Of a stretch of DNA of 64,000 nt, positions 1 to 64,000 are shown one piece after another. Source of the DNA: Nitrospirota bacterium. GTDB taxonomy: Bacteria > Nitrospirota > Nitrospiria > Nitrospirales > Nitrospiraceae. Location: NCBI GenBank assembly GCA_030645475.1, contig JAUSMA010000069.1, positions 1 to 64,000 on the forward strand, read 5' to 3'. The first letter of the stretch is position 1; every line of letters begins with the position of its first letter. The notes beneath the pieces are model-generated. The model made no database searches. It was not told where the DNA came from and saw only the letters and a list, made by a program, of their open reading frames with translations. The translations under genes were made by a program, and so were the position numbers.

Positions 1-2
1 TG

Positions 3-542
3 GAGAAGGGAGATCGGCTCCTCAGCGTGCATGTCACCGCCGGCCAGCGGGAAATCCTGTTGGGCACGATGAAGGGTATCCCGATTCGCTTCAAGGAAGA
101 CGAAGCCAGGCCGATGGGCCGCACGGCGCACGGGGTGCGCGGCATTACGCTGGAAGAAGGCAACGAAGTCATCGGGATGGAAACCATCACTCCCGACTCC
201 ACCACGCAGATACTCACGGTTACTGAGGGTGGTTATGGCAAGCGCACGCCGGTGAATGAGTATCGTATCCAGGGACGTGGAGGGAAAGGCATTATCAGCG
301 TAAAGACCAATGAGCGCAACGGGCTTGCTGTCGGGTTTCTTCAAGTCCGAGACGGCGATGAAATCATGCTGATGGCCGCTCACGGCAAGGTGCTTCGGTG
401 CAAGGTGGATGAGTTCCGCGAGATCGGCCGCAATACTCAGGGCGTTCGCATTCTCGATCTCGATGGCGAGGGCGACCGGGTTGTGGCTGTCGCGCGGTTG
501 GCGGAAGCGGTTGAAGTGCTCCCTGAAGAGGGTAGCGCGTAA
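3..542 (+). CDS. gyrA: DNA gyrase subunit A, C-terminal fragment
   Basis: The reading frame is open from the left edge, so only the last ~179 codons are seen. The protein belongs to the DNA-wrapping beta-propeller of GyrA, the part that wraps DNA so the GyrA2B2 complex can introduce negative supercoils. Repeated blade motifs such as GRTAHGVRGI and GRNTQGVRIL are visible, and a GyrA-box-like QGRGGKG lies at about 269-289. The GyrA box separates gyrase from the ParC paralogue, so gyrA is preferred over parC. The N-terminal catalytic half with the active-site tyrosine lies outside the window. The tail after the last blade is short and acidic. Confidence 0.93.
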   Translation, partial: EKGDRLLSVHVTAGQREILLGTMKGIPIRFKEDEARPMGRTAHGVRGITLEEGNEVIGMETITPDSTTQILTVTEGGYGKRTPVNEYRIQGRGGKGIISVKTNERNGLAVGFLQVRDGDEIMLMAAHGKVLRCKVDEFREIGRNTQGVRILDLDGEGDRVVAVARLAEAVEVLPEEGSA

Positions 543-570
543 GGGGTAGCGCGGCGTTATCCTCTTTACC

Positions 571-1179
571 ATGCACGAACAGAATGCTTCTTCAACGACC
601 CCGTCCGAATCTCAGCCGAAGAAGCCGCTGGATACGGTCGTCAAGATGGCCCTCGGTGTGTTCGTCGGGTCGTTTGTCCTGATCTGGGGCGGGATGTATC
701 TGAGCCGTCCCGATCGTTCGATCCCTCCTTTTAGCATCGGATCGCAAGAAGAGACGGCCGTTGCGATTCATGTCCCCTCGTGGACGAGCGATCAGGAAAT
801 CGAAACGCTGATCGAGCGTTTCCGCAAAGTCGGCCGCGAATCGAGAAATTTCGGGTCGCTCAAAGTGAGGCCGACGACGCCGGACGATCCGACCAACCGC
901 TACCGCCGACTCACCCTCTATGTGTTTTCTCTCGATGCCTGGGCTGATCCGATGATGCTTCACAAGTATCTGACCGGTGAAGATCGGGATGTGCGCGACG
1001 GGTTTCGAAAAGCCTTACGGGGGCTGTATCAGATTACGGAGTCGGACGAAGAAGGGCGGATCGGTCCTATGCTGGAGGGTCCTGAGACGCCGGCGACGAA
1101 GGTCTATGCCCACCAGCTCTTCAAAGGACCGCTCAACGTGCCTTTGGTCCAGGCGGTTGAGCCAGTGCCTGCGCCATGA
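571..1179 (+). CDS. Membrane-anchored hypothetical protein
   Basis: A 202-residue protein not recognised as a named family. Residues ~1-25 are polar, ~26-46 form one hydrophobic segment (ALGVFVGSFVLIWGGMYL), and the rest is soluble and mixed alpha/beta in character, so an N-terminal anchor with an exported C-terminal domain is likely. It begins 28 bases after gyrA, so it may be co-transcribed. Its last 47 bases overlap the 3' end of the DciA-like gene on the other strand. No catalytic motif or cysteine pair is apparent. Confidence 0.75.
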   Translation: MHEQNASSTTPSESQPKKPLDTVVKMALGVFVGSFVLIWGGMYLSRPDRSIPPFSIGSQEETAVAIHVPSWTSDQEIETLIERFRKVGRESRNFGSLKVRPTTPDDPTNRYRRLTLYVFSLDAWADPMMLHKYLTGEDRDVRDGFRKALRGLYQITESDEEGRIGPMLEGPETPATKVYAHQLFKGPLNVPLVQAVEPVPAP

Positions 1180-1621
1180 GCTGCGCCAGGTGATTGCGGA
1201 GCTCCGGGTCTTGAATCGTGGTCACATGCGCCGAGATCTCCGCGAGTAGCGCGTCGCTCGGTGGGGAGGCCGGCGCGTGATGCACCTCAGGCACTGCGGC
1301 AGCACGGTCGACTTTCGGCAACGTCCCTACCCGCAATACGATGTCCGTAATGAGTTCTGAACCAACTACTCTGTTGAGCTTTTCGATGAGCGTCGGTTTT
1401 AGGAAGGTGAGTTGGTGGAGCCAGACACTATTGTGGACTAAGAGGTAGAGTTTCTTGTATCGAATCTGATCGGGCCAGGTATTCGAGGCCATGGGTTCCC
1501 CGACGATGGAGACCCAATTCCGCCGCAAGCGGCTTTCGAGCAGTATGGATTCGAGCCCAAGACGGCGAACCAGTCCTTCGAGGACGCTGAATACTGAATC
1601 GTTGGAGCTGAGTCCGCCCAT
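1133..1621 (-). CDS. DciA-like DUF721 protein
   Basis: A 162-residue protein with a DUF721 core at about residues 15-100: a tryptophan followed by IVGEPMASNTWP, a strand pair around KKLYLLVHNSVW, and a helix containing LIEKLNRVVG. DUF721 includes DciA, the ancestral loader of the DnaB replicative helicase, and the gene is often found near gyrase genes, as here. The C-terminal ~60 residues are Ala/Pro-rich and probably flexible. It converges on the preceding gene and overlaps it by 47 bases. Helicase-loader function is inferred from family and context, not shown. Confidence 0.8.
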   Translation of the reverse strand: MGGLSSNDSVFSVLEGLVRRLGLESILLESRLRRNWVSIVGEPMASNTWPDQIRYKKLYLLVHNSVWLHQLTFLKPTLIEKLNRVVGSELITDIVLRVGTLPKVDRAAAVPEVHHAPASPPSDALLAEISAHVTTIQDPELRNHLAQLMAQALAQPPGPKAR

Positions 1622-1752
1622 GGGGCCATCATAGCAAAATCGGTTGAGGCAATCAGTAGCCGGCTCCCGGTCATACTCGGATGGTCTTTTCCTGGTATTC
1701 TAGAACGAATGCTGTCCGCGCTTATACTTTGGCAATGAAAGTCTGATGCCTG

Positions 1753-2232
1753 ATGGGGAAAGAGAGAGAGAGTTTTGAACGGCCGGTGGTCACGAACCGT
1801 AAGGCGTACCACGACTACTTTATTGAAGAGAAGTTCGAGGCGGGTATCATGCTCCAGGGCACGGAGGTCAAGTCTCTCCGTGAGGGGCGCGTGAACCTGT
1901 CAGATAGTTATGCCAGTGTGAGAGAAGGGCAGATATTTCTCCACCATTGCCACATCAGTCCCTACAGCCACGGCAACCTTTCGAATCATGAACCGCTCCG
2001 CACCAGGAAACTCCTGCTCCATCGCAAGGAGATCAATAAACTCCTCGTCAAGACGCAGCAGCAGGGGCTGACGATCATCCCGCTCAGAATCTATTTTTCC
2101 AATCGTGGCCTGGCCAAAGTCGAACTCGGGTTGGCGAAAGGCAAAAAACAGCATGACCGCCGGGAATCCGACAAGACGCGTGAAGCCAGCCGCGAAGTGG
2201 AACGGGCGATGAAAGGATCGCGGCGCGATTAA
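1753..2232 (+). CDS. smpB: SsrA-binding protein SmpB
   Basis: 159 residues, the normal SmpB length. It binds the tRNA-like end of tmRNA and brings it to stalled ribosomes in trans-translation. The family signature is clear: an N-terminal NRKAYHDYFIEE stretch, FEAGIMLQGTEVKSLREGRVNL, HISPYSHGN, and a lysine/arginine-rich C-terminal tail (KGKKQHDRRESDK) that folds into the mRNA channel. The ATG at 1753 fits the family's start. Its RNA partner, tmRNA, is encoded 18 kb downstream in this window. Confidence 0.97.
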   Translation: MGKERESFERPVVTNRKAYHDYFIEEKFEAGIMLQGTEVKSLREGRVNLSDSYASVREGQIFLHHCHISPYSHGNLSNHEPLRTRKLLLHRKEINKLLVKTQQQGLTIIPLRIYFSNRGLAKVELGLAKGKKQHDRRESDKTREASREVERAMKGSRRD

Positions 2233-2321
2233 TTCGCACGGGTCCGTTTCCTGCTGTCTCGCTCGAACCGATTGATCCCACTCACAATTTTACAAAGAAA
2301 AGAGGGGACGGATTTTCTCTA

Positions 2322-2352
2322 TTGATATTGTGCTAACTAGGACTATTATAAT
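2322..2352 (+). promoter_or_regulatory. Sigma70-type promoter for the DoxX cluster
   Basis: TTGATA at 2322-2327 is followed after 16 bases by TATTAT at 2344-2349; this overlaps TATAAT at 2347-2352 (19-base spacing). It lies about 70 bases upstream of the start codon at 2420 in an otherwise gene-free, locally AT-rich 187-base gap. It is the only promoter-like element noticed before the closely packed cluster that follows. Confidence 0.5.
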
Positions 2353-2419
2353 CGACATGTCGGGCAGTGCAATGTTCGGCGATCGGACGAGGTGGTTAGA
2401 CCATTCAAGGAGGTGTGTG

Positions 2420-2863
2420 ATGCGGCAATTATTTTACACAGACAACAACTGGGCCGGTCTTATTCTCCGTGTAACACTCGGACTGGTGATGTTTCCGCAT
2501 GGAGCCCAGAAATTATTGGGCTGGTATGGCGGGTTCGGATTCGCCGGAACCATGGGATTTTTCACGGAGACCATGCATTTGCCTTGGATCGTCGCCTTCT
2601 TGGTGATCGTGGGAGAGTCCTTCGGCAGTATCGCTCTGTTGCTCGGGCTGTTGACGCGCTTCACGGCGGCGAGTTTCATCGTGATCATGCTTGGCGCCAT
2701 TACAACCTCGCATCTCACAAACGGATTCTTTATGAACTGGTTCGGGAAACAACAGGGTGAAGGTTACGAGTATCATCTCTTGGTGATCGGCATCGCTGTG
2801 GCCTTGCTCATCACAGGCGCGGGCCGGTGGTCAGCGGATCGTATCATCACTGAGAAGTTGTAA
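2420..2863 (+). CDS. DoxX family membrane protein
   Basis: 147 residues with about four hydrophobic segments, typical of DoxX-type proteins. The hallmark stretch LRVTLGLVMFPHGAQKL is near the N-terminus. Family members have been linked to thiosulfate:quinone oxidoreduction in archaea and to oxidative-stress or membrane redox functions in bacteria; the substrate here is unknown. The start at 2420 is chosen because a strong ribosome site (AAGGAGG, 2407-2413) lies directly upstream; a longer in-frame start at 2330 has none. First gene of a cluster of redox and detoxification genes. Confidence 0.85.
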   Translation: MRQLFYTDNNWAGLILRVTLGLVMFPHGAQKLLGWYGGFGFAGTMGFFTETMHLPWIVAFLVIVGESFGSIALLLGLLTRFTAASFIVIMLGAITTSHLTNGFFMNWFGKQQGEGYEYHLLVIGIAVALLITGAGRWSADRIITEKL

Positions 2864-2890
2864 CGGTTGCCGGGCACAGGAGGCTCCATC

Positions 2891-3748
2891 ATGTTTGTTG
2901 TTGTGGGTGCCACAGGGAATACAGGATCAGCGGTCGTCGAGACCTTGCTCAATCGGAAGCAGCCGGTACGAATCGTGGTGCGCTCGGCTGAGAAGGCTGC
3001 GTCTTGGAACGCGAAGGGGGCGGAGGTTGCGGTCGCCTCGTTGGAGGATGTGCCGGCGATGACGAAAGCCTTAGAAGGCGCGTCGGGTCTCTATTTGCTG
3101 GTTCCACCAAACTACGGGGCAACGGCCTGGCTCTCCGAACAACGGCAACGGATGGATCAGGCCGCGGAAGCCGTGAAGGCCAGCGGAGTTCCGCACGTCG
3201 TCTTCTTGTCGTCAATCGGCGCCCACATTGCGAAAGGCACAGGGCCTATCCAGGCCGCTCGTTATGGCGAGCAGGCGCTCGGGGCTGTGGCCAAGCATCT
3301 GACCGTCCTGCGTCCCTGTTATTTCATGGATAACTGGGTACCGGGGATCGGTATGGCCAAGGGGCAGGGCCGCCTGCCGACCTTCATCGCGCCGATGGCG
3401 AAGGTGCCGATGATTTCGACCAAGGACATCGGCCGCACGGGAGCTGAACGGTTGATTGCGGGCGGCCAGGGCAAACAGGTTGTGGAGCTGGCGGGTCCCG
3501 AGGAATATAGTCCGGAAGAGGTGGCCGCGGCCCTGGGCCAGATTCTTGGGAAGTCGGTGTCGACGCAACATGCGCCGCTCAGCGCGGTGGTGCCGACGTT
3601 CACGTCGTTCGGCTTCTCCACGGAAGCGGCAACCTTATTCGAAGAGATGTACGCAGCATTCGCCAAGGGCGCGATTGGATACGAACGTCCTGAGCAGCGT
3701 ATTCGGGGTACGGTGACGCTTGCCGAGGCATTACGAGGCCTGGCGTAA
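2891..3748 (+). CDS. NmrA-like NAD(P)-binding protein
   Basis: 285 residues. The N-terminus MFVVVGATGNTGSAVVE contains the GxxGxxG dinucleotide loop (Gly6, Gly9, Gly12) of atypical short-chain dehydrogenases. The later sequence, with LRPCYFMDNW and a C-terminal AEALRG stretch, fits the NmrA/HSCARG group. Members either sense NADP(H) or reduce quinones (QorB-like). The Tyr-x3-Lys catalytic pair of classical SDRs was not evident. The start is placed at 2891 because CAGGAGG lies just upstream. Separated by 27 bases from the DoxX gene. Confidence 0.85.
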   Translation: MFVVVGATGNTGSAVVETLLNRKQPVRIVVRSAEKAASWNAKGAEVAVASLEDVPAMTKALEGASGLYLLVPPNYGATAWLSEQRQRMDQAAEAVKASGVPHVVFLSSIGAHIAKGTGPIQAARYGEQALGAVAKHLTVLRPCYFMDNWVPGIGMAKGQGRLPTFIAPMAKVPMISTKDIGRTGAERLIAGGQGKQVVELAGPEEYSPEEVAAALGQILGKSVSTQHAPLSAVVPTFTSFGFSTEAATLFEEMYAAFAKGAIGYERPEQRIRGTVTLAEALRGLA

Positions 3749-3762
3749 GAAAGGAGGCCATT

Positions 3763-4644
3763 ATGGCCACAGATACGACAACAGCAAAGCCCGTACTCGG
3801 TGTTTATCAGCCTGGGTCCGCATACATGGTCGGCGATGGATTTCCCGTAAGGAATCTCTTCCCGAGTAATGACCTCGATCGAGCAGTCGATCCGTTTCTC
3901 ATGCTCGATTATGCGGGGCCGCAGTACTTCTCTCCTACGGACCATCCGCGTGGGGTTGGAGAACATCCACATCGCGGGTTTGAAACGGTCACGATCGTGT
4001 ATGAAGGCGTATTGGCCCATCGCGACTCCGCCGGTCATGCCGGGGTGATCGGACCTGGCGATGTGCAATGGATGACGGCGGCGTCCGGGATCGTCCACGA
4101 GGAGTTTCACGAGAAGGCATTTGCGAAAAAAGGCGGCACGCTCCACGCGATTCAGTTGTGGGTGAATCTGCCGCGCGCGTCAAAAATGTCTCCGCCGGGC
4201 TATCAGACGATTCTGAACGCCGATATTCCGGCTATTGATCTGGATGGTCATGGGACATTGAGGGTGATCGCCGGATCATATTTAGGACAGAAAGGCCCGG
4301 CGCGTACGTTCACGCCGATTCACTTGTATGACGTTCAATTGAACGCGGGAGGTCGTGTCTCGTTGACGGTGCCCGAGGGGGACAACAGCTCGATCTTTGT
4401 GCTGCGGGGCCCTGTCTCGGTGAATGGGTCCTGGGAAGCCGGTGAAGCCGAACTCATCGTCAATGAGCGGAACGGCTCGCAGATTCTGATCGATGCGCAG
4501 GCGGACAGCCGCCTGTTAGTCATGAGTGGCACGCCGATCGATGAACCGATCGCCCGGTACGGTCCCTTCGTGATGAACACGAAGGCCGAATTGACGCAGG
4601 CGGTGCAGGACTATCAAGCGGGCAAGATGGGACATTTATCGTGA
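3763..4644 (+). CDS. Pirin family protein
   Basis: 293 residues with two cupin barrels. The N-terminal cupin has the pirin metal motif: HPHRGFETVTIVYEG with His68 and His70, then a SGIVHEE segment giving the second His/Glu pair. Bacterial pirins of the YhhW type can act as quercetin 2,3-dioxygenases, and others are redox-responsive iron regulators; the substrate here is unknown. AAAGGAGG sits directly before the ATG. The stop overlaps the start of the next gene (TGATG), which indicates translational coupling. Confidence 0.93.
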   Translation: MATDTTTAKPVLGVYQPGSAYMVGDGFPVRNLFPSNDLDRAVDPFLMLDYAGPQYFSPTDHPRGVGEHPHRGFETVTIVYEGVLAHRDSAGHAGVIGPGDVQWMTAASGIVHEEFHEKAFAKKGGTLHAIQLWVNLPRASKMSPPGYQTILNADIPAIDLDGHGTLRVIAGSYLGQKGPARTFTPIHLYDVQLNAGGRVSLTVPEGDNSSIFVLRGPVSVNGSWEAGEAELIVNERNGSQILIDAQADSRLLVMSGTPIDEPIARYGPFVMNTKAELTQAVQDYQAGKMGHLS

Positions 4645-5300
4645 TGGAGACGAAGCTTCACATCGAGGTCTATTCCGATGTCGTCTGTCCCTGGTGTTAT
4701 GTGGGGAAGCGTCGGTTGGAGCGGGCACTGAGTGACTCGAAGGGTCTGGTAAAGCCGGCGATCACCTGGCGGCCGTTTCAACTGAATCCGACGATGCCGA
4801 AAGAAGGCCTCGAACGCACAGCCTATCTCGAAGCGAAGTTCGGAAGCTTGGATGCGTTTCGCCAGATGGAAGAGCAGGTCCTTGCGGCTGGCGCTGATGA
4901 GCATATTGCCTTTGCGTTCGACAAGATTGCGCGGACGCCCAATACCTTCTTGGCCCATCGGCTGATTTGGTATGCGGGACAAGAGGGGTGCCAAAACGCC
5001 ATGGTCGACTCGCTCTTCAACGGCTACTTCGAAGAGGGTGCGGATATCGGGTCGCACTCAATCCTTGCGCAGTTGGCCGACCGTGCCGGGCTCAAGGCCG
5101 AGCCATTTCTCAGAGGTCAGGATGGAACGGCAGAGGTGAAGGCTGAAGAATCGGCGGGACATCGGCTCGGTATTCGCAGCGTCCCTTATTTCCTGCTGAA
5201 CGGGACCTATGCGCTATCCGGCGCGCAGCCCCCGGATCGATTCGTTGCAGCCTTCAAGAAGGTCGAAGTGGATCAGCTGACAAGAAAGGCAGGTGCGTAA
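4644..5300 (+). CDS. DsbA-family oxidoreductase, FrnE-like
   Basis: 218 residues from the ATG at 4644; a GTG three bases earlier is possible. It is a cytoplasmic thioredoxin-fold protein of the DsbA/FrnE/2-hydroxychromene-2-carboxylate isomerase superfamily with the active site CPWC at Cys15-Cys18 and no signal peptide. The C-terminal GIRSVPYFLLNG is the cis-proline loop of the fold. FrnE proteins are disulfide oxidoreductases induced by oxidative stress. The gene overlaps both neighbours by one base, so it is part of an operon. Confidence 0.92.
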   Translation: METKLHIEVYSDVVCPWCYVGKRRLERALSDSKGLVKPAITWRPFQLNPTMPKEGLERTAYLEAKFGSLDAFRQMEEQVLAAGADEHIAFAFDKIARTPNTFLAHRLIWYAGQEGCQNAMVDSLFNGYFEEGADIGSHSILAQLADRAGLKAEPFLRGQDGTAEVKAEESAGHRLGIRSVPYFLLNGTYALSGAQPPDRFVAAFKKVEVDQLTRKAGA

Positions 5301-5734
5301 TGGCCGTTCAGGTCTATGGCTGTAACCATATCGTGATCGAAGTGACCGATGCCAAGAAGGCGGTGCAGTTTTATGCCGATGTCTTTGGTTTGACCATGCT
5401 CACCGGTGGCGAAGGCGCAGCCTGGTGCAAGCTGGGCGAGCATCAATTCATGGCGATCTTTGAAGTGGAGACATTGCAACCGGACCGTGTGAAACATTTC
5501 GGTCTGATGGTCCGGGATGCCAAGCAGATCAAAGAAGTCCGGCGTAAGTTGATGAGCAAATACAAGCTGAAGATGCGGCCGGGTTTTCGGTGCGACTTCC
5601 GCGATCCCTGGGGAAACCGTATTCAGGTTGGCGATCTCAGCGACGAATCGCTGGTCTGGCTTCTTCCCTATCAGGAAGTGCAGAAGGCCGGGATTACATT
5701 CACGAGCCAACCTCGAAAGGAGAAACAATCATGA
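5300..5734 (+). CDS. VOC-family glyoxalase/dioxygenase-like protein
   Basis: 144 residues, one vicinal-oxygen-chelate unit of two beta-alpha-beta-beta-beta modules. His10 (GCNHIVIEV), an acidic position in IFEVE and the DPWGNRIQVGD strand near residue 110 fit the pattern, but the usual C-terminal Glu ligand appears to be replaced, so the metal site may be altered. Family members include glyoxalases, ring-cleaving dioxygenases and fosfomycin/bleomycin resistance proteins; the substrate is unknown. Start and stop overlap both neighbours, so it is translationally coupled. Confidence 0.87.
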   Translation: MAVQVYGCNHIVIEVTDAKKAVQFYADVFGLTMLTGGEGAAWCKLGEHQFMAIFEVETLQPDRVKHFGLMVRDAKQIKEVRRKLMSKYKLKMRPGFRCDFRDPWGNRIQVGDLSDESLVWLLPYQEVQKAGITFTSQPRKEKQS

Positions 5735-6102
5735 GCGCGGCGAATCTACAACAGCGGCTGAACGATCTGTTGGGCTACATCCGTCAGGGCAAGATCATCG
5801 AAGCAGTCACGGAGTTTTATGATAAAGACGTGAAGATGCAGGAGAATGCCAATCCCCCAACGATAGGCCAGACGGCAAATATCGAGCGGGAAAAGCAGTT
5901 CATGAGCGGCGTCAAGGAGTGGAAAGGATTCAACGTGACGGCTCAGGCTGTGAGCGATGACACAACCTTCTATGAGTGCAACATGGACTTCATTGCCACC
6001 AATGGGCAGCCGGTCCATATGGAGCAAGTGGTGGTGGCGAAGTGGAAGAACGGCAAGATCATCCACGAGCGGTACTACTACGATAGCGGTGCGAGCAAGT
6101 AA
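5731..6102 (+). CDS. SnoaL-like (NTF2-fold) protein
   Basis: 123 residues from ATG 5731, which overlaps the previous stop (ATGA) and is preceded by GAAAGGAG. The sequence has the SnoaL/NTF2 pattern: an N-terminal helix pair, EFYDKDVKMQENANPPTIG, and an antiparallel sheet ending in WKNGKIIHERYYYD. Such cone-shaped proteins bind small hydrophobic ligands and serve as polyketide cyclases, isomerases or stress proteins. No specific function can be assigned. The cluster context suggests a role with a reactive organic compound. Confidence 0.85.
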   Translation: MSAANLQQRLNDLLGYIRQGKIIEAVTEFYDKDVKMQENANPPTIGQTANIEREKQFMSGVKEWKGFNVTAQAVSDDTTFYECNMDFIATNGQPVHMEQVVVAKWKNGKIIHERYYYDSGASK

Positions 6103-6135
6103 GGCACCGAGATCTCATCACCGAGGGAGCCTGTG

Positions 6136-7242
6136 ATGCCGGACAGACAATGGACGGACATTGGAAGCGTCGAAGAGCTGAAGAAGACGCCTCTGCAGGA
6201 AGTCTCTTCCGGGAAGACAACCATCGCGCTGACGTATAAAGACGGCTTGTTTGCCGCGATCTCCGGGGTCTGCAATCATGTCGGTGGTCCATTGGGTGAG
6301 GGCACGATCGACGGCGACTATGTGGTCTGTCCCTGGCACTACTGGAAATTTCATCGCCAGACCGGTCAAGGAGAACCGGGGTACGAACAGGATCAGGTTC
6401 CTGCCTATGCGACCAAAGTGGAGAACGGCCGGCTCTCTATCGACCTGTCGTCGGCGACGAAACGAAAGAAGCAGAAGCACGAGCCCCATCCGCTCGCACG
6501 CCCGGTGGTGCGCCAGGCCGGCCCGATCCGCGTCGTGGGGATCTCGACGACGGCTATGACGACGGAACATCCACGGTACAGCACGTCCGACGCGATGTTG
6601 GACGTGGCGCTGGACCATGCCCGGAGCGCGCTGAAACTGGAAACGCAATGCATTAAGCTCCGCGAGTTGAACTTTCGATCCTGTGAAGGGTTTTATTCCA
6701 AATCGGCTCAGGCCTGTACCTGGCCCTGTTCGATCACTCAGATGGATCCGAGGGATCAGCTCGACCGCGTGTACGAAGCGATCGTGCATTGGGCCGATGT
6801 GATTCTGATATCCACCCCCATCTGCTGGGGCAACGCCAGTAGTCTGTATTACAAGATGGTCGAGCGGATGAACTGTATCCAAAATCAGGAGACCATTGCG
6901 AATAAACACTTGCTCAAGAACAAGGTGGCGGCATTCATCATCATGGGCGGGCAAGATAACGTCCAGGGGGTGGCTGGACAACTCATGACCTTTTTCGCCG
7001 AAGTCGGCTGCCAGTTCTCACAGTTTCCATTCATTGCCCATTCAAGGGGTTGGAGTGCCGAGGACATGGAGCGGAATGTCAAAGAGGTCCAGAATAGCCA
7101 GGAACTTCGGAAAGGGGCGCAAGAACTCGTTGTGCGCGCGGCGGACTTGGCGACGCTCATGATCGGCGGTCAGATTCCTGAGCATCCGCTTGCCCGTGGT
7201 GGACGGAAGGCCCATCAGCTCGATCGTGAGCCGACCGGGTAA
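6136..7242 (+). CDS. Rieske ferredoxin-flavodoxin/FMN reductase fusion
   Basis: 368 residues with two redox modules. Residues ~5-105 form a Rieske [2Fe-2S] ferredoxin with Cys46-x-His48 (VCNHVGG) and Cys65-x2-His68 (CPWHYWKF). After a basic linker (TKRKKQKHEP) comes an NADPH-dependent FMN reductase/flavodoxin domain, residues ~130-340, containing ADVILISTPICWGN. Three cysteines in SCEGFYSKSAQACTWPC lie where iron-sulfur flavoproteins carry a cluster, so a second Fe-S centre is possible (inference). The order suggests electrons pass between FMN and the Rieske centre within one chain. The start at 6136 follows GAGGGAG; GTG 6133 is an alternative. Confidence 0.9.
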   Translation: MPDRQWTDIGSVEELKKTPLQEVSSGKTTIALTYKDGLFAAISGVCNHVGGPLGEGTIDGDYVVCPWHYWKFHRQTGQGEPGYEQDQVPAYATKVENGRLSIDLSSATKRKKQKHEPHPLARPVVRQAGPIRVVGISTTAMTTEHPRYSTSDAMLDVALDHARSALKLETQCIKLRELNFRSCEGFYSKSAQACTWPCSITQMDPRDQLDRVYEAIVHWADVILISTPICWGNASSLYYKMVERMNCIQNQETIANKHLLKNKVAAFIIMGGQDNVQGVAGQLMTFFAEVGCQFSQFPFIAHSRGWSAEDMERNVKEVQNSQELRKGAQELVVRAADLATLMIGGQIPEHPLARGGRKAHQLDREPTG

Positions 7243-7301
7243 GTCATCGGTAGAGGTAGAATGTATTTACGAATCGTGTCTCCTATCTGTGGGGTGCAGG
7301 A

Positions 7302-7748
7302 ATGAGGGCTCACTATCTCGGCCATGTCGTGTTCTATGTGAAAGATCTGCAGCAGTCCCTTGCCTTCTATCGGGATCTGTTGGGCTTCAAGGAGGTTGGA
7401 CGGATTTTCAACGGTGCGGCGGCAGCGCTGACCTCTGGACGGACCCATCACGAGCTGCTGTTGATTCAGGTCGGTGCTGCGCCTGGTCCACTCGAAGGAC
7501 GCCGTCGAGGGCTCTATCACATCGGTATCAAGGTCGGAGATAGTCTCGACGAGTTGCGTACGGCGAAGAAAGAGCTGGAGCAGGCCGGGATCACGATCGA
7601 CGGCATGAGCGATCATACGGTGAGCCAAAGCCTCTATCTGCGCGATCCGGATGGGAATGAGATTGAGTTGTATGTGGACGCAGATGAATCGGTATGGAAG
7701 AGCGATCCGGCGGCTGTGGTGTCGCCGATCAAGCCCCTTGTGCTCTGA
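7302..7748 (+). CDS. VOC-family extradiol dioxygenase/glyoxalase-like protein
   Basis: 148 residues. Two VOC modules with apparently intact ligand positions: His near the N-terminus (YLGHVVFYVKD), His in GLYHIGIKV at about residue 73, and Glu in RDPDGNEIELYVD at about residue 124. This resembles catechol 2,3-dioxygenase-like and glyoxalase proteins. It differs clearly from the other VOC gene at 5300, so it is not a recent duplicate. It lies 59 bases after the Rieske-flavodoxin gene and is probably the last gene of the cluster. Confidence 0.9.
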   Translation: MRAHYLGHVVFYVKDLQQSLAFYRDLLGFKEVGRIFNGAAAALTSGRTHHELLLIQVGAAPGPLEGRRRGLYHIGIKVGDSLDELRTAKKELEQAGITIDGMSDHTVSQSLYLRDPDGNEIELYVDADESVWKSDPAAVVSPIKPLVL

Positions 7749-7825
7749 TCGTAGGTGCGAGGTAGAGAACTCTGAGCATAAAGAGGTAGACTGAGCGGCT
7801 CCTCTACAATGGAATTGGTTTGATC

Positions 7826-9010
7826 ATGGTAACAAGACATAGGGTTGCACATATCGTGTCCTACGGGCTTTCGGCTGTTTTGCTGGCTGTGCCTGTTGGC
7901 TGTAAACAAGATGCGGGATCCGCCCCGGCTCCTCAGGTCTCGCAAGTCGAGGTAATGACGGTGGTTCGTCAGACGATCCCGGACGAACCGGAATTTATCG
8001 GGCAAGCCGAGGCTTCGCGTCCGGTGGAGATCCGTTCGCAAGTGACCGGCCTGCTGAAGGCCGTGCTCTATCAGGAGGGGCGTGACGTCAAGAAGGGCGA
8101 CCGCCTCTATCAAATCGATCCCGTTCCCTTCCAAGCCGCCGTGGCGATCGCGAAAGCCAAGATTGCCGAGGCGGAAGCGAGGCTGGTGCAGGCGAAACAG
8201 GATCTGGCGCGTGTCAAACCGCTTCTGGCGGAGCAGGCGGTGAGTCAGAAAGATGTCGACGATGCCGTGGCCGGCGATCTCACCGCCAAAGCGCTGCTGC
8301 AAGGGGCGAAGGCGGAGTTGACCAAGGCGCAGTTCGATCTCGACAATACGCTGATCACGGCCCCCATTACCGGATTGATCGAACGGAGCCGCTACTACGA
8401 AGGGCGCCTAGTCTCTGCGCAAACGGATTTATTGACGGTGGTCCATCGTGTTGACCCTATGTATGTCGTCGTGAGTGTCCCGGAGACGTTTATCCTCAAG
8501 CGGCGGCGGGACATCGAGTCGAAGAAAATCACCCATCCGGGGGTCTACCAGTTGCGAGGACAGCTCACACTGATGGATGGCTCGGCCTATGCGCATGAAG
8601 GGGTGCTCGATCTCCTGGAGCCAGGCTTGCGAACGGAGACCGGATCACGTCAAACCAGAATCACCTTTCCCAATCCCCAGCGCAGTCTTCTGCCGGGGCA
8701 ATTTGTGAAGGTGCGGTTTACCGGCGATACGAAGACGGACGCAATCCTCATTCCCCAGCGCGCCGTGTTACAGGGCCCGCAGGGTCCTTTCGTCTATGTG
8801 GTGAATCAAGACGAGAAGATCGCCATTCGCGACGTGGCCGCGTCCGACTGGAAAGGGGACCAGTGGCTCATCGACAGCGGCCTCAACCAGGGCGATCGCG
8901 TGGTGGTGAATGGGCTGATGAAGATCGGTCCCGGCGCTCCGGTGAAGGCCATTCCCTGGGGAGGGACGAATGTCCCGGCCACGGACGTCACTCCTCCCAC
9001 CTCTCAATAA
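7826..9010 (+). CDS. RND efflux periplasmic adaptor (MFP), lipoprotein
   Basis: 394 residues from ATG 7826 (TTG 7820 possible). An N-terminal lipoprotein signal ends in AVPVGC with Cys26, as in AcrA/MexA. Next are a lipoyl half-motif, a helical hairpin rich in Ala/Glu/Lys (~residues 105-165), the second lipoyl half (DNTLITAPITGLIERS), a beta-barrel and a membrane-proximal domain. The adaptor bridges the inner-membrane pump and the outer-membrane channel encoded just downstream. No regulator gene is adjacent, so control of expression is not visible. Confidence 0.95.
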   Translation: MVTRHRVAHIVSYGLSAVLLAVPVGCKQDAGSAPAPQVSQVEVMTVVRQTIPDEPEFIGQAEASRPVEIRSQVTGLLKAVLYQEGRDVKKGDRLYQIDPVPFQAAVAIAKAKIAEAEARLVQAKQDLARVKPLLAEQAVSQKDVDDAVAGDLTAKALLQGAKAELTKAQFDLDNTLITAPITGLIERSRYYEGRLVSAQTDLLTVVHRVDPMYVVVSVPETFILKRRRDIESKKITHPGVYQLRGQLTLMDGSAYAHEGVLDLLEPGLRTETGSRQTRITFPNPQRSLLPGQFVKVRFTGDTKTDAILIPQRAVLQGPQGPFVYVVNQDEKIAIRDVAASDWKGDQWLIDSGLNQGDRVVVNGLMKIGPGAPVKAIPWGGTNVPATDVTPPTSQ

Positions 9011-9023
9011 GGATAGATTGGTT

Positions 9024-12000
9024 GTGACGTCGCACGTCTTTATCGACAGGCCTATTCTTGCGTCGGTGGTCTCCATCGTCATTGTGGTGATGGGCCTGCT
9101 CGCGCTGCAGTTTCTACCTGTCGCCCAGTTTCCGGAGATTACCCCGCCGGTCGTGCAGATCGATGCGGATTATCCAGGCGCCAGCGCGGAAGTTGCCGCA
9201 GAATCAGTCGCCCGGCCGATCGAGGTCACGCTTCCCGGCATCGATAATTTATTGTATTTCGATTCCACTAGCAGCAACGATGGACACGTCACGATCAAGC
9301 TGACGTTCGAGATCGGCACCGATCCTGACATCGCTCAGGTCCAAACCCAGAACCGTGAAAAGCTCGCCGAGCCGCAACTGCCGACGGAAGTCATCCGGCA
9401 GGGTGTCACCGTCAAGAAGGTGTCTCCGGACCTCGTCGCAGTCATCGTCCTGAAGTCCACGGATCCCCGCCATGACGCGGTCTTCCTCTCGAACTATGCC
9501 ACGCTTCGGCTGGTCGACGATCTGAAGCGGGTCAAGGGCGTCGGGGATGCGCTGGTATTCGGACAGCAGAATTACAGCATGCGGATCATCCTCAATCCCT
9601 TGCACATGGCGAAACTGGGTCTCATGCCGACCGACATCGCGGCGATCATTCGAGAGCAGAATCGCGATTATCCAGCCGGGACGATCGGGCGGGAACCGGC
9701 GCCGAAGGGCACCGAGCTGACGATTCCGATCATCACGAAGGGCCGACTGACCGATGTAAAGGACTTCGAGGAACTGATCGTGCGTGCATTGCCGGACGGC
9801 TCCACGGTCCGGCTGAAGGACGTCGCGCGCATCGAACTGGGTGCCCAGTCCTATGCCCTTGAGGGGCGCTGGAACAGCAAGCCCACGACATTTATTTTGA
9901 CGTTTCTTTCTCCCGGGGCGAACGCGCTGGACACCATTCGTCGCGCACGCGCGCAGATGGATGAGCTGGCCAAGAACTTCCCCCCCGGGGTGTCCTACGA
10001 TATTCCCTACGACACTACGCGCTTTATCGAAGTCTCGATCAAAGAAGTGGTCAAGACGTTGGCCGAGGCCATGGTCCTGGTGGTGCTCGTGGTCTATCTG
10101 TTTCTCCAAAGCTGGCGTGCCACGATCATTCCAACCGTCGCTGTGCCGGTCTCGCTGATCGGCACCTTCATTGGCCTGTATGCGTTGGGATTCTCGATCA
10201 ATACGATCACCCTATTCGGAATGGTGCTGGCCATCGGGATCGTGGTCGACGACGCGATTGTGGTCGTGGAAAACGTTGAACGGCACATGCGTGAAGATCG
10301 TCTCTCGGCCAAAGACGCGGCGAAGCGGGCGATGAGCGAAGTGACGTCGCCGATTATCGCCATCGTGTTGGTGCTGGTCTCTGTCTTCGTCCCCGTCGGT
10401 TTTGTCGGCGGGATCACGGGAGCGCTCTATAAGCAATTTGCCGCGACGATTGCGATCTCGGTCACCGTGTCCGGCTTTGTCGCGCTGACCCTGAGCCCGG
10501 CGCTTTGTGCGATGGTCCTCCTCCCGCAGCATGAAACGCGTGGTGGGTTTTGGGCTTTCTTCGACCGGACGTTCGGGCGGACGCAGCGTGGTTATATGGG
10601 TGTGGTCGGCGCCTTCATGGTGCGGCCGGTTGTCGTGATGCTGTTGTTCGGAGTGCTCCTCGCCGTCTCGACCGGTCTCTTCAAGGCGCTGCCGAAAAGC
10701 TTCCTTCCGGAAGAGGACCAAGGGTATTTCATCGTCGTCGCGCAACTACCGGACGGCGCATCGAAGCAGCGGACCGATGCGGTGCTCGAACGGGTCGAAC
10801 GGTATTTTCAGGCAAACCCGGCGGTTCATTCAACCGACGCGCTCTCCGGCCAAAACTTCGTCTTTGGCACCAGAGGGCCGAACTCGGCGACGATGTTCGT
10901 GCCGCTGACACTCTGGGATGAGCGCGCGGAGCCGCAGAATCATGCGAAGGCGTTGGTCGGGGCGGCCTATGGAGAATTTGCGAAGATCCCTGAAGCCTTG
11001 CTGCTGGCGTTCAATGCGCCGGCGATTCGTGGCGTCGGGGCGGTCGGCGGATTCTCTGCACAGCTGCAAGACCCCAGCAGCGGAGACTTTAAGAAGTTTG
11101 CGGCGGTCGCGCAGCAGTTCGTCGATCGGGTACAGAAGGAGCCGGCCATCGGTCGGGTCGGGACGAACTTCCGTGTGTCCTCGCCGCGGCTGTACGTGCA
11201 TGTGAATCGGGAGCGGGCGAAGGCGCTGGGAATCCCGATTTCTGACATCTTCGACACGCTGCAAGCCTACTTCGGGAATTTCTACATTAACGACTTTGTC
11301 AAATTCGGCCGCGTCTATCACGTGCAGACAGAGGCGGAGGCGGAGTATCGGGCCACCCCTCAGGATATTTCGAAGATCTATGTGCGGGCTCAGGGTGCCC
11401 AGGGCTTCAACATGATTCCCCTCGACACGGTGGTAACGACGGAGTATCAGAGCGGACCGGATCCGGTGAATCACTTCAACGGATATAATACAGCCCTGGT
11501 GTTGGGTGCTGCAGCGCCAGGCTACAGTTCTGGTCAGGCGCTCGAAGCGCTCGATCGCGTGGGCAAAGAGGTGCTCGTGCCGCAGGGCTACGCGATCGAC
11601 TACAGTAACATCTCCTTCCAGGAACGGCGGGTCGGCGGCCAGTCCACCCAGGTCTTTGCCGTCGGTCTCTTGATGGTGTTTCTCGTGCTGGCCGCCCAGT
11701 TCGAGAGCTGGGTGGTTCCCTTCGCGGTGATCCTGGCCGTGCCCTTCGCCATTTTCGGCGCCTTGTCAGCCGTGTGGATGCGCGGTTTCGAGAACGATGT
11801 GTATTTCCAGATCGGACTGGTAACCTTGATCGGCCTGTCGGCAAAAAATGCGATTCTGATCGTCGAATTTGCCAATACCCGCTATGAAGCGGGACGCCCG
11901 TTGATCGAGGCCGCGCTGGAAGCGGCCCGGTTGCGGTTCCGGCCGATCATCATGACCTCCATGGCCTTTATTTTTGGGATGGTCCCGTTGGTCGTGGCTT

Positions 12001-12203
12001 CAGGCGCGGGGGCCTCAAGCCGTCAGTCGATTGGAACCGGTGTGATGGGTGGGATGCTCGGGGCCACCTTCCTTGCGATCTTTTTTGTGCCGCTCTTTTA
12101 TGTGGTCATTCGTCGGCTGACCCAGCGTCGTGTATTGGCAGAGCCAGTCGCGGAGGAACTATCGATGACATCATCTCCGGAGGATCAGGCCCAAGATGCG
12201 TAA
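9024..12203 (+). CDS. RND multidrug efflux permease (HAE1 family)
   Basis: 1059 residues from GTG 9024, preceded by AAGGA; the usual RND length. It starts HVFIDRPILASVVSIVIV (TM1) and has 12 predicted membrane helices with two large periplasmic loops. The proton-relay residues are present: the Asp-Asp pair in GIVVDDAIVVVENVERH (TM4) and Lys in GLSAKNAILIVEF (TM10). It is of AcrB/MexB type, a proton-driven exporter of hydrophobic or amphiphilic compounds rather than a metal pump. It sits between the adaptor and channel genes. The substrate is unknown; neighbouring detoxification enzymes suggest organic toxicants. Confidence 0.97.
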   Translation: MTSHVFIDRPILASVVSIVIVVMGLLALQFLPVAQFPEITPPVVQIDADYPGASAEVAAESVARPIEVTLPGIDNLLYFDSTSSNDGHVTIKLTFEIGTDPDIAQVQTQNREKLAEPQLPTEVIRQGVTVKKVSPDLVAVIVLKSTDPRHDAVFLSNYATLRLVDDLKRVKGVGDALVFGQQNYSMRIILNPLHMAKLGLMPTDIAAIIREQNRDYPAGTIGREPAPKGTELTIPIITKGRLTDVKDFEELIVRALPDGSTVRLKDVARIELGAQSYALEGRWNSKPTTFILTFLSPGANALDTIRRARAQMDELAKNFPPGVSYDIPYDTTRFIEVSIKEVVKTLAEAMVLVVLVVYLFLQSWRATIIPTVAVPVSLIGTFIGLYALGFSINTITLFGMVLAIGIVVDDAIVVVENVERHMREDRLSAKDAAKRAMSEVTSPIIAIVLVLVSVFVPVGFVGGITGALYKQFAATIAISVTVSGFVALTLSPALCAMVLLPQHETRGGFWAFFDRTFGRTQRGYMGVVGAFMVRPVVVMLLFGVLLAVSTGLFKALPKSFLPEEDQGYFIVVAQLPDGASKQRTDAVLERVERYFQANPAVHSTDALSGQNFVFGTRGPNSATMFVPLTLWDERAEPQNHAKALVGAAYGEFAKIPEALLLAFNAPAIRGVGAVGGFSAQLQDPSSGDFKKFAAVAQQFVDRVQKEPAIGRVGTNFRVSSPRLYVHVNRERAKALGIPISDIFDTLQAYFGNFYINDFVKFGRVYHVQTEAEAEYRATPQDISKIYVRAQGAQGFNMIPLDTVVTTEYQSGPDPVNHFNGYNTALVLGAAAPGYSSGQALEALDRVGKEVLVPQGYAIDYSNISFQERRVGGQSTQVFAVGLLMVFLVLAAQFESWVVPFAVILAVPFAIFGALSAVWMRGFENDVYFQIGLVTLIGLSAKNAILIVEFANTRYEAGRPLIEAALEAARLRFRPIIMTSMAFIFGMVPLVVASGAGASSRQSIGTGVMGGMLGATFLAIFFVPLFYVVIRRLTQRRVLAEPVAEELSMTSSPEDQAQDA

Positions 12204-13611
12204 GCCAGTTGTCATTGGCCTCTCGTGTTTTCTCATGTCCTGCGCGATGGGACCGGACTACGAACGCCCCAAGACGGATATGGCAGAGAGCTTTCGGATG
12301 GCCGACGCATCGCTGGACGCTCCGTCGATCGCGAATTTGCCTTGGTGGGAACTCCTGCGCGATGAGCCGTTGCAACAGTTGATGCGTATCGCGCTGGAAG
12401 AAAATAAGGATCTCCAGCGCGCTGTCGCAGTGGTCGATGAATTCCAAGCCCGTGCACTGATCGCCCGCTCGGACTATCTTCCAGGAATGTCCGTTTCCGG
12501 GAATGCACCGTCCTTGGGACGGAAGACGATCTTCCTCTTTCCCGGTTTTGCCAATCCCTTCAACTATTATCTCCAGGGCACTCTCACCTGGGAGCTTGAC
12601 CTCTGGGGCCGTGTGAGGCGCTCGAACGAAGCGGCTCGTGCCGATCTCCTCTCGAAGGAAGAGAATCGGCGGGCGGTGGTGTTGCAACTTGTGAGCGGCG
12701 TCGCAGAAAGTTACTTCAACCTGCTCCAGTTCGATATGCAGTTGGATATCGCCAAGCGGACGTTGCAATCCTGGGAAGAGTCGGTTCGCATTGCGCAAGC
12801 CAGGCTGAAACAGGGCATGACGTCGCGCCTCGACACGGATCAGTTTGAAGCGGAACGAGCCAACGCTGCTGCACGGATGGCGGAGCTCGAACGGCAAATG
12901 GTGCAGGCGGAAAACCAATTGAGCGTGTTGCTGGGGCGCAAACCATTTTCGATTCCCAGGGGCCGTGCCCTCACGGATCAGGTAATGCCGCCTGCCGTAC
13001 CGCCCGGTCTGCCTTCGGAACTGTTGCAGCGACGGCCGGACTTGCTGCAGGCAGAACAACAGCTCGCAGCCGCGACGGCCCGTATCGGAGCGGCCAAGGC
13101 TGAGCGCTTTCCCAAGATTTCACTCACGGGGTTGCTTGGTGTGGCCAGCCCGCAGCTATCCCAGCTCTTTACCGATCCCGCCTCCTTTGGTGTAGCCGGG
13201 GTTGGACTGGCTGCGCCGTTGTTGAACGGACAGGTCCTGGGGTTTCAGCAGGAAGCGGCGGAGGCGCAAGCCAGGCAGGCTGTCGCGCAGTATGAACAGA
13301 CGGTCTTGACCGCGTTTCGTGAAGTGGAAGATTCACTCGTGGCGGTGCGGACGGTGCGAGTGCAAACCGACGCGCAGCAACAACAAGTGACGGCCCTGCA
13401 GTCAGCGCTCAAGTTGGCTGAACTCCGTTATAAGGGTGGATTGGCGAACTATCTTGATGTGCTCGTGGCGCGGCGGAATCTCTTTGAGGCGGAATTGTCC
13501 CTGACCGGCACGCGCCGTCTGCATCTGGTCTCGGTGGTGCAACTCTACAAGGCTCTTGGCGGCGGTTGGTCTCCCGAGATGGCCCGACAAAAAGACCTGA
13601 GCAAAGGATAA
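12196..13611 (+). CDS. RND efflux outer-membrane factor, NodT/OprM-type lipoprotein
   Basis: 471 residues. The signal peptide ends in a lipobox FLMSC (Cys16), followed by AMGPDYERPK, the typical start of NodT-family OprM-like channels. Two OEP repeats follow, with the family signatures LPWWELLRDE, LTWELDLWGRVRRSNEAA, LPSELLQRRPDLLQAEQQL and RYKGGLANYLDVL. It overlaps the permease gene by 8 bases, so the three genes form one operon. It forms the trimeric tunnel across the outer membrane. Confidence 0.96.
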   Translation: MRKPVVIGLSCFLMSCAMGPDYERPKTDMAESFRMADASLDAPSIANLPWWELLRDEPLQQLMRIALEENKDLQRAVAVVDEFQARALIARSDYLPGMSVSGNAPSLGRKTIFLFPGFANPFNYYLQGTLTWELDLWGRVRRSNEAARADLLSKEENRRAVVLQLVSGVAESYFNLLQFDMQLDIAKRTLQSWEESVRIAQARLKQGMTSRLDTDQFEAERANAAARMAELERQMVQAENQLSVLLGRKPFSIPRGRALTDQVMPPAVPPGLPSELLQRRPDLLQAEQQLAAATARIGAAKAERFPKISLTGLLGVASPQLSQLFTDPASFGVAGVGLAAPLLNGQVLGFQQEAAEAQARQAVAQYEQTVLTAFREVEDSLVAVRTVRVQTDAQQQQVTALQSALKLAELRYKGGLANYLDVLVARRNLFEAELSLTGTRRLHLVSVVQLYKALGGGWSPEMARQKDLSKG

Positions 13612-13618
13612 TAGGGTT

Positions 13619-14215
13619 ATGGATAAACCGGCAGAGACGCAGTATCCCATCCACGACCTGTTACGTCAGCGGTGGAGTCCCCGCGCCTTCGACAATCGGC
13701 CGGTCGAGCCGGAGAAGCTCCGCAGTCTGTTTGAAGCGGCTCGCTGGGCGCCGTCATCGAATAACGGACAGCCTTGGCGTTTTTTGGTTGTGACCAAAGA
13801 GAATACGACCGAGTACGAACGATTGTTCAACTGCCTGGTCGAAGGCAATCAGAAATGGGCCTACCGCGCGCCGGTGCTGATGTTATCCGTGGCGCAACTT
13901 CAGTTTGAGGACGGTTCGCCGAATGCCCATGCATTGCATGACACGGGCATGGCGGCAGAGAACCTCGTGCTGCAGGGTACGGCGTTGGGGCTGGTCGCCC
14001 ATCAGATGGCGGGGTTTCGAAGCGATCAGGCGAGGGCGGACTGTCACATTCCCGAGGGCTATGTGCCGGTGGCCATGATCGCGGTCGGGTATCCGGGCGA
14101 TCCTGCCGTGCTGTCGGATCGCCTGCGGGCAAGGGAAGTGCAGCCAAGAGTCCGGAAGCCCCTCACAGAGTTGGTGTACTCGGCAACCTGGGAACAGCCC
14201 TCGCCTCTTCTCTGA
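13619..14215 (+). CDS. Nitroreductase family protein
   Basis: 198 residues, an FMN-dependent nitroreductase-fold protein. The N-terminus HDLLRQRWSPRAFDNRPVE has the Arg-Ser-x-Arg-type FMN-binding pattern, and RWAPSSNNGQPWRFLVV contributes further FMN contacts. A central GMAAENLVLQGTALGLVAHQM stretch is the dimer-interface helix. The family reduces nitro compounds, quinones or unsaturated substrates with NAD(P)H. It begins 7 bases after the efflux channel and may be expressed with it. Confidence 0.92.
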   Translation: MDKPAETQYPIHDLLRQRWSPRAFDNRPVEPEKLRSLFEAARWAPSSNNGQPWRFLVVTKENTTEYERLFNCLVEGNQKWAYRAPVLMLSVAQLQFEDGSPNAHALHDTGMAAENLVLQGTALGLVAHQMAGFRSDQARADCHIPEGYVPVAMIAVGYPGDPAVLSDRLRAREVQPRVRKPLTELVYSATWEQPSPLL

Positions 14216-14383
14216 TAAGGAGTGAGTCGAGAGACTGTTCAAGGATCGAGTCGAAACAGGGTATCCACCAAATCGTCGATGAGGCAGTGAGTCTTTATCG
14301 ACTCGCTCGGCTCGCGTATTGTTCTGGTTTCAATGAGTAGTAGCAGAGAGATATCCGGTACTCAGCACGGTAAAGGAGATAAC

Positions 14384-15115
14384 ATGGCCTCACTCAGTGG
14401 AAAGGTGGCGATCGTGACCGGATCGTCCAGCGGAATCGGGCGAGCGATCGCGGAGCGCTTGGCCGAAGAGGGCGCGATTGTCGTGGTGAATTACGGGACC
14501 AGTGCTGAGAAAGCGCAACAGGTTGTCACGGGCATTCAGGCCAGGGGCGGGAAAGCCGTTGCGGTGCAATCCGACATCAGTCAGGTGGCGGAGGCCCGCC
14601 GGCTCGTGATCGACACGGTGAAGCAGTTCGGGCGGCTGGATATTCTCGTGAATAATGCCGGGAAGTTTATGCCAAAACCCCTCATGGACACGACCGAAGC
14701 CGACTTCGATCAGGTGATCGGCTTAAACGCCAAGGGTCCTTACTTCGCGATGCAGGAAGCGGCTAAGACCCTTAAAGAGGGTGGCCGCATCGTGAACATT
14801 TCCACCGATGGAACCCATTTGAGTTTTCCAGGCGCGACGGCTTATCTTGGCAGCAAGGGTGCGCTGGAACAGTATACGAAGGGACTGGCGCAGGAACTCG
14901 CTTCACGTGGGATTACGGTGAATACCGTGTCGCCAGGGTTTACGGAGACAGGCATGATGACCGAGCCGTTTCGCCAGATCGGTATCCAGATGTCGCCGTT
15001 GAAGCGGCTGGGTACACCCAAAGACATCGCCGATGTGGTGGCGTTCGTCGTCAGCGAGGAGGCCCGTTGGTTGACGGGCCAGAATATTCATGCCGGCGGC
15101 GGCATCGTGATGTAG
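14384..15115 (+). CDS. SDR-family oxidoreductase, FabG-like
   Basis: 243 residues from ATG 14384, preceded by AAAGGAG. Classical short-chain dehydrogenase: the cofactor loop TGSSSGIG (Gly13-Gly19), NNAG, and the catalytic Tyr154-x3-Lys158 in AYLGSKGAL with the upstream serine in NISTDG. An [18 protein letters not shown] stretch after the loop suggests NADP preference. The tail AGGGIVM is typical. It resembles 3-oxoacyl-ACP reductases, but an isolated copy beside RidA and nitroreductase genes suggests a different substrate. Confidence 0.93.
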
Positions 15116-15125
15116 GAGGAAAGAG

Positions 15126-15515
15126 ATGGGACGGCAGAATATTTCCACTGGTGGTCCTTGGGAAGCGAAGATCGGCTATTCACGGGCGGTGCGTGTTGGT
15201 ACCTCGATCTCCGTCTCCGGTTCGACGGCGATGACCTCTTCCGGCCTGGTCGGCAAGGGGGATCCCTATGCCCAAACGATTCAGACCTTCAAAACGATCG
15301 AAGCGGCGCTCCAGCAGGCCGGCGCTTCGCTTGCCGATGTCGTGCGGACGCGCATCTACATGGCGAACATCGATCAATGGCAGGAGGTGGGCCGCGCGCA
15401 TGGTGAAGTGTTCGGGACCATCAGACCTGCGACGACGATGGTGGAGGTGAAGCGCTTGATCGATCCCGACATGCTGGTTGAAATCGAAGCCGATGCCATT
15501 ATGAGTCATGGCTAG
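15126..15515 (+). CDS. RidA/YjgF family protein
   Basis: 129 residues, the expected length. RidA proteins deaminate reactive enamines and imines and so protect enzymes; other members act on different small substrates. The sequence has the conserved GTSISVSGSTA strand, the VVRTRIYMANID segment with the key Arg, and the C-terminal ATTMVEVKRLIDPDMLVEIEADA. A good ribosome site (GGAGGAAAG) precedes the start. It lies 10 bases after the SDR gene and is probably co-transcribed. Confidence 0.93.
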   Translation: MGRQNISTGGPWEAKIGYSRAVRVGTSISVSGSTAMTSSGLVGKGDPYAQTIQTFKTIEAALQQAGASLADVVRTRIYMANIDQWQEVGRAHGEVFGTIRPATTMVEVKRLIDPDMLVEIEADAIMSHG

Positions 15516-15543
15516 AGCTTGTTCGACGAGTGGATAGGATCGG

Positions 15544-16188
15544 ATGACCGGGCATTGTCCTGAGACGAAGTTTCTGGCGAGGGTCGATCCAGTGATGCGC
15601 CGGTTGATCCGCGAGGTGGGCCCCTTCACGTTAACGCCCCGAGCGCGTCGGTCGCCGTTCGAGTCCTTGGCACGAGCGATTGCGAACCAACAACTGCACG
15701 AGAAAGCTGCTGACAGTATTTTGCGCCGGTTCGTTGCCCTGTTTCCGGCTCGGCGTTTTCCTCAACCGGCCGATCTACTGGCGATGGACGAGCAGATGAT
15801 TCGAGGCGCTGGGTTTTCGCAGGCGAAGGTGGCGGCGCTTCGCGACTTGGCTGCGAAGACGCTCGATGGTACCGTGCCGCACGGTCGTGTCATCAAGAGG
15901 CTTGAGGACGATGCGATTGTCGAACGTCTCGTGGCGGTGCGCGGCGTCGGACGTTGGACGGTCGAAATGTTGCTGATCTTCCAGCTGGGCCGTCCCGATG
16001 TCCTGCCGGTCGACGACTTCGGTGTGCGTAACGGGTTCCGCATCGCCTACGATCGGCGTGCGATGCCGGCGCCCAACGAGGTGTTGCGATACGGAGAGCG
16101 CTGGAGACCCTATCGCACGGCGGCGGCTTGGTATCTCTGGCGTGCGGCCGATCGCGCGAAAGAAGAGGGCGTAGGAGTCATCCTCTAG
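15544..16188 (+). CDS. AlkA-type DNA-3-methyladenine glycosylase
   Basis: 214 residues of the HhH-GPD superfamily. It removes alkylated purines from DNA by hydrolysing the glycosidic bond. A helix-hairpin-helix is visible as VAVRGVGRWTVEMLLIF, and the catalytic region is LPVDDFGVRNGF, with Asp158 as the probable catalytic residue. The tail RYGERWRPYRTAAAWYLWRA matches AlkA-like enzymes. No C-terminal FeS Cys4 loop is seen, which argues against Nth/MutY. It fits a cluster that copes with alkylating or reactive compounds. Confidence 0.92.
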   Translation: MTGHCPETKFLARVDPVMRRLIREVGPFTLTPRARRSPFESLARAIANQQLHEKAADSILRRFVALFPARRFPQPADLLAMDEQMIRGAGFSQAKVAALRDLAAKTLDGTVPHGRVIKRLEDDAIVERLVAVRGVGRWTVEMLLIFQLGRPDVLPVDDFGVRNGFRIAYDRRAMPAPNEVLRYGERWRPYRTAAAWYLWRAADRAKEEGVGVIL

Positions 16189-16198
16189 AGGTTGTGGT

Positions 16199-17080
16199 AT
16201 GGCCGATCAGAAGAAACGACTCGATTCCAATATCGCTGGAAATTTCTATGTCGATGCGACCTGTATCAACTGCGACACCTGCCGCCAATTAGCTCCGATG
16301 AGCTTCGAGGAAGTCGGCGATTTCTCGGCAGTCACCAGCCAGCCGGCCGAACAAGGGCTTCTCCATCAGGCCTATCAAGCGCTACTCGCCTGCCCCGTCG
16401 GTTCGATCGGCACCGAGCACAGTGACAAGTCTCTGATGCAGGACGCGATGGCCAGCTTTCCGATCCATCTGGAGGGCGGTGTCTCCTACTGTGGCTTCAA
16501 CTCAGAGAAATCGTTCGGTGCGAACAGCTTTTTCATCGAACATCCTGACGGCAACTGGCTCATCGATTCGCCGCGCTACATCAAGCATCTCGTCGAGGCC
16601 TTCGAACGAAAGGGCGGCATTGCCCGCATCTTTCTCACGCATAAAGACGATGTGGCCGATGCAGAGAAGTACGCTGCACATTTCGGCGCGAAGCGGATGA
16701 TTCATCGGGCGGACATCGAAGCGGTTCCGGATGCGGAATGGATCATCGAAGGAGTCGACAGCGTCGAGGTCTCGCCGGAGTTTCTGATTATTCCTGTGCC
16801 AGGCCATACGGCAGGCTGCATGGCTCTCCTCTACAAGAATCGGTTCCTTTTCACGGGTGATCATCTCTGGTGGGACTCCGAGCAGAAGATGCTCGGCGCT
16901 CCGAGCCGGCTGGTCTGGAGAAAACATGTGCTGGTGGACTCGATCAGGAAGCTCCTCGACTACCCATTCGAATGGGTTCTGGCCGGGCATGGGGATCGGA
17001 CGCGATTACCGGCTGATGAGATGCGCGCGAAGTTGCAGGCGTTGGTCGAACGTCGCCAGCCCACCAGGGTGGGGTCATAG
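16199..17080 (+). CDS. Ferredoxin-metallo-beta-lactamase fusion protein
   Basis: 293 residues. Residues ~15-75 are a ferredoxin-like module with Cys22-x2-Cys25-x2-Cys28 and Cys65-Pro, enough for one [4Fe-4S] cluster. Residues ~85-285 are a metallo-beta-lactamase fold with PVPGHTAGCMALL, FTGDHLWWD and a C-terminal LAGHGDR. The usual HxHxDH is altered to LTHKDDVAD: the first His and Asp remain but the second His is Asp-like, so the dinuclear site is modified. No substrate can be assigned. It lies 10 bases after the glycosylase gene and 2 bases before the transporter. Confidence 0.88.
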   Translation: MADQKKRLDSNIAGNFYVDATCINCDTCRQLAPMSFEEVGDFSAVTSQPAEQGLLHQAYQALLACPVGSIGTEHSDKSLMQDAMASFPIHLEGGVSYCGFNSEKSFGANSFFIEHPDGNWLIDSPRYIKHLVEAFERKGGIARIFLTHKDDVADAEKYAAHFGAKRMIHRADIEAVPDAEWIIEGVDSVEVSPEFLIIPVPGHTAGCMALLYKNRFLFTGDHLWWDSEQKMLGAPSRLVWRKHVLVDSIRKLLDYPFEWVLAGHGDRTRLPADEMRAKLQALVERRQPTRVGS

Positions 17081-17082
17081 CG

Positions 17083-18717
17083 ATGTTTATGCGGCTGGTC
17101 CAGTGGGTCGATCGCAACATTCTTTCCCTCGGCCGTGATATGCGGCTCTCGTACCTGCCGCCGCTCATGGTCTACATGGCCTACGGGATCTCGGGCCTTA
17201 CCGGTATTGTCGGAACCTTCTTCGTCAAAGACTACCTGGGACTTTCCGCTTCGTTCCTTGCCGCGTTGGGTTTCTGGGCCGGCATTCCCTGGGCATTGAA
17301 GATGCCCATCGGACATACGGTCGATCTGTTATGGCGCTGGAAAGGCTGGCTCGTGGGCCTTGGAGCCGGGCTGTTGGCCGCCAGTCTGGCCATCATGGCG
17401 GCGTTGATCGGTGCCCGCGAGGGGATGACCGCAATCCTACCAGCCGAGGTCTGGTTTGTGATGAGCGCACTCCTGGCTCCTATCGGGTATGTGCTGCAGG
17501 ATGCGGTGGCGGATGCGATGACGGTCGAAGCCGTGCCTCGTGTGGATGAGCGAGGGCAGCCATTCGATGAGCCGACAAGGAAGCTCATGCATACGACGAT
17601 GCAGACGCTTGGCCGCGTGGCGATTGTCGGAGGCGGGATCCTGGTGGCGATGATCAACGTCTATGTTTTCACCGGGACGGAAGGGCTTCCACAGGCAGAG
17701 ATCGTACGGCTGTATAAGCAGGTCTACCTCATGGCGCTTGTCATCCCCTTCGTCTCAGTTCTTGGGTTGGGGGTAGCCTGGTGGCTGCAACGGCAACATT
17801 GGCAACAGCTTGTTCAGCAGGGTTTCTCGCGTGAGCAGGCTCGGCAAATGGTCGATGCACGGGAATCGTCCGGCGAACCGACGAAGCCCAATTGGTACAT
17901 TCTTGGCGGGAGCTTCGTGTTTGTCCTCTTCACTTTGACGGTCGGTTTCGGCGGCTTCTCCTATAGCGAAGAGATTGTGTTTGCCGGCTCGATGGCCATT
18001 GTCCTGTTTCTGATGTCTCGACTGGTGCGGGAGCTGGAGCCTGACAAGCGATTCACCCTGGTCGGGACAGCCGTGGTGGTCTTTATCTTTCGCGCGATTC
18101 CAGGAACGGGGCCTGGGACGACCTGGTGGATGATCGACCATCTGAAGTTCGATCAGCAGTTTCTCTCCATCCTCTCGCTGATCGGGAGCACCCTCACGCT
18201 GGCTGGCATGTTTGTCTTTCGCCGTTTTATGGCCGAGCGGTCGATCGCGTATGTGGTGGGGTTTCTCACGGTGATCGGTACCGTGCTGACCCTTCCAATC
18301 GTGAGCATGTTCTACGGCTTGCATGAATGGACGGCGAGCATGACCGGAGGTGTGGTCGATGCCCGCTTCATTGCGCTGATCGATACGGCGCTGGAGTCGC
18401 CCCTCGGTCAAATTTCCATGATTCCGATGCTCGCCTGGATTGCGAACAGTGCCCCCGCAAATCTGAAAGCCACGTTTTTTGCCGTGATGGCGTCGTTCAC
18501 CAATTTGGCCCTGTCGTTGAGCCAGCTCGGAACCAAATATATGAATGATGTCTATGTGGTCACGCGGGAGGTTCATGACCAAGCCTCCGGTGCGATTCAG
18601 ACTCCCGCCGACTACAGCCAGCTCGGCTCCCTCCTCATCGTGCAGTTATTGTTAGGTCTGGCCCTCCCTTTCGCCGCAATTGTGTTTGCCAAGGTCACTC
18701 GCTTCAAGAGCGCCTGA
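17083..18717 (+). CDS. MFS-type transporter, BT1/folate-biopterin-like
   Basis: 544 residues with about 12-14 hydrophobic segments. The N-terminal half has LSYLPPLMVYMAYGISGLTG and a conserved GYVLQDAVADAMTVEAVP segment that resembles the motif of BT1/folate-biopterin-like transporters. A hydrophilic loop with QQGFSREQARQMVDARESS lies mid-protein. The substrate is not known. It starts 2 bases after the ferredoxin-MBL gene, so the two are likely co-translated. A PucC-like or generic MFS assignment is the alternative. Confidence 0.75.
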   Translation: MFMRLVQWVDRNILSLGRDMRLSYLPPLMVYMAYGISGLTGIVGTFFVKDYLGLSASFLAALGFWAGIPWALKMPIGHTVDLLWRWKGWLVGLGAGLLAASLAIMAALIGAREGMTAILPAEVWFVMSALLAPIGYVLQDAVADAMTVEAVPRVDERGQPFDEPTRKLMHTTMQTLGRVAIVGGGILVAMINVYVFTGTEGLPQAEIVRLYKQVYLMALVIPFVSVLGLGVAWWLQRQHWQQLVQQGFSREQARQMVDARESSGEPTKPNWYILGGSFVFVLFTLTVGFGGFSYSEEIVFAGSMAIVLFLMSRLVRELEPDKRFTLVGTAVVVFIFRAIPGTGPGTTWWMIDHLKFDQQFLSILSLIGSTLTLAGMFVFRRFMAERSIAYVVGFLTVIGTVLTLPIVSMFYGLHEWTASMTGGVVDARFIALIDTALESPLGQISMIPMLAWIANSAPANLKATFFAVMASFTNLALSLSQLGTKYMNDVYVVTREVHDQASGAIQTPADYSQLGSLLIVQLLLGLALPFAAIVFAKVTRFKSA

Positions 18718-18735
18718 CATGAACGGGTTTGCCGT

Positions 18736-19668
18736 ATGACCACCGTGCAGTTTCTTGTCGATCACGGCGCCTCGGTCCTGTTCTGGGTTGTGTTTATCGA
18801 ACAGGTGGGCCTGCCGATTCCTGCTATTCCCCTCTTGATTGCCGCCGGCGCACTCGTAGGAGCCGGCAAGATGAGCGTCCTGACCGCGCTGCTGATTCCT
18901 GTTGCCGCGTCGCTGCCTCCCGACCTCGCCTGGTATTACCTGGGTCGGTTGAAGGGGGGGAAGGTGCTGGGTTTCTTATGCCGGATGTCGATGGAGCCAG
19001 ACTCCTGCGTGAGGGATACGGAAAATCTCTTTCATCGGCATGGATGGCGCGCGCTGCTCTTTGCAAAGTTCATCCCTGGATTCAGCACGGTGGCTCCTCC
19101 GTTGGCCGGCATCGTGGGCATGGGGGCCGCAAGGTTTCTCTTGTACGATACAGCCGGGGCGCTGATTTGGGTCGGGGTCTGCGCCGGAATCGGCGCGCTC
19201 TTCAGCAACCAACTTGAACAGGTTGCTCTGCTCATTGACCAGACCGGTGGCTGGTTTCTCATGATCATCGGGGTCGGCCTGGTCGGATTTATCGCCTATA
19301 AGTTCCTTCACCGGCAGAAGTTTCTGCGAGATCTCCGAATGGCGAAGATCACCGTGGATGAATTGAAGCAGCGTATGGATGCCGGCGATCTCATCACCAT
19401 TGTCGACGTGCGGCATCCGATGGCTCTGGAGTTGGATCCCGAGACGATCCCAGGATCCTTGAACTTTCGGATGGAGGAGATCGAACATCGCCATCACGAA
19501 ATTCCGCGCGACCGGGACATTATCCTCTACTGCTCCTGTCCGAACGAAGTGTCCAGTGCCCGCACCGCATTTCTTTTGAAGAAGAAAGGCGTCCACCGTG
19601 TCCGTCCGCTCGAAGGGGGCCTCGATGCCTGGCGGGAACGGAAGTTTCCGATTGAGCGGCGCAGCTGA
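18736..19668 (+). CDS. DedA membrane protein fused to rhodanese domain
   Basis: 310 residues. Residues ~1-195 form a DedA/SNARE-associated family domain: VFIEQVGLPIPAIPLLIAAG near the N-terminus and the conserved HRHGWRALLFAKFIPGFSTVAPPLAG re-entrant loop, with a final helix at ~170-190. Residues ~205-310 form a cytosolic rhodanese domain, with the active-site loop YCSCPNE (Cys266) and the C-terminal LEGGLDAWRERKFP. DedA proteins flip lipids such as undecaprenyl phosphate and rhodaneses carry sulfane sulfur, so the joint role is unclear. The combination is known in some bacteria. Confidence 0.93.
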   Translation: MTTVQFLVDHGASVLFWVVFIEQVGLPIPAIPLLIAAGALVGAGKMSVLTALLIPVAASLPPDLAWYYLGRLKGGKVLGFLCRMSMEPDSCVRDTENLFHRHGWRALLFAKFIPGFSTVAPPLAGIVGMGAARFLLYDTAGALIWVGVCAGIGALFSNQLEQVALLIDQTGGWFLMIIGVGLVGFIAYKFLHRQKFLRDLRMAKITVDELKQRMDAGDLITIVDVRHPMALELDPETIPGSLNFRMEEIEHRHHEIPRDRDIILYCSCPNEVSSARTAFLLKKKGVHRVRPLEGGLDAWRERKFPIERRS

Positions 19669-19748
19669 TAGAAACTGGTTCCAAGCTACGGGATACTCCC
19701 TGGTGATAGCCTGGGCCTGCTCGAAGCGTGCATGAGAAGGAGGAGCTT

Positions 19749-20201
19749 ATGGTCATCGGTCTATTCGCGCTAGTCCTTGCATCGTTATTCACAGGAGCGG
19801 CCTTCTATATTACGTTGGTGGAGCAGCCAGCGCGTCTGGGGCTTGAGGATCGGGCTTTGCTGGCAGAGTGGAAGCCAAGCTACAAGCGCGGCTTCAACCT
19901 GCAAGGATCGTTGGTTGCCGTGACGGCTCTGGTCGGGGTCATCGCCTATATTTAGACCGGACATTGGTTATGGTTGACCGGTGCCCTCATCATTTTTGCT
20001 AACTGGCCCTATACACTCATCTTTTTGGTACCGACCAATAACAGGTTGCTGGCCATTCCCCTGGAGTCCGCCGGACCAGAGACCCGCAGGATGATTGAGG
20101 CGTGGGGGCGAGGACATTTGGTCCGCGGTTGTCGCATTCTTCTTGGCGGCCTTCTCCTGAGTAGCCAGATCGGTCCTACATCATCTCTGGCAAACCCTTG
20201 A
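19749..20201 (+). pseudogene. DUF1772-like membrane protein, interrupted by in-frame TAG
   Basis: A start with a good ribosome site (AAGGAGGAG) opens MVIGLFALVLASLFTGAAFYITLVEQPAR, typical of DUF1772-type small membrane proteins. The frame hits TAG at 19953-19955 and then continues in the same frame with HWLWLTGALIIFANWPYTLIFLVP and further recognisable family sequence to 20201. Related proteins often have Gln at about the stop position (from memory), so a CAG-to-TAG change is plausible. The C-terminal end also looks altered; another frame near 20125 reads SAVVAFFLAAFS, so a frameshift may exist as well. Either a pseudogene or a sequencing error. Confidence 0.75.
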
Positions 20202-20225
20202 CCTGTGCAGTATGATGAGTATCTA
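20198..20225 (+). promoter_or_regulatory. Probable tmRNA promoter
   Basis: TTGACC at 20198-20203 and TATCTA at 20220-20225 are separated by 16 bases. Transcription would begin near 20232, about 44 bases before the mature 5' end of tmRNA, leaving a leader for RNase P to remove. Only weak matches exist elsewhere between the pseudogene and the RNA. Confidence 0.5.
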
Positions 20226-20275
20226 AGACGTGAGCGAGGTTCCTCTCATGTCTTCCGTTTCACGCAAACAAGAAA

Positions 20276-20625
20276 GGGGGCGACCGGAATCGACGGGGAT
20301 ACTAAGGTCAGCGGTGCATGTCGAGCTCTCGGGGTCTCGTAAATCCTCCGGGAAAATGTAACTGCAAACCAAGAATTTGCACTCGCAGCTTAAATAACTG
20401 CGACGTTCCTCCACCTGAGGCCCGCGGGGGTGGTCGGAGCGCGATACAGCGGGCTGGTCCAAAGCTGGTGCTCAGCGGCTGAGGACGAGACAATACTGGG
20501 CTAGTGGCCAGTCTAAGCTAGCCGGTGGGCGTGGGTGGCTGCGAAACTAAAACGATCGGCTAAACATGTAGATCCGTTGTGCTGAAGGTCTTCGGACAGG
20601 GGTTCAACTCCCCTCGCCTCCACCA
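20276..20625 (+). ncRNA. ssrA: tmRNA (SsrA), tag ANQEFALAA
   Basis: 350 bases with all tmRNA landmarks. The 5' GGGGGCG pairs with CGCCTCC before the encoded CCA at 20623-20625. The T-arm GGTTCAACTCCCC is just upstream, and the 5' end has the conserved GACCGGAATCGACGGGG. The tag frame starts at GCA 20364 and ends at TAA 20391, encoding ANQEFALAA, with the usual LAA degradation signal. The resume region and pseudoknot-forming GC-rich segments follow. It rescues stalled ribosomes with SmpB (1753-2232). Confidence 0.98.
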
Positions 20626-20643
20626 AATCGCGCATCGTGCGTG

Positions 20644-20684
20644 CCGCCGGCTCTTCATCGCTGTATTGCGATGAATGCCGGCGG
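20644..20684 (+). terminator. Terminator-like hairpin after tmRNA
   Basis: A long hairpin: CCGCCGGC pairs with GCCGGCGG and the inner TTCATCGC with GCGATGAA, around a 6-base loop TGTATT and a small internal mismatch. It starts 19 bases after the CCA end. The following U-run is imperfect (TCTGCAGTCTTTCTT), but the strength and position support termination of tmRNA. Confidence 0.75.
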
Positions 20685-20836
20685 GTCAAATCTGCAGTCT
20701 TTCTTGTCCTCTACCATATGAAATAGCGTATCGCCCATTCGAGACTGGCAGAAGAGTAGATTTGTCCTCACGGTTTTCGGTACCCTGGTCTGGTGGTGCA
20801 CGAAGCACCTGCTCTTTCACGGAGACGAGACCGTCG

Positions 20837-21805
20837 ATGATGCAGTCTCGGAACATGATTCACGGCATGATGTTCGGCTTGTTGTCGGTGTTATGGATCA
20901 CCAACGATCTTTCACTGGCGAATGAAGCGCCGCTTGCCAAGCCGGAGCCGGTTCCAGCACCAGCTCAAGTTCCAGCCCCAGCCCAACCCAAGCCCCATGT
21001 GGCAGAGAGTGAACCGAAGCCACCTGGAAAGGTACATCCTCCTTCTACTGCTGGAGCCACCTCAAAGCCGGTCAGTCCGCCCCAACTGCCTGCCGAGATC
21101 ACCGGAAAAGATGCTGTTCCCATGATGCTGGTCCCAGCCGGTGAGTTCACGATGGGGAGCGACAAGGGTGATGACGACGAGCAGCCGATCCATCGTGCCT
21201 TCCTCGACAGTTTCTATATGGATAAGTTCGAAGTGACGAACGGCCGATTTGCGAAGTTTGTCGAGGCGATTCAGAGTGAACCGCCTTGGGGCTTCGCGGA
21301 TAAGGAGACCCCGGTGGTCCATTCGGATCGTCCGGTCCGATGGGTGAACTGGATGGAAGCCATGGGTTATTGTCTCTGGGCCGGGAAGCGATTGCCGACC
21401 GAGGCAGAATGGGAGAAAGCCGCCAGAGGTGCGGATGGAAGGATCTATCCCTGGGGGAGTGATGCGCCGACGCCGGCCCATGCGGTCTTCGGGTTAAAAG
21501 AAGGGGCGGACACGGTTTCTCCCGTCGGCAATCGCGACAAGGGGAAAAGTCCCTATGGTGTCCACGATCTGGCGGGCAATCTGTACGAATGGGTGACCGA
21601 CTGGTACGACGAAGAGTTTTATAAGAAGAATCCTGCCATCAACCCGCGTGGACCGGTCGAGGGCACCGCGAAGGTGCAACGCGGCGGCTCCTATATCAAC
21701 AATCCCTATCGGCTCCGGTCGTCTTTTCGGACGAAAGGCGATCCCACCGAGCATGATCCGAACGTCGGATTTCGCTGCGCCCAGGACGCCCCGAAACTGC
21801 CGTAG
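20837..21805 (+). CDS. Secreted SUMF1/formylglycine-generating-enzyme-like protein
   Basis: 322 residues. A signal peptide (~1-30) is followed by a Pro/Ala/Lys-rich linker (~32-85) and a SUMF1/FGE-sulfatase domain: MMLVPAGEFTMGSD, YMDKFEVTNGRFAKFV, RLPTEAEWEKAARG, YPWG, DLAGNLYEWVTDWYDEEFY, RGGSYINNP and a terminal GFRC. These are core family motifs. The paired active-site cysteines of true FGE are not both evident, so it may be a substrate-binding or other SUMF1 paralogue rather than a sulfatase activator. Start chosen at the ATG pair at 20837 after GGAGACGAG. Alone between tmRNA and aqpZ. Confidence 0.9.
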   Translation: MMQSRNMIHGMMFGLLSVLWITNDLSLANEAPLAKPEPVPAPAQVPAPAQPKPHVAESEPKPPGKVHPPSTAGATSKPVSPPQLPAEITGKDAVPMMLVPAGEFTMGSDKGDDDEQPIHRAFLDSFYMDKFEVTNGRFAKFVEAIQSEPPWGFADKETPVVHSDRPVRWVNWMEAMGYCLWAGKRLPTEAEWEKAARGADGRIYPWGSDAPTPAHAVFGLKEGADTVSPVGNRDKGKSPYGVHDLAGNLYEWVTDWYDEEFYKKNPAINPRGPVEGTAKVQRGGSYINNPYRLRSSFRTKGDPTEHDPNVGFRCAQDAPKLP

Positions 21806-21848
21806 CCTGTTCTCTCTCTTCTCGCTCTGTGCCTGGAGAACTCCAACC

Positions 21849-22538
21849 TTATCGTTTCGGGCTGCCTGCGATCAGAGGATAGGCGACTCCTGCCAATGCG
21901 GCACCGATGATCGGGGCGATCCAGAAGAGCCAGAGTTGGCCGAGCGCCCAGCCTCCCACGAAGAGGGCGGGGCCAGTGCTGCGCGCCGGGTTGACGGAGA
22001 GATTGGTGATCGGGATGCCGATCAAGTGGATGAGCGTCAGGCCCAGGCCGATTGCGATGGGCGCGAAGCCTTGGGGTGCGCGGCTGTCGGTGGCTCCCAG
22101 GATAATGAACAGAAACATGAAGGTGAGTACGACTTCGGTGAGGAGCGCGGCCATGAGCGAATAGCCGCCCGGGGAATGTTCTCCGTACCCGTTGGAGGCG
22201 AAGCCGCCGAGGTCAAAGCCAGCTTTCCCGCTGGCGATGAGATAGAGCGTTCCGGCTCCGAGGACCGCACCGAGTACTTGGGCGCCGATGTATCCAGGGA
22301 GATCGCTGGCCGGGAAACGTTTACCGACCACGAGGCCCACGGAGACGGCCGGGTTTAGATGGCAGCCGGAAATATGGCCAATGGCATAGGCCATCGTGAG
22401 GACGGTCAGTCCGAAAGCGAAGGATACACCGAGCAGGCCAATCCCGACTTGTGGAAAGGCGGCGGCCAGCACGGCGCTCCCGCATCCCCCGAACACCAGC
22501 CAAAACGTGCCGATCGCTTCTGCTGCCAGTCGATTCAT
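21849..22538 (-). CDS. aqpZ: Aquaporin Z
   Basis: 229 residues, six membrane helices and two half-helices. Both NPA boxes are present: [10 protein letters not shown] near residue 63 and [10 protein letters not shown] near residue 186. It starts [26 protein letters not shown], a close match to the AqpZ group of water channels, and the loop [22 protein letters not shown] is typical. It mediates rapid water movement across the inner membrane. It is transcribed away from ppk2, with a palindrome in the shared upstream region. Confidence 0.96.
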
Positions 22539-22618
22539 CGTTCATCCTCCCGGTAGGTGTACTGCTGAGCCGCACTATGCCCGTGGTTTCGATAAATCGC
22601 AAGGTGGGAGGCGTTCAT

Positions 22619-22640
22619 GTGCCAGGCCTGGCACTATATT
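22619..22640 (+). promoter_or_regulatory. 16-bp palindrome next to a -10-like element before ppk2
   Basis: GTGCCAGGCCTGGCAC at 22619-22634 is a perfect 16-base palindrome. TATATT follows directly at 22635-22640, and a weak -35-like CGTTCA lies 17 bases upstream of that. The palindrome would fill the spacer of that promoter, a place where a dimeric regulator could act. This is 60-80 bases upstream of the ppk2 start and also within the aqpZ upstream region. The promoter assignment is weak. Confidence 0.45.
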
Positions 22641-22699
22641 CTTTGTTCGGACCGGCGTATTTTTATGGAGATACTACCACGAGGCGGAGGGAGGCACTG

Positions 22700-23518
22700 A
22701 TGAAAGACTATCGAGTAAAGCCGGGACGCGCGTTGTCGCTCGCACGATTCGACCCTGATGACAGCGGTGACTACAAGAAGACCGATCAAGGAAAAGAGAA
22801 AGCCAAGGCCATCACGGCGGGGTTGATCGGTCGGCTGGGCGAACTCCAAGAGCGGCTTTATGCGAACGGGACTCGATCCTTGCTGGTCGTGCTGCAGGGA
22901 ATGGACACCAGCGGGAAAGACGGCACGATTAGGAGCGTGATGTCGGGGGTGAACCCCCAGGGCTGCAAAGTTGTGTCATTCAAAGCTCCGTCGTCCGAGG
23001 AGTTGAGCCATGACTTTCTGTGGCGCGTGCATCAGAAGGCGCCGTCGAAGGGCCAGATCGGTATCTTCAATCGCTCGCACTATGAGGATGTCTTGATCAC
23101 CCGCGTCCATGGATGGGTGTCTGACAAGGTGGTGAAACAACGGTTCAATCAAATTAAAGAATTCGAGGGGCTGCTCGCTGAAAACGGGACAACTGTGCTC
23201 AAGCTCTTTCTGTACATCTCGAAAGACGAACAGAAAGAGCGGCTGGAGGAACGTATCCGAGATCCGGAGAAGCGCTGGAAATTCAACGAGGGGGATCTTG
23301 AAGAGCGGAAGCTGTGGAAGCCCTACATGGATGCGTTCGAAGACATGATGGCCGCCACGAGCACTGATTGTGCTCCCTGGTATATTGTGCCTGCCAACCG
23401 GAAGTGGTATCGCAATCTTGTGGCCGCGGAACTTGTAACCAACGCATTGGAAGCGATGAAGCTCACGACACCACCGGCGCCTGAAGGCATCGACTTTTCC
23501 ACGTTGAAAATTGTGTAA
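22700..23518 (+). CDS. Polyphosphate kinase 2 family protein
   Basis: 272 residues, a single PPK2 domain. It transfers phosphate between polyphosphate and nucleotides; the exact nucleotide cannot be told. Motifs: Walker A GMDTSGKDGT, the following PQGCKVVSFKAPSSEE, Walker B-like IGIFNRSHYEDVL and the lid Arg-rich ERIRDPEKRWKF. The length and the EELSHDFLWRVH sequence fit the one-domain PPK2 subgroup (PPK2_rel_1 in TIGRFAM terms). Start at 22700 after GGGAGGC; a long in-frame extension to 22451 is unlikely. Confidence 0.93.
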   Translation: MKDYRVKPGRALSLARFDPDDSGDYKKTDQGKEKAKAITAGLIGRLGELQERLYANGTRSLLVVLQGMDTSGKDGTIRSVMSGVNPQGCKVVSFKAPSSEELSHDFLWRVHQKAPSKGQIGIFNRSHYEDVLITRVHGWVSDKVVKQRFNQIKEFEGLLAENGTTVLKLFLYISKDEQKERLEERIRDPEKRWKFNEGDLEERKLWKPYMDAFEDMMAATSTDCAPWYIVPANRKWYRNLVAAELVTNALEAMKLTTPPAPEGIDFSTLKIV

Positions 23519-23528
23519 GAAAAACCGA

Positions 23529-24218
23529 ATGAACAAAATCCACAGGGCGAGCAGTGACGTGGGCATCACATTGTTAGCGGTGGCCTTGTCGGGTCTGGTC
23601 TGGCTTGGGTATCCGAGTCTCGTGCGCGCTGGTTCTTTTGAAGGCGTGGTGGTTATGAAGAGATCGTCTGATGGCGAGGTGAGCACGCACAAGACCTATT
23701 TCAAAGGTGAGAAGATGCGTGCCGATGGTGAGAGGAATGGAGATTACATGGTGTGGGATTCCACGACCCAAGAAGGATTCGTCGTGGAATCTCAAGAGCG
23801 GAGCATGATGATTCTGCCACGGAATCATCTGAAGTCTGAGGACGTCAAGAAGATGTTCGAGGGCACGACGGTGACGAAGACCGGGAAACGCAGCAAGGTG
23901 GCTGGATATCCCTGTGAGATCTATGTGGGCAAGGACGATGACGGAACCAGCGAAGTCTGCGTTGCGAAGGGCATCAGTAACGCGGCGTTCTACGGGTTAC
24001 TGTCCAGTGATCCTGCAGGTGGTGGAGGTTATCCTTCCTGGGTCCGCGACATCATCAAAGACGGCGGCTTTCCTCTCCGCGACATCGAACGAGACGAATC
24101 AGGAAAAGAAGCATCTCGTGAGGAGGCGATTCACATCAAGGCCCAACGCTTAGACGACAGTCTGTTTGCTCCTCCGGTGGGTTACCGGACGGGGGAGTAC
24201 GCGCCGATCATGAAATAG
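23529..24218 (+). CDS. Secreted DUF4412-like protein
   Basis: 229 residues from ATG 23529, 10 bases after ppk2. A signal peptide ends near VRAGSFEG, then a beta-rich domain with EGVVVMKRSSDGEVSTHKTYFKGEKMRA and a VAGYPCEIYVGKDDDG segment with a cysteine pair (Cys ~138 and 150). This is the general pattern of DUF4412 periplasmic proteins. No function is known. The downstream 120 bases hold no clear terminator. Confidence 0.75.
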   Translation: MNKIHRASSDVGITLLAVALSGLVWLGYPSLVRAGSFEGVVVMKRSSDGEVSTHKTYFKGEKMRADGERNGDYMVWDSTTQEGFVVESQERSMMILPRNHLKSEDVKKMFEGTTVTKTGKRSKVAGYPCEIYVGKDDDGTSEVCVAKGISNAAFYGLLSSDPAGGGGYPSWVRDIIKDGGFPLRDIERDESGKEASREEAIHIKAQRLDDSLFAPPVGYRTGEYAPIMK

Positions 24219-24340
24219 GCAGACGGGGCGATAGGGCGATCCCCATCATCGTAGGCACTTGAATCTATGTAGACTGTTCGATAGGCTTCCCCAAGCCGCT
24301 CGTTCCCCGGGCGGTTCTCATCATTTAGGAGGAACTTCAG

Positions 24341-24643
24341 ATGCGCAGATCAATGTCTGTAACGTTGACGATGTCCATGATGGTTCTGGGATTGTCTTCA
24401 GTCGTCTTCGGGCAAGCTCCGTCGCTCAGCGATATGCAGCAAAAGCTCGATCAGGAGATGGCCAATGCCAAGCGGTCCGCAACGGAATCCAATTCCAGCG
24501 CCCGCCAGGCAGCGAGTGACAAGAAATCTGAAGCCGAGCAGAAGATGAGCGACATGGCTGCCCAGCATAAGAGCCAGGCCGAAGGGAAGATGACGGAAGA
24601 GATTGAAAAGGCAAAACGGAAGGCCCAGGGCACGGGCTATTAG
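24341..24643 (+). CDS. Small secreted coiled-coil protein
   Basis: 100 residues, with a signal peptide that ends near VVFGQAPS and a mature part of about 75 residues composed largely of Ala, Lys, Glu, Ser and Gln in a helical, heptad-like pattern (LSDMQQKLDQEMANAKRS and onwards). It is not a recognised family. A strong ribosome site (TAGGAGG) precedes the start, and a strong terminator hairpin follows 28 bases after the stop, so it is likely well expressed and monocistronic. Confidence 0.8.
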   Translation: MRRSMSVTLTMSMMVLGLSSVVFGQAPSLSDMQQKLDQEMANAKRSATESNSSARQAASDKKSEAEQKMSDMAAQHKSQAEGKMTEEIEKAKRKAQGTGY

Positions 24644-24670
24644 GGGTACTTACGTTTCGGCGTTGTCTGT

Positions 24671-24700
24671 GGGGGGATCAGCCATCAGGTTGATCCCCCC
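24671..24700 (+). terminator. Terminator hairpin, 10-bp perfect stem
   Basis: GGGGGGATCA at 24671-24680 pairs perfectly with TGATCCCCCC at 24691-24700 around a 10-base loop, followed by TTGTCGTTTG. Lies 28 bases after the stop codon of the small coiled-coil protein. Confidence 0.85.
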
Positions 24701-24839
24701 TTGTCGTTTGTGAAGGAAGCCGCAAGTGGTGGTCGGGGGTCCGAATGTGGCTGCTACGAAGGCTTCTTTTCATAACCGTAGGACGGTATTCGCTCCTGAA
24801 AGGCTTGCGGGTGTCCGCACAAAAAATAATGGCACCCCA

Positions 24840-24868
24840 TTGACACGTTTTACTAATGGGCGTATGAG
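24840..24868 (+). promoter_or_regulatory. Near-consensus sigma70 promoter
   Basis: TTGACA at 24840-24845, a 17-base spacer, then TATGAG at 24863-24868, preceded by an A-rich AAAAAATAAT. It points towards the truncated frame at 24968 and away from any intact gene, since the next gene runs on the other strand. Confidence 0.55.
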
Positions 24869-24967
24869 GAAAGTACGGCCCATTCATTCACTCGATCAGA
24901 GGGACCGGACAGACCGCGCGGCTGTCAACGGGTCCCCCGCACACTTTCTCAAGAGAGGAGGGTAGCG

Positions 24968-25066
24968 ATGGATGATCTCACTCCACCTGACCACATAGGC
25001 CCGTCGACTCGAAGGCGGGGCTTCTGATTGATCGTGTTAGCCGGTTCTCCACTGGCTGTGCCGTAA
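24968..25066 (+). pseudogene. Truncated frame with twin-arginine-like start
   Basis: A strong ribosome site (GAGAGGAGGG) precedes ATG 24968. The frame reads MDDLTPPDHIGPSTRRRGF, then TGA at 25025-25027, and continues in frame as LIVLAGSPLAVP before another stop. Removing the stop would give a twin-arginine-type N-terminus (TRRRGF plus hydrophobic core), as found in Rieske iron-sulfur and other Tat-dependent proteins. It may be the remnant of such a gene; no downstream homology was recognised. A 19-codon peptide gene is the alternative. Confidence 0.4.
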
Positions 25067-25256
25067 CGGCACCAAAGACCAATAGGTTATCAGCCGATTT
25101 CATCGTGGAGAACTCGACGCTGGCCGAGGCACACAAGCTCCGGGGATGCATGCATGTTCCCCCGATCAGGTGCCCGATATTCTCGTAGTCGCGCGGGTTT
25201 CAGTTTTTGCTGGGCCGAGACAATTACACAGCGAAACCGGCGTCCTAAGCGCCATA

Positions 25257-25295
25257 GAACGGGCGACCTCCTACCTAGTGCAGGGTCGCCCGTTC
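25257..25295. repeat. 12-bp perfect inverted repeat
   Basis: GAACGGGCGACC (25257-25268) and GGTCGCCCGTTC (25284-25295) form a perfect stem around 15 bases. There is no U-run on either side, so an RNA structure or a mobile-element end is as likely as a terminator. It lies between the decayed frame and the 3' end of the APC permease on the other strand. Confidence 0.6.
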
Positions 25296-25478
25296 CATTT
25301 CTGGCAGGCTGTTCAAAACGGGGACCCGGCCGCCTCACCGCTCGGCGGTGCGCACAAACTTGGTGCTCCTTATTCGTCGCACCGTGCGCTCCAGAGGGTA
25401 CGCCTCCGGTCTTCACTCTGCTTTTCTCGGTGTGGGCGAGCCCTGTCGGATTGAGGTGGATGATTGGGATGGGGATTT

Positions 25479-26873
25479 TTATGGGCCTCGTTGGGACTCA
25501 TGCCGGTGGTGATTGTTCGCCCTCCGCCAGTAGTAATACAGCGGAATACCGCTGAGAACAGTTGCAGCACCGTAGAGCGATTCTGCAGGTCGTTCGAGCA
25601 TACTGGAGAGGACTAGGGCGGCAGCACCACAGACGAGCGTGATCGGGAGAAATGGATAGAGTGGTGCCTGGTACTGCTGGATCTCTATGGGACGTGCTCG
25701 ACGAAGACGAAAGATGGAGGAGAGGGTCAAGGCCATGAAGAACGAGAGTACGAGGCCACTATAGACGAGGAGTTGTTCGAACGTTCCACTCACAATGAGT
25801 AGTGAGGCCCAGAGGCTTTGAAAGACGATTGCCCGAGCCGGCACGGCGGTGCGGGGATGGAGCTTGGCGAGCCAGGGCGTAATCATGCCATCCTGTGCCA
25901 TCGCCCAATAGACACGGGGTCCTGCCCAGGTCATGGCGCTGACGGCTCCAGCAATGGAGAGGCAGAGAATGGCAGCCACTACTCGTCCGCTCTGGGGTCC
26001 CCACAAGGCTGCAGCGGTCTTCTCCGCGACCGGCACAATGGGTTCTTGGGCCAACTCCGTGATCGAGAGCGTCGACAGGTAGACGACATTCAGCAGGAGA
26101 TAGATCATGGCGACGAAGGCTGTGCCCCCGATCATGATCCTGGGCAAGGTCCGTCGGGGGTCAACGATGTCGCTGGCAATGTAGCCCGCCACGTTCCAGC
26201 CGAGATAGCAGTAAGTCACGATGACCAGCGCGATGGCGGAGGCTCCAAACGTCGGCTGGAGCAGGGAGGGCCTCTCGAGGAGGCCGATTCCCTGGTCTGC
26301 CATCGCCCATAACCCGCCGAGGATCAATCCCCCAATGGCGACGACTTTTGTGGTGGTGAGCAAGAGCTGCACGCGGCCGCCGGTTCCCAGGCCTTGGCAA
26401 TGCAGGAAGGTCGCCATCCAGAGCAGCGCGAGTGATAGACCCTTTGCCAGCCATCCCTGCTCATCCACGATCGGTATCACTCTCAATGCATAGGACGAAA
26501 AACTGATAGCTGAGGCTGCGACTGCGGCCCCGAAGCCGATCGTAAAGGAGGTCCATCCACTGAGGAATGCCACCAAAGGCCCATAGGCCTCTCGCAGGTA
26601 GACGTAATCCCCGCCGGCATGTGGGAGGCGCGACCCCAGTTCGCCATAGATCATCGCACCGCCGACGGCGAATAATGCTCCCATGAACCATAAGAGGAGA
26701 ATCAGCATCGGATCGCCGAGATCCCGGGCCATGATGCCGGTCGTCGTGAAGATGCCGCCCCCGACGATATTGCTGATGAGAACACAGGTAGCCGTGAACC
26801 AACCAATTTTTCGCATAGAGGATTTCTGTCCTGGTTCCTTATTCGAAGGGTGGTTCATGGCAACTTGTACCAT
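25479..26873 (-). CDS. APC-family amino acid permease
   Basis: 464 residues at most, about 12 transmembrane helices. The N-terminal region RKIGWFTATCVLISNIVGGGIFTTTGIM has the APC consensus GGGIF, followed by GELGSRLPHAGGDYVYLREAYGP, a family hallmark (E-LG...P-GG-Y-Y). Imports or exchanges amino acids or polyamines; the substrate cannot be told. In-frame starts also exist at 26858 (MNHPSN) and at MRKIGW; none has a strong ribosome site. It stands alone, with a gene-poor region behind it. Confidence 0.9.
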   Translation of the reverse strand: MVQVAMNHPSNKEPGQKSSMRKIGWFTATCVLISNIVGGGIFTTTGIMARDLGDPMLILLLWFMGALFAVGGAMIYGELGSRLPHAGGDYVYLREAYGPLVAFLSGWTSFTIGFGAAVAASAISFSSYALRVIPIVDEQGWLAKGLSLALLWMATFLHCQGLGTGGRVQLLLTTTKVVAIGGLILGGLWAMADQGIGLLERPSLLQPTFGASAIALVIVTYCYLGWNVAGYIASDIVDPRRTLPRIMIGGTAFVAMIYLLLNVVYLSTLSITELAQEPIVPVAEKTAAALWGPQSGRVVAAILCLSIAGAVSAMTWAGPRVYWAMAQDGMITPWLAKLHPRTAVPARAIVFQSLWASLLIVSGTFEQLLVYSGLVLSFFMALTLSSIFRLRRARPIEIQQYQAPLYPFLPITLVCGAAALVLSSMLERPAESLYGAATVLSGIPLYYYWRRANNHHRHESQRGP

Positions 26874-27030
26874 TGTTCCCTAGCACAGTGAGCGATGCCT
26901 GGGAAGCAAGCCCGTAGAGCTTCCTGGTCTCCAGTTTTCCCCACCTTGCCCTTCCTGCCTGAGCCCCTTTAGAATACCGTGCTCGGAGTGAACGACCGGG
27001 GGAATGGATTCCCTATCGGGAGGTGGTGTC

Positions 27031-27381
27031 ATGGGTCTTGCCGACAACAAATGCATCCCTTGCCGTGGTGGGGTGCCGCCGGTTCCGGCGGATCGCGTGC
27101 AGACTCTACTGAAAGAACTCGGGCGGGGCTGGTCGCTGAATCAGGTCGGCCATCTTGAACGATTGTATACATTCAGTGATTTCGCCCAGGCACTGGCCTA
27201 CGTGAACAAAGTGAGCGCGATTGCTGAAGCCGAGGGTCATCACCCGGATCTCTATCTCGCCTGGGGCAAATGCAAGGTCGAAATCTGGACTCACAAGATC
27301 AATGGCTTGACCGAGAGCGATTTTTTTATGGCAGCTAAAGCCGATCGCGAATTTGAACCGTTTCGCGCATCCGCCAGTTAA
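27031..27381 (+). CDS. Pterin-4a-carbinolamine dehydratase
   Basis: 116 residues from ATG 27031 after GGGAGG. Contains the PCD/DCoH active-site motif GHHPDLYLAWGKCKVEIWTH with His70 and His71, and the helix FAQALAYVNKVSAIAEAEGH. It dehydrates 4a-hydroxytetrahydrobiopterin in pterin recycling, although many bacteria without phenylalanine hydroxylase use it in molybdopterin-related or other roles. A cysteine pair near the N-terminus (CIPC) is extra but common in bacterial homologues. It is 42 bases before the radical SAM gene. Confidence 0.92.
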   Translation: MGLADNKCIPCRGGVPPVPADRVQTLLKELGRGWSLNQVGHLERLYTFSDFAQALAYVNKVSAIAEAEGHHPDLYLAWGKCKVEIWTHKINGLTESDFFMAAKADREFEPFRASAS

Positions 27382-27423
27382 TCCCATGTCAGATAGTTGT
27401 GTCATGAACCCACGAGGCAGCAG

Positions 27424-29283
27424 ATGAGCGACAAGGCCGAGGTGGCGCTCGTCAATATGCCGTTTAGTTACTCGAAGTATCCTTCGATCCAACTGGGCAC
27501 CCTCTCTGCGCTGCTCAAGTCGAGGGGAATCCCCGTCGACTGCCACCATCTGAATGTTCGGTTCGCCCACAAGATCGGTGTCCCCCTCTATGAAATGATC
27601 TGCGAGAAGCGGGCGCTGTTTGGCGAATGGCTGTTTTCCTACCTCTTGTTCCGAGACAATCCGAAGCGCGCCGAGTACCCCCGACTCTTCAAGCCGGTAT
27701 TTGAGCAGGTTGCCAAGGAGAGTGGGCATCAGGCTTCGTTCTTTGAAGGTATGGCGACGAGGACGGCGCCACAGTTCTTGACCGGGGCTCTGACCTCCAT
27801 TGACTGGGGGCAATACAAGATTGTCGGCTTCACCTCCACGTTCGACCAAAATGTCGCTAGCTTGACGATGGCTAAACTCATCAAGGATCTCTATCCCGAT
27901 GTGACGATCGTGTTCGGTGGAGCGAATTACGACGGCGAGATGGGGCTGGAATATTTTAGGGCCTTTCCCTTCATCGATCATGTCGTGGTGGGGGAAGGGG
28001 AAGAGGTGTTCCCGGAATTGGTTCGTTATCTCCTTGGGGGAAAGACCGGGGCGATGCCCAGCGGCGTGACCTATCGAGAGGGCGAGAGGATCGCCTTCAA
28101 CCCGAACCAGGCATTGTTCACGGATTTTGCGAAGACCGGTCCTCCGGACTATGACGATTACTATCATTTGCTGGCTGAACTCGGGGATGCGGCACAGGGG
28201 CTCGACCGGATTCTTCTTTATGAGGGGTCACGGGGCTGCTGGTGGGGGGAGAAGCATCATTGTACGTTTTGCGGATTGAACGCACAGAGTATGAAGTTTC
28301 GGGCGAAATCGTCCGAGCAAGTGGCCCGGGAGATGGCCTATCTGTCCAGTCGCTATGACACGGCGCGATTTCGCCTCGTGGACAACATCATCGACATGAA
28401 ATATGTGGACAACCTCTTCGGTCGATTTGCGGCAGACCATTGTGATCTCGATGTATTCATCGAAACGAAAAGTAATCTCCACAAGAGCCAGATCCGAACA
28501 CTCGCTGCCGGAGGCGTGAAGTGTATGCAGCCGGGATTGGAGAGTCTGAGCCTCAATCAGTTGCAGTCGATGGATAAGGGCGTCACCCCGATGCAGAATA
28601 TCATCTGCCTTAAGTGGAGCTACTACTATCATGTCGCGGTGTCGTGGAATATCCTGCTCGGATTTCCCGGAGAAACGAACGAAGACTACCGTCGGCAGAT
28701 CGACCTGATCCCGTCGTTGTTCCATCTGCATCCGCCGGAGTCGACCGGCAAGTTATGGCTGGAACGATTCAGTCCCTACTACACCAAGCCACAGGAATAT
28801 GGTGTTCGTATCACCGGTCCTGGGACGCCCTACGAGTATGTCTATGATGCTCGGCAGGTGGACTTGAAGAAGATCGCCTATGACTTCGAGTATGAATTGG
28901 ACAATTGGCAGGTGGACCAAGAGGTCTATCAAGAATTGGTCGACCTGGTTCAGGAGTGGCAGCGATTAGTCGCGTCAAGCGATCGGCCGTTTCTCTATTA
29001 CTCGAAGGCGATGGATTATGTCACGGTCTACGATGGCCGGAATCCAAAGGCACCGATCAGGCGGCGTTATGATTGGCCTGCAGCGGGGATCATCGAGGCC
29101 TGTAACGAAGCGGCTAAAAGTGTGGACCAGATTCGTGCCCAGCTAACAAGCCGAGCCGGCAAAGGCGAGAGCAGCGACGCAGACATTCATCAGGCCTTGG
29201 CTACGTTGACGGCGGCGCGGATTCTCTACGAAGAACGCGGCAAGTATTTTACTTTGGCCGTTCCTGAAAACCCCTACCTCTAG
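27424..29283 (+). CDS. B12-binding radical SAM protein, RiPP-maturation type
   Basis: 619 residues from ATG 27424. Residues ~1-210 resemble a cobalamin-binding domain with IVFGGANYDGEMG and VVGEGEEVFPELV. The radical SAM core carries Cys272-x7-Cys280-x2-Cys283 within GCWWGEKHHCTFCGLN, a spacing characteristic of the 'RiPP maturation radical SAM protein 1' family (TIGR03975) rather than CxxxCxxC. It would bind [4Fe-4S] and SAM and modify a peptide. The C-terminal ~100 residues look like a winged-helix-like tail. No precursor peptide gene was found alongside. Confidence 0.88.
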   Translation: MSDKAEVALVNMPFSYSKYPSIQLGTLSALLKSRGIPVDCHHLNVRFAHKIGVPLYEMICEKRALFGEWLFSYLLFRDNPKRAEYPRLFKPVFEQVAKESGHQASFFEGMATRTAPQFLTGALTSIDWGQYKIVGFTSTFDQNVASLTMAKLIKDLYPDVTIVFGGANYDGEMGLEYFRAFPFIDHVVVGEGEEVFPELVRYLLGGKTGAMPSGVTYREGERIAFNPNQALFTDFAKTGPPDYDDYYHLLAELGDAAQGLDRILLYEGSRGCWWGEKHHCTFCGLNAQSMKFRAKSSEQVAREMAYLSSRYDTARFRLVDNIIDMKYVDNLFGRFAADHCDLDVFIETKSNLHKSQIRTLAAGGVKCMQPGLESLSLNQLQSMDKGVTPMQNIICLKWSYYYHVAVSWNILLGFPGETNEDYRRQIDLIPSLFHLHPPESTGKLWLERFSPYYTKPQEYGVRITGPGTPYEYVYDARQVDLKKIAYDFEYELDNWQVDQEVYQELVDLVQEWQRLVASSDRPFLYYSKAMDYVTVYDGRNPKAPIRRRYDWPAAGIIEACNEAAKSVDQIRAQLTSRAGKGESSDADIHQALATLTAARILYEERGKYFTLAVPENPYL

Positions 29284-29304
29284 CTGAGCGTGACCCCGAT
29301 CCCA

Positions 29305-29637
29305 TCACATCGAGAGCTTATCGGCGACATTGCGCATCTGAACGCCATGCGCGAGCGATGCGCCGCCTCTGATGGCACAGGCGACATGGACGGCTTCTGT
29401 CATTTCCTCGATGTTCGACCCCTTCTCCAGGGAAGCCTGCGTATAGGCATCGATACAGTAGGGGCATTGAACCGCGTGGGCGACCGCAAGGGCGATGAGG
29501 GCCTTCTCTCGCTCGGTCAAAGCCCCTTCAGCGAAGACGGCGCTGTAGTAGGCCATGAACTTGTCCCAGAGATCCTTGTTCCCCTTGCCCATATCGGAAA
29601 ACTTCCCCAGATCATGGGGATGATAGTAGGTGTCCAT
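29305..29637 (-). CDS. AhpD-like carboxymuconolactone decarboxylase-family protein
   Basis: 110 residues from ATG 29637, which follows AAGGAG; a longer in-frame start at 29706 lacks one. The AhpD signature is present: ALAVAHAVQCPYCIDAYTQ with the CPYC redox pair and a following His-rich stretch. The N-terminus MDTYYHPHDLGKF matches small peroxidase-like proteins that have been associated with arsenosugar biosynthesis clusters (from memory). It likely acts as a thiol-dependent peroxidase-type protein. Convergent with the radical SAM gene, 21 bases away. Confidence 0.88.
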   Translation of the reverse strand: MDTYYHPHDLGKFSDMGKGNKDLWDKFMAYYSAVFAEGALTEREKALIALAVAHAVQCPYCIDAYTQASLEKGSNIEEMTEAVHVACAIRGGASLAHGVQMRNVADKLSM

Positions 29638-29721
29638 AGGCAACTCCTTGGTCGACGGTTCTGGCCGAGTTTGAGTGCTCCGGAACAAGACCGCTTCAAC
29701 TGTCACTGCTAGCTTCGGCTG

Positions 29722-30006
29722 CTAGGCGTTGCTGGGTGGTTCGGGGTCAGCTTGGGTGAGCACCTGCGAAAACCTCGTGCCGACGATACCGGTCACCTTG
29801 GCCATGAGGTCGGTGACTTCTTGCCATTCCGTCGGCAACAAATCTTGTTTCAGTTGGGGATGGATCGCCCATTGAGCATCGACTTGTGTTCCCTTTCGGC
29901 TCACGAGCACCCGGAGCAGTTCCACATCCTTGTTGTGCGACTCGGTTCCTGTCGCTTGGGGAGAGTTTCCGTTTAATGGTCCTGATGGAGGCGTTGATCG
30001 TGCCAT
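29722..30006 (-). CDS. Small hypothetical protein
   Basis: 94 residues from ATG 30006 after AAGGAG. No known family was recognised. Residues 1-28 are polar and rich in Ser, Pro, Gly and Asn; residues ~29-80 form a compact hydrophilic alpha/beta-like part around VSRKGTQVDAQWAIHPQLKQ; the tail is acidic. No signal peptide and no cysteine. It lies 84 bases upstream of the AhpD-like gene on the same strand and could share a transcript. Confidence 0.65.
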   Translation of the reverse strand: MARSTPPSGPLNGNSPQATGTESHNKDVELLRVLVSRKGTQVDAQWAIHPQLKQDLLPTEWQEVTDLMAKVTGIVGTRFSQVLTQADPEPPSNA

Positions 30007-30147
30007 TGAGCCAATCTCCTTCACGTGTGTAGTGGGAGATCATACCGCATCAACATTCGGTCTGTATATCTGCCAGCAGGCCTCTAGGGCTAGTCCTGGC
30101 TGTTCGCCCATCTCGCTGGATTGGCGTGAGCGTGGCGGGGCTGAGTT

Positions 30148-30966
30148 CTATGAGTGGGTTAGATCCTCACGGAGTACGTCGAGCATGGACTGATGGATTA
30201 CCCCGTTACTTGCAACCAGTTCTTGCTCATAGATTGAAAGGGGGGTACCGTTGAAGTCTGTCGCCATTCCCCCGGCTTCTCGGAGGATGACGACTCCCGC
30301 CGCCATATCCCAAGGGTTTAGTTTCACTTCCCAAAATCCATCGAATCGGCCGGCCGCAACATAACAGAGGTCTAAAGCCGCCGTTCCCGTGCGCCGCAGC
30401 CCCTGCACCTTCAAGGCAAATCGTGCGAAGTGGTCCAAGTTATTATTCGGGGTCTCGCGAATGTCATACGCAAACCCCGTGACAAGAAGCGCCTGATCGA
30501 GATGATCCGTGGAGGATACGGAAATGGGTGTCCCGTTGAGTTGGGCTCCGTGGCCGAGCTGCGCGGTGAAGAGTTCATCTCGAGTCGGGTCATAGACCAC
30601 CCCAATTACTTCACGTTCGTCACATTCCACTCCGATGGACACACAGTAAGCGGGGAATCCGTGGGCGAAGTTGGTCGTACCATCAAGAGGATCGATTATC
30701 CATTTATAGCGGGATTGGGCCTGTCCGGTCAGCCCTCGTTCCTCGGCGAGAATGGGGTGGGTTGGGAAGGTCTCGTGGATAACGTCAATGATCCGTTGTT
30801 CCGCCTCGTGGTCGGCATCGGTGACCAGATTAATGACCTGTTTATGCTCAATGCGAAATCCAGTACGCGCGGACTTTATGAGAACGGCTCCGGCCTGGCG
30901 GGCTGCATCTGTCGCGACGGAAAGGATTCTGTCGAGGGGAATATTGTCACTCTGTGCTGGAGTCAT
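30148..30966 (-). CDS. Inositol monophosphatase family protein (SuhB-like)
   Basis: 272 residues from ATG 30966. Lithium-sensitive Mg-dependent phosphatase motifs are all present: LAEERG (metal-binding Glu), IIDPLDGTTNFAHGFP, and the C-terminal NPWDMAAGVVILREAGG. Hydrolyses inositol monophosphates and related sugar phosphates, and SuhB also assists rRNA transcription in some bacteria. An N-terminal extension to 30999 is unlikely. Faces away from the HARE-HTH gene across a gap of about 250 bases. Confidence 0.94.
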   Translation of the reverse strand: MTPAQSDNIPLDRILSVATDAARQAGAVLIKSARTGFRIEHKQVINLVTDADHEAEQRIIDVIHETFPTHPILAEERGLTGQAQSRYKWIIDPLDGTTNFAHGFPAYCVSIGVECDEREVIGVVYDPTRDELFTAQLGHGAQLNGTPISVSSTDHLDQALLVTGFAYDIRETPNNNLDHFARFALKVQGLRRTGTAALDLCYVAAGRFDGFWEVKLNPWDMAAGVVILREAGGMATDFNGTPLSIYEQELVASNGVIHQSMLDVLREDLTHS

Positions 30967-31062
30967 GGGGCGGCATCTTAACACGAGCCCATGTTTCAAC
31001 CATGCAGAGCGGATAGATCTTTGACGCAGGTCATCCGTTCATCGTGCAGTGAAAGTACATGC

Positions 31063-31204
31063 TTGCTTGTCACTCTAATAGACTTAACCGAGACCATGTT
31101 TAGTAAGCAATGATCAGTTTTAAAGCTATCATGCTATGCAAGCAACTAATACAACTTTACCTATTGACTTGCTTTGCAAGCAATGCTATAAAGCAAGCAT
31201 GCTT
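31063..31204. repeat. Cluster of AAGCAA/TTGCTT repeats before the HARE-HTH gene
   Basis: Six copies of AAGCAA or its complement lie in 142 bases: 31063-31068, 31105-31110, 31140-31145, 31169-31174, 31178-31183 and 31191-31196. The two at 31169-31183 form a dyad (TTGCTT-TGC-AAGCAA), and AAGCATGCTT at 31195-31204 is a perfect palindrome. The region is AT-rich compared with its neighbours. The dyad lies inside the promoter spacer and other copies flank it, suggesting operator sites for a DNA-binding protein. Confidence 0.65.
31164..31192 (+). promoter_or_regulatory. Sigma70 promoter of the HARE-HTH gene
   Basis: TTGACT at 31164-31169 and TATAAA at 31187-31192 with an ideal 17-base spacer. It lies about 30 bases upstream of the start codon at 31222. 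The -10 box overlaps one AAGCAA copy and the spacer contains the dyad, so binding there would block initiation. Confidence 0.75.
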
Positions 31205-31221
31205 CACCTGGGGGCGATTTC

Positions 31222-31731
31222 GTGGAAGAACTCACCGATATTTTGGTCGGTCTTGAGCAGCGGATTAGCGCGTACAAGAACCGGCTGCAAGAACTTGAAA
31301 AGAAACGTCGTCGCTTGGACGACGAAATCGCCACGATCAAAAAATATTTGGAATTGGCAGAAACGCTCTTTCGCGTTGAAGCCGACAAAGCCAAGCTCGC
31401 CAGTCTTTCCAGCCAATTCTACTCCGATGAAAAAGGCGGCCGACAACGACCCAATACTGATGTCACGGACCAGTCGAGGGAAATCCTCATGGGCCGGAGT
31501 AAGTACTCCGGGAAGAGTGTTTCTGAAGCCGCGTACGAAATGCTCCGCGAGGCGAACCGGTCGATGCATGCAAAAGAACTTGTGCAACGATTGGTCGAAG
31601 GGGGTCTCCAGATTAAGGGGAAGACCCCGTTAACATCTGTCGCGACGTCTTTGAAGCGAGATAAGCGGTTCAGGAAAGTGGGGCCGAATACGTTTGAGGC
31701 ATTGGAAGAAGCCCTGATCCACGCAGTGTAG
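31222..31731 (+). CDS. Coiled-coil HARE-HTH domain protein
   Basis: 169 residues from GTG 31222 after GGGGGCG. Residues ~1-60 are a coiled coil with many Lys/Glu/Arg (SAYKNRLQELEKKRRRLDDE). Residues ~95-165 resemble the HARE-HTH winged helix, with SVSEAAYEMLREANRSMHAKEL, GKTPLTSVATSLKRDKRF and a final KVGPNTFEAL. HARE-HTH domains occur in ASXL proteins, RNA polymerase delta and some restriction systems, and are thought to bind DNA or read DNA methylation. No partner gene sits beside it. Autoregulation by the upstream repeats is inferred. Confidence 0.75.
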   Translation: MEELTDILVGLEQRISAYKNRLQELEKKRRRLDDEIATIKKYLELAETLFRVEADKAKLASLSSQFYSDEKGGRQRPNTDVTDQSREILMGRSKYSGKSVSEAAYEMLREANRSMHAKELVQRLVEGGLQIKGKTPLTSVATSLKRDKRFRKVGPNTFEALEEALIHAV

Positions 31732-31780
31732 TGCGACTGGGCCAGTTAGACCTTAAAAGACACGAAGGGGGGTGAGAGTC

Positions 31781-31819
31781 TTGGCGACGAAGAAAGCAGC
31801 AAAGAAGAAGAAGAAGTAG
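31781..31819 (+). CDS. Very short lysine-rich peptide
   Basis: TTG 31781 opens a 12-codon frame, LATKKAAKKKKK, ending TAG at 31817-31819. AAGGGGGG lies 9 bases before it, and GTG 31772 in frame would add three residues. The sequence resembles the start of lysine/alanine-rich histone H1-like proteins (MATKKAAKK...), so it may be a truncated relative or a tiny peptide. A strong hairpin follows 18 bases later. Expression is not shown. Confidence 0.45.
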   Translation: MATKKAAKKKKK

Positions 31820-31837
31820 TCCCCGCCTTGATTCTAG

Positions 31838-31867
31838 CGTCGGGAGCAAGGCCACTTGCTCCCGACG
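31838..31867 (+). terminator. Hairpin with 13-bp stem and tetraloop
   Basis: CGTCGGGAGCAAG (31838-31850) and CTTGCTCCCGACG (31855-31867) pair perfectly around GCCA. The trailing sequence TTAAATC is only weakly U-rich. It lies between the lysine-rich frame and the 3' end of lpxC on the other strand, so it may terminate from both sides. Confidence 0.75.
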
Positions 31868-31957
31868 TTAAATCACTTGATCGTTCACCACACGTTATGA
31901 ATCATCTCGCCTGTTGAGGCGAGACCGCGAGCAGAGTTCCATTGAAAAGGATAGGAG

Positions 31958-32893
31958 TTAGGAGGCCTGGAGTGCCACCAGCGATGCAAATCGCGGTGCA
32001 GCCATGGCCGAGCGTGGTTCGGACGCGGCAACTGGTTCCTCAGCGTTGAGCAATACCCAGCTGTCCGGATGGTTCAGGATCTGTTGAACAAGGCGCGTAT
32101 GTATCGCATGCCCGGAGCGTTCCGCGATCACATGTCCGATAAAGGGTACGCCGAGTAATGAAAAATCTCCAATCAGGTCCAGAATCTTGTGACGGACGAA
32201 TTCATTCGTAAATCGCAGGCCTGATTCATTGAGGATACCGTCCTGAGAAAGGATGATCGTATTATCCAGGCTGCCACCCTTTCCAAGTCCACGGGCCCAG
32301 AGAGCTTCCACTTCCTGCATGAAGCCGAATGTCCTGGCGTCCGCGATCTCGCGTTCGAAGGCATGGACCGAGTGCTCATAGGCGTAGGTCTGAGTCTGGA
32401 TCAATGGATGATTGTAGTGGATAGAGTAGGTAATTTTCGTGGTCGAAGACGGTTCGATACGAACCCGTCGATTTCCATCTATGACCTCGAGGGGCCGTGT
32501 GATTTTCAGATAGGGTTGCCGTTGGCTCTGGGGAGCAATGCCAGCTGAGCGAATGAGGCGAACGAAGTGGCCTGCACTTCCGTCCATGACGGGGGCTTCG
32601 GCGGCATCAACCTCGACGTATACGTTATCGATGTCGAGTCCGGTTAATGCTGCCAGAATGTGTTCGATCGTCTTGACTTGAAAGCCATTCCCGCTGATCG
32701 CCGTGCAGAGTTCCGTTGCCACCAAATGTTCAACGGAGGCAGCAAGAGAGGCTCCGCCTTTGCCGCTTCGGTTTACGAATACCACACCGGTATCCGCTGG
32801 AGCAGGTCTGAGTGTAAGAGTTACGGGCAGTCCTGAATGGAGCCCAACCCCTGAACAGCTCACCGCATTTGCCAACGTCTGCTGTACTCTCAC
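31958..32893 (-). CDS. lpxC: UDP-3-O-acyl-N-acetylglucosamine deacetylase
   Basis: 311 residues; catalyses the committed step of lipid A synthesis with a zinc ion. Motifs: the N-terminal GVGLHSGLPVTLTLRPAPADTG, KTIEHILAALTGLDIDNV with a zinc-ligand His, MDGSAGHFVRLI, and the C-terminal NEFVRHKILDLIGDFSLLGVPFIGHV with further ligands (His and Asp). GTG start at 32893. It shows the cell makes lipopolysaccharide. It stands alone with an AT-rich upstream region. Confidence 0.97.
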   Translation of the reverse strand: MRVQQTLANAVSCSGVGLHSGLPVTLTLRPAPADTGVVFVNRSGKGGASLAASVEHLVATELCTAISGNGFQVKTIEHILAALTGLDIDNVYVEVDAAEAPVMDGSAGHFVRLIRSAGIAPQSQRQPYLKITRPLEVIDGNRRVRIEPSSTTKITYSIHYNHPLIQTQTYAYEHSVHAFEREIADARTFGFMQEVEALWARGLGKGGSLDNTIILSQDGILNESGLRFTNEFVRHKILDLIGDFSLLGVPFIGHVIAERSGHAIHTRLVQQILNHPDSWVLLNAEEPVAASEPRSAMAAPRFASLVALQAS

Positions 32894-33213
32894 AGATCAC
32901 CTCAATAATTACACAGAGGTAAAAGCAACTCGTGTGCCAGAGATTTCTGTTGAGGTTAAACAACAATAAGACATTGATATTACATGCATAAATAGACATT
33001 TCCCTTGCTGTAAGTGGCGTTGTATAAATATTACACCTGTGACTTTTCATAGAATGCAGGGAGCACAGTCGCAGTGCTTTGACGTCGATCGCTGTGGTCG
33101 GTAGCAAAGGCTCAAGACCTGTTGGTGGCTGAGTCAACCGTGTAATCGGCTGCTTTAGGGCGATCTGAAAACGTCTTGTCTCGCAGGAAGGCTTCCTGTA
33201 GTGGTCACAGCAG
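32894..33213. other. Gap between lpxC and the response regulator
   Basis: 320 bases without a convincing gene. It is AT-rich in the half nearer lpxC (for example around 32950-33040), which probably holds the lpxC promoter on the minus strand. A small imperfect hairpin (CAGGAA and TTCCTG arms at 33184-33198) lies just past the stop of the response-regulator gene. Nothing else was recognised. Confidence 0.5.
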
Positions 33214-33885
33214 CTATGGTCGTGGGTCCAACTCGATGAGGCCTTTCCGAATGGCCAGGATGGCGGCTTGTGTGCGATCGTAGACTTGGAGCTTGTGAAA
33301 AATATTCCGGACATGGTTCTTGACGGTCTTTTCGCTCAGATCTAAATTATTGGCAATTTCCTTGTTGGTCTTGCCGTCAGCGACCAAGCGGAGGACTGTG
33401 ATCTCTCGCTCTGTCAGGTCGTGCTCGACCCACCCTGGTTTTTTGCCCTTTTTCTGGGACATCAAAGAGAACTCTGCCAAGATCTTGCTTGCGACCGAGG
33501 GATGGATGAGGGATTCGCCTTTGTAGATCGCGCGTATCGCGGCGACGATCTGAGAGGACTCAGAATCTTTCAAGAGATATCCGGTGGCCCCGGCTCGTAC
33601 CAAATCAAAGATGTATTGTTGCTCGTCATACATGGTCAGGGCCACGATGCCGATGTGAGGGAATTCGCGCTTAATCTGTCTAGTCGCTTCGACCCCGCCC
33701 ATTCTGGGCATGCTTACGTCCATGAGTACCACGTCGGGTACCAACGTCTTCACCTTTTCGACGGCCTCCATGCCATCCTGGGCTTCCCCCACGATTAGGA
33801 TGTCGTCTTTCGTCTTGAGGATCGCGGCCAGTCCTTCACGCACGACCCGATGATCATCTGCGATGAGTACTTTAATCTTCTCCAT
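33214..33885 (-). CDS. NarL/FixJ-family response regulator
   Basis: 223 residues. Receiver domain ~1-122: acidic pair Asp10-Asp11, phosphoacceptor Asp56 (VLMDVSMPRMGG), and Lys in YLLKDSE. The LuxR-type HTH lies at ~155-215 with LTEREITVLRLVADGKTNKEIANNLDLSEKTVKNH. It should be phosphorylated by the histidine kinase encoded directly upstream, with which it overlaps by 14 bases. Its target genes are unknown. Confidence 0.96.
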   Translation of the reverse strand: MEKIKVLIADDHRVVREGLAAILKTKDDILIVGEAQDGMEAVEKVKTLVPDVVLMDVSMPRMGGVEATRQIKREFPHIGIVALTMYDEQQYIFDLVRAGATGYLLKDSESSQIVAAIRAIYKGESLIHPSVASKILAEFSLMSQKKGKKPGWVEHDLTEREITVLRLVADGKTNKEIANNLDLSEKTVKNHVRNIFHKLQVYDRTQAAILAIRKGLIELDPRP

Positions 33886-34981
33886 GCGCTGTCGTCTCCT
33901 TTTTCATCAGCGGGACGTCGACGACGATCGTCGTCCCACGCCCTTTCTTTGAATCAATCTTGCCCTCGCCTCCTACCAGGCGAGCCCGCTCTAGAATGCC
34001 TCGAATTCCGAAATGATCCCATTTATCGGGATCACGTAGCACCGTGTCCATGTCGAATCCCACGCCGTTGTCCCCGATTGTGACACGGAGCCGTTCGGGG
34101 TCGATGTCTAGTTCCACGGTGACTCGAGTCGCTTTCGCATGTCTCTCGACGTTGCTGAGGGCTTCTTGCACAATGCGAAAGAGGAAGATTTTGGTGCGCG
34201 GAAATAAGATCTGTTCATCGCCGGATACGCGGAATTGCGTCTTGATGTGGTACTGGGTTTCGTACGAGGTGAGGTAGTTGGTGAGGGCGGGGAGCAGCTC
34301 CATCTTATCGTAGTGGAGGGGCCGAAGATTAAAGATGACTTGCCGCGCCTCCTGGATGGCCAGTTTCAACTGAGCTTTGCTTTCGCGCAAGGTAGCCAGA
34401 CTGGCTTTCGGGTCTTTTCGAATCAGTTGCTGGCTCAGATCCAGCTTGAAGTTGACGCCGGCCAAACTCTGCACAAGACCGTCGTGCATTTCGCAAGCAA
34501 TGCGCGTTCGCTCCTCCGTCACCGCGACACCCGTTTCCTTGACGTAGAGCCGATAGAGCGATTGGTATTTATTTAAGGTCTTCTCGATTTCTGCCGTGGC
34601 GCGAATGCGAGCCTCGATGAGTTCCCACATGAATTTCGCGCTGGCCCCGCCGATGATCGTCACGCCCATGCGGTGAAAGTCTTGGAGTAACTGCCAGACT
34701 TTGGCATTGCCCGATACGTCAATGATGAGATCTACACGCTCAAGATCCAGAAGCTTCCGGTAATCGCGGGTCACAGGGATGCCGAGCCGTTTCGCCAGTG
34801 CGATACCCGGTGCATTTTTCTGAACTTCAGCCACGCCGACGACCTGCACTAATGGGTCTGTTGCAAAGATTTCAATCAGTGCTGTGCCGCCACGACCTGC
34901 GCCGATGATCGCGACATGCGTGCCAGTTGGCGCATGTATCTTGCGTGGTCGTTTGGGAGCCTTGGCCTTGGTTATCGGCAT
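33872..34981 (-). CDS. Histidine kinase with N-terminal Rossmann domain
   Basis: 369 residues. Residues ~20-125 form a dinucleotide-binding Rossmann domain: HVAIIGAGRGGTALIEIF with the loop Gly27-x-Gly29-x2-Gly32, followed by VVGVAEV and LIIDVSGN. Residues ~130-240 form the dimerisation and phosphoacceptor region of the HisKA_3/NarX-DegS class, with His166 in ERTRIACEMHDGLVQSL. A C-terminal ATPase has the N-box EALSNVERHAKA and G-box DNGVGFD. It has no membrane segment, so it is a cytosolic kinase and probably senses a nucleotide cofactor or metabolite (inference). It forms a pair with the next gene. Confidence 0.92.
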   Translation of the reverse strand: MPITKAKAPKRPRKIHAPTGTHVAIIGAGRGGTALIEIFATDPLVQVVGVAEVQKNAPGIALAKRLGIPVTRDYRKLLDLERVDLIIDVSGNAKVWQLLQDFHRMGVTIIGGASAKFMWELIEARIRATAEIEKTLNKYQSLYRLYVKETGVAVTEERTRIACEMHDGLVQSLAGVNFKLDLSQQLIRKDPKASLATLRESKAQLKLAIQEARQVIFNLRPLHYDKMELLPALTNYLTSYETQYHIKTQFRVSGDEQILFPRTKIFLFRIVQEALSNVERHAKATRVTVELDIDPERLRVTIGDNGVGFDMDTVLRDPDKWDHFGIRGILERARLVGGEGKIDSKKGRGTTIVVDVPLMKKETTAHGED

Positions 34982-35082
34982 GTTGACACCTGCTTGCAGT
35001 GAGACCGCACCATGTTGTTAACCGGCGAACCAGGGAAGGACAGGGAGAGGACGATGAGGAGAGAGGATGGGTTCCGCGGCCC

Positions 35083-35547
35083 TCACCGGTCGCGGCGTTG
35101 CTGAGCCAACGTTCTCAGCTCGTCCATGAACTGGTCAATATCTTTAAACTCACGGTAGACAGAGGCAAAGCGAACATAGGCGACCTGATCTAATTGATGC
35201 AGCTCTTTCATCAACTCTTCGCCCACGATCCGGCTTTCTATTTCCGTCTCCCCCATCTCTTGAATGCGTTTTTCAATACGGTCCGTCACCATTTCGATGG
35301 TAGCCGTGCTGATGGGCCGTTTTTCACAGGCTTTTTTGAGGCCGGCAAGAATCTTACTGCGGTCAAACGATTCCCGGCGGCCGTCTTTTTTTACCACCAC
35401 GGGAAGGATTTCTTCGACACGCTCGTAGGTCGTGTAACGGCGTTTGCAGCCGAGACATTCGCGCCGACGGCGAATGACTTCGCCTTCCTTCGCCATACGC
35501 GAGTCGACGACTTTGTCTTCGAGTTCATCGCAGAACGGACATTTCAC
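35083..35547 (-). CDS. nrdR: Transcriptional repressor NrdR
   Basis: 154 residues. Zinc ribbon with Cys3, Cys6, Cys31 and Cys34 (CPFC...CLGC), then an ATP-cone (about 49-139) containing [16 protein letters not shown]. NrdR senses ATP/dATP and represses ribonucleotide reductase genes. The start MKCPFC is standard. The gene lies 30 bases downstream of glyA, and rplI-glyA-nrdR probably form one operon on the minus strand. No NrdR box was noticed in this window. Confidence 0.97.
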
Positions 35548-35577
35548 AGGCGGTGATCCTGCCCCGTCTGGCGCGGC

Positions 35578-36840
35578 TTAGTAGGTGTGAAAGATCGGAA
35601 AGCGGCTGCAGAGCGCTTTGGCCTGCGTGCGAACTTTCTCGAGCATTGCGGGATCTTGCCGATGCTGTAGTACCTGATCGATCAAGTCTACAATCTCTTT
35701 CATCTCGGTTTCCCGCATCCCTCTGGTCGAGACTATGGGAGTTCCCAACCGAATACCACTGGCCACGGCTGGTGGTTTCTCGTCGTAGGGCACGGCGTTC
35801 TTGTTCACGATAATGCCGGCGGCGTCCAATGCGGCATCCGCCTCTTTGCCGGTAATGCCTTTGTTGGACAGATTCACCAGCATGAGATGAGTATCTGTAC
35901 CGCCCGATACGATCTTATATCCTCGGTCGAGGAGCCCTTGGGCCAGCACTTTTGCATTGGCGATGACCTGCTGTTGGTACCGCGTAAACGAGGGCGAGAG
36001 CGCCTCCTTGAACGCGACGGCCTTGGCGGCGATCACATGCATCAAGGGCCCGCCTTGCATTCCGGGGAAGATAAACTTGTCGACTGCTTTTGCATGCTCG
36101 GCCTTGCACATGACCACGCCACCACGGGGTCCCCGCAGGGTTTTGTGGGTCGTCGTCGTGACAAAGTCGGCATAGGGGATAGGATTCGGGTGGAGTCCCG
36201 CAGCGATCAGGCCAGCGATGTGGGCGATATCGACCATCAAATAGGCACCGACCGATTTGGCGATTTGTTGGAATCGCGGAAAGTCCAGGGTCCGCGCATA
36301 GGCACTGGCACCTACGACGAGCATACGTGGCCGGCATTCTTCTGCCAGCTTTTGCACCGCGTCATAGTTGATGGTTTCGGTCTCTCGGTCCACGCCGTAG
36401 GAAAATGCGCGAAACAGGATTCCTGAATAATTGACCTTGCTACCGTGAGTGAGGTGACCGCCTTGCGCGAGGTCCATCCCCAGGATGGTGTCGCCGGCCT
36501 TCAGTACGGACAGGTAAGCTGCCATATTGGCCTGCGACCCTGAGTGGGGCTGCACGTTTACATGCTCGGCGCCGAAAATCTGCTTGCAGCGTTCGATAGC
36601 GAGAGATTCGACGGTGTCCACATGTTGACAGCCGCCGTAGTACCGTTTGCCCGGGTACCCTTCAGCGTACTTATTCGTCATGAGGGAGCCTTGAGCGGCG
36701 AGGACCGCGGGGCTGGCGAAGTTCTCCGAGGCGATCAGGAGCAGCTTGTTGCGCTGACGCTCTTCCTCGGCGGCAATCGCGGCATAGACATCCGGGTCTG
36801 TGGCTTTGAGCGCGTCTAAGGAACCAACCGCATCGTTCAT
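35578..36840 (-). CDS. glyA: Serine hydroxymethyltransferase
   Basis: 420 residues, PLP-dependent. Interconverts serine and glycine while charging tetrahydrofolate with a one-carbon unit. Motifs: [65 protein letters not shown] and [13 protein letters not shown] with the PLP-binding Lys. It continues the minus-strand run after rplI. Confidence 0.98.
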
Positions 36841-36856
36841 GACTACCTATTCCCTC

Positions 36857-37330
36857 TTAGGCCTCGGCAGGGGCCGCTTCGGCTTCCTGTTTCTTCACGA
36901 CGTGGATGACTACCGTTGCGGTCACGTCTCGCGGGAGCTTGATCGGCACGGTGAAGGTGCCGAGTTCTTTGATCGGCTGCTCCAGCTGGATCTTGCGCCG
37001 ATCCACCACGAATCCTTTTTCAGCCAATCCTTCTGCAATGTCTTTGACCGTGACCGATCCGAACATCTTGTCGTCCTTGCCGACCTTGGTCTCCACCGTA
37101 AGGGACACGGCTGAGATGCTCTTGGCATGGGTTTCGATCTCGACTTTTTCTTTCTTTGCCCGCTCGGCCGCCACGCGCTTGATATGTTCAAATGCTTTGA
37201 TGCTGCGGCTGTCGGCTAGTACTGCTTTTTTGCGCGGAAGTAGAAAGTTCCGTGCGTATCCGTCTTTGACATCGAGGAGATCGCCGAGGTGGCCGACCCC
37301 TTCCATCGTTTCTTGTAGAATAACTTTCAT
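36857..37330 (-). CDS. rplI: Ribosomal protein bL9
   Basis: 157 residues from ATG 37330, preceded by AAGGAG; an upstream in-frame extension to 37390 is unlikely. The N-terminal rRNA-binding domain has the bL9 signature MKVILQETMEGVGHLGDLLDVKDGYARNFLLPRKKA, then a long helix and C-terminal domain. The Ala/Glu-rich end (KKQEAEAAPAEA) is a small extension. The usual rpsF-ssb-rpsR neighbours are absent; it precedes glyA instead. Confidence 0.96.
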   Translation of the reverse strand: MKVILQETMEGVGHLGDLLDVKDGYARNFLLPRKKAVLADSRSIKAFEHIKRVAAERAKKEKVEIETHAKSISAVSLTVETKVGKDDKMFGSVTVKDIAEGLAEKGFVVDRRKIQLEQPIKELGTFTVPIKLPRDVTATVVIHVVKKQEAEAAPAEA

Positions 37331-37557
37331 GCCCCTAACTCCTTCTGTTGGAAAGGGAATGAGCATACTGGGGGGGGCGAAAAAAGTCAATTATCAATAT
37401 GGCCTGAGAGGGAGGGAACACCAGGAGAATAGTCGGCGTTTCTCAGACTGCTTCCTGCCAAATATGCTGAATGGGGTAGCACATCATATTCTTGGCCCAT
37501 GTGCTCCCGTAGAGTGGGATAGCTCTCCAGACATTTCGTTGACAACCAGGGACCCCA

Positions 37558-38508
37558 ATGTTACCGTCCGCGCCCATCATGTTGAATTTGCGGCGTCTGC
37601 TCCTATTTTGGGCCATTCTCATCAGTCAGGGTCTGCTCACGGCACCTCTTGTTCTTGCTGTTCCGACGACTGAGCCTCTCAATATCGTGGTGACCATTCC
37701 CGTTTTGAAGGACCTGGCCGAACAAGTCGGTGGCCCCTATGTCCGCGTGACATCCCTTCTGAGCGGCTATGAGAACGAACATACCTATTCCCCTAAACCG
37801 AGCGATCTTGTCGCCGTTCGGAAGGCTCGGGTGCTGTTTGAAGTGGGTATCGGCCTCGAAGTCTGGGTCTCCTCATTGGTCAAGAATGCCGGCAGTTCCT
37901 CGCTCCGTGTCGTCACCACGTCCAAAGGCATCGCATTGCTCCGCGACGAATCGGGCCACGAAGGAGCGAGTCATGCTGGCGGAGAAGACGAACAGGGAAA
38001 TCCTCATGTATGGATGGATCCTGAGAATGCGATGACGATGATGCGTCATATTACGGAAGCGCTTATTCAGGCAGATCCCGCGCATGCGACGGAGTTTCGA
38101 TCCAATCAGGCCTCGTATCTCCGGAAACTGGACCAACTGCGAGTGAACTTGAGTGAACGGATCGCAGGCCTGGCCGATCGCCGATTTGTTGCGCATCATC
38201 CAGCCTGGCCGTACTTCGCGAGGCGGTTTGGCTTCGACGTTGCTGCCACGATTCAAATGCAATCCGGCTCAGAACCCTCAGCCCTTCAGCTTCAGACTCT
38301 AATCGGCAAGATCAAGAAGGACCGGATTAAAGTCATCGTGTCGGAGATTCAGCTCAGTCAAAAGCTCCCAGATCTATTGGCAAAAGAAACGAAGACCAAA
38401 GTCATCGTGTTGACCACGCTACCGGGAGGCCTGCCAGGGACCGAGACCTACCTCGACATGCTCCGCTATAATGTGCTCCAATTGGCCAACGCGCTAGAGT
38501 CTCCGTAA
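37558..38508 (+). CDS. Metal ABC transporter substrate-binding protein (ZnuA/TroA-like)
   Basis: 316 residues, or about 309 if the ATG at 37579 is used. Signal peptide, then a cluster A-I fold: VVTIPVLKDLAEQVGG, HTYSPKPSDLVAV with the first ligand His, GNPHVWMDPENA and FVAHHPAWPYFARRFG with others. A short charged segment HEGASHAGGED is smaller than the His-rich loop of typical zinc-specific ZnuA, so zinc or manganese is possible. First gene of a three-gene importer. Confidence 0.94.
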   Translation: MLPSAPIMLNLRRLLLFWAILISQGLLTAPLVLAVPTTEPLNIVVTIPVLKDLAEQVGGPYVRVTSLLSGYENEHTYSPKPSDLVAVRKARVLFEVGIGLEVWVSSLVKNAGSSSLRVVTTSKGIALLRDESGHEGASHAGGEDEQGNPHVWMDPENAMTMMRHITEALIQADPAHATEFRSNQASYLRKLDQLRVNLSERIAGLADRRFVAHHPAWPYFARRFGFDVAATIQMQSGSEPSALQLQTLIGKIKKDRIKVIVSEIQLSQKLPDLLAKETKTKVIVLTTLPGGLPGTETYLDMLRYNVLQLANALESP

Positions 38509-38554
38509 CGGCTCTACGGGCCATCTTTTTGCGCCGGAAGGAGCGCCTGGTTCC

Positions 38555-39346
38555 GTGTCAGACTCCCTCGAGCCTATCATTCGGTTTGACCATGCCTCGT
38601 TTGGATTTCCCGGCGTCATCGCGCTCAAGGATATCTCGCTTTCTATCAATGCAGGCGAGTTTGTCGGCGTCATCGGCCCGAACGGATCCGGGAAAACCAC
38701 ACTGTGCCGCGCTATTTTAGGCCTCATGGCTCCCGTTGAGGGCCATCTCCATATCTTCGATTGCGCCTGTGATGCCTTGCGTTGCCATCACAGGGCTAAG
38801 ATCGGTTACCTTCCGCAAAAGGGCGTCGTCGATCGCAACTTTCCGGTGACGGTTCTTGAAACGGTCATGATGGGTCGATATGGAGCCTTGGGCCTCTTCA
38901 CGCGCCCAGGGTCGAAAGATCGAGCGATTGCCATGGAGGCACTCTCCCATGTTGAGATGGACAAGCACAAAGATACGGCTCTAGGCCATCTGTCCGGCGG
39001 TCAGCAGCAGCGGGTCTTTATCGCGCGGGCGTTAGCCCAACAGCCCAAAGTCCTTCTGCTCGACGAACCGACGACCGGGCTGGACATGACCGCTCAGCAT
39101 AATGTGATTGAACTTATCGAACATCTGCACGATGAGTTGAGGCTGACGATTGTGCTGATCACTCATGACATCAATATGATCCGCTCGCGAGTAGACCGGC
39201 TCGTACTCCTGAAAACCCGCCTGTATGCCGCAGGGCCTCCTGCCGATGTGTTGAAACCGGAGATCCTCAGCCAGGTTTACGGAAAAGATCTGGTGATTAC
39301 AGACAAAGATCTCATCATCGTCGAGGACTATCACCATCATCATTGA
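38555..39346 (+). CDS. Metal ABC transporter ATP-binding protein
   Basis: 263 residues from GTG 38555 after GGAAGGAG. Walker A GPNGSGKTT, Q-loop YLPQKGVVDRNFP, ABC signature LSGGQQQRV, Walker B LLLDEPTTGLD and the switch His in LITHD. It resembles ZnuC/MntB-type ATPases. The extreme C-terminus EDYHHHH is a natural run of four histidines that could bind metal. It lies 46 bases after the binding-protein gene. Confidence 0.96.
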   Translation: MSDSLEPIIRFDHASFGFPGVIALKDISLSINAGEFVGVIGPNGSGKTTLCRAILGLMAPVEGHLHIFDCACDALRCHHRAKIGYLPQKGVVDRNFPVTVLETVMMGRYGALGLFTRPGSKDRAIAMEALSHVEMDKHKDTALGHLSGGQQQRVFIARALAQQPKVLLLDEPTTGLDMTAQHNVIELIEHLHDELRLTIVLITHDINMIRSRVDRLVLLKTRLYAAGPPADVLKPEILSQVYGKDLVITDKDLIIVEDYHHHH

Positions 39347-39358
39347 CCAGGCGGCATC

Positions 39359-40189
39359 ATGATTGAGCTCTTCACGTACGACTTCATGCAACGGTCTCTG
39401 CTCGCCGCCGCGATGGTAGGAGGGCTCTGCTCGGTTGTCGGCGTGTTCGTCGTTCTACGAGGGCTCGCGTTTGTTGGGGCAGGGACAGCGCATGCGGCTT
39501 TTGCCGGTGTGGCGCTGGGGTATCTTATGGGCTGGCCGCCGCTGGTGCTGGCGATTCTTTTTGGTCTTGCCACGGTCTGGATCACGGGCTGGGTTGAAGA
39601 AAAAGGCCGGATGAAGCTGGACGTCTCGATCGGCATTCTCTACACAACGACAATGGCCTTAGCCATTCTCTTCATCGGCTTGATGAAAACCTACAATGCG
39701 GAAGTGTATGGCTATCTCTTCGGGAGCGTACTCTCGGTCACCAGCGAGGAGCTGCGCATCATCGGCGGGTTGAGTGTTCTCGTGCTCGGCCTCATCGTGC
39801 TGTTCTCGAAGGAGCTGTATTTTATTGCCTTCGATCAAGAAATGGCCGAAGCCTCTGGCGTTCCAGCGCGACGGATATTTTTTCTTCTGCTCACCCTGGT
39901 CGCCCTGACCGTCGTCGTCTCGCTGAAAACGGTCGGTGCCATTCTGGTCTTTGCCATGATCCTGATTCCTGCCTCAACGGCCTATCAACTGACCTCCAGC
40001 CTCAGGACACTCACCCTCTATTCCATCGTCATCGGTGTCACTACAGCCGTCGCTGGGGTGGTGATCTCCGCCACGTGGGATGTGCCGTCAGGCCCTGCGA
40101 TTGTCCTCCTCGCCACCACTGTTTTTTTCATCTCGGTGCTTTTTTCTCCGAAGAGGATGAAGCGAGCAGTCCAGGCTCACGCACATTAG
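39359..40189 (+). CDS. Metal ABC transporter permease (ZnuB-like)
   Basis: 276 residues with 8-9 membrane helices, ABC-3 family. Start MIELFTYDFMQRSLLAAAMVGGLCSVVGVFVVLRGLAFVG and the motif GAGTAHAAFAGVALGYL are typical of ZnuB/MntB permeases. The conserved DQEMAEASGVPAR loop contacts the ATPase. The stop near a final AQAHAH ends the operon; no terminator was noticed. Confidence 0.95.
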   Translation: MIELFTYDFMQRSLLAAAMVGGLCSVVGVFVVLRGLAFVGAGTAHAAFAGVALGYLMGWPPLVLAILFGLATVWITGWVEEKGRMKLDVSIGILYTTTMALAILFIGLMKTYNAEVYGYLFGSVLSVTSEELRIIGGLSVLVLGLIVLFSKELYFIAFDQEMAEASGVPARRIFFLLLTLVALTVVVSLKTVGAILVFAMILIPASTAYQLTSSLRTLTLYSIVIGVTTAVAGVVISATWDVPSGPAIVLLATTVFFISVLFSPKRMKRAVQAHAH

Positions 40190-40341
40190 TCGGCTATGGC
40201 ATCTCACTGTAGGGCCAAGCGTACAGTGACTGTGTCATTCATGATTCATTTCTCCACAATCGTAAGATCGAATAGCCAGTGCAGGGACTAACGTGATCTC
40301 AAAATAGAATGTCGTGGTTCCCATCTTAGTTCTGCGAAACC

Positions 40342-40355
40342 GATCAATATTGATC
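40342..40355. promoter_or_regulatory. 14-bp palindrome GATCAATATTGATC
   Basis: A perfect 14-base palindrome in the 294-base gap between the metal transporter and the outer-membrane barrel gene, about 130 bases upstream of the latter's start. Its size and symmetry suit a dimeric regulator; no binding protein can be named. Confidence 0.4.
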
Positions 40356-40483
40356 AGACTATGTTCGGCCTTCTCAGGCAACATTCACTCTCAAGGGAAT
40401 AGAGGTGCCAATCTTGCATTACCATTTCGCGTGACTGTAACCGTTGCCTATTTACATCATTACACCATGGAGGGTTTATAAAT

Positions 40484-41116
40484 ATGGGTCTCAATTCGGC
40501 TCGTGTGGGTTTACTGGGGGTCCTGCTGACAAGCGTGTTCGTCTTTGGCAGCCAAGCGATGGCGGAAGAGTGGAAGATGGAACAGGGCGGCATAGAACCA
40601 GGAAAATTTGTGCTCGGTATGCGGGCAGGCTTTGCGCCCTTGACTCAATCGTTAACTGCTAATAGCTCAACAGACGTGGGCTCCTTGGTTAATTTCCAGG
40701 GGTTGTATAGTCTCAATAAATGGCTATTGGTTGGGATGATGCTAGAGTGGGAACGCCATGGCGTGGATCAAGAGCGGCCTTTTAGGGACTTGGGACATCA
40801 AGACACTGTGTCGGTACTCCCGACCGTCGAAGTTCGACCGGTGCGATTTGGGCCGATCAGTCCCTATGCCAACATGAGTTTCGGGGTGAATGTGAATAGT
40901 TTCGGTGAAAACAGCTCGACTCGTATTTCCCCGAGCAACACCTTCGCCTGGCGGCTTGGCTGGGGCGCCGACTACATGCTGACTAAACAGTTCGCACTGA
41001 ACACCGAAATGGCCTATAAGCGGAACGACGGACATGCGACGGTGAACGGGAATCGTAATAACGACTGGAACGCGTCTTCGTTCGGCTTTCTCTTTGGTGC
41101 CAAGCTCTTTTTTTAG
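40484..41116 (+). CDS. Outer-membrane beta-barrel protein
   Basis: 210 residues. Signal peptide with cleavage near QAMAEEW, then alternating strands with aromatic girdles (PGKFVLGMRAGFAPL, RLGWGADYMLTKQFALNTEMAYK) and a C-terminal phenylalanine (FGAKLFF), the signal for BAM-dependent assembly. About 8 strands would fit an OmpW/OmpA-like barrel. The ligand is unknown. A good ribosome site (GGAGGG) precedes the start. Confidence 0.9.
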   Translation: MGLNSARVGLLGVLLTSVFVFGSQAMAEEWKMEQGGIEPGKFVLGMRAGFAPLTQSLTANSSTDVGSLVNFQGLYSLNKWLLVGMMLEWERHGVDQERPFRDLGHQDTVSVLPTVEVRPVRFGPISPYANMSFGVNVNSFGENSSTRISPSNTFAWRLGWGADYMLTKQFALNTEMAYKRNDGHATVNGNRNNDWNASSFGFLFGAKLFF

Positions 41117-41147
41117 CGCCCGACTGCTGGAATGATTGTGGTGATGC

Positions 41148-41170
41148 GGAACCCTGCCTGCGGGGGTTCC
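41148..41170. terminator. Possible bidirectional terminator
   Basis: GGAACCC (41148-41154) pairs with GGGTTCC (41164-41170) around 9 bases, between the convergent barrel and acetyltransferase genes. The stem is short and U-runs are weak. Confidence 0.4.
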
Positions 41171-41186
41171 ACGTCGGCGAATCGGG

Positions 41187-41618
41187 TTACTCCGCTTGGC
41201 CTTGCTGTGATCGGCTCCAGACCATCCCGGTCTGCTCCTTCGAACTAAAGCCAAGCTTTTCGTAAAATTCAGGTTTACGGGTGCAGAGCCAGAAGAGTTC
41301 GACTTTCTTGAGGCGGGGGTGATTCAAGATACGCTGGACGATATCGGTGCCGATGCCTTGACCCTGGTAGGCTTTATCGACGATCACATCCCAGATGGTC
41401 GCCCGGTAGATATAATCCGTTAATACCCGTCCAAATCCGATGAGCACCTCACCTTCCCAGGCTGTCACGGCCACATCGGTGTGGCGCAACATCTCACGCG
41501 CGTCTGCAAGGGTCCGTCCTTTAGCCCAGGGCGCTTGCTGGTAGAGGCGGACGAGCTTGGCGGGGTCGAGGTCTTTCTTCTCGGCGAAGGTGATGGCGGG
41601 CTTGAGGGTTGGGGGCAT
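41187..41618 (-). CDS. GNAT-family N-acetyltransferase
   Basis: 143 residues. The acetyl-CoA-binding signature VIVDKAYQGQGIGTDIVQRIL (Q-x-x-G-x-G/A) is present, along with GFGRVLTDYIYRATIWDV and the C-terminal CTRKPEFYEKLGFSSKEQTGM. The N-terminal ATITFAEKKDLDPAKL part is a small alpha/beta start. Acetylates an unknown amine. Probably a single gene, convergent with the barrel protein. Confidence 0.92.
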   Translation of the reverse strand: MPPTLKPAITFAEKKDLDPAKLVRLYQQAPWAKGRTLADAREMLRHTDVAVTAWEGEVLIGFGRVLTDYIYRATIWDVIVDKAYQGQGIGTDIVQRILNHPRLKKVELFWLCTRKPEFYEKLGFSSKEQTGMVWSRSQQGQAE

Positions 41619-41680
41619 CTTGTACTAGATTATCTCCCGGAGAGAGCTTTAAAAATCACGCGGAGTGTACGAGGAACATC

Positions 41681-41860
41681 ATGACAACGCAAGTCCGTAG
41701 CTGCCCCAAGTGTGCTCAACTGATGTGGCTTACAGAAAATCAATATGAACTCCTCGATGAGGCGACTGTTCGAGCCAAATGTCCACATTGCGGGTCGAGC
41801 GTTCGCTTCTCCCTTGTTTCGCAGGGGGCCAATGCAGCTGGCCCCAAAATGGGCCACTGA
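41681..41860 (+). CDS. Zinc-ribbon hypothetical protein
   Basis: 59 residues from ATG 41681. Four cysteines in two pairs, CPKC at residues 8-11 and CPHC at about 38-41, form a probable zinc ribbon. No other domain. The N-terminus MTTQVRS follows a modest ribosome site (GAGGAAC). An upstream in-frame extension to 41609 is unlikely. Function unknown; similar small Cys4 proteins bind RNA, DNA or protein. Confidence 0.7.
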   Translation: MTTQVRSCPKCAQLMWLTENQYELLDEATVRAKCPHCGSSVRFSLVSQGANAAGPKMGH

Positions 41861-41865
41861 TTTAA

Positions 41866-41957
41866 TAGCTGTCAGCATACAGCGATCAGCTCTCAGCCTT
41901 AGGATATTCGCTCCGACAGCCCTTCGCTGCAGAAGCGGACAGCTGATGGCTGAACGC
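41866..41957. repeat. Heptanucleotide-phased CAGC/GC repeats
   Basis: TAGC or CAGC recurs exactly every 7 bases at 41866, 41873, 41880, 41887 and 41894, between which the sequence varies. A second array has GC dinucleotides at 41935, 41942, 41949 and 41956, again 7 apart, with AGCTGATGGCTGAACGC. The two arrays are out of phase by a few bases and are joined by less regular sequence. It fills the gap between the zinc-ribbon and the minus-strand hypothetical gene. Confidence 0.65.
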
Positions 41958-41969
41958 TTCACGGCTTAA

Positions 41970-42392
41970 TTACATTCCTCGCCCTGCGCCGTCTAACTCA
42001 GGCTTGTTGCCTGGAAGAATCTTGTTCAGCACCGAGCGATAATCGCCGGTTCGCTTTTCATCGATCCGCCCAATCTCGATTTCTTTATCTCGTTGCATCC
42101 GCTCGAGATGGTCGAGCACAGTCAAGAGCGGTTGGACGGAGCCGAGTAATCGACCCACTTCGAAGGCCTCCAGCGATTCGACAAACAAATCGTTCAAACC
42201 TTTATAGGCAGTACCAGAGCTCTGGTTACGGAAGCGAGAGACGATCTCCTCATATTCCTCAATGGCTTCAAACTTAGGTTTGACACCGGTCGGCACGGCC
42301 GACAGATGCACAATCGGCGGCAGCTTGGCGGCATATACTTTCAACTGAGCCACTAATCCACCTATTGCGTCGAGTACATCGGCTGTTTGCAT
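41970..42392 (-). CDS. Hypothetical protein
   Basis: 140 residues, all-helical in appearance, no signal peptide or cysteine. Not recognised as a named family. Conserved-looking stretches include PKFEAIEEYEEIVSRFRNQ and LLTVLDHLERMQRDKEIEIG. The end is short and glycine-containing. It lies 48 bases from the pseudouridine synthase gene on the same strand, downstream of it. Confidence 0.7.
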   Translation of the reverse strand: MQTADVLDAIGGLVAQLKVYAAKLPPIVHLSAVPTGVKPKFEAIEEYEEIVSRFRNQSSGTAYKGLNDLFVESLEAFEVGRLLGSVQPLLTVLDHLERMQRDKEIEIGRIDEKRTGDYRSVLNKILPGNKPELDGAGRGM

Positions 42393-42440
42393 GACATCAT
42401 CCTTCGCGGGGGCATTGCTTACGCCAAGTTGAGAGGCCTG

Positions 42441-43406
42441 TCAAGATTTCTTGGCGCCCGGAGGAGGCGTGAGGGCATCGAGTGCCTGCACCACCTGCTC
42501 CATATCGGTGGGAAAAGGCTTTGTGTATTCGTGGAATTCTCCCGTAGAGGGATGACGGAATCCCAGGGTCCTGGCATGCAGCATCACCCGGGGGATCTCA
42601 ATCCCTTCGACCTCGCAGACCTTCTTTCCCCCATAGGTCTGATCTCCCAGAATGGGATGGCCTAGAGAGGTGAGATGGACACGGAGTTGGTGCGTCCTGC
42701 CTGTGCGCGGGTACAAGAGCACATGAGCGGCCAGTTTGCCGAATCGGTGATCGACCTTGTATTCCGTCACGGACTCCTTGGGTCTCGCGGTGTGGGCGGA
42801 GAATTTTTTCCGCTCCTTCTTATCCCGACCGATGGCCAATTCGATCAACCCATGCCCTTTTTTCGGTACGCCTGTGATCAGTGCCTCGTACACCCGCGTG
42901 ATTGTATGTAGTTTGAATTGAGCGGAAAGGGCGCGGTGGGCCTGGTCTGTTTTGGCAATGACCATTACTCCAGACGTATCCTTGTCCAGGCGATGGACCA
43001 GACCTGGTCTCTCTTTCCCACCGATCGTTGAGACTGTGCCGCCGGAGGTCTGAAAGTGGTGGAGGAGGGCATTCACCAATGTGCCTGCCCAATGCCCAGG
43101 CGCAGGATGAACGACGAGGCCGGATGGCTTATTCAGGAGCAACAGCACATCGTCCTCGTAGAGGATCTCCAGAGGGATGGCCTCACCTTTGAGTTCCAGA
43201 GGTTCTGCTTTTGGAATGTCGAACGCGATGTTGTCGCCTGGCTTGATCTTTTGGCTTGGTTTGACGACCTGACCGTTGATCCGCACCCGCCCTTGACCGA
43301 TTAATCGTTGCAGGGCTGATCGCGATAAATTCGGCTCACGATTGACCAGGAAGACATCCAATCGTTTGGGTTGCTCACCGGCCGTTACGACAAATTCTGT
43401 GACCAT
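42441..43406 (-). CDS. RluA/RluD-family pseudouridine synthase
   Basis: 321 residues from ATG 43406; a GTG six codons earlier is also possible. N-terminal S4 RNA-binding domain (RLDVFLVNREPNLSRSALQRLI, ~13-75) and a catalytic domain with the RluA motif HRLDKDTSGVMVIAK holding the catalytic Asp. Length and the S4 domain favour RluD, which makes three pseudouridines in 23S rRNA helix 69. The C-terminal THQLRVHLTSLGHPILGD motif is typical. Confidence 0.93.
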   Translation of the reverse strand: MVTEFVVTAGEQPKRLDVFLVNREPNLSRSALQRLIGQGRVRINGQVVKPSQKIKPGDNIAFDIPKAEPLELKGEAIPLEILYEDDVLLLLNKPSGLVVHPAPGHWAGTLVNALLHHFQTSGGTVSTIGGKERPGLVHRLDKDTSGVMVIAKTDQAHRALSAQFKLHTITRVYEALITGVPKKGHGLIELAIGRDKKERKKFSAHTARPKESVTEYKVDHRFGKLAAHVLLYPRTGRTHQLRVHLTSLGHPILGDQTYGGKKVCEVEGIEIPRVMLHARTLGFRHPSTGEFHEYTKPFPTDMEQVVQALDALTPPPGAKKS

Positions 43407-43543
43407 TGGACGAATCGACCTCACCAGTAGGTTCAGGCCACGCTACTGTAGCGCGAGGCGAAATTGCAATCTGGAGGTTTACCGAACTGGTTGCTCCAAG
43501 AGGCGTGGGAGAGGAGCGAGTCTGAACGATGTGGAGCGGAGAG

Positions 43544-43963
43544 TTATACGTGAACCTTGCGGGCACGGTCGGCGATCTTTTTGCGGAGTCTGGCTTTTTC
43601 GAGACTGATTTCTGCTTCTTTCACTTCAGAGGGCAGACCGCCAGCCTTGAGCCGTTGTTCGGCCTTCACGAATGCCGCCTGAGCCCGCTCGACGTCAATG
43701 TCTTCTGCCTTCTCGGCGATCTCGGCCATGATAGTGACTTTGGTCGGTGTGACTTCTGCATAACCCCATAGAATCGCCATATGTGTGGTCTGGTCTCCGA
43801 CACGATAGCGAAGCTCACCGATGCGTAAGGTCGAAAGAAAATGACAATGTCCCGGCAATACGCCGAATTCGCCCTCTGAACCTGGTGCGATGACCTCATC
43901 CACCTGTTGGCTCAAGAGCAACTTCTCCGGCGTCACCACTTCTAATAGAATCTTCCCTGCCAT
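43544..43963 (-). CDS. atpC: ATP synthase F1 epsilon subunit
   Basis: 139 residues. N-terminal ten-strand beta sandwich with VVTPEKLLLSQQVDEVIAPGSEGEFGVLPGH, then the two-helix C-terminal domain (VERAQAAFVKAEQRLKAGG). It inhibits ATP hydrolysis and couples F1 to Fo. Last gene of atpHAGDC on the minus strand, 116 bases after atpD. Confidence 0.97.
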   Translation of the reverse strand: MAGKILLEVVTPEKLLLSQQVDEVIAPGSEGEFGVLPGHCHFLSTLRIGELRYRVGDQTTHMAILWGYAEVTPTKVTIMAEIAEKAEDIDVERAQAAFVKAEQRLKAGGLPSEVKEAEISLEKARLRKKIADRARKVHV

Positions 43964-44079
43964 ATCTCTCCTACGCGCGTATCAAAAGGTGTCAGTGGGC
44001 GGGATGCTCTGACGTGCGCGCATCGACCGAGCACTTGTTTCATCGTGCGCGGTCTGCGAGCACAAGAGCGCCCGTCCGC

Positions 44080-45525
<1,446 letters not shown>

Positions 45526-45549
45526 TCACTCCTTCTTCAACGTGGCGGA

Positions 45550-46428
45550 CTATTTCAGCGCTTCGGCACCGCCGACGATATCCATCAATTCTTTGGTAAT
45601 GGCGGTCTGACGAGTCTTGTTGTAATGCAAGGTCACTTTCTTGATCAACTGGCCTGCGTTCCGAGTCGCACCGTCCATCGCCGCCATACGGGCGCCATGC
45701 TCCGCCGCGGCAGATTCCAAGAGGATACGAAACGTTTGTATCTGGAAATGTTTCGGAATAAAGACGTTCAACAGCTCGGATTCATCGGGCTCATAGAAAT
45801 AGCTGCCGCCGGTCGTGCCTTCCGCTTGTGCTGTCCCAAACTCGGCTGCGGTATCGACCGGGAATAATTTTTCCACTATCACGCGCTGTTGAATGGCCGA
45901 TTTAAATTCGTTGTAGACGATGTAGAGTTCGTCGAACGTGCCCTTGACGAAGTGGTCGGTGAGGTCGCCGCCGATGTCGATGGCATGTTCGAACGTGAGC
46001 TTATCGAAGATGCCGGTCCATTCCTGCCGGATGGGCCAGGTGCGACGCCGGAAATAGTCGCGGCCCTTACGTCCGACGATGCTTAAATTCACTTGCAACC
46101 CACGGGTTTCACATTCCCGTACGAACTCGGAAGTTTTTCTCGCAATATTGCCGTTGAAACCGCCGCACAATCCGCGGTCACTCGTGATGACCAGTACTTC
46201 GACCTTCTTGCCTTCACGTTTTTGCAGCAGGGGATGGGAGGATCGATTCACGCGCTGGCTTAAGTTGCTGACCACGGCCCTCATCTTCAGCGCATAGGGC
46301 CGCGCCGCCAAGATGCGATCCTGTGAACGTTTCAGCTTCGCCGCGGCCACCATCTTCATGGCCTTGGTAATCTTCTGCGTATTCTTAAACGCCGCAATTT
46401 TACGGCGCAGACTCTGTAAACTCGGCAT
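45550..46428 (-). CDS. atpG: ATP synthase F1 gamma subunit
   Basis: 292 residues. It is the rotating shaft. The N-terminal LRRKIAAFKNTQKITKAMKMVAAAKLKRSQDRI and the C-terminal NAGQLIKKVTLHYNKTRQTAITKELMDIVGGAEAL helices form the coiled-coil axle and are strongly conserved. LCGGFNGNIARK marks the globular part. It is 30 bases downstream of atpA. Confidence 0.98.
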   Translation of the reverse strand: MPSLQSLRRKIAAFKNTQKITKAMKMVAAAKLKRSQDRILAARPYALKMRAVVSNLSQRVNRSSHPLLQKREGKKVEVLVITSDRGLCGGFNGNIARKTSEFVRECETRGLQVNLSIVGRKGRDYFRRRTWPIRQEWTGIFDKLTFEHAIDIGGDLTDHFVKGTFDELYIVYNEFKSAIQQRVIVEKLFPVDTAAEFGTAQAEGTTGGSYFYEPDESELLNVFIPKHFQIQTFRILLESAAAEHGARMAAMDGATRNAGQLIKKVTLHYNKTRQTAITKELMDIVGGAEALK

Positions 46429-46458
46429 GGTCTAGATCTCTTCTCTATCTGCCAGCAA

Positions 46459-47976
46459 CTACTTAGCGCCGTATCCCATCTTCTGTTTAAAGGTCGAGAT
46501 AATCTCTTTCAGTCTGGCGCCAACTTTATCGTCGATTTTCCCGATGCTCGCAATTTCCTTTTTCAGCTCCGCATGATTCTGCTGCACATAGTGCAGGAGG
46601 TCAGCTTCGAATTGCTGGACCTTGTCGACCGCGACATCGTCCAAATATCCGTTGACGCCGGCATAGATGGAGAGCACCTGGTCGGCAACGGGCATGGGCT
46701 TGTATTGTCCCTGCTTCAGCAATTCGACCATACGCACACCGCGCGCGAGCTGCATCTGGGTCGCTTTGTCGAGTTCGCTGCCGAACTGAGAGAAGGCGGC
46801 CATTTCTCGGTACTGAGCCAGGTCGAGCCGAAGGGTACCGGCCACCTGCTTCATGGTCTTGATTTGGGCCGAACCTCCGACGCGGGAGACCGACAGACCG
46901 ACGTTAATGGCCGGACGAATACCGGAATAGAACAGATCGCTTCCAAGATAGATCTGGCCGTCGGTGATCGAGATGACGTTGGTTGGAATGTACGCGGACA
47001 CGTCACCGGCTTGTGTTTCAATAATGGGCAAGGCCGTGAGGCTGCCCCCTCCGAGTTTATCGCTGAGCTTGGCTGCGCGCTCCAAGAGTCGGGAGTGGAG
47101 ATAGAACACGTCGCCAGGATAGGCTTCGCGTCCTGGCGGCCGACGGAGCAACAGGGATAACTGACGATAGGCGACAGCATGTTTAGAGAGGTCGTCGTAG
47201 ACGATCAAAGCATGCTTACCGTTATCTCGGAAATATTCTCCGATGGCTGCTCCCGAGAACGGCGCCAGGTACTGCATCGGTGCTGCGTCGCTCGCGGTGG
47301 CTGCCACGACGATGGTGTATTCCATTGCGTGGTTTTCTTCGAGCGTCTTGACGACGCGTGCCACGGTGGAGCGCTTCTGTCCGATGGCGACATAGATACA
47401 AAATACGTTGAGGCCCTTTTGATTGATGATCGTATCGACGGCAATGGCGGTTTTGCCGGTTTGCCGGTCGCCGATGATCAATTCACGCTGCCCACGGCCG
47501 ATGGGGATCATGGCGTCGATGGCCTTGATGCCGGTCTGCAAGGGCTCGCGCACGGACTGACGTGTATTCACGCCGGGGGCGACCACTTCGATACGGGACG
47601 ACAGCGTCGAGTTGATTGGACCTTTTCCGTCGATAGGCTGGCCAATCGCGTTGACCACACGACCGATCAAGGCTTCACCGACTGGAACCTCGGCAATACG
47701 TCCAGTCCGCTTGACCGGATCGCCTTCCTTCACGCCGACATCATCGCCCATCAGCACGGCGCCGACGTTATCCTCTTCAAGGTTGAGCGCAATGCCGTAG
47801 AGGCCGCCTGGGAATTCGAGCATTTCTCCGGCCATCGCACCGTCGAGACCGTAGACCTTGGCGATTCCGTCTCCGACTTGGATGACTGAGCCGGTTTCTT
47901 TGACGTCGACCTGTTTGTCGAAGCCTTTGATTTTTTCTTTGATGATCGAACTGATTTCTTCTGCCTTGATCTGCAT
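46459..47976 (-). CDS. atpA: ATP synthase F1 alpha subunit
   Basis: 505 residues. Non-catalytic nucleotide-binding subunit with Walker [26 protein letters not shown], and [43 protein letters not shown] (conserved block at residues ~280-320). The catalytic-interface Arg lies in the later [15 protein letters not shown]. Two bases separate it from atpH. Confidence 0.98.
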
Positions 47977-47978
47977 GG

Positions 47979-48518
47979 CTACTCCTTAGTCAACAAACTC
48001 TGCATCGCTTGTAACCGCCCACGGACGGTGCTATCGACCACCGTGCTGCCGAGTTGAATCTGAACGCCGGCGAGATGGCGGGCATCCGTGTGAAAGGTCA
48101 CGTCAACCTGACGTTTGAGCATCTCGCGCAGGCGAGTGCTGATTCGATCTTGTTCGGCTGGGGGCAACGCCGCCGTCGAAGACACGGTAATTTGTTGGGT
48201 GCCTTTTGACGCATCAGCTAGTTTCGCAAAGGCCTCAGCGATTTCCGGAAGAAAGCCGACACGATTCTTTTTTACGAGCTGTGCGAGAAATGTTTTTCCG
48301 ACTGGAGGGCATCCGAGGCGTGCGCCGAGCTCTGCGAGGACGGCGATTTTTTCTTCGGCACCAAACGTTGGCGAGGCCACGACATGGCGCAGCGAGACGG
48401 AGTCTTTGATCGCCTCACCTAATCCCGTTAAGGCTGCGCGGGTGGACTCAATGGTGGATGCGTCTAGGAGCTCGAAGAGTGCCTGTGCATAACGTCGGGC
48501 AACTGCTGTCTTGATCAC
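47979..48518 (-). CDS. atpH: ATP synthase F1 delta subunit
   Basis: 179 residues from GTG 48518 ([18 protein letters not shown], the normal start); a GTG at 48575 would give 198 residues with an atypical N-terminus. The C-terminal [32 protein letters not shown] block is the conserved delta signature. The subunit links F1 to the stator b-subunits. It is the first gene of the F1 operon; no atpB, atpE or atpF is upstream. Confidence 0.93.
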
Positions 48519-48642
48519 TATGCTGATCCGTTCGTTCTTCTTTTTGACAAAAGGAAAGCCTTCGTGCGTCTGCACGAAAAGAGGCGCGCCAAGTTAGCAT
48601 TGGCGGATGAGGGCTGTCAATACGAGGGTATGGGGGATGAGA

Positions 48643-49725
48643 CTAGACCGATTGGATGATTCCGCCGCCGAGGACTCGATCGTTTCGATAGAACACGGCA
48701 GACTGCCCCGGGCTCAATGCCCGCTGGGGCTCATGGAAATCTATTTGAATGGTGCCTTCCGATAGTGACTGGACGGTTGCGGTTCCGGCAGGAGTGGCAT
48801 ACCGCACCTTCACCTCTACCTCTGTGGTGCCTGTGAGTAATGACGGATCGAAGAGGTTCAAATCTCCGATATTACATTGGCTGCGACGCAAAGACTCTTC
48901 CGTCCCAAGGACGACTGTATTCGTGGCAGGCTGTACTTGTTGGACATAGAGTCTGCGGCCGGTCGCGATCCCGAGGCCTCGTCGTTGGCCTGGGGTATAG
49001 AACGCGATCCCTTCGTGATCTCCTAAGTACTGACCTGTGTCATCGACGAATGATCCTGACTTCTTCGCCTTCGGGGCTTCCTTCTCAATGAAGGTTCGAT
49101 AATCGCCGTGACTGACAAAGCAGATTTCCTGACTTTCTTTCAATTCATCCGCAGGAAGGCCCAGGGCCTCTGCCTCCTGCCAGACCTCAGATTTTTGCAT
49201 GGCTCCTACGGGAAAAAGAAGGCGTGAGAGCCATGATTGGCGTAGTCGATAGAGGAAATAGCTTTGATCTTTTTTGAGGTCGGCCGCTCGCTGAAGTGTT
49301 GGTAGTCCTTCGGACTCGCCAATGCGGACATAGTGGCCGGTGGCGACATAGTTGATCCCGCGTGCGTCGGCAAGTTCGATGAGTCCCCTCAGTTTGACTC
49401 GCTCATTGCAACGGACACAGGGATTTGGGGTGGTACCGTCGAGATAGCCTGCCAGAAAGTCGTCGATCACCCCAGTGCGAAAGGCTTGCTTGGTGTCGAC
49501 CACTTCATGTGGAATTTTCAATGTCTGCGCGACGTATCGGGCAATGCCGATCTTACAGCATCCACGCTCTTCCCATTTCTTGGAAGCCGCGACGGTGTCA
49601 TCTTCATGTTCCCAGACCTGGAGTGTAACGCCATGGACATCGTAGCCCTGGCGAACCAGAAGCGCTGCCGCCACGGAGCTGTCCACTCCACCGCTCATGC
49701 CAAGGAGAACTGTAGGGCGAGTCAT
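48643..49725 (-). CDS. mnmA: tRNA 2-thiouridine synthase MnmA
   Basis: 360 residues. Adds sulfur to U34 of several tRNAs using ATP. PP-loop GMSGGVDSSVAAALL at the start, the first catalytic Cys in TPNPCVRCNERVK at about residue 102, and the second in ESQEICFV at about residue 196. The C-terminal barrel region contains YYATPAGTATV-like sequence. It precedes the F1 operon on the same strand. Confidence 0.97.
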   Translation of the reverse strand: MTRPTVLLGMSGGVDSSVAAALLVRQGYDVHGVTLQVWEHEDDTVAASKKWEERGCCKIGIARYVAQTLKIPHEVVDTKQAFRTGVIDDFLAGYLDGTTPNPCVRCNERVKLRGLIELADARGINYVATGHYVRIGESEGLPTLQRAADLKKDQSYFLYRLRQSWLSRLLFPVGAMQKSEVWQEAEALGLPADELKESQEICFVSHGDYRTFIEKEAPKAKKSGSFVDDTGQYLGDHEGIAFYTPGQRRGLGIATGRRLYVQQVQPATNTVVLGTEESLRRSQCNIGDLNLFDPSLLTGTTEVEVKVRYATPAGTATVQSLSEGTIQIDFHEPQRALSPGQSAVFYRNDRVLGGGIIQSV

Positions 49726-49780
49726 AATGCGGCTATTGTACTGAAGTAGAGAGCGAAAGGGCTAGAGGGAGGGAACGCTA

Positions 49781-50209
49781 CTAATGTGCAGAGGCTGTGG
49801 CAGGACCGTGAGGCGTTCTGACTGAAACGGCACGTTCTTCATTCCAATGATGAGCGCCCATATCGCACATGCCATGGAAATGGGAGCCTTCTTGAATCGC
49901 AATGACGGGGGTTCGAATATCACCGATGAGCGTGCCGGGCTTTAGAATCTCGATTTTCTCAGTGGCCGTGATGACTCCATTGATCTTGCCGCTATTCATG
50001 AGCACGCCGACTGATATGATGCCCTTGATCACGGCATGCTCTCCGACGATTAAGGTCCCGGTTGTATGGATTTCCCCTTCGACGCGACCATCTACCCGTA
50101 CGGTGCCATCAAAACTGACGATCCCCTTAAAGTCCACTCCTTTACCCAGGAGTGTGAAATTCTCGCTATCTGATTCCGACTGCTGCTTTCGCTCTTTCAT
50201 CGCCCACAT
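49781..50209 (-). CDS. Bactofilin family protein
   Basis: 142 residues from ATG 50209 after GGAGGA; a longer start at 50242 is possible. The central beta-helix (DUF583) has repeated GKINGVITATEKIEILKPGTLIGDIRTPV-type steps starting from LLGKGVDFKGIVSFDGTVRVDGRVEGEI. Bactofilins polymerise without nucleotides and scaffold envelope or polarity functions. A His-rich spot HFHGMCDMGAHHW is present. It lies next to a second bactofilin. Confidence 0.92.
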   Translation of the reverse strand: MWAMKERKQQSESDSENFTLLGKGVDFKGIVSFDGTVRVDGRVEGEIHTTGTLIVGEHAVIKGIISVGVLMNSGKINGVITATEKIEILKPGTLIGDIRTPVIAIQEGSHFHGMCDMGAHHWNEERAVSVRTPHGPATASAH

Positions 50210-50291
50210 CCTGGTCTCCTCCGACTCTTTCCTCACGCGCACATCTCGTCGCGTCCATATACAAAAATGTACTTACGTATTAATAAACAAT

Positions 50292-50786
50292 CTAGCCGTT
50301 GACGCGTTTGATATCTGGCTGCGCGATGACTCCAACCGGCCGCAAGGGGACTTCCCGCGGAAGCTCACGCACGGTGTGAGCCATCTCGAGATCACCATTG
50401 AATAACACGCCGTCTTCCATTGAAAGGACAGGCGTCTTTACGCTGCCACTCACCACCGCCGGAGCGCGAAGCTTCACGCGTTCTTTCACCACAATATTTC
50501 CGGTGATTTTCCCTTTGCACACGACCGTTCCAGCCGTGATTTTTGCCTGGATGACGGCATCCTCACCGACCAAGAGTATGCCCTCAGTGTGAATTTCCCC
50601 ATCGAGATATCCGTCTATTCTGACTGTTCCGCTATACGAGATGGTGCCTTTAAACTCGACACCTTTCCCGACGAAGGCGATAATGCCCTCCGTATTTTCG
50701 GCCGCCAGGCCATTGGTTATATCGCTGGTCTCTTCACGCTCTGGTTCGGTCTCGCTCGTCTCCGGCTGTTTCTCCTGACCCCACAT
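50292..50786 (-). CDS. Bactofilin family protein, second copy
   Basis: 164 residues. An acidic N-terminal tail (ETEPEREETSD) precedes the beta-helix: FVGKGVEFKGTISYSGTVRIDGYLDGEIHTEGILLVGEDAVIQAKI and onward steps at residues ~38-120. It differs from its neighbour but shares the same repeat pattern, so the two are paralogues, 82 bases apart. Paired bactofilins can co-assemble. They lie beside parAB, a common arrangement. Confidence 0.92.
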   Translation of the reverse strand: MWGQEKQPETSETEPEREETSDITNGLAAENTEGIIAFVGKGVEFKGTISYSGTVRIDGYLDGEIHTEGILLVGEDAVIQAKITAGTVVCKGKITGNIVVKERVKLRAPAVVSGSVKTPVLSMEDGVLFNGDLEMAHTVRELPREVPLRPVGVIAQPDIKRVNG

Positions 50787-50879
50787 GAGTACGCCTCCTC
50801 GAGTTCATCACATTACTTCGTCGTGACCGATGACGCAGTATGGTAAGTAGGTTATGAAGGAAGGGCTCAGTCACGCATT

Positions 50880-50909
50880 GAGCATGAGCAATAAATATGC
50901 CTCATGCTC
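50880..50909 (-). terminator. Hairpin after parB
   Basis: GAGCATGAG (50880-50888) and CTCATGCTC (50901-50909) pair around 12 bases, 32 bases past the parB stop on the minus strand. There is no clear U-run on the exit side. It may end the parAB transcript, since the two bactofilin genes follow on the same strand. Confidence 0.4.
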
Positions 50910-50941
50910 TCGCGAGTTTACGAGTGAGAAAAACAGATGAG

Positions 50942-51799
50942 CTAATTCAGAAGTGTTTCAAGAATCCCGTCGAGCTCAGGGGGAGAGAAGTAGTGAATGA
51001 GAATTTTTCCGCCACGTCTTCCTTTTTGAATCGTGACTTTGGTCCCAAATCGTTTTTGCAAACGCTCTTCAACATCAGACCATGGTGTTCGGCGTAAGTC
51101 TTTTGTCACTCGTTTTTTCGCAACCGGTGATGATTCTACGAGTTTTTCAGTCTCTCTCACTGAGAGGGTCCCTGAGACCACGAGTTGGGCGATCCGAAGC
51201 TGTTCACTCTGGCCAGGAAGACCAAGAATCACTTTGGCATGACCCATGGAGAGCTGATTGGTTTCAATCAGCTGCTGAATCTCTAAGGGAAGATTGATAA
51301 GACGTGCGACATTCGCGATCGAGGATCTTTCGCAACCGACTTGTTGGGCAATTATGTCCTGAGTCAGTCCAAATTCGTTCATCATCCGATGATAGGCTCT
51401 TGCCATTTCCATAGGATTGAGGTCTGCTCGCTGGAGATTCTCTACGAGAGCAAGGACAATAGATTCTTCGTCTCCACAGTTACGAATGACGGCTTGAATT
51501 GTTTCTAGTCCCGCGTCTTTCGTTGCGCGCCACCGCCGTTCACCAGAGATGAGTTCGTAGATTCCGTCGCCCTTGCGGCGCACCAAAATTGGTTGCAGCA
51601 AACCATTTTGCTTCAAAGATTCCGTGAGTTCTGCCAGCTCATGAGGTGCAAACGTTTGTCTCGGCTGATATCGATTCGGCACAATGGCATCGACACGTAA
51701 TCGTTGAACCTCTGCCGATTCAGGCATCGGTGCAGCCTTGACCGAGGGCAATAGTGCATCGAGCCCCCTACCCAGCGCTTTTTTCTCCATGACTGACAA
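50942..51799 (-). CDS. parB: Chromosome partitioning protein ParB
   Basis: 285 residues. ParB/Spo0J motifs: ALGRGLDALLPS near the N-terminus, YQPRQTFAPHELAELTESLKQNGLLQPILVR, LISGERRWRA (box II), the HTH around LTQDIIAQQVGCERSSIANVARLINLP and a C-terminal dimer domain. It binds parS and spreads along DNA as a CTP clamp. The start overlaps the end of parA by 32 bases. Two parS sites are nearby. Confidence 0.97.
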   Translation of the reverse strand: MSVMEKKALGRGLDALLPSVKAAPMPESAEVQRLRVDAIVPNRYQPRQTFAPHELAELTESLKQNGLLQPILVRRKGDGIYELISGERRWRATKDAGLETIQAVIRNCGDEESIVLALVENLQRADLNPMEMARAYHRMMNEFGLTQDIIAQQVGCERSSIANVARLINLPLEIQQLIETNQLSMGHAKVILGLPGQSEQLRIAQLVVSGTLSVRETEKLVESSPVAKKRVTKDLRRTPWSDVEERLQKRFGTKVTIQKGRRGGKILIHYFSPPELDGILETLLN

Positions 51800-52544
51800 A
51801 CTCCTTGGCTAAAGACAGATAGGCTTGGGCTCCTGCTGATGCAACGTTATATAACATGGCCGGACGTCCGTAACTCGGAGCCTCAGCGAGTGTCACATTT
51901 CGAGGGATCACGGTGCTATAGACGGCATCTTTGAAATGCTCACGAACTTGCTCAACGACTTGGCGAGCCAACGTATTCCTCGCATCAAACATTGTCAAGA
52001 CGATCCCCTCCAGCTTCAGGTCAGGGTTGAATGACTGACGAACGCGTTCGATGTTACCCACCAAGCGGCTCAACCCCTCCATGGCATAGTACTCACATTG
52101 AACAGGGACTAAAATGCTACGTGCCGCGACCAGTGCATTCACTGTCAGGATCCCCAATGTCGGTGGGCAGTCGAGAAAGATAACGTCGAATAGCGGCTCA
52201 ACGTCTCGCAGATAACTTCGAAGAATCTTTTCACGTTCTTCAACGTTCACCAGCTCGACTTCTGCCCCTGACAAGTCAGCATTTGCCGGCAAAAGTGACA
52301 AACCGTTCACTTCTGTGACATGCACAGCATCATGAAACTTCACATAATTAATCAGGCAGTTGTAGACAGTTGTCTGTAGGGAGCGTGGGTCAACCCCTAG
52401 CCCGCTCGTGGCGTTTCCTTGTGGGTCCATATCCACAAGTAAGACGCGCTTACCGAGGAGTGCGACGCCAGCGGCAAGGTTCACGGCCGTTGTGGTCTTC
52501 CCTACACCGCCCTTTTGATTTGCGATCGCTACAATTTTTGCCAT
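51768..52544 (-). CDS. parA: Chromosome partitioning ATPase ParA
   Basis: 258 residues. Deviant Walker A KGGVGKTTTAVNLA at the start (Soj/ParA type), switch I/II regions with LSGAEVELVNVEEREKILRSYL and VIFLDCPPTLGILTVNALVAA. It moves ParB-parS complexes with ATP hydrolysis. The start at 52544 is the usual MAKIVAIANQKGGVGKTT. Upstream lies the first parS site. Confidence 0.97.
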   Translation of the reverse strand: MAKIVAIANQKGGVGKTTTAVNLAAGVALLGKRVLLVDMDPQGNATSGLGVDPRSLQTTVYNCLINYVKFHDAVHVTEVNGLSLLPANADLSGAEVELVNVEEREKILRSYLRDVEPLFDVIFLDCPPTLGILTVNALVAARSILVPVQCEYYAMEGLSRLVGNIERVRQSFNPDLKLEGIVLTMFDARNTLARQVVEQVREHFKDAVYSTVIPRNVTLAEAPSYGRPAMLYNVASAGAQAYLSLAKEFVSHGEKSAG

Positions 52545-52585
52545 ATATCAGGGTGAGCCAATAATTATTTCGTACACATCGATCA

Positions 52586-52601
52586 TGTTCCACGTGGAAC
52601 A
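52586..52601. promoter_or_regulatory. parS site 1
   Basis: TGTTCCACGTGGAACA, a perfect 16-base palindrome matching the consensus TGTTNCACGTGNAACA for ParB. It lies in the 81-base gap between parA and rsmG. The match continues to 18 bases (ATGTTCCACGTGGAACAT, 52585-52602). Confidence 0.95.
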
Positions 52602-52625
52602 TTTCATATCACATTGATTATATTA

Positions 52626-53282
52626 TCAATGCGCTATCTCTATCACTGAGATGACTCTTTTCCCAGATTTCTGCGGAAGGTCTAGGGCGGTTTCACTCAC
52701 AAGATGAAACTTTCCATCTAATTCTTGATGCGTGATGGGCTCTGCTCGATATAAGACCACTTTTCCATTTGAGCTTAGTAATTTTGGGATGTGTTCTCTA
52801 ATATCTTGAAATTTCAATGCTCTTACGACGATCATATCGATAACATGATCGAGCGGTCGTTTAGCGTACTGTTCTATGGTGCCATTAAACGTCGATACAT
52901 CATGAAGCGTTAACAAGCCAATCATTGAGTTAAGAAAGGAACATTTTTTCTGAACGGGATCAATTAAGACCAGTCGTAAGTCAGGTCTTAGAATTTTAAG
53001 AGGAATGCCAGGAAACCCTCCTCCGGACCCCACATCAAGTACAGCGCCATTTTGCGGAAAATTTGTTGCGATAAGGGCAGCAAGTGAGTCAACGAAGTGT
53101 TTGATAATGATTTCTTTGTGATCGGTAATTGCGGTGAGATTAATAGTTTTATTCCATGTAATAAGATGAGCGAGATAACTCATGAACTGTTTGGCATGGC
53201 TATCTCCGATAATCAGACCAAGTTCCCGTACGGAATTAATTGTGAATTCGCGCAATTCTGGTTCATGTTCCACGTGGAACAA
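52626..53282 (-). CDS. rsmG: 16S rRNA 7-methylguanosine-527 methyltransferase RsmG
   Basis: 218 residues. SAM-binding fold with motif I VLDVGSGGGFPGIPLKI and downstream LVLIDPVQKKCSFLNSM; helix region LTAITDHKEIIIKHFVDSL. It methylates G527 of 16S rRNA. The first residues, MFHVEHEPE, are encoded by the overlapping parS site 2. Codon use here is AT-rich compared with neighbours. It lies between mnmG and parA, the usual order. Confidence 0.95.
   Translation of the reverse strand: MFHVEHEPELREFTINSVRELGLIIGDSHAKQFMSYLAHLITWNKTINLTAITDHKEIIIKHFVDSLAALIATNFPQNGAVLDVGSGGGFPGIPLKILRPDLRLVLIDPVQKKCSFLNSMIGLLTLHDVSTFNGTIEQYAKRPLDHVIDMIVVRALKFQDIREHIPKLLSSNGKVVLYRAEPITHQELDGKFHLVSETALDLPQKSGKRVISVIEIAH
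53266..53281. promoter_or_regulatory. parS site 2
   Basis: The same TGTTCCACGTGGAACA as site 1, 680 bases away, lying across the start of rsmG. It encodes the N-terminal MFHVEH of that protein. The two sites flank rsmG. Confidence 0.95.
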
Positions 53283-53349
53283 TTACGTGAATCAACAGCT
53301 GAGGTCAAGACATTCCGAAGCGGATAGTAGTGGCTCTGTGTTTTGCCGT

Positions 53350-55248
53350 CTAGGATGAGATGTGCAGAAGGCTGTTTTGGCTAGATTCGCCCCTGTGTTT
53401 TTCAAGTGCTACAAGGAGGAGTGAAATTGCCGCTGGAGTGACACCTGAAATTCTTGAGGCTTGGCCAATGGAAGCAGGCCGAACTTTGTTGAGTTTTTCA
53501 CGGACCTCTCGTGAAAAACCAGGCGTTCCATCGTAGCTAAATGCTATCGGAATGGGCTTTGATTCAAGCTTTTTGAATCGTCCGATCTGCTGGAGTTGTC
53601 GTTTGATATAACCAGCGTACTTGATTTGTAACTCTATTTCTTCATACGTTTCAAAGTCTTGGACTGATTCAATCTCAAGTGCTTCTAATAGAGTTTTATA
53701 GTCTGTTCCCTGACGTCGTAATAGTTGAGCCGCGGTGCAGGGCCCAGATATTTCTTCAATCTTGGCTATTGTCAGGCGCTTACGAACTGCTTCTGTGAGC
53801 CTGGGTCGAAACTCTTCGAGACGTATGAGTTCAGCTTCGATGGCTTTCTGCTTTACTTGAAAGCGTGCATAGATTTCGTCGCCAATCAATCCGACCTGCC
53901 GCCCAATGTCCGTTAACCGAAGATCCGCATTTCCATGGCGCAGCAAAAGACGATATTCGGCCCGTGAGGTAAACATGCGATAGGGCTCGCGAGCATCTTT
54001 TGTAATGAGATCGTCAATTAATACACCGATATAGGCCTGCGACCGATCTAGTACAAGCGGAGATGTCTCTTGAATTTTCAAGACGGCGTTGATTCCAGCC
54101 ATCAGACCTTGAGCGGCCGCTTCTTCATATCCGGATGTCCCATTGATCTGTCCCGCATGGTAGAGGCCAGCGATATTTTTGGTCTCCAGAGTCGGGTGTA
54201 ATTGTCGTGGAGGAAAGTAGTCGTACTCGATCGCATAGCCAGGTTTGAGCATGGTGGCATGCTCTAACCCAGGAATTGTCTTCAGTATTGCAGCCTGCAC
54301 ATCAACCGGCAGGCTCGTGGAGATCCCATTGGGATAAAACTCAGGCGTATCCAATCCTTCCGGTTCGATAAAGATCTGATGCCGTTCTTTATCCGCGAAG
54401 CGTACGACTTTATCTTCGATCGACGGACAGTACCGCGGCCCTATCGATTCAATGATGCCGCTGTAGAGCGGCGACCTGTCCAGATTCTGCTGGATTAACT
54501 CATGCGTGGCGCGATTGGTGTGGGTCAAATGACAGGGTAGCTGTCGATTGTCTATCCGATCGGTCCGATACGAAAATGGTGGCGGAGGATCATCCCCTGG
54601 CTGAGGCTCCATGACGGAAAAGTCGATAGTCGCCCCGTCCAAGCGAGGAGGTGTGCCGGTTTTGAGCCGGCCTAGTTCGAACCCTAGGTCGCGCATACAA
54701 TCAGACAGGTGCTCGGCGGATGCTTCCCCAGCTCGTCCTGCCGGAAAATGATTCAAGCCGATATGGATAAGCCCCTTAAGGAATGTGCCTGAAGTCAAGA
54801 TGACGGCCTTTGCCAGAATGTGATCGCCGTGACCTGTCACCACACCTGTGATGGAACCGGCACGCGTCAGCAAGCGATCGACTGTTCCTTCACCGATCGT
54901 CAGGCCCGCTTGCAGGCGGAGCGTTCGTTGCATGGCGTTTCGATAGAGTTTCTTGTCGCATTGAACGCGGAGGGCTCGCACTGCCGGGCCTTTACTCGTA
55001 TTGATGAAGCGGAATTGAATGCCCGCTTGATCGGTGTTCCGCGCCATCTCTCCGCCCAGTGCATCGATTTCCTTGACCAGATGTCCTTTGGCAATTCCCC
55101 CGATCGCAGGGTTGCACGACATTTGGGCAATGCGGTCGTGATCCATCGTGAGCAGCAAGGTTCGCGCACCCATGCGCGCCGCAGCCAGAGCGGCTTCACA
55201 GCCGGCATGGCCTCCCCCCACTACAATGACGTCAACGACCTGTCCCAC
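53350..55248 (-). CDS. mnmG: tRNA 5-carboxymethylaminomethyl modification protein MnmG
   Basis: 632 residues from GTG 55248; a longer upstream frame to 55407 overlaps mnmE and is not expected. FAD-binding [23 protein letters not shown] at the start, then [19 protein letters not shown], and the C-terminal helical region with [14 protein letters not shown]. Together with MnmE it modifies U34 of tRNAs. It lies 13 bases after mnmE. Confidence 0.96.
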
Positions 55249-55261
55249 GTTCACCTCACTC

Positions 55262-56689
55262 CTACTTGCCGATACAAAACTTTGAAAAAATCTGACCCAG
55301 AATTTCGTCGGTTGTAATGGCGCCGGTAATTTCCCCAAGTGCGTCGGCTGCGGTACGCACATCGATCGAGACCAGCTCCCCGGGCATCCCACATTGCACG
55401 GACTCAAGAGCCTGGCCTAAGGATTCAACCGCCCGGCGTAATGCGTCACGATGTCGGACGTTCGTGACCGTGGCGGTTTCCGCCGATTCAAAGCCCCCGG
55501 ATATGAGCTGAGTACGAAGGGCTGACTTCACCGTCTCAATCCCCGAGCCAGTTTTTGCCGATATACGGTATGCCACATGGTCTGCGAATGCTGCGTCTAT
55601 TTCCAAGGTATCGGTTAGGTCCGACTTGTTCAGCACCACGATATGTTTACGATCTCTGACGAGATGCAATAGCTCTCGGTCATCGCTCGTGAGGGGTACC
55701 GTTCCATCCAGCACGACCAACAAAAGATCCGCCTCATCCTGTGCAATCCGTGTACGTTTTATACCTTCCCGTTCAACGACATCATCCGTATCCCGCATGC
55801 CGGCCGTATCAACCAAACGAATCATCACTCCATCAAGATCGATGGACTCCTCAATCACGTCCCTCGTTGTACCAGCGATGGCGGTGACAATCGCCCGCTC
55901 TTCCTTTAACAGACGGTTTAAGAGACTGGACTTGCCGACATTGGGGCGCCCAAGGATAACGACATAGGCTCCTTCCCGCAAGATCCGCCCTTCCTGTGCC
56001 GTCGATTCCAGCTTCTGAGCGACGGCACAGGCCTCGCTGACAATGTGCACGAGTTCCTCACGCTGAAGAAATGAAATGTCTTCGCCCACAAAATCGATTC
56101 CTGCCTCTACATGGGCCAATACCGTCAAGAGAGAGGCTCGAGTCTGTTCCACTTCACGCGCAAGATCGCCTCGCAGATGGCGCTGAGCGATGTTCAGACC
56201 GGCCGTCGATGTCGCCCTGATGGTGTCGAGCACCGCTTCTGCTTGTGAGAGGTCTAATCGTCCGTTGAGAAAGGCTCGCTTCGTAAATTCGCCAGGCTCC
56301 GCCATCCTTGCACCGGACTCTACGCAGACCTTGCAGACCAGCCCGAGTACCAATGCGCCGCCATGAGACTGGATTTCTACGACATCTTCTGCGGTAAAGG
56401 ACCGCGGAGCCTTCATATAGACTACGAGTGCTTCGTCGAGGAGGTTTATTGCGGTCGTCCGTACCTGACCGAGTCTGAGGTCTTTCCGTTCGACCGTTGC
56501 AGGGATCACAAGATCGGCAAGATGAAGCGCATGAGAGGAAACCGATGAGAGGGGATGACCGGAACGTAATTGAACAATTCGAGAGGCTACGTGGAGGGCT
56601 TGAGGACCACTGAGGCGAACGATCCCTATGCCGCCTTCTCCTGCGGGAGTTGCAATGGCACAGATGGTATCCTCGAGTCCTCCCTGCAT
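55262..56689 (-). CDS. mnmE: tRNA modification GTPase MnmE
   Basis: 475 residues. N-terminal formyl-tetrahydrofolate-binding domain ([21 protein letters not shown]), helical domain, and a GTPase insertion: G1 [16 protein letters not shown]3 [11 protein letters not shown]4 NKSD. The C-terminal FCIGK has the invariant cysteine. Partner of MnmG. It is followed by mnmG. Confidence 0.97.
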
Positions 56690-56747
56690 GGCGACTCTTT
56701 CAAAGTGTGACCGCTCCTACGCCGCGGCCCGTGGTGAGGATGTTATG

Positions 56748-58445
56748 TTAGGACTTTGTCCCGCTGCTCAGCTCCGGGCCTGTCGTAATGAGTGTCTTAT
56801 TACGAAATAAAAACCGATCCGTGAATACTTGCTGGGAGATGGTCAGGACATTGTTTGTCAGCCAATACAACACAAGGCCGGCAGGAAAGTTCACGAACAG
56901 AAAAGTCATAAACACCGGGAGCACCAACATGATCTTCGCCTGTGTCGGGTCCATCGTGGTGGGCGTAATCTTCTGTTGAATGACCATCGTCACTCCCATG
57001 ATTACCGGCAGCACATAGTAGGGATCCTGCACCGACAAATCGGTAATCCAAAGCACGAAAGGGGCTTGGCGCAAATCGATCGTCATATAGAGAATGTTAA
57101 ACAGCGCCACGAAGACAGGCATCTGTAAAATCATCGGCAGACAGCCGCCAACAGGATTTACCTTCTGGTCTCGATAGAGCTTGATCAACTCTTTGTTCAG
57201 TCGGTCTCGGTCGTCTTTGTATTTTTCCTGCACGGCAGCGACCTTTGGTTGGATCAGCTGCATCATTTTCATCGACTTGTAGCTCTTGTACTGTAACGGG
57301 ACAAACAACAGTTTAATCGCCATCGTCAGCAGGATGATGGTGACCCCATAGTTGTAGGTATAGTCATGGATGAATCGCAGCACGTAGAAGATCGGTTTGG
57401 CGACGGACTTCACAACCGTCCAACTGCCGAAGATGAACCATCCGAAATCGATGGTATCTTCCAAACCCACATTTAAGGACCGAAGGGTGTCGTATTCCTT
57501 GGGGCCCGCATAGAGCTGAAGCGCGATCGAGGATCCTGCGCTTGGCGCCGGCATCCGGACACCGGCTGAGACAACCTTATCGCCTTCCTTCTTGGCCAAG
57601 GCAGATGTCGCCTGTTTTGGCATCAATACGGAAAGGAAGTACTTATCCTGTAATGCGACCCACTGTACTGAGCCTTTCCGTTCAAGCTCCGTATCCGGAG
57701 TTTCTTTTTCTGCTTTGTCGTCAACCAGCGAAGCCGACCCGATCAAACCGATGAACCCTTCGCCCCATTCCACGATGCCGAAGTTCGTCCCCAATCCCAC
57801 ATCGTAGGATTCGGTCACGCCCTCCAGGGCAACCGAGATATCCACGACGTAACTATCGTGATGAAAGGTCAACCGCTTCTCTACGCCGAGATGAGTGACG
57901 AGGTCGTGAAACTGCATCGTGACATGCCCGACGGGATGTGAGGCATCAAGGAGGGTGAAATCCTTTTCGATAGAATAGAGGCCTTCTCGAATCGTCTTTT
58001 CAATGTCCGCGTTCGCAACAGTAATGGAGAGAGGGCCTCTGAACTTCCCCACTTGATACACGAGTTGTACCGGCTTCTCTTCAGGCGCTGCGGTATGGTA
58101 CCGCTTCAGTTCCCAGCTTCGAATGACGCCACCACGATTTGATAGACCGACTCGGACCAGGTCCGTTTCCACCGTGACCGTCTGTTCAGATGTAGCGAGC
58201 ACCGCATCTGACGAAGTAGCACCAGGTTTTTGGCCTGATTGGGGTGGGACACTCACGTCGACCGAGTTGTTGCCCTGTCCCGTCGCGGGAGTTGATTCTG
58301 TTTCGATGGAAGACGAGGAACCCCGAACGGAAGAGTTCTGAATAGGAGGCGGCTCAGGGAGCCATCCCATCTGCTTGAGAAGCAGATCGTAACCCAAGAT
58401 GATCGCTAACGACAGGACGAGAAAGATGACGACGCGTTTTTCCAT
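56748..58445 (-). CDS. yidC: Membrane protein insertase YidC
   Basis: 565 residues from ATG 58445 (MEKRVVIFLVLSLAII). N-terminal anchor, a large periplasmic beta domain (~60-340) of the Gram-negative type, then five core helices with FGWFIFGSWTVVKSVAKPIFYVL, the conserved LYRDQKVNPVGGCLPMILQMPVFVALFNIL loop and helices at the C-terminus. It inserts inner-membrane proteins, alone or with SecYEG. It lies 58 bases before mnmE, on the same strand. Confidence 0.97.
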   Translation of the reverse strand: MEKRVVIFLVLSLAIILGYDLLLKQMGWLPEPPPIQNSSVRGSSSSIETESTPATGQGNNSVDVSVPPQSGQKPGATSSDAVLATSEQTVTVETDLVRVGLSNRGGVIRSWELKRYHTAAPEEKPVQLVYQVGKFRGPLSITVANADIEKTIREGLYSIEKDFTLLDASHPVGHVTMQFHDLVTHLGVEKRLTFHHDSYVVDISVALEGVTESYDVGLGTNFGIVEWGEGFIGLIGSASLVDDKAEKETPDTELERKGSVQWVALQDKYFLSVLMPKQATSALAKKEGDKVVSAGVRMPAPSAGSSIALQLYAGPKEYDTLRSLNVGLEDTIDFGWFIFGSWTVVKSVAKPIFYVLRFIHDYTYNYGVTIILLTMAIKLLFVPLQYKSYKSMKMMQLIQPKVAAVQEKYKDDRDRLNKELIKLYRDQKVNPVGGCLPMILQMPVFVALFNILYMTIDLRQAPFVLWITDLSVQDPYYVLPVIMGVTMVIQQKITPTTMDPTQAKIMLVLPVFMTFLFVNFPAGLVLYWLTNNVLTISQQVFTDRFLFRNKTLITTGPELSSGTKS

Positions 58446-58482
58446 GACCAATTAGTATCCGATGTGAACGACCAAGATCCTG

Positions 58483-58704
58483 TTACTTCACAGGATCCAT
58501 TCCTCCGGGATGAAACGGGTGGCACTTCAGCAGACGGCAGGCCGCAAGCTTGAGGCCACGGAGCACTCCGTATCGACCGATCGCAGTAGTCGCATATTCA
58601 GAACAGGTTGGATCGAAGCGGCAGGCAGGACCCAGGAACGGCGAGACCCAATAGCGGTACCCAGCGAGCAGAGTCAGGCAGCACTGGCGCACACTAGTTC
58701 TCAT
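58483..58704 (-). CDS. yidD: Membrane protein insertion efficiency factor YidD
   Basis: 73 residues with the family hallmark [57 protein letters not shown] (cysteines at the positions given by the family). It helps YidC-mediated insertion. The start overlaps rnpA by 11 bases. Confidence 0.95.
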
Positions 58705-59056
58705 GGGTCCGCAGCAGCCGTTGGCGTTGGAGTGTCGACAGCCATGCTTCTTTCAACACAGCAAATGGCTGCACAATCGAATCCCGCTTTGGGAAAACCA
58801 CAAGAGCTTGTCCCTGAAGCAATTGACCTTGCACCTGGCGCGTGAGTTCTCGAAACAGGCGCTTGACCCGATTCCGGCTCACGGCTCCCCCAAATCGCTT
58901 CCCCACCACAATACCGACACGACTCCCACTGACATCAGTCGGGCAAATCATCATGTTAAAGAAGGCGGTCGAAATCCGACGACCGTTCTTCTTGGCATAC
59001 TCGATGTCGCGGCTGCGTTTCAGGAATAGAGCCCTGTCACCTCCACCCTGTAACAT
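58694..59056 (-). CDS. rnpA: Ribonuclease P protein component
   Basis: 120 residues from ATG 59056, where AGGA lies 8 bases upstream; ATGs at 59065 and 59128 are alternatives. The RNR motif appears as [18 protein letters not shown] and the N-terminus has [18 protein letters not shown]. It binds the RNA subunit of RNase P, which matures tRNA and tmRNA 5' ends. About 168 bases separate it from rpmH. Confidence 0.92.
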
Positions 59057-59224
59057 CACGATCATCCTGGGAGAAGGCCACGGTGCACAAGAATTCCCTT
59101 TCGAGACCAGATCTCCGGACTCGATCATGACCGCCTACCGTCATCCTGTAGCGGGAACGTCAGTGTTGGGACACGTACCGAGGGGCAAGATTCCTCGCAA
59201 AGCCGAGCTGGAGCTCTAGTCAAC

Positions 59225-59362
59225 CTATACGGTTAAGCGGGCTCGACCCTTCGCGCGACGACGAGCAATGACTCTACGGCCATTTTTTGTGCTCATCCGT
59301 TTACGGAATCCATGCTCACGTTTTCTTTTGAGGTTCGATGGCTGCGCAGATGTAAATGACAT
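59225..59362 (-). CDS. rpmH: Ribosomal protein bL34
   Basis: 45 residues, start at ATG 59362 with AAGGAG upstream. The signature [34 protein letters not shown] is complete. First gene of the rpmH-rnpA-yidD-yidC-mnmE-mnmG run. A near-perfect promoter lies just upstream. Confidence 0.97.
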
Positions 59363-59405
59363 AACGATCACTCCTTGCCTAAGAAGACTCACAGATGAAC
59401 GGGGC

Positions 59406-59434
59406 ATTATAGAGATGGGGTTGCACCCTGTCAA
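59406..59434 (-). promoter_or_regulatory. Consensus sigma70 promoter of rpmH
   Basis: On the minus strand TTGACA (59434-59429) and TATAAT (59411-59406) are both exact consensus hexamers with a 17-base spacer. Transcription would start near 59399, about 37 bases before the rpmH start codon. It should drive strong transcription of rpmH and the genes that follow. Confidence 0.88.
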
Positions 59435-59788
59435 ACTCCTTGCCTATCAGAAACTGACGATTTTTTATCAAACCATAAATGAGGGCATGCGATCTCATTA
59501 AAAGGAAGCGTTGCCTTCCCCTTGTGTATTCGGGAGCTACATATTTTAACTGAGGCACTTTTGTTGAAGTACGGGCTAGACCGCCCCATAATTCGGCAAT
59601 GATCTAACCATGTCATGTATAAGTCATTGTAAGAAATGAGCTTTTCAATATCTCTCTTCGCGACTTCACTGGCATTACCCTTGCGATTTCAACAAGGTTC
59701 TCAGCATCTTGTAGGCAAAGACCTAGACCGCAATCGAACATCATATGACCGCTGGCTATCAGTCGGCAATTTGAGGAGGAGAAAAACC
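59435..59788. other. Gap between rpmH and the lipoprotein gene
   Basis: 354 bases, AT-rich around 59450-59650. No gene was recognised. No dnaA and no cluster of TTATNCACA boxes was seen, although an origin often lies next to rpmH. A small hairpin GGAAGCGTTGCCTTCC is near 59503-59518. The promoter for the following plus-strand operon is probably here but was not clearly identified. Confidence 0.5.
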
Positions 59789-60406
59789 ATGAATTCACGA
59801 TCCACGATGGTACCAGTCCTGTGCGCCCTTCTGATGCTCACGGCCTGTGCGAAGCCGCCGACGGAACAGATCGCGGCAGCAGAAAAAGCCGTGTCAGAGG
59901 CGCAACAGAGTGGCGCCTCAACCTATGTCGCCGACGAATATGCCAAAGTTCAAGGCACGCTCGCCGCGCTCAAGAAAGAAGTAAGCGATCAAGACGGCAA
60001 ACTCGCAATATTCCGAGACTATGGCAAAGTCGAACAGCTTGCCGTGGCAGCGAAGAGCGATGCGGAACGACTCAAAGCGGAGGCGACGCAGAAAAAGGAC
60101 GAGGCCAAAGCCGCTGCACTTCAGGCACAGCAAGTCGCCCAAGAGGCCGTCGCGGCCACACTCGCGTTAGTTGCCAAAGCGCCTACGGGAAAAGATCGCG
60201 CTGCATTGGAATCAATCAAGGCCGATGCTGAGGCTCTTAAGGCATCCCTCAATCAGGTGCAAATGGCCATCGACACCGCAGACTATCCGGTCGCACAAAC
60301 GAAGGCGGTCGCCATTCACGAGAAGAGTCAGGCTGTCTCGCACGAAATCGAGGCGGCGCTTGCCAAGATTGGAAAAGGAAAGCCCTCTGCGGCGAAGAAG
60401 AAATAA
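59789..60406 (+). CDS. Coiled-coil lipoprotein
   Basis: 205 residues from ATG 59789, after GAGGAGG. Lipobox LTAC at residues ~18-21 (MLTACAKPPTEQ). The mature part is a long Ala/Lys/Glu/Gln-rich helix with coiled-coil periodicity, and the end is GKPSAAKKK. It resembles the helical lipoproteins that bridge or space envelope layers; no specific family is known. It lies 14 bases upstream of an L,D-transpeptidase, so it may be part of a cell-wall operon. Confidence 0.8.
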   Translation: MNSRSTMVPVLCALLMLTACAKPPTEQIAAAEKAVSEAQQSGASTYVADEYAKVQGTLAALKKEVSDQDGKLAIFRDYGKVEQLAVAAKSDAERLKAEATQKKDEAKAAALQAQQVAQEAVAATLALVAKAPTGKDRAALESIKADAEALKASLNQVQMAIDTADYPVAQTKAVAIHEKSQAVSHEIEAALAKIGKGKPSAAKKK

Positions 60407-60420
60407 GTTAGACTGATCAT

Positions 60421-61569
60421 ATGCCTGGTTACGGTCTGCGAATAACATCGATCGTCTTGGGGTGGGGAGCACTGGCATTAGCCGGTTCGCTTCCCGGCTG
60501 CGTAGAGGCCGTGCCCCAAGACGCGATCGAGGCGGTTGAAAATATTGATCGAGACTTAATGCAGCTGCGGGCGGCTGAGTTTTCGCCGAACGACTATGCT
60601 CAGTTTGCGCACCAATGGATGGCGCTAAAAAGTCGGGTTCAGGCCGACGAAGATCTGATCCGCTGGCCTTGGGAGCCCAATGACTTAGAAATTGCTCTTC
60701 GTCGGCTACAAGAAGAAGGGGCCCACACGGTTACTCGCCTCACAAAAGAGCGCGAAACATTGCGTCATTCAGCTGAAAACAAGATTGCTCAGGTTGAGGA
60801 CCGGTCACGGATGATGACCATGCAGGTCAGCGGCATTGATAGCCGGCTCGTTCTGGGACAAAAACCCGTCGAAACCGATCTGCTTATGAAACAGGCCCAT
60901 GCCTTCTATGAGCAAGGGCAATACGATCGCTCCCTCGACGCAGCGGACCGGGCTGCTCAGAATTTGGCTACCCAAGCGGTTTTGCTGAGCCATGAATTAG
61001 GGCGATATGCCAATCGAGATCAAATCGTTGGCTGGCAGCAGATGGCCAAGGACACCATCACCTGGTCACGCATCCATCGAACCTCGGCTATTGTGGTGAG
61101 CAAGGCCGATCGAGTCTTGACCCTCTACAGAAACGGGCAAAAAATCGTATCCTACCCAGTCCGCCTTGGATTTAATGGTATTCGAGAGAAACGATACCAG
61201 GGCGACGGTGCCACCCCGGAAGGTCGGTATCGGGTCAGCAGCAAGCGTGGACAGGGGCAGACACAGTTTTATCGCGCCTTGGTGCTCGACTATCCCAACG
61301 AAGAGGATCGACGCCGTTACCGGCTCGAACGGAAGACGGGACAGATCCCGGCATCGCGAGCTATCGGAGGGCAAATCGAAATCCACGGAGTCGAGAACGA
61401 ATTGATGGCCCAAACTCTGGGGTGCGTCATGCTCGACAATCCGCAGATGGTTCTGCTCTTTGATCGGGTCGAGAAGGGAACGCCGGTGACCATCGTCGGT
61501 GCCTTACAGGAGCAGAACTCTGTGGCTCAAACCTTAGAGATGCTCGGTGTTCAAAGAAAAGAAACCTGA
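60421..61569 (+). CDS. L,D-transpeptidase (YkuD), lipoprotein-like N-terminus
   Basis: 382 residues. A signal with LAGSLPGC suggests lipidation. Residues ~30-210 are helical and probably an extended arm. The YkuD catalytic domain ~220-370 has SKADRVLTLYRNGQKIVSYPV, the first His in IEIHGVENELMAQ, and the catalytic Cys335 in TLGCVML. The active-site pattern is HG...TxGC rather than HGxxxx(S/T)HGC, so it is a variant. It makes 3-3 peptidoglycan cross-links or attaches lipoproteins. Confidence 0.93.
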   Translation: MPGYGLRITSIVLGWGALALAGSLPGCVEAVPQDAIEAVENIDRDLMQLRAAEFSPNDYAQFAHQWMALKSRVQADEDLIRWPWEPNDLEIALRRLQEEGAHTVTRLTKERETLRHSAENKIAQVEDRSRMMTMQVSGIDSRLVLGQKPVETDLLMKQAHAFYEQGQYDRSLDAADRAAQNLATQAVLLSHELGRYANRDQIVGWQQMAKDTITWSRIHRTSAIVVSKADRVLTLYRNGQKIVSYPVRLGFNGIREKRYQGDGATPEGRYRVSSKRGQGQTQFYRALVLDYPNEEDRRRYRLERKTGQIPASRAIGGQIEIHGVENELMAQTLGCVMLDNPQMVLLFDRVEKGTPVTIVGALQEQNSVAQTLEMLGVQRKET

Positions 61570-61578
61570 GGCAGATCC

Positions 61579-62211
61579 ATGAAGCGCGTCCTCCTGTCTC
61601 TGTGGTATGTCGTGATGAGCCTCTTCCTCGTCACCCTTGTGCAGAGCAGTGGCCTGCCGCAGTCGGATGCGGTAACCATTCAACCCACCGCGGTAGATCA
61701 TGCTGGATCTCAGGCACTCCACGCGCGCTATAAGTCGCTGGTCAAACAACTGACTCAGCTGATGCCGACGCAACCCTATATTCTTGTCGATACGGCCCGG
61801 AATCATCTCTACATCAAACGGGGTGATCAGGTGCTGCTGGATGCAGTGGCTTCCACCGGCAGCGGTACGATTCTCGATAAGCCTGGCGATTCAAAAGGAC
61901 AGTGGATCTTCGATACCCCGCGGGGAGAATTTACCGTACAATTCAGATTGACCAATCCCGTCTGGGTGAAGCCGGACTGGGCTTTTATTGAAGAAGGGCT
62001 CGAGGTCCCCAAGAGTCAAGCCGACCGTCTCGAATCGGGAGTGCTCGGCGAATATGCTCTCGGATTCGGGAAGGGCTATTTTATCCACGGTACGCTCTAT
62101 ACCCGCCTCCTTGGTAAAAATGTGACGCATGGCTGTATCCGACTCAACGACGAGGATCTAAAAAGTGTGTATCGGCTTGCCAAGGTCGGCACACCGATCT
62201 TGATTTTCTAA
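61579..62211 (+). CDS. L,D-transpeptidase (YkuD)
   Basis: 210 residues with an N-terminal signal/anchor (~1-25). The YkuD domain ~60-210 contains YILVDTARNHLYIKRGDQVL, FIHGTLYTRLLG and the canonical THGCIRLND with Cys186. Only 9 bases separate it from the preceding transpeptidase. It should catalyse L,D-transfer in the periplasm. The arrangement suggests a shared role with its neighbours. Confidence 0.94.
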   Translation: MKRVLLSLWYVVMSLFLVTLVQSSGLPQSDAVTIQPTAVDHAGSQALHARYKSLVKQLTQLMPTQPYILVDTARNHLYIKRGDQVLLDAVASTGSGTILDKPGDSKGQWIFDTPRGEFTVQFRLTNPVWVKPDWAFIEEGLEVPKSQADRLESGVLGEYALGFGKGYFIHGTLYTRLLGKNVTHGCIRLNDEDLKSVYRLAKVGTPILIF

Positions 62212-62238
62212 CCGGCCTCGCACTGGCGCAGTCCCCCT

Positions 62239-62880
62239 ATGATTTTTCTCTGCGCAGTACTCTCCATTTTCCTCTCCCTTACGTCGGTAAGCTGGGCTGC
62301 TGAACCAGACGTAATCCCTACAGTAGACATAACCGATCCCGTCGCGCTCCAAGAAGCCACCCGCGTGTTAGAAGAAGAGATCAAGCTTGCGGCCCGGCCA
62401 CAGACCTATGTGTTCATTGACCTCGCGTCCAACGTTATCCTGATCAAGGGCCGGGGCGTCGAACTCCACCGCATTCCAATCGAAAGTTGGTCGGCCTCAC
62501 ACCTCGATCAATTTATGACCGCATACCGACTACGCGAACGTCCTCCGGTGAATCGTCGAAAAATTGATCCCGCGGCCGGAGCGGAACAGGAGCCCATCTC
62601 ACTTGGGGATATACCGACAACGTTTACACTGCTGTTCTCACCCCCGCTGAGGATCCTCGTGTTCTCGAATACCGATGGCGATCCCTGGCAATGGACCATG
62701 CAACGAGGGCGCGCATGGTGGCGGAGGCTCACAGTATGGGGAAACATGCTGAGGACGGGAGACCCAACTCTGTCTCCCCCGTCCCTTGACCTCACGGTGT
62801 CTCACGAGCATGCACAATCTCTCGCCTGGACGGTCGTAGAAGGCATGCCCTTTCTTATCCGTCGATCCACGACGCCATAG
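62239..62880 (+). CDS. Secreted YkuD-like protein lacking the catalytic cysteine
   Basis: 213 residues with a signal peptide (cut near SWAAEP). Residues ~45-95 (PQTYVFIDLASNVILIKGRGVELH) resemble the first strands of a YkuD domain, as in the preceding gene, but there is no HGxx or HGC motif and no cysteine after the signal. It may be a degenerate, non-catalytic relative or a regulator of the two enzymes. It follows 27 bases after the second transpeptidase. The relationship rests on one short similarity. Confidence 0.65.
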   Translation: MIFLCAVLSIFLSLTSVSWAAEPDVIPTVDITDPVALQEATRVLEEEIKLAARPQTYVFIDLASNVILIKGRGVELHRIPIESWSASHLDQFMTAYRLRERPPVNRRKIDPAAGAEQEPISLGDIPTTFTLLFSPPLRILVFSNTDGDPWQWTMQRGRAWWRRLTVWGNMLRTGDPTLSPPSLDLTVSHEHAQSLAWTVVEGMPFLIRRSTTP

Positions 62881-62939
62881 GTGAGGTCTTATGTTTGTGT
62901 TTCACTCATCCGATATCTAAGATGTACGGAAGGGTTATC

Positions 62940-64000
62940 ATGAAGGTTAAGACTGATCGATCGTTTTCCTTGGAGCTGCTATCCCTGGTTGCCGCGGCAC
63001 AGGTACGGCTCACTGCCGGCCATGCGGTCGAGCGGCTATGGGCGCGAGACCATCGACTATGGAAACAAGACCCTACCGACATCACCAATCGTCTCGGCTG
63101 GCTGACCGTCATCGACGATATGAAAGATCGAACCGAGGAATTGCGGGCCTTCGCAACCTCGGTGAAGAATCGCGGCATCCGCGATGTCGTCCTGCTGGGA
63201 ATGGGCGGCAGCAGTTTGGGACCGGAAGTGCTGCGGGCTTCGTTTGGATCAGGCCGTGGCTTCCCGCGCCTGTGGGTCCTCGACTCCACGGTCCCGGGAT
63301 GGGTTGGACAGGTCACGAAGGCGATCGACCCTGCTCGAAGTCTGTTCATCCTCGCGAGCAAGTCCGGCGGAACCATCGAGGTCATGTCCCTCTTCGCCCA
63401 CTTTTGGGATCTTGTGCAGAACACCACAGGCCATCAAGGCGGGAAACAATTTATCGCCATTACCGATCCGGGCACGGGGTTAGAAACACTCGCAACGGAG
63501 CATCAGTTCTTGCGCATCTTTACCAGCCCTCCGGACATCGGTGGGAGGTACTCGGTTCTGTCCTATTTCGGATTAGTCCCGGCGGCGTTGATGGGTATCG
63601 ATGTGGCAGAGTTGCTGGCACGCGCTGCAATGATGGCTCGAGTCTGCCATGTTCAGTCTCCGCTCGAACACAACCCCGGCGCCGACCTTGGCGCGACGAT
63701 GGCCGCACTCGCCCAAGCGGGACGAAACAAAATCACACTCATTACCTCACCTCAGATCTCGGCATTTGGTTTGTGGGCGGAGCAGCTTCTCGCAGAAAGC
63801 ACAGGCAAGGAAGGAACCGGCCTGATCCCCGTCGCACATGAACCAATCGTCTCGCCGACCGCCTATGGCACCGACCGGCTCTTTGTGTATCTCCGGCTCA
63901 AAAACGATCTCAATCGGCCGCTCGACCACCAGGTCGCCAAACTCGCGCGACAGGGACATCCGGTCCTGACCTTCACGCTCAAAGACCGCTACGATCTCGC
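62940..64000 (+). CDS. pgi: Glucose-6-phosphate isomerase, N-terminal part
   Basis: The frame is open to the right edge: 353 codons are visible. The ATG at 62940 is chosen because GGAAGGG lies 6-12 bases upstream; ATG 62922 is in frame as well. SIS-domain motifs: VVLLGMGGSSLGPEVLR and ILASKSGGTIEVMSLF (phosphosugar-binding), and IGGRYSVLSYFGLVPAALMG. It resembles the PGI part of bifunctional transaldolase/PGI proteins and interconverts glucose-6-P and fructose-6-P. Its C-terminal end is not in the window. Confidence 0.9.
   Translation, partial: MKVKTDRSFSLELLSLVAAAQVRLTAGHAVERLWARDHRLWKQDPTDITNRLGWLTVIDDMKDRTEELRAFATSVKNRGIRDVVLLGMGGSSLGPEVLRASFGSGRGFPRLWVLDSTVPGWVGQVTKAIDPARSLFILASKSGGTIEVMSLFAHFWDLVQNTTGHQGGKQFIAITDPGTGLETLATEHQFLRIFTSPPDIGGRYSVLSYFGLVPAALMGIDVAELLARAAMMARVCHVQSPLEHNPGADLGATMAALAQAGRNKITLITSPQISAFGLWAEQLLAESTGKEGTGLIPVAHEPIVSPTAYGTDRLFVYLRLKNDLNRPLDHQVAKLARQGHPVLTFTLKDRYDL

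Follow-up and report, generated by a model that had tools for sequence, protein, structure and literature searches.

An orphan B12-dependent radical SAM enzyme conserved across the Nitrospirales probably modifies an ordinary cell component

In the biosynthesis of polytheonamide, valine is methylated at its beta carbon by PoyC, an enzyme with a Cys-x7-Cys-x2-Cys (Cx7Cx2C) motif; this unusual spacing also occurs in the methyltransferases of the bottromycin cluster (PMC11285071, PMC5682303). By these published descriptions, the enzyme analysed here resembles PoyB and PoyC, being a class B B12-dependent radical SAM methyltransferase with the Cx7Cx2C motif; the Poy enzymes, however, act on a proteusin precursor inside their cluster, and the Nitrospirales locus has none. 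A second described group is the family rSAM_ocin_1 (NCBIfam TIGR03975, 'RiPP maturation radical SAM C-methyltransferase'), which our enzyme matches over the full length, in the Cx7Cx2C motif, in an N-terminal cobalamin domain and in a C-terminal winged helix. It departs from this family in that no precursor or RiPP cluster accompanies it, and in being a single-copy core gene of its order, paired with a dehydratase gene. Among the relatives sampled outside Nitrospirota (the top 78 loci by similarity to another query, so that closer outsiders may exist), the highest identity was with the radical SAM enzyme of the Streptomyces globosus pheganomycin cluster (WP_114059372, 40% over 98%); unlike ours, that enzyme adjoins genes for a precursor, a peptide ligase and dihydroxyphenylglycine. 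Finally, Mmp10 and MgmA are likewise class B enzymes; each acts on a single conserved protein, and no RiPP cluster is involved. They differ in belonging to other sequence families (structural alignment gave 11-16% identity) and in having a known protein substrate.

The gene lies at 27424..29283 (+ strand) of the window, i.e. of the whole 64,000-nucleotide stretch of Nitrospirota DNA that was analysed. It encodes a 619-aa B12-dependent radical SAM C-methyltransferase, the ATG start of which is backed by the alignment of orthologues, and it matched positions 1-606 of 606 of the TIGR03975 model (603 bits, E 5.9e-181, cut-off 281.85). The [4Fe-4S] motif GCWWGEKHHCTFCGLN (residues 272-283, 28237..28272, + strand) reads directly as C272-x7-C280-x2-C283, and these three cysteines were invariant in all sequences aligned. 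The motif and the RiPP-type radical SAM family proposed in the earlier note are thus borne out. Pfam Radical_SAM matched with 35 bits. A cobalamin-binding domain was placed at residues 129-200 (27808..28023, + strand) by PF02310, with 30.4 bits, slightly below the cut-off of 32.1; in the AlphaFold2 model of the whole enzyme (pLDDT 91.4), this region is the N-terminal part of a class B B12-radical SAM fold. The nearest structures were OxsB (Z 21.5), TokK (20.0) and CysS (19.8), followed by TsrM (Z 19.6) and MgmA (Z 18.1). At G000:C11:3185-6248 (L003, L004), two more B12-radical SAM genes lie side by side and resemble TIGR03975 weakly (123 and 108 bits).

The C-terminal domain predicted by AlphaFold2 at residues about 520-612 (28981..29259, + strand) is a winged helix and a candidate peptide-recognition domain. 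Modelled alone (pLDDT 92.9), it showed the order bbb-aaa-wing and matched leader-bound TbiB1 with Z 8.0. DNA-binding winged helices tied with this score, and the domain was therefore rejected as proof of leader binding; it may hold the substrate polypeptide.

Immediately upstream of the enzyme gene, separated from it by 42 bp, is a gene for a pterin-4a-carbinolamine dehydratase (27031..27381, + strand; PF01329, 98.7 bits). Downstream, after about 22 bp, is a convergent gene (29305..29637, - strand) for an AhpD-like 'arsenosugar biosynthesis-associated peroxidase-like' protein (TIGR04169, 193.6 bits, cut-off 120), followed by the gene for a 94-aa order-specific protein that matches no Pfam or NCBIfam family (29722..30006, - strand). 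With such short gaps on both sides, a hidden precursor gene would not fit next to the enzyme gene. The region from about 20.7 to 38.5 kb further contains genes for FGE-like, aquaporin, PPK2, amino-acid permease, IMPase, HARE-HTH and LpxC proteins, a two-component pair, NrdR, GlyA, ribosomal L9 and ZnuA, all of which are housekeeping genes or unrelated to the enzyme. A tmRNA gene (tag ANQEFALAA) is present at 20276-20625. The TIGR04169 gene was found beside the enzyme gene in 21 loci, all from its own family, and was not seen in loci of the sister family; the single ArsS above cut-off in this genome is encoded on another contig (C58). A link to arsenosugars through this neighbour was therefore rejected.

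We use Nitrospirales here for two families of one order, the enzyme's own (f1) and its sister (f2), a name derived from the phylum and from the nxrAB operon of this genome. Matches to the enzyme at 1e-60 or better were found in 76/245 genomes of the phylum. Single-copy orthologues were present in about 54/62 genomes of the own family and 13/15 of the sister family, i.e. about 67/77 genomes of the order (the per-family figures are our own count from the 245-genome table). No orthologue was found in the other families of the class (0/11 sampled genomes), and copies elsewhere in the phylum were rare and 24-35% identical. Nitrospirales orthologues are 60-95% identical, the gene is retained in genomes of 1.7-2.0 Mb (G163, G159, G105, G242), and its dN/dS is 0.04-0.07, about 0.06, between near relatives; it is under strong purifying selection. 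In a tree of 99 proteins, the Nitrospirales sequences grouped in a single clade with full support, its stem long (0.95) and its crown shallow, as expected from one acquisition followed by constraint, and the gene is mostly vertically inherited within the order. The S. globosus enzyme was the sister of this clade among the outsiders sampled, a weak placement (SH-aLRT 89, long branches).

The enzyme is selected yet dispensable, as indicated by several losses. First, in genus g2, five genomes lack the gene at an otherwise intact locus, and a tree of flanking genes showed at least two independent losses. Second, a decayed remnant of 58 residues is left in one of these genomes (G167), and the copy in G165 is frameshifted. 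Third, the enzyme is absent from two genomes of the sister family. Losses are assigned to the clade of G050, G167, G202 and G220 and to G206, G189 and G240. In one genome of the own family (G199; L074, L075), the core gene is missing from its usual place and two RiPP-type relatives are present. One of them adjoins genes for a subtilisin-like protein and for a possible precursor of 184 aa, which is rich in proline and glycine and starts with a coiled coil. These two were rejected as the same gene, being about 35% identical to it and lying in a cluster context of their own.

The earlier note had proposed that the enzyme lacks an adjacent precursor, peptidase or exporter and that it may use a distant precursor or modify something else. 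Its account of the locus proved accurate: no RiPP precursor, peptidase or exporter was found from about 20.7 to 38.5 kb, and no precursor in the window. The genome-wide search covered two leader families, and HMMs for Nif11 and for NHLP leaders each gave 0 hits in this genome; the same NHLP search was positive in genomes that hold such leaders. Among 65 small ORFs that neighbour the enzyme's relatives in other bacteria, 9 matched Nif11, 5 NHLP, 5 Os1348-type, 3 TOMM and 1 pheganomycin precursors (these counts overlap), compared with 0/76 small ORFs beside Nitrospirales copies; the contrast is only qualitative, since same-strand ORFs and a few hand-chosen ones were taken for the relatives and ORFs of both strands for the Nitrospirales. 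The 94-aa neighbour, which had been put forward as a possible substrate, is kept in practically all genomes of both families, including those that lost the enzyme, and was rejected as a dedicated substrate for this reason. The conserved part of this protein recurs at a second locus in nearly all genomes of both families, in an open frame of about 290 aa (e.g. G000:C7:4730).

We propose that the order captured a PoyC-type C-methyltransferase on one occasion and that the enzyme was given a new, fixed substrate of the cell itself, encoded at another place, a reading to which we give a probability of about 0.5. The ancestor of this order would have acquired the cobalamin-dependent enzyme in a single event, and the gene, placed behind the housekeeping dehydratase gene, would have been kept as a single chromosomal copy. 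Judging from the family, SAM would methylate cob(I)alamin, and a second SAM would be cleaved at the [4Fe-4S] cluster to give a 5'-deoxyadenosyl radical that abstracts hydrogen from an sp3 carbon; the resulting carbon radical would then receive the methyl group of methylcobalamin, the route proposed for PoyC (PMC5682303). The target would be an unactivated sp3 carbon of the substrate. By analogy with Mmp10 and MgmA, which act on methyl-coenzyme M reductase, this substrate is most likely a constant conserved protein or peptide rather than a natural-product precursor; no substrate was found. Several points count against this reading. The losses, the remnant and the frameshifted copy described above show that the enzyme is dispensable. 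The winged helix, which should bind an unchanging partner, is conserved less than any other part of the enzyme in Nitrospirales except a short linker (55% against 70-78% for the other parts). A small unannotated precursor far from the gene is also conceivable, the genome-wide search having covered two leader families.

The other half of the earlier proposal, a true RiPP system in which a short leader-core peptide, encoded at a distance and escaping recognition, is modified in trans and yields a product shared by the whole order, for instance a signal or cofactor peptide, is unlikely in our estimation but is the alternative to be weighed first. Characterised Cx7Cx2C enzymes do work in peptide natural-product pathways (PMC11285071, PMC5682303), a winged helix compatible with leader binding is retained, and several predicted RiPP clusters were reported in all Nitrospira genomes of a metagenome study (PMC9765116). 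Against it stand the lack of Nif11 and NHLP leaders in this genome, the 0/76 small neighbours with a precursor match, the lack of a peptidase or exporter nearby, and a tight conservation at a mostly fixed locus that is unlike the patchy RiPP-type copies of the same phylum. Because the gene is single copy, vertically inherited in the order, mostly fixed in place beside the dehydratase gene and, in the neighbourhoods examined, never accompanied by a recognised precursor, and because relatives elsewhere often carry adjacent precursors, the idea of a missing precursor is disfavoured; of the two suggestions in the proposal, modification of something else fares better.

The usual partner of the enzyme gene is the dehydratase gene. 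The enzyme gene was found downstream of it, on the same strand and 36-217 bp apart, in 31 loci from both families, and the two genes probably form an operon. As the dehydratase family has been ascribed a role in molybdenum cofactor (Moco) metabolism (PMC3223725), this tight and conserved pairing could make the dehydratase a functional partner of an enzyme acting on a small molecule, such as a pterin, an intermediate of the molybdenum cofactor, or an aromatic amino acid, which we consider rather improbable. No aromatic amino-acid hydroxylase is encoded in this genome; the dehydratase was therefore rejected as the servant of such an enzyme, and its presence is left to be accounted for in another way, which favours the small-molecule reading. 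The nearest relative in the tree, moreover, comes from a pheganomycin-type cluster, which also makes an unusual aromatic amino acid, but this placement is weak, as noted above. Furthermore, almost every genome of the class has the dehydratase, whether or not it encodes the radical SAM enzyme, so that the dehydratase does not need it, and PoyC, which has the same type of motif, acts on a peptide.

A last group of observations concerns nitrite oxidoreductase (NXR). In the reduced genome G163 (L072), the gene order is nxrA-nxrB, the radical SAM gene, then genes of 109 aa and 128 aa. The 109-aa gene is present in 71/77 genomes of the order and normally lies directly 3' of nxrB, indicating that the radical SAM gene moved into the NXR operon in the lineage of G163. 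The order of the radical SAM, 109-aa and 128-aa genes is kept in G236, from a different genus (L091), where the contig ends just upstream, and in G125 about 4 kb separate nxrAB from the radical SAM gene. Outside the window, nxrA and nxrB are followed by the two order-conserved small genes of 109 aa and 128 aa at G000:C69:84.5-92 kb (L188). The 109-aa gene was rejected as the substrate, being order-wide and found also in genomes that lack the radical SAM enzyme, as well as in genomes without nxrB. In three genomes (G127, G129 and the single-contig G208), the enzyme is kept, nxrB gave no hit anywhere in the genome, and the 109-aa gene stands in mid-contig without nxrB; two others (G202 and G189) possess NXR without the enzyme. 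In the fragmented genomes G050, G206, G220, G117 and G009, the apparent absence of NXR is probably an artefact, since their 109-aa gene is close to the end of a contig; in G143, a fragment of nxrB is kept at the contig end. Methylation or maturation of NXR by the enzyme, comparable to the action of Mmp10 and MgmA on methyl-coenzyme M reductase, is thus suggested by the relocation in G163 and by the arrangements in G236 and G125, but it is highly improbable, and an NXR-specific maturation was rejected, because the two are unlinked in most genomes and the presence or absence of the enzyme does not follow that of NXR.

In conclusion, this is an orphan, order-wide B12-dependent radical SAM enzyme without a recognised peptide partner in the neighbourhoods examined, and it probably modifies an ordinary cell component. 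Databases label the protein 'RiPP maturation', so that genome-mining surveys may score a peptide cluster in almost all Nitrospira genomes; the evidence rather suggests an orphan methylation found throughout an order of nitrite-oxidising bacteria. That this is a housekeeping C-methylation of a central component, for which NXR or its pterin-molybdenum cofactor would be the candidates to which the context points, is distinctly unlikely on present evidence. If the substrate were such a central enzyme or cofactor, the modification would have its counterpart in the methylation of methyl-coenzyme M reductase by B12-radical SAM enzymes.
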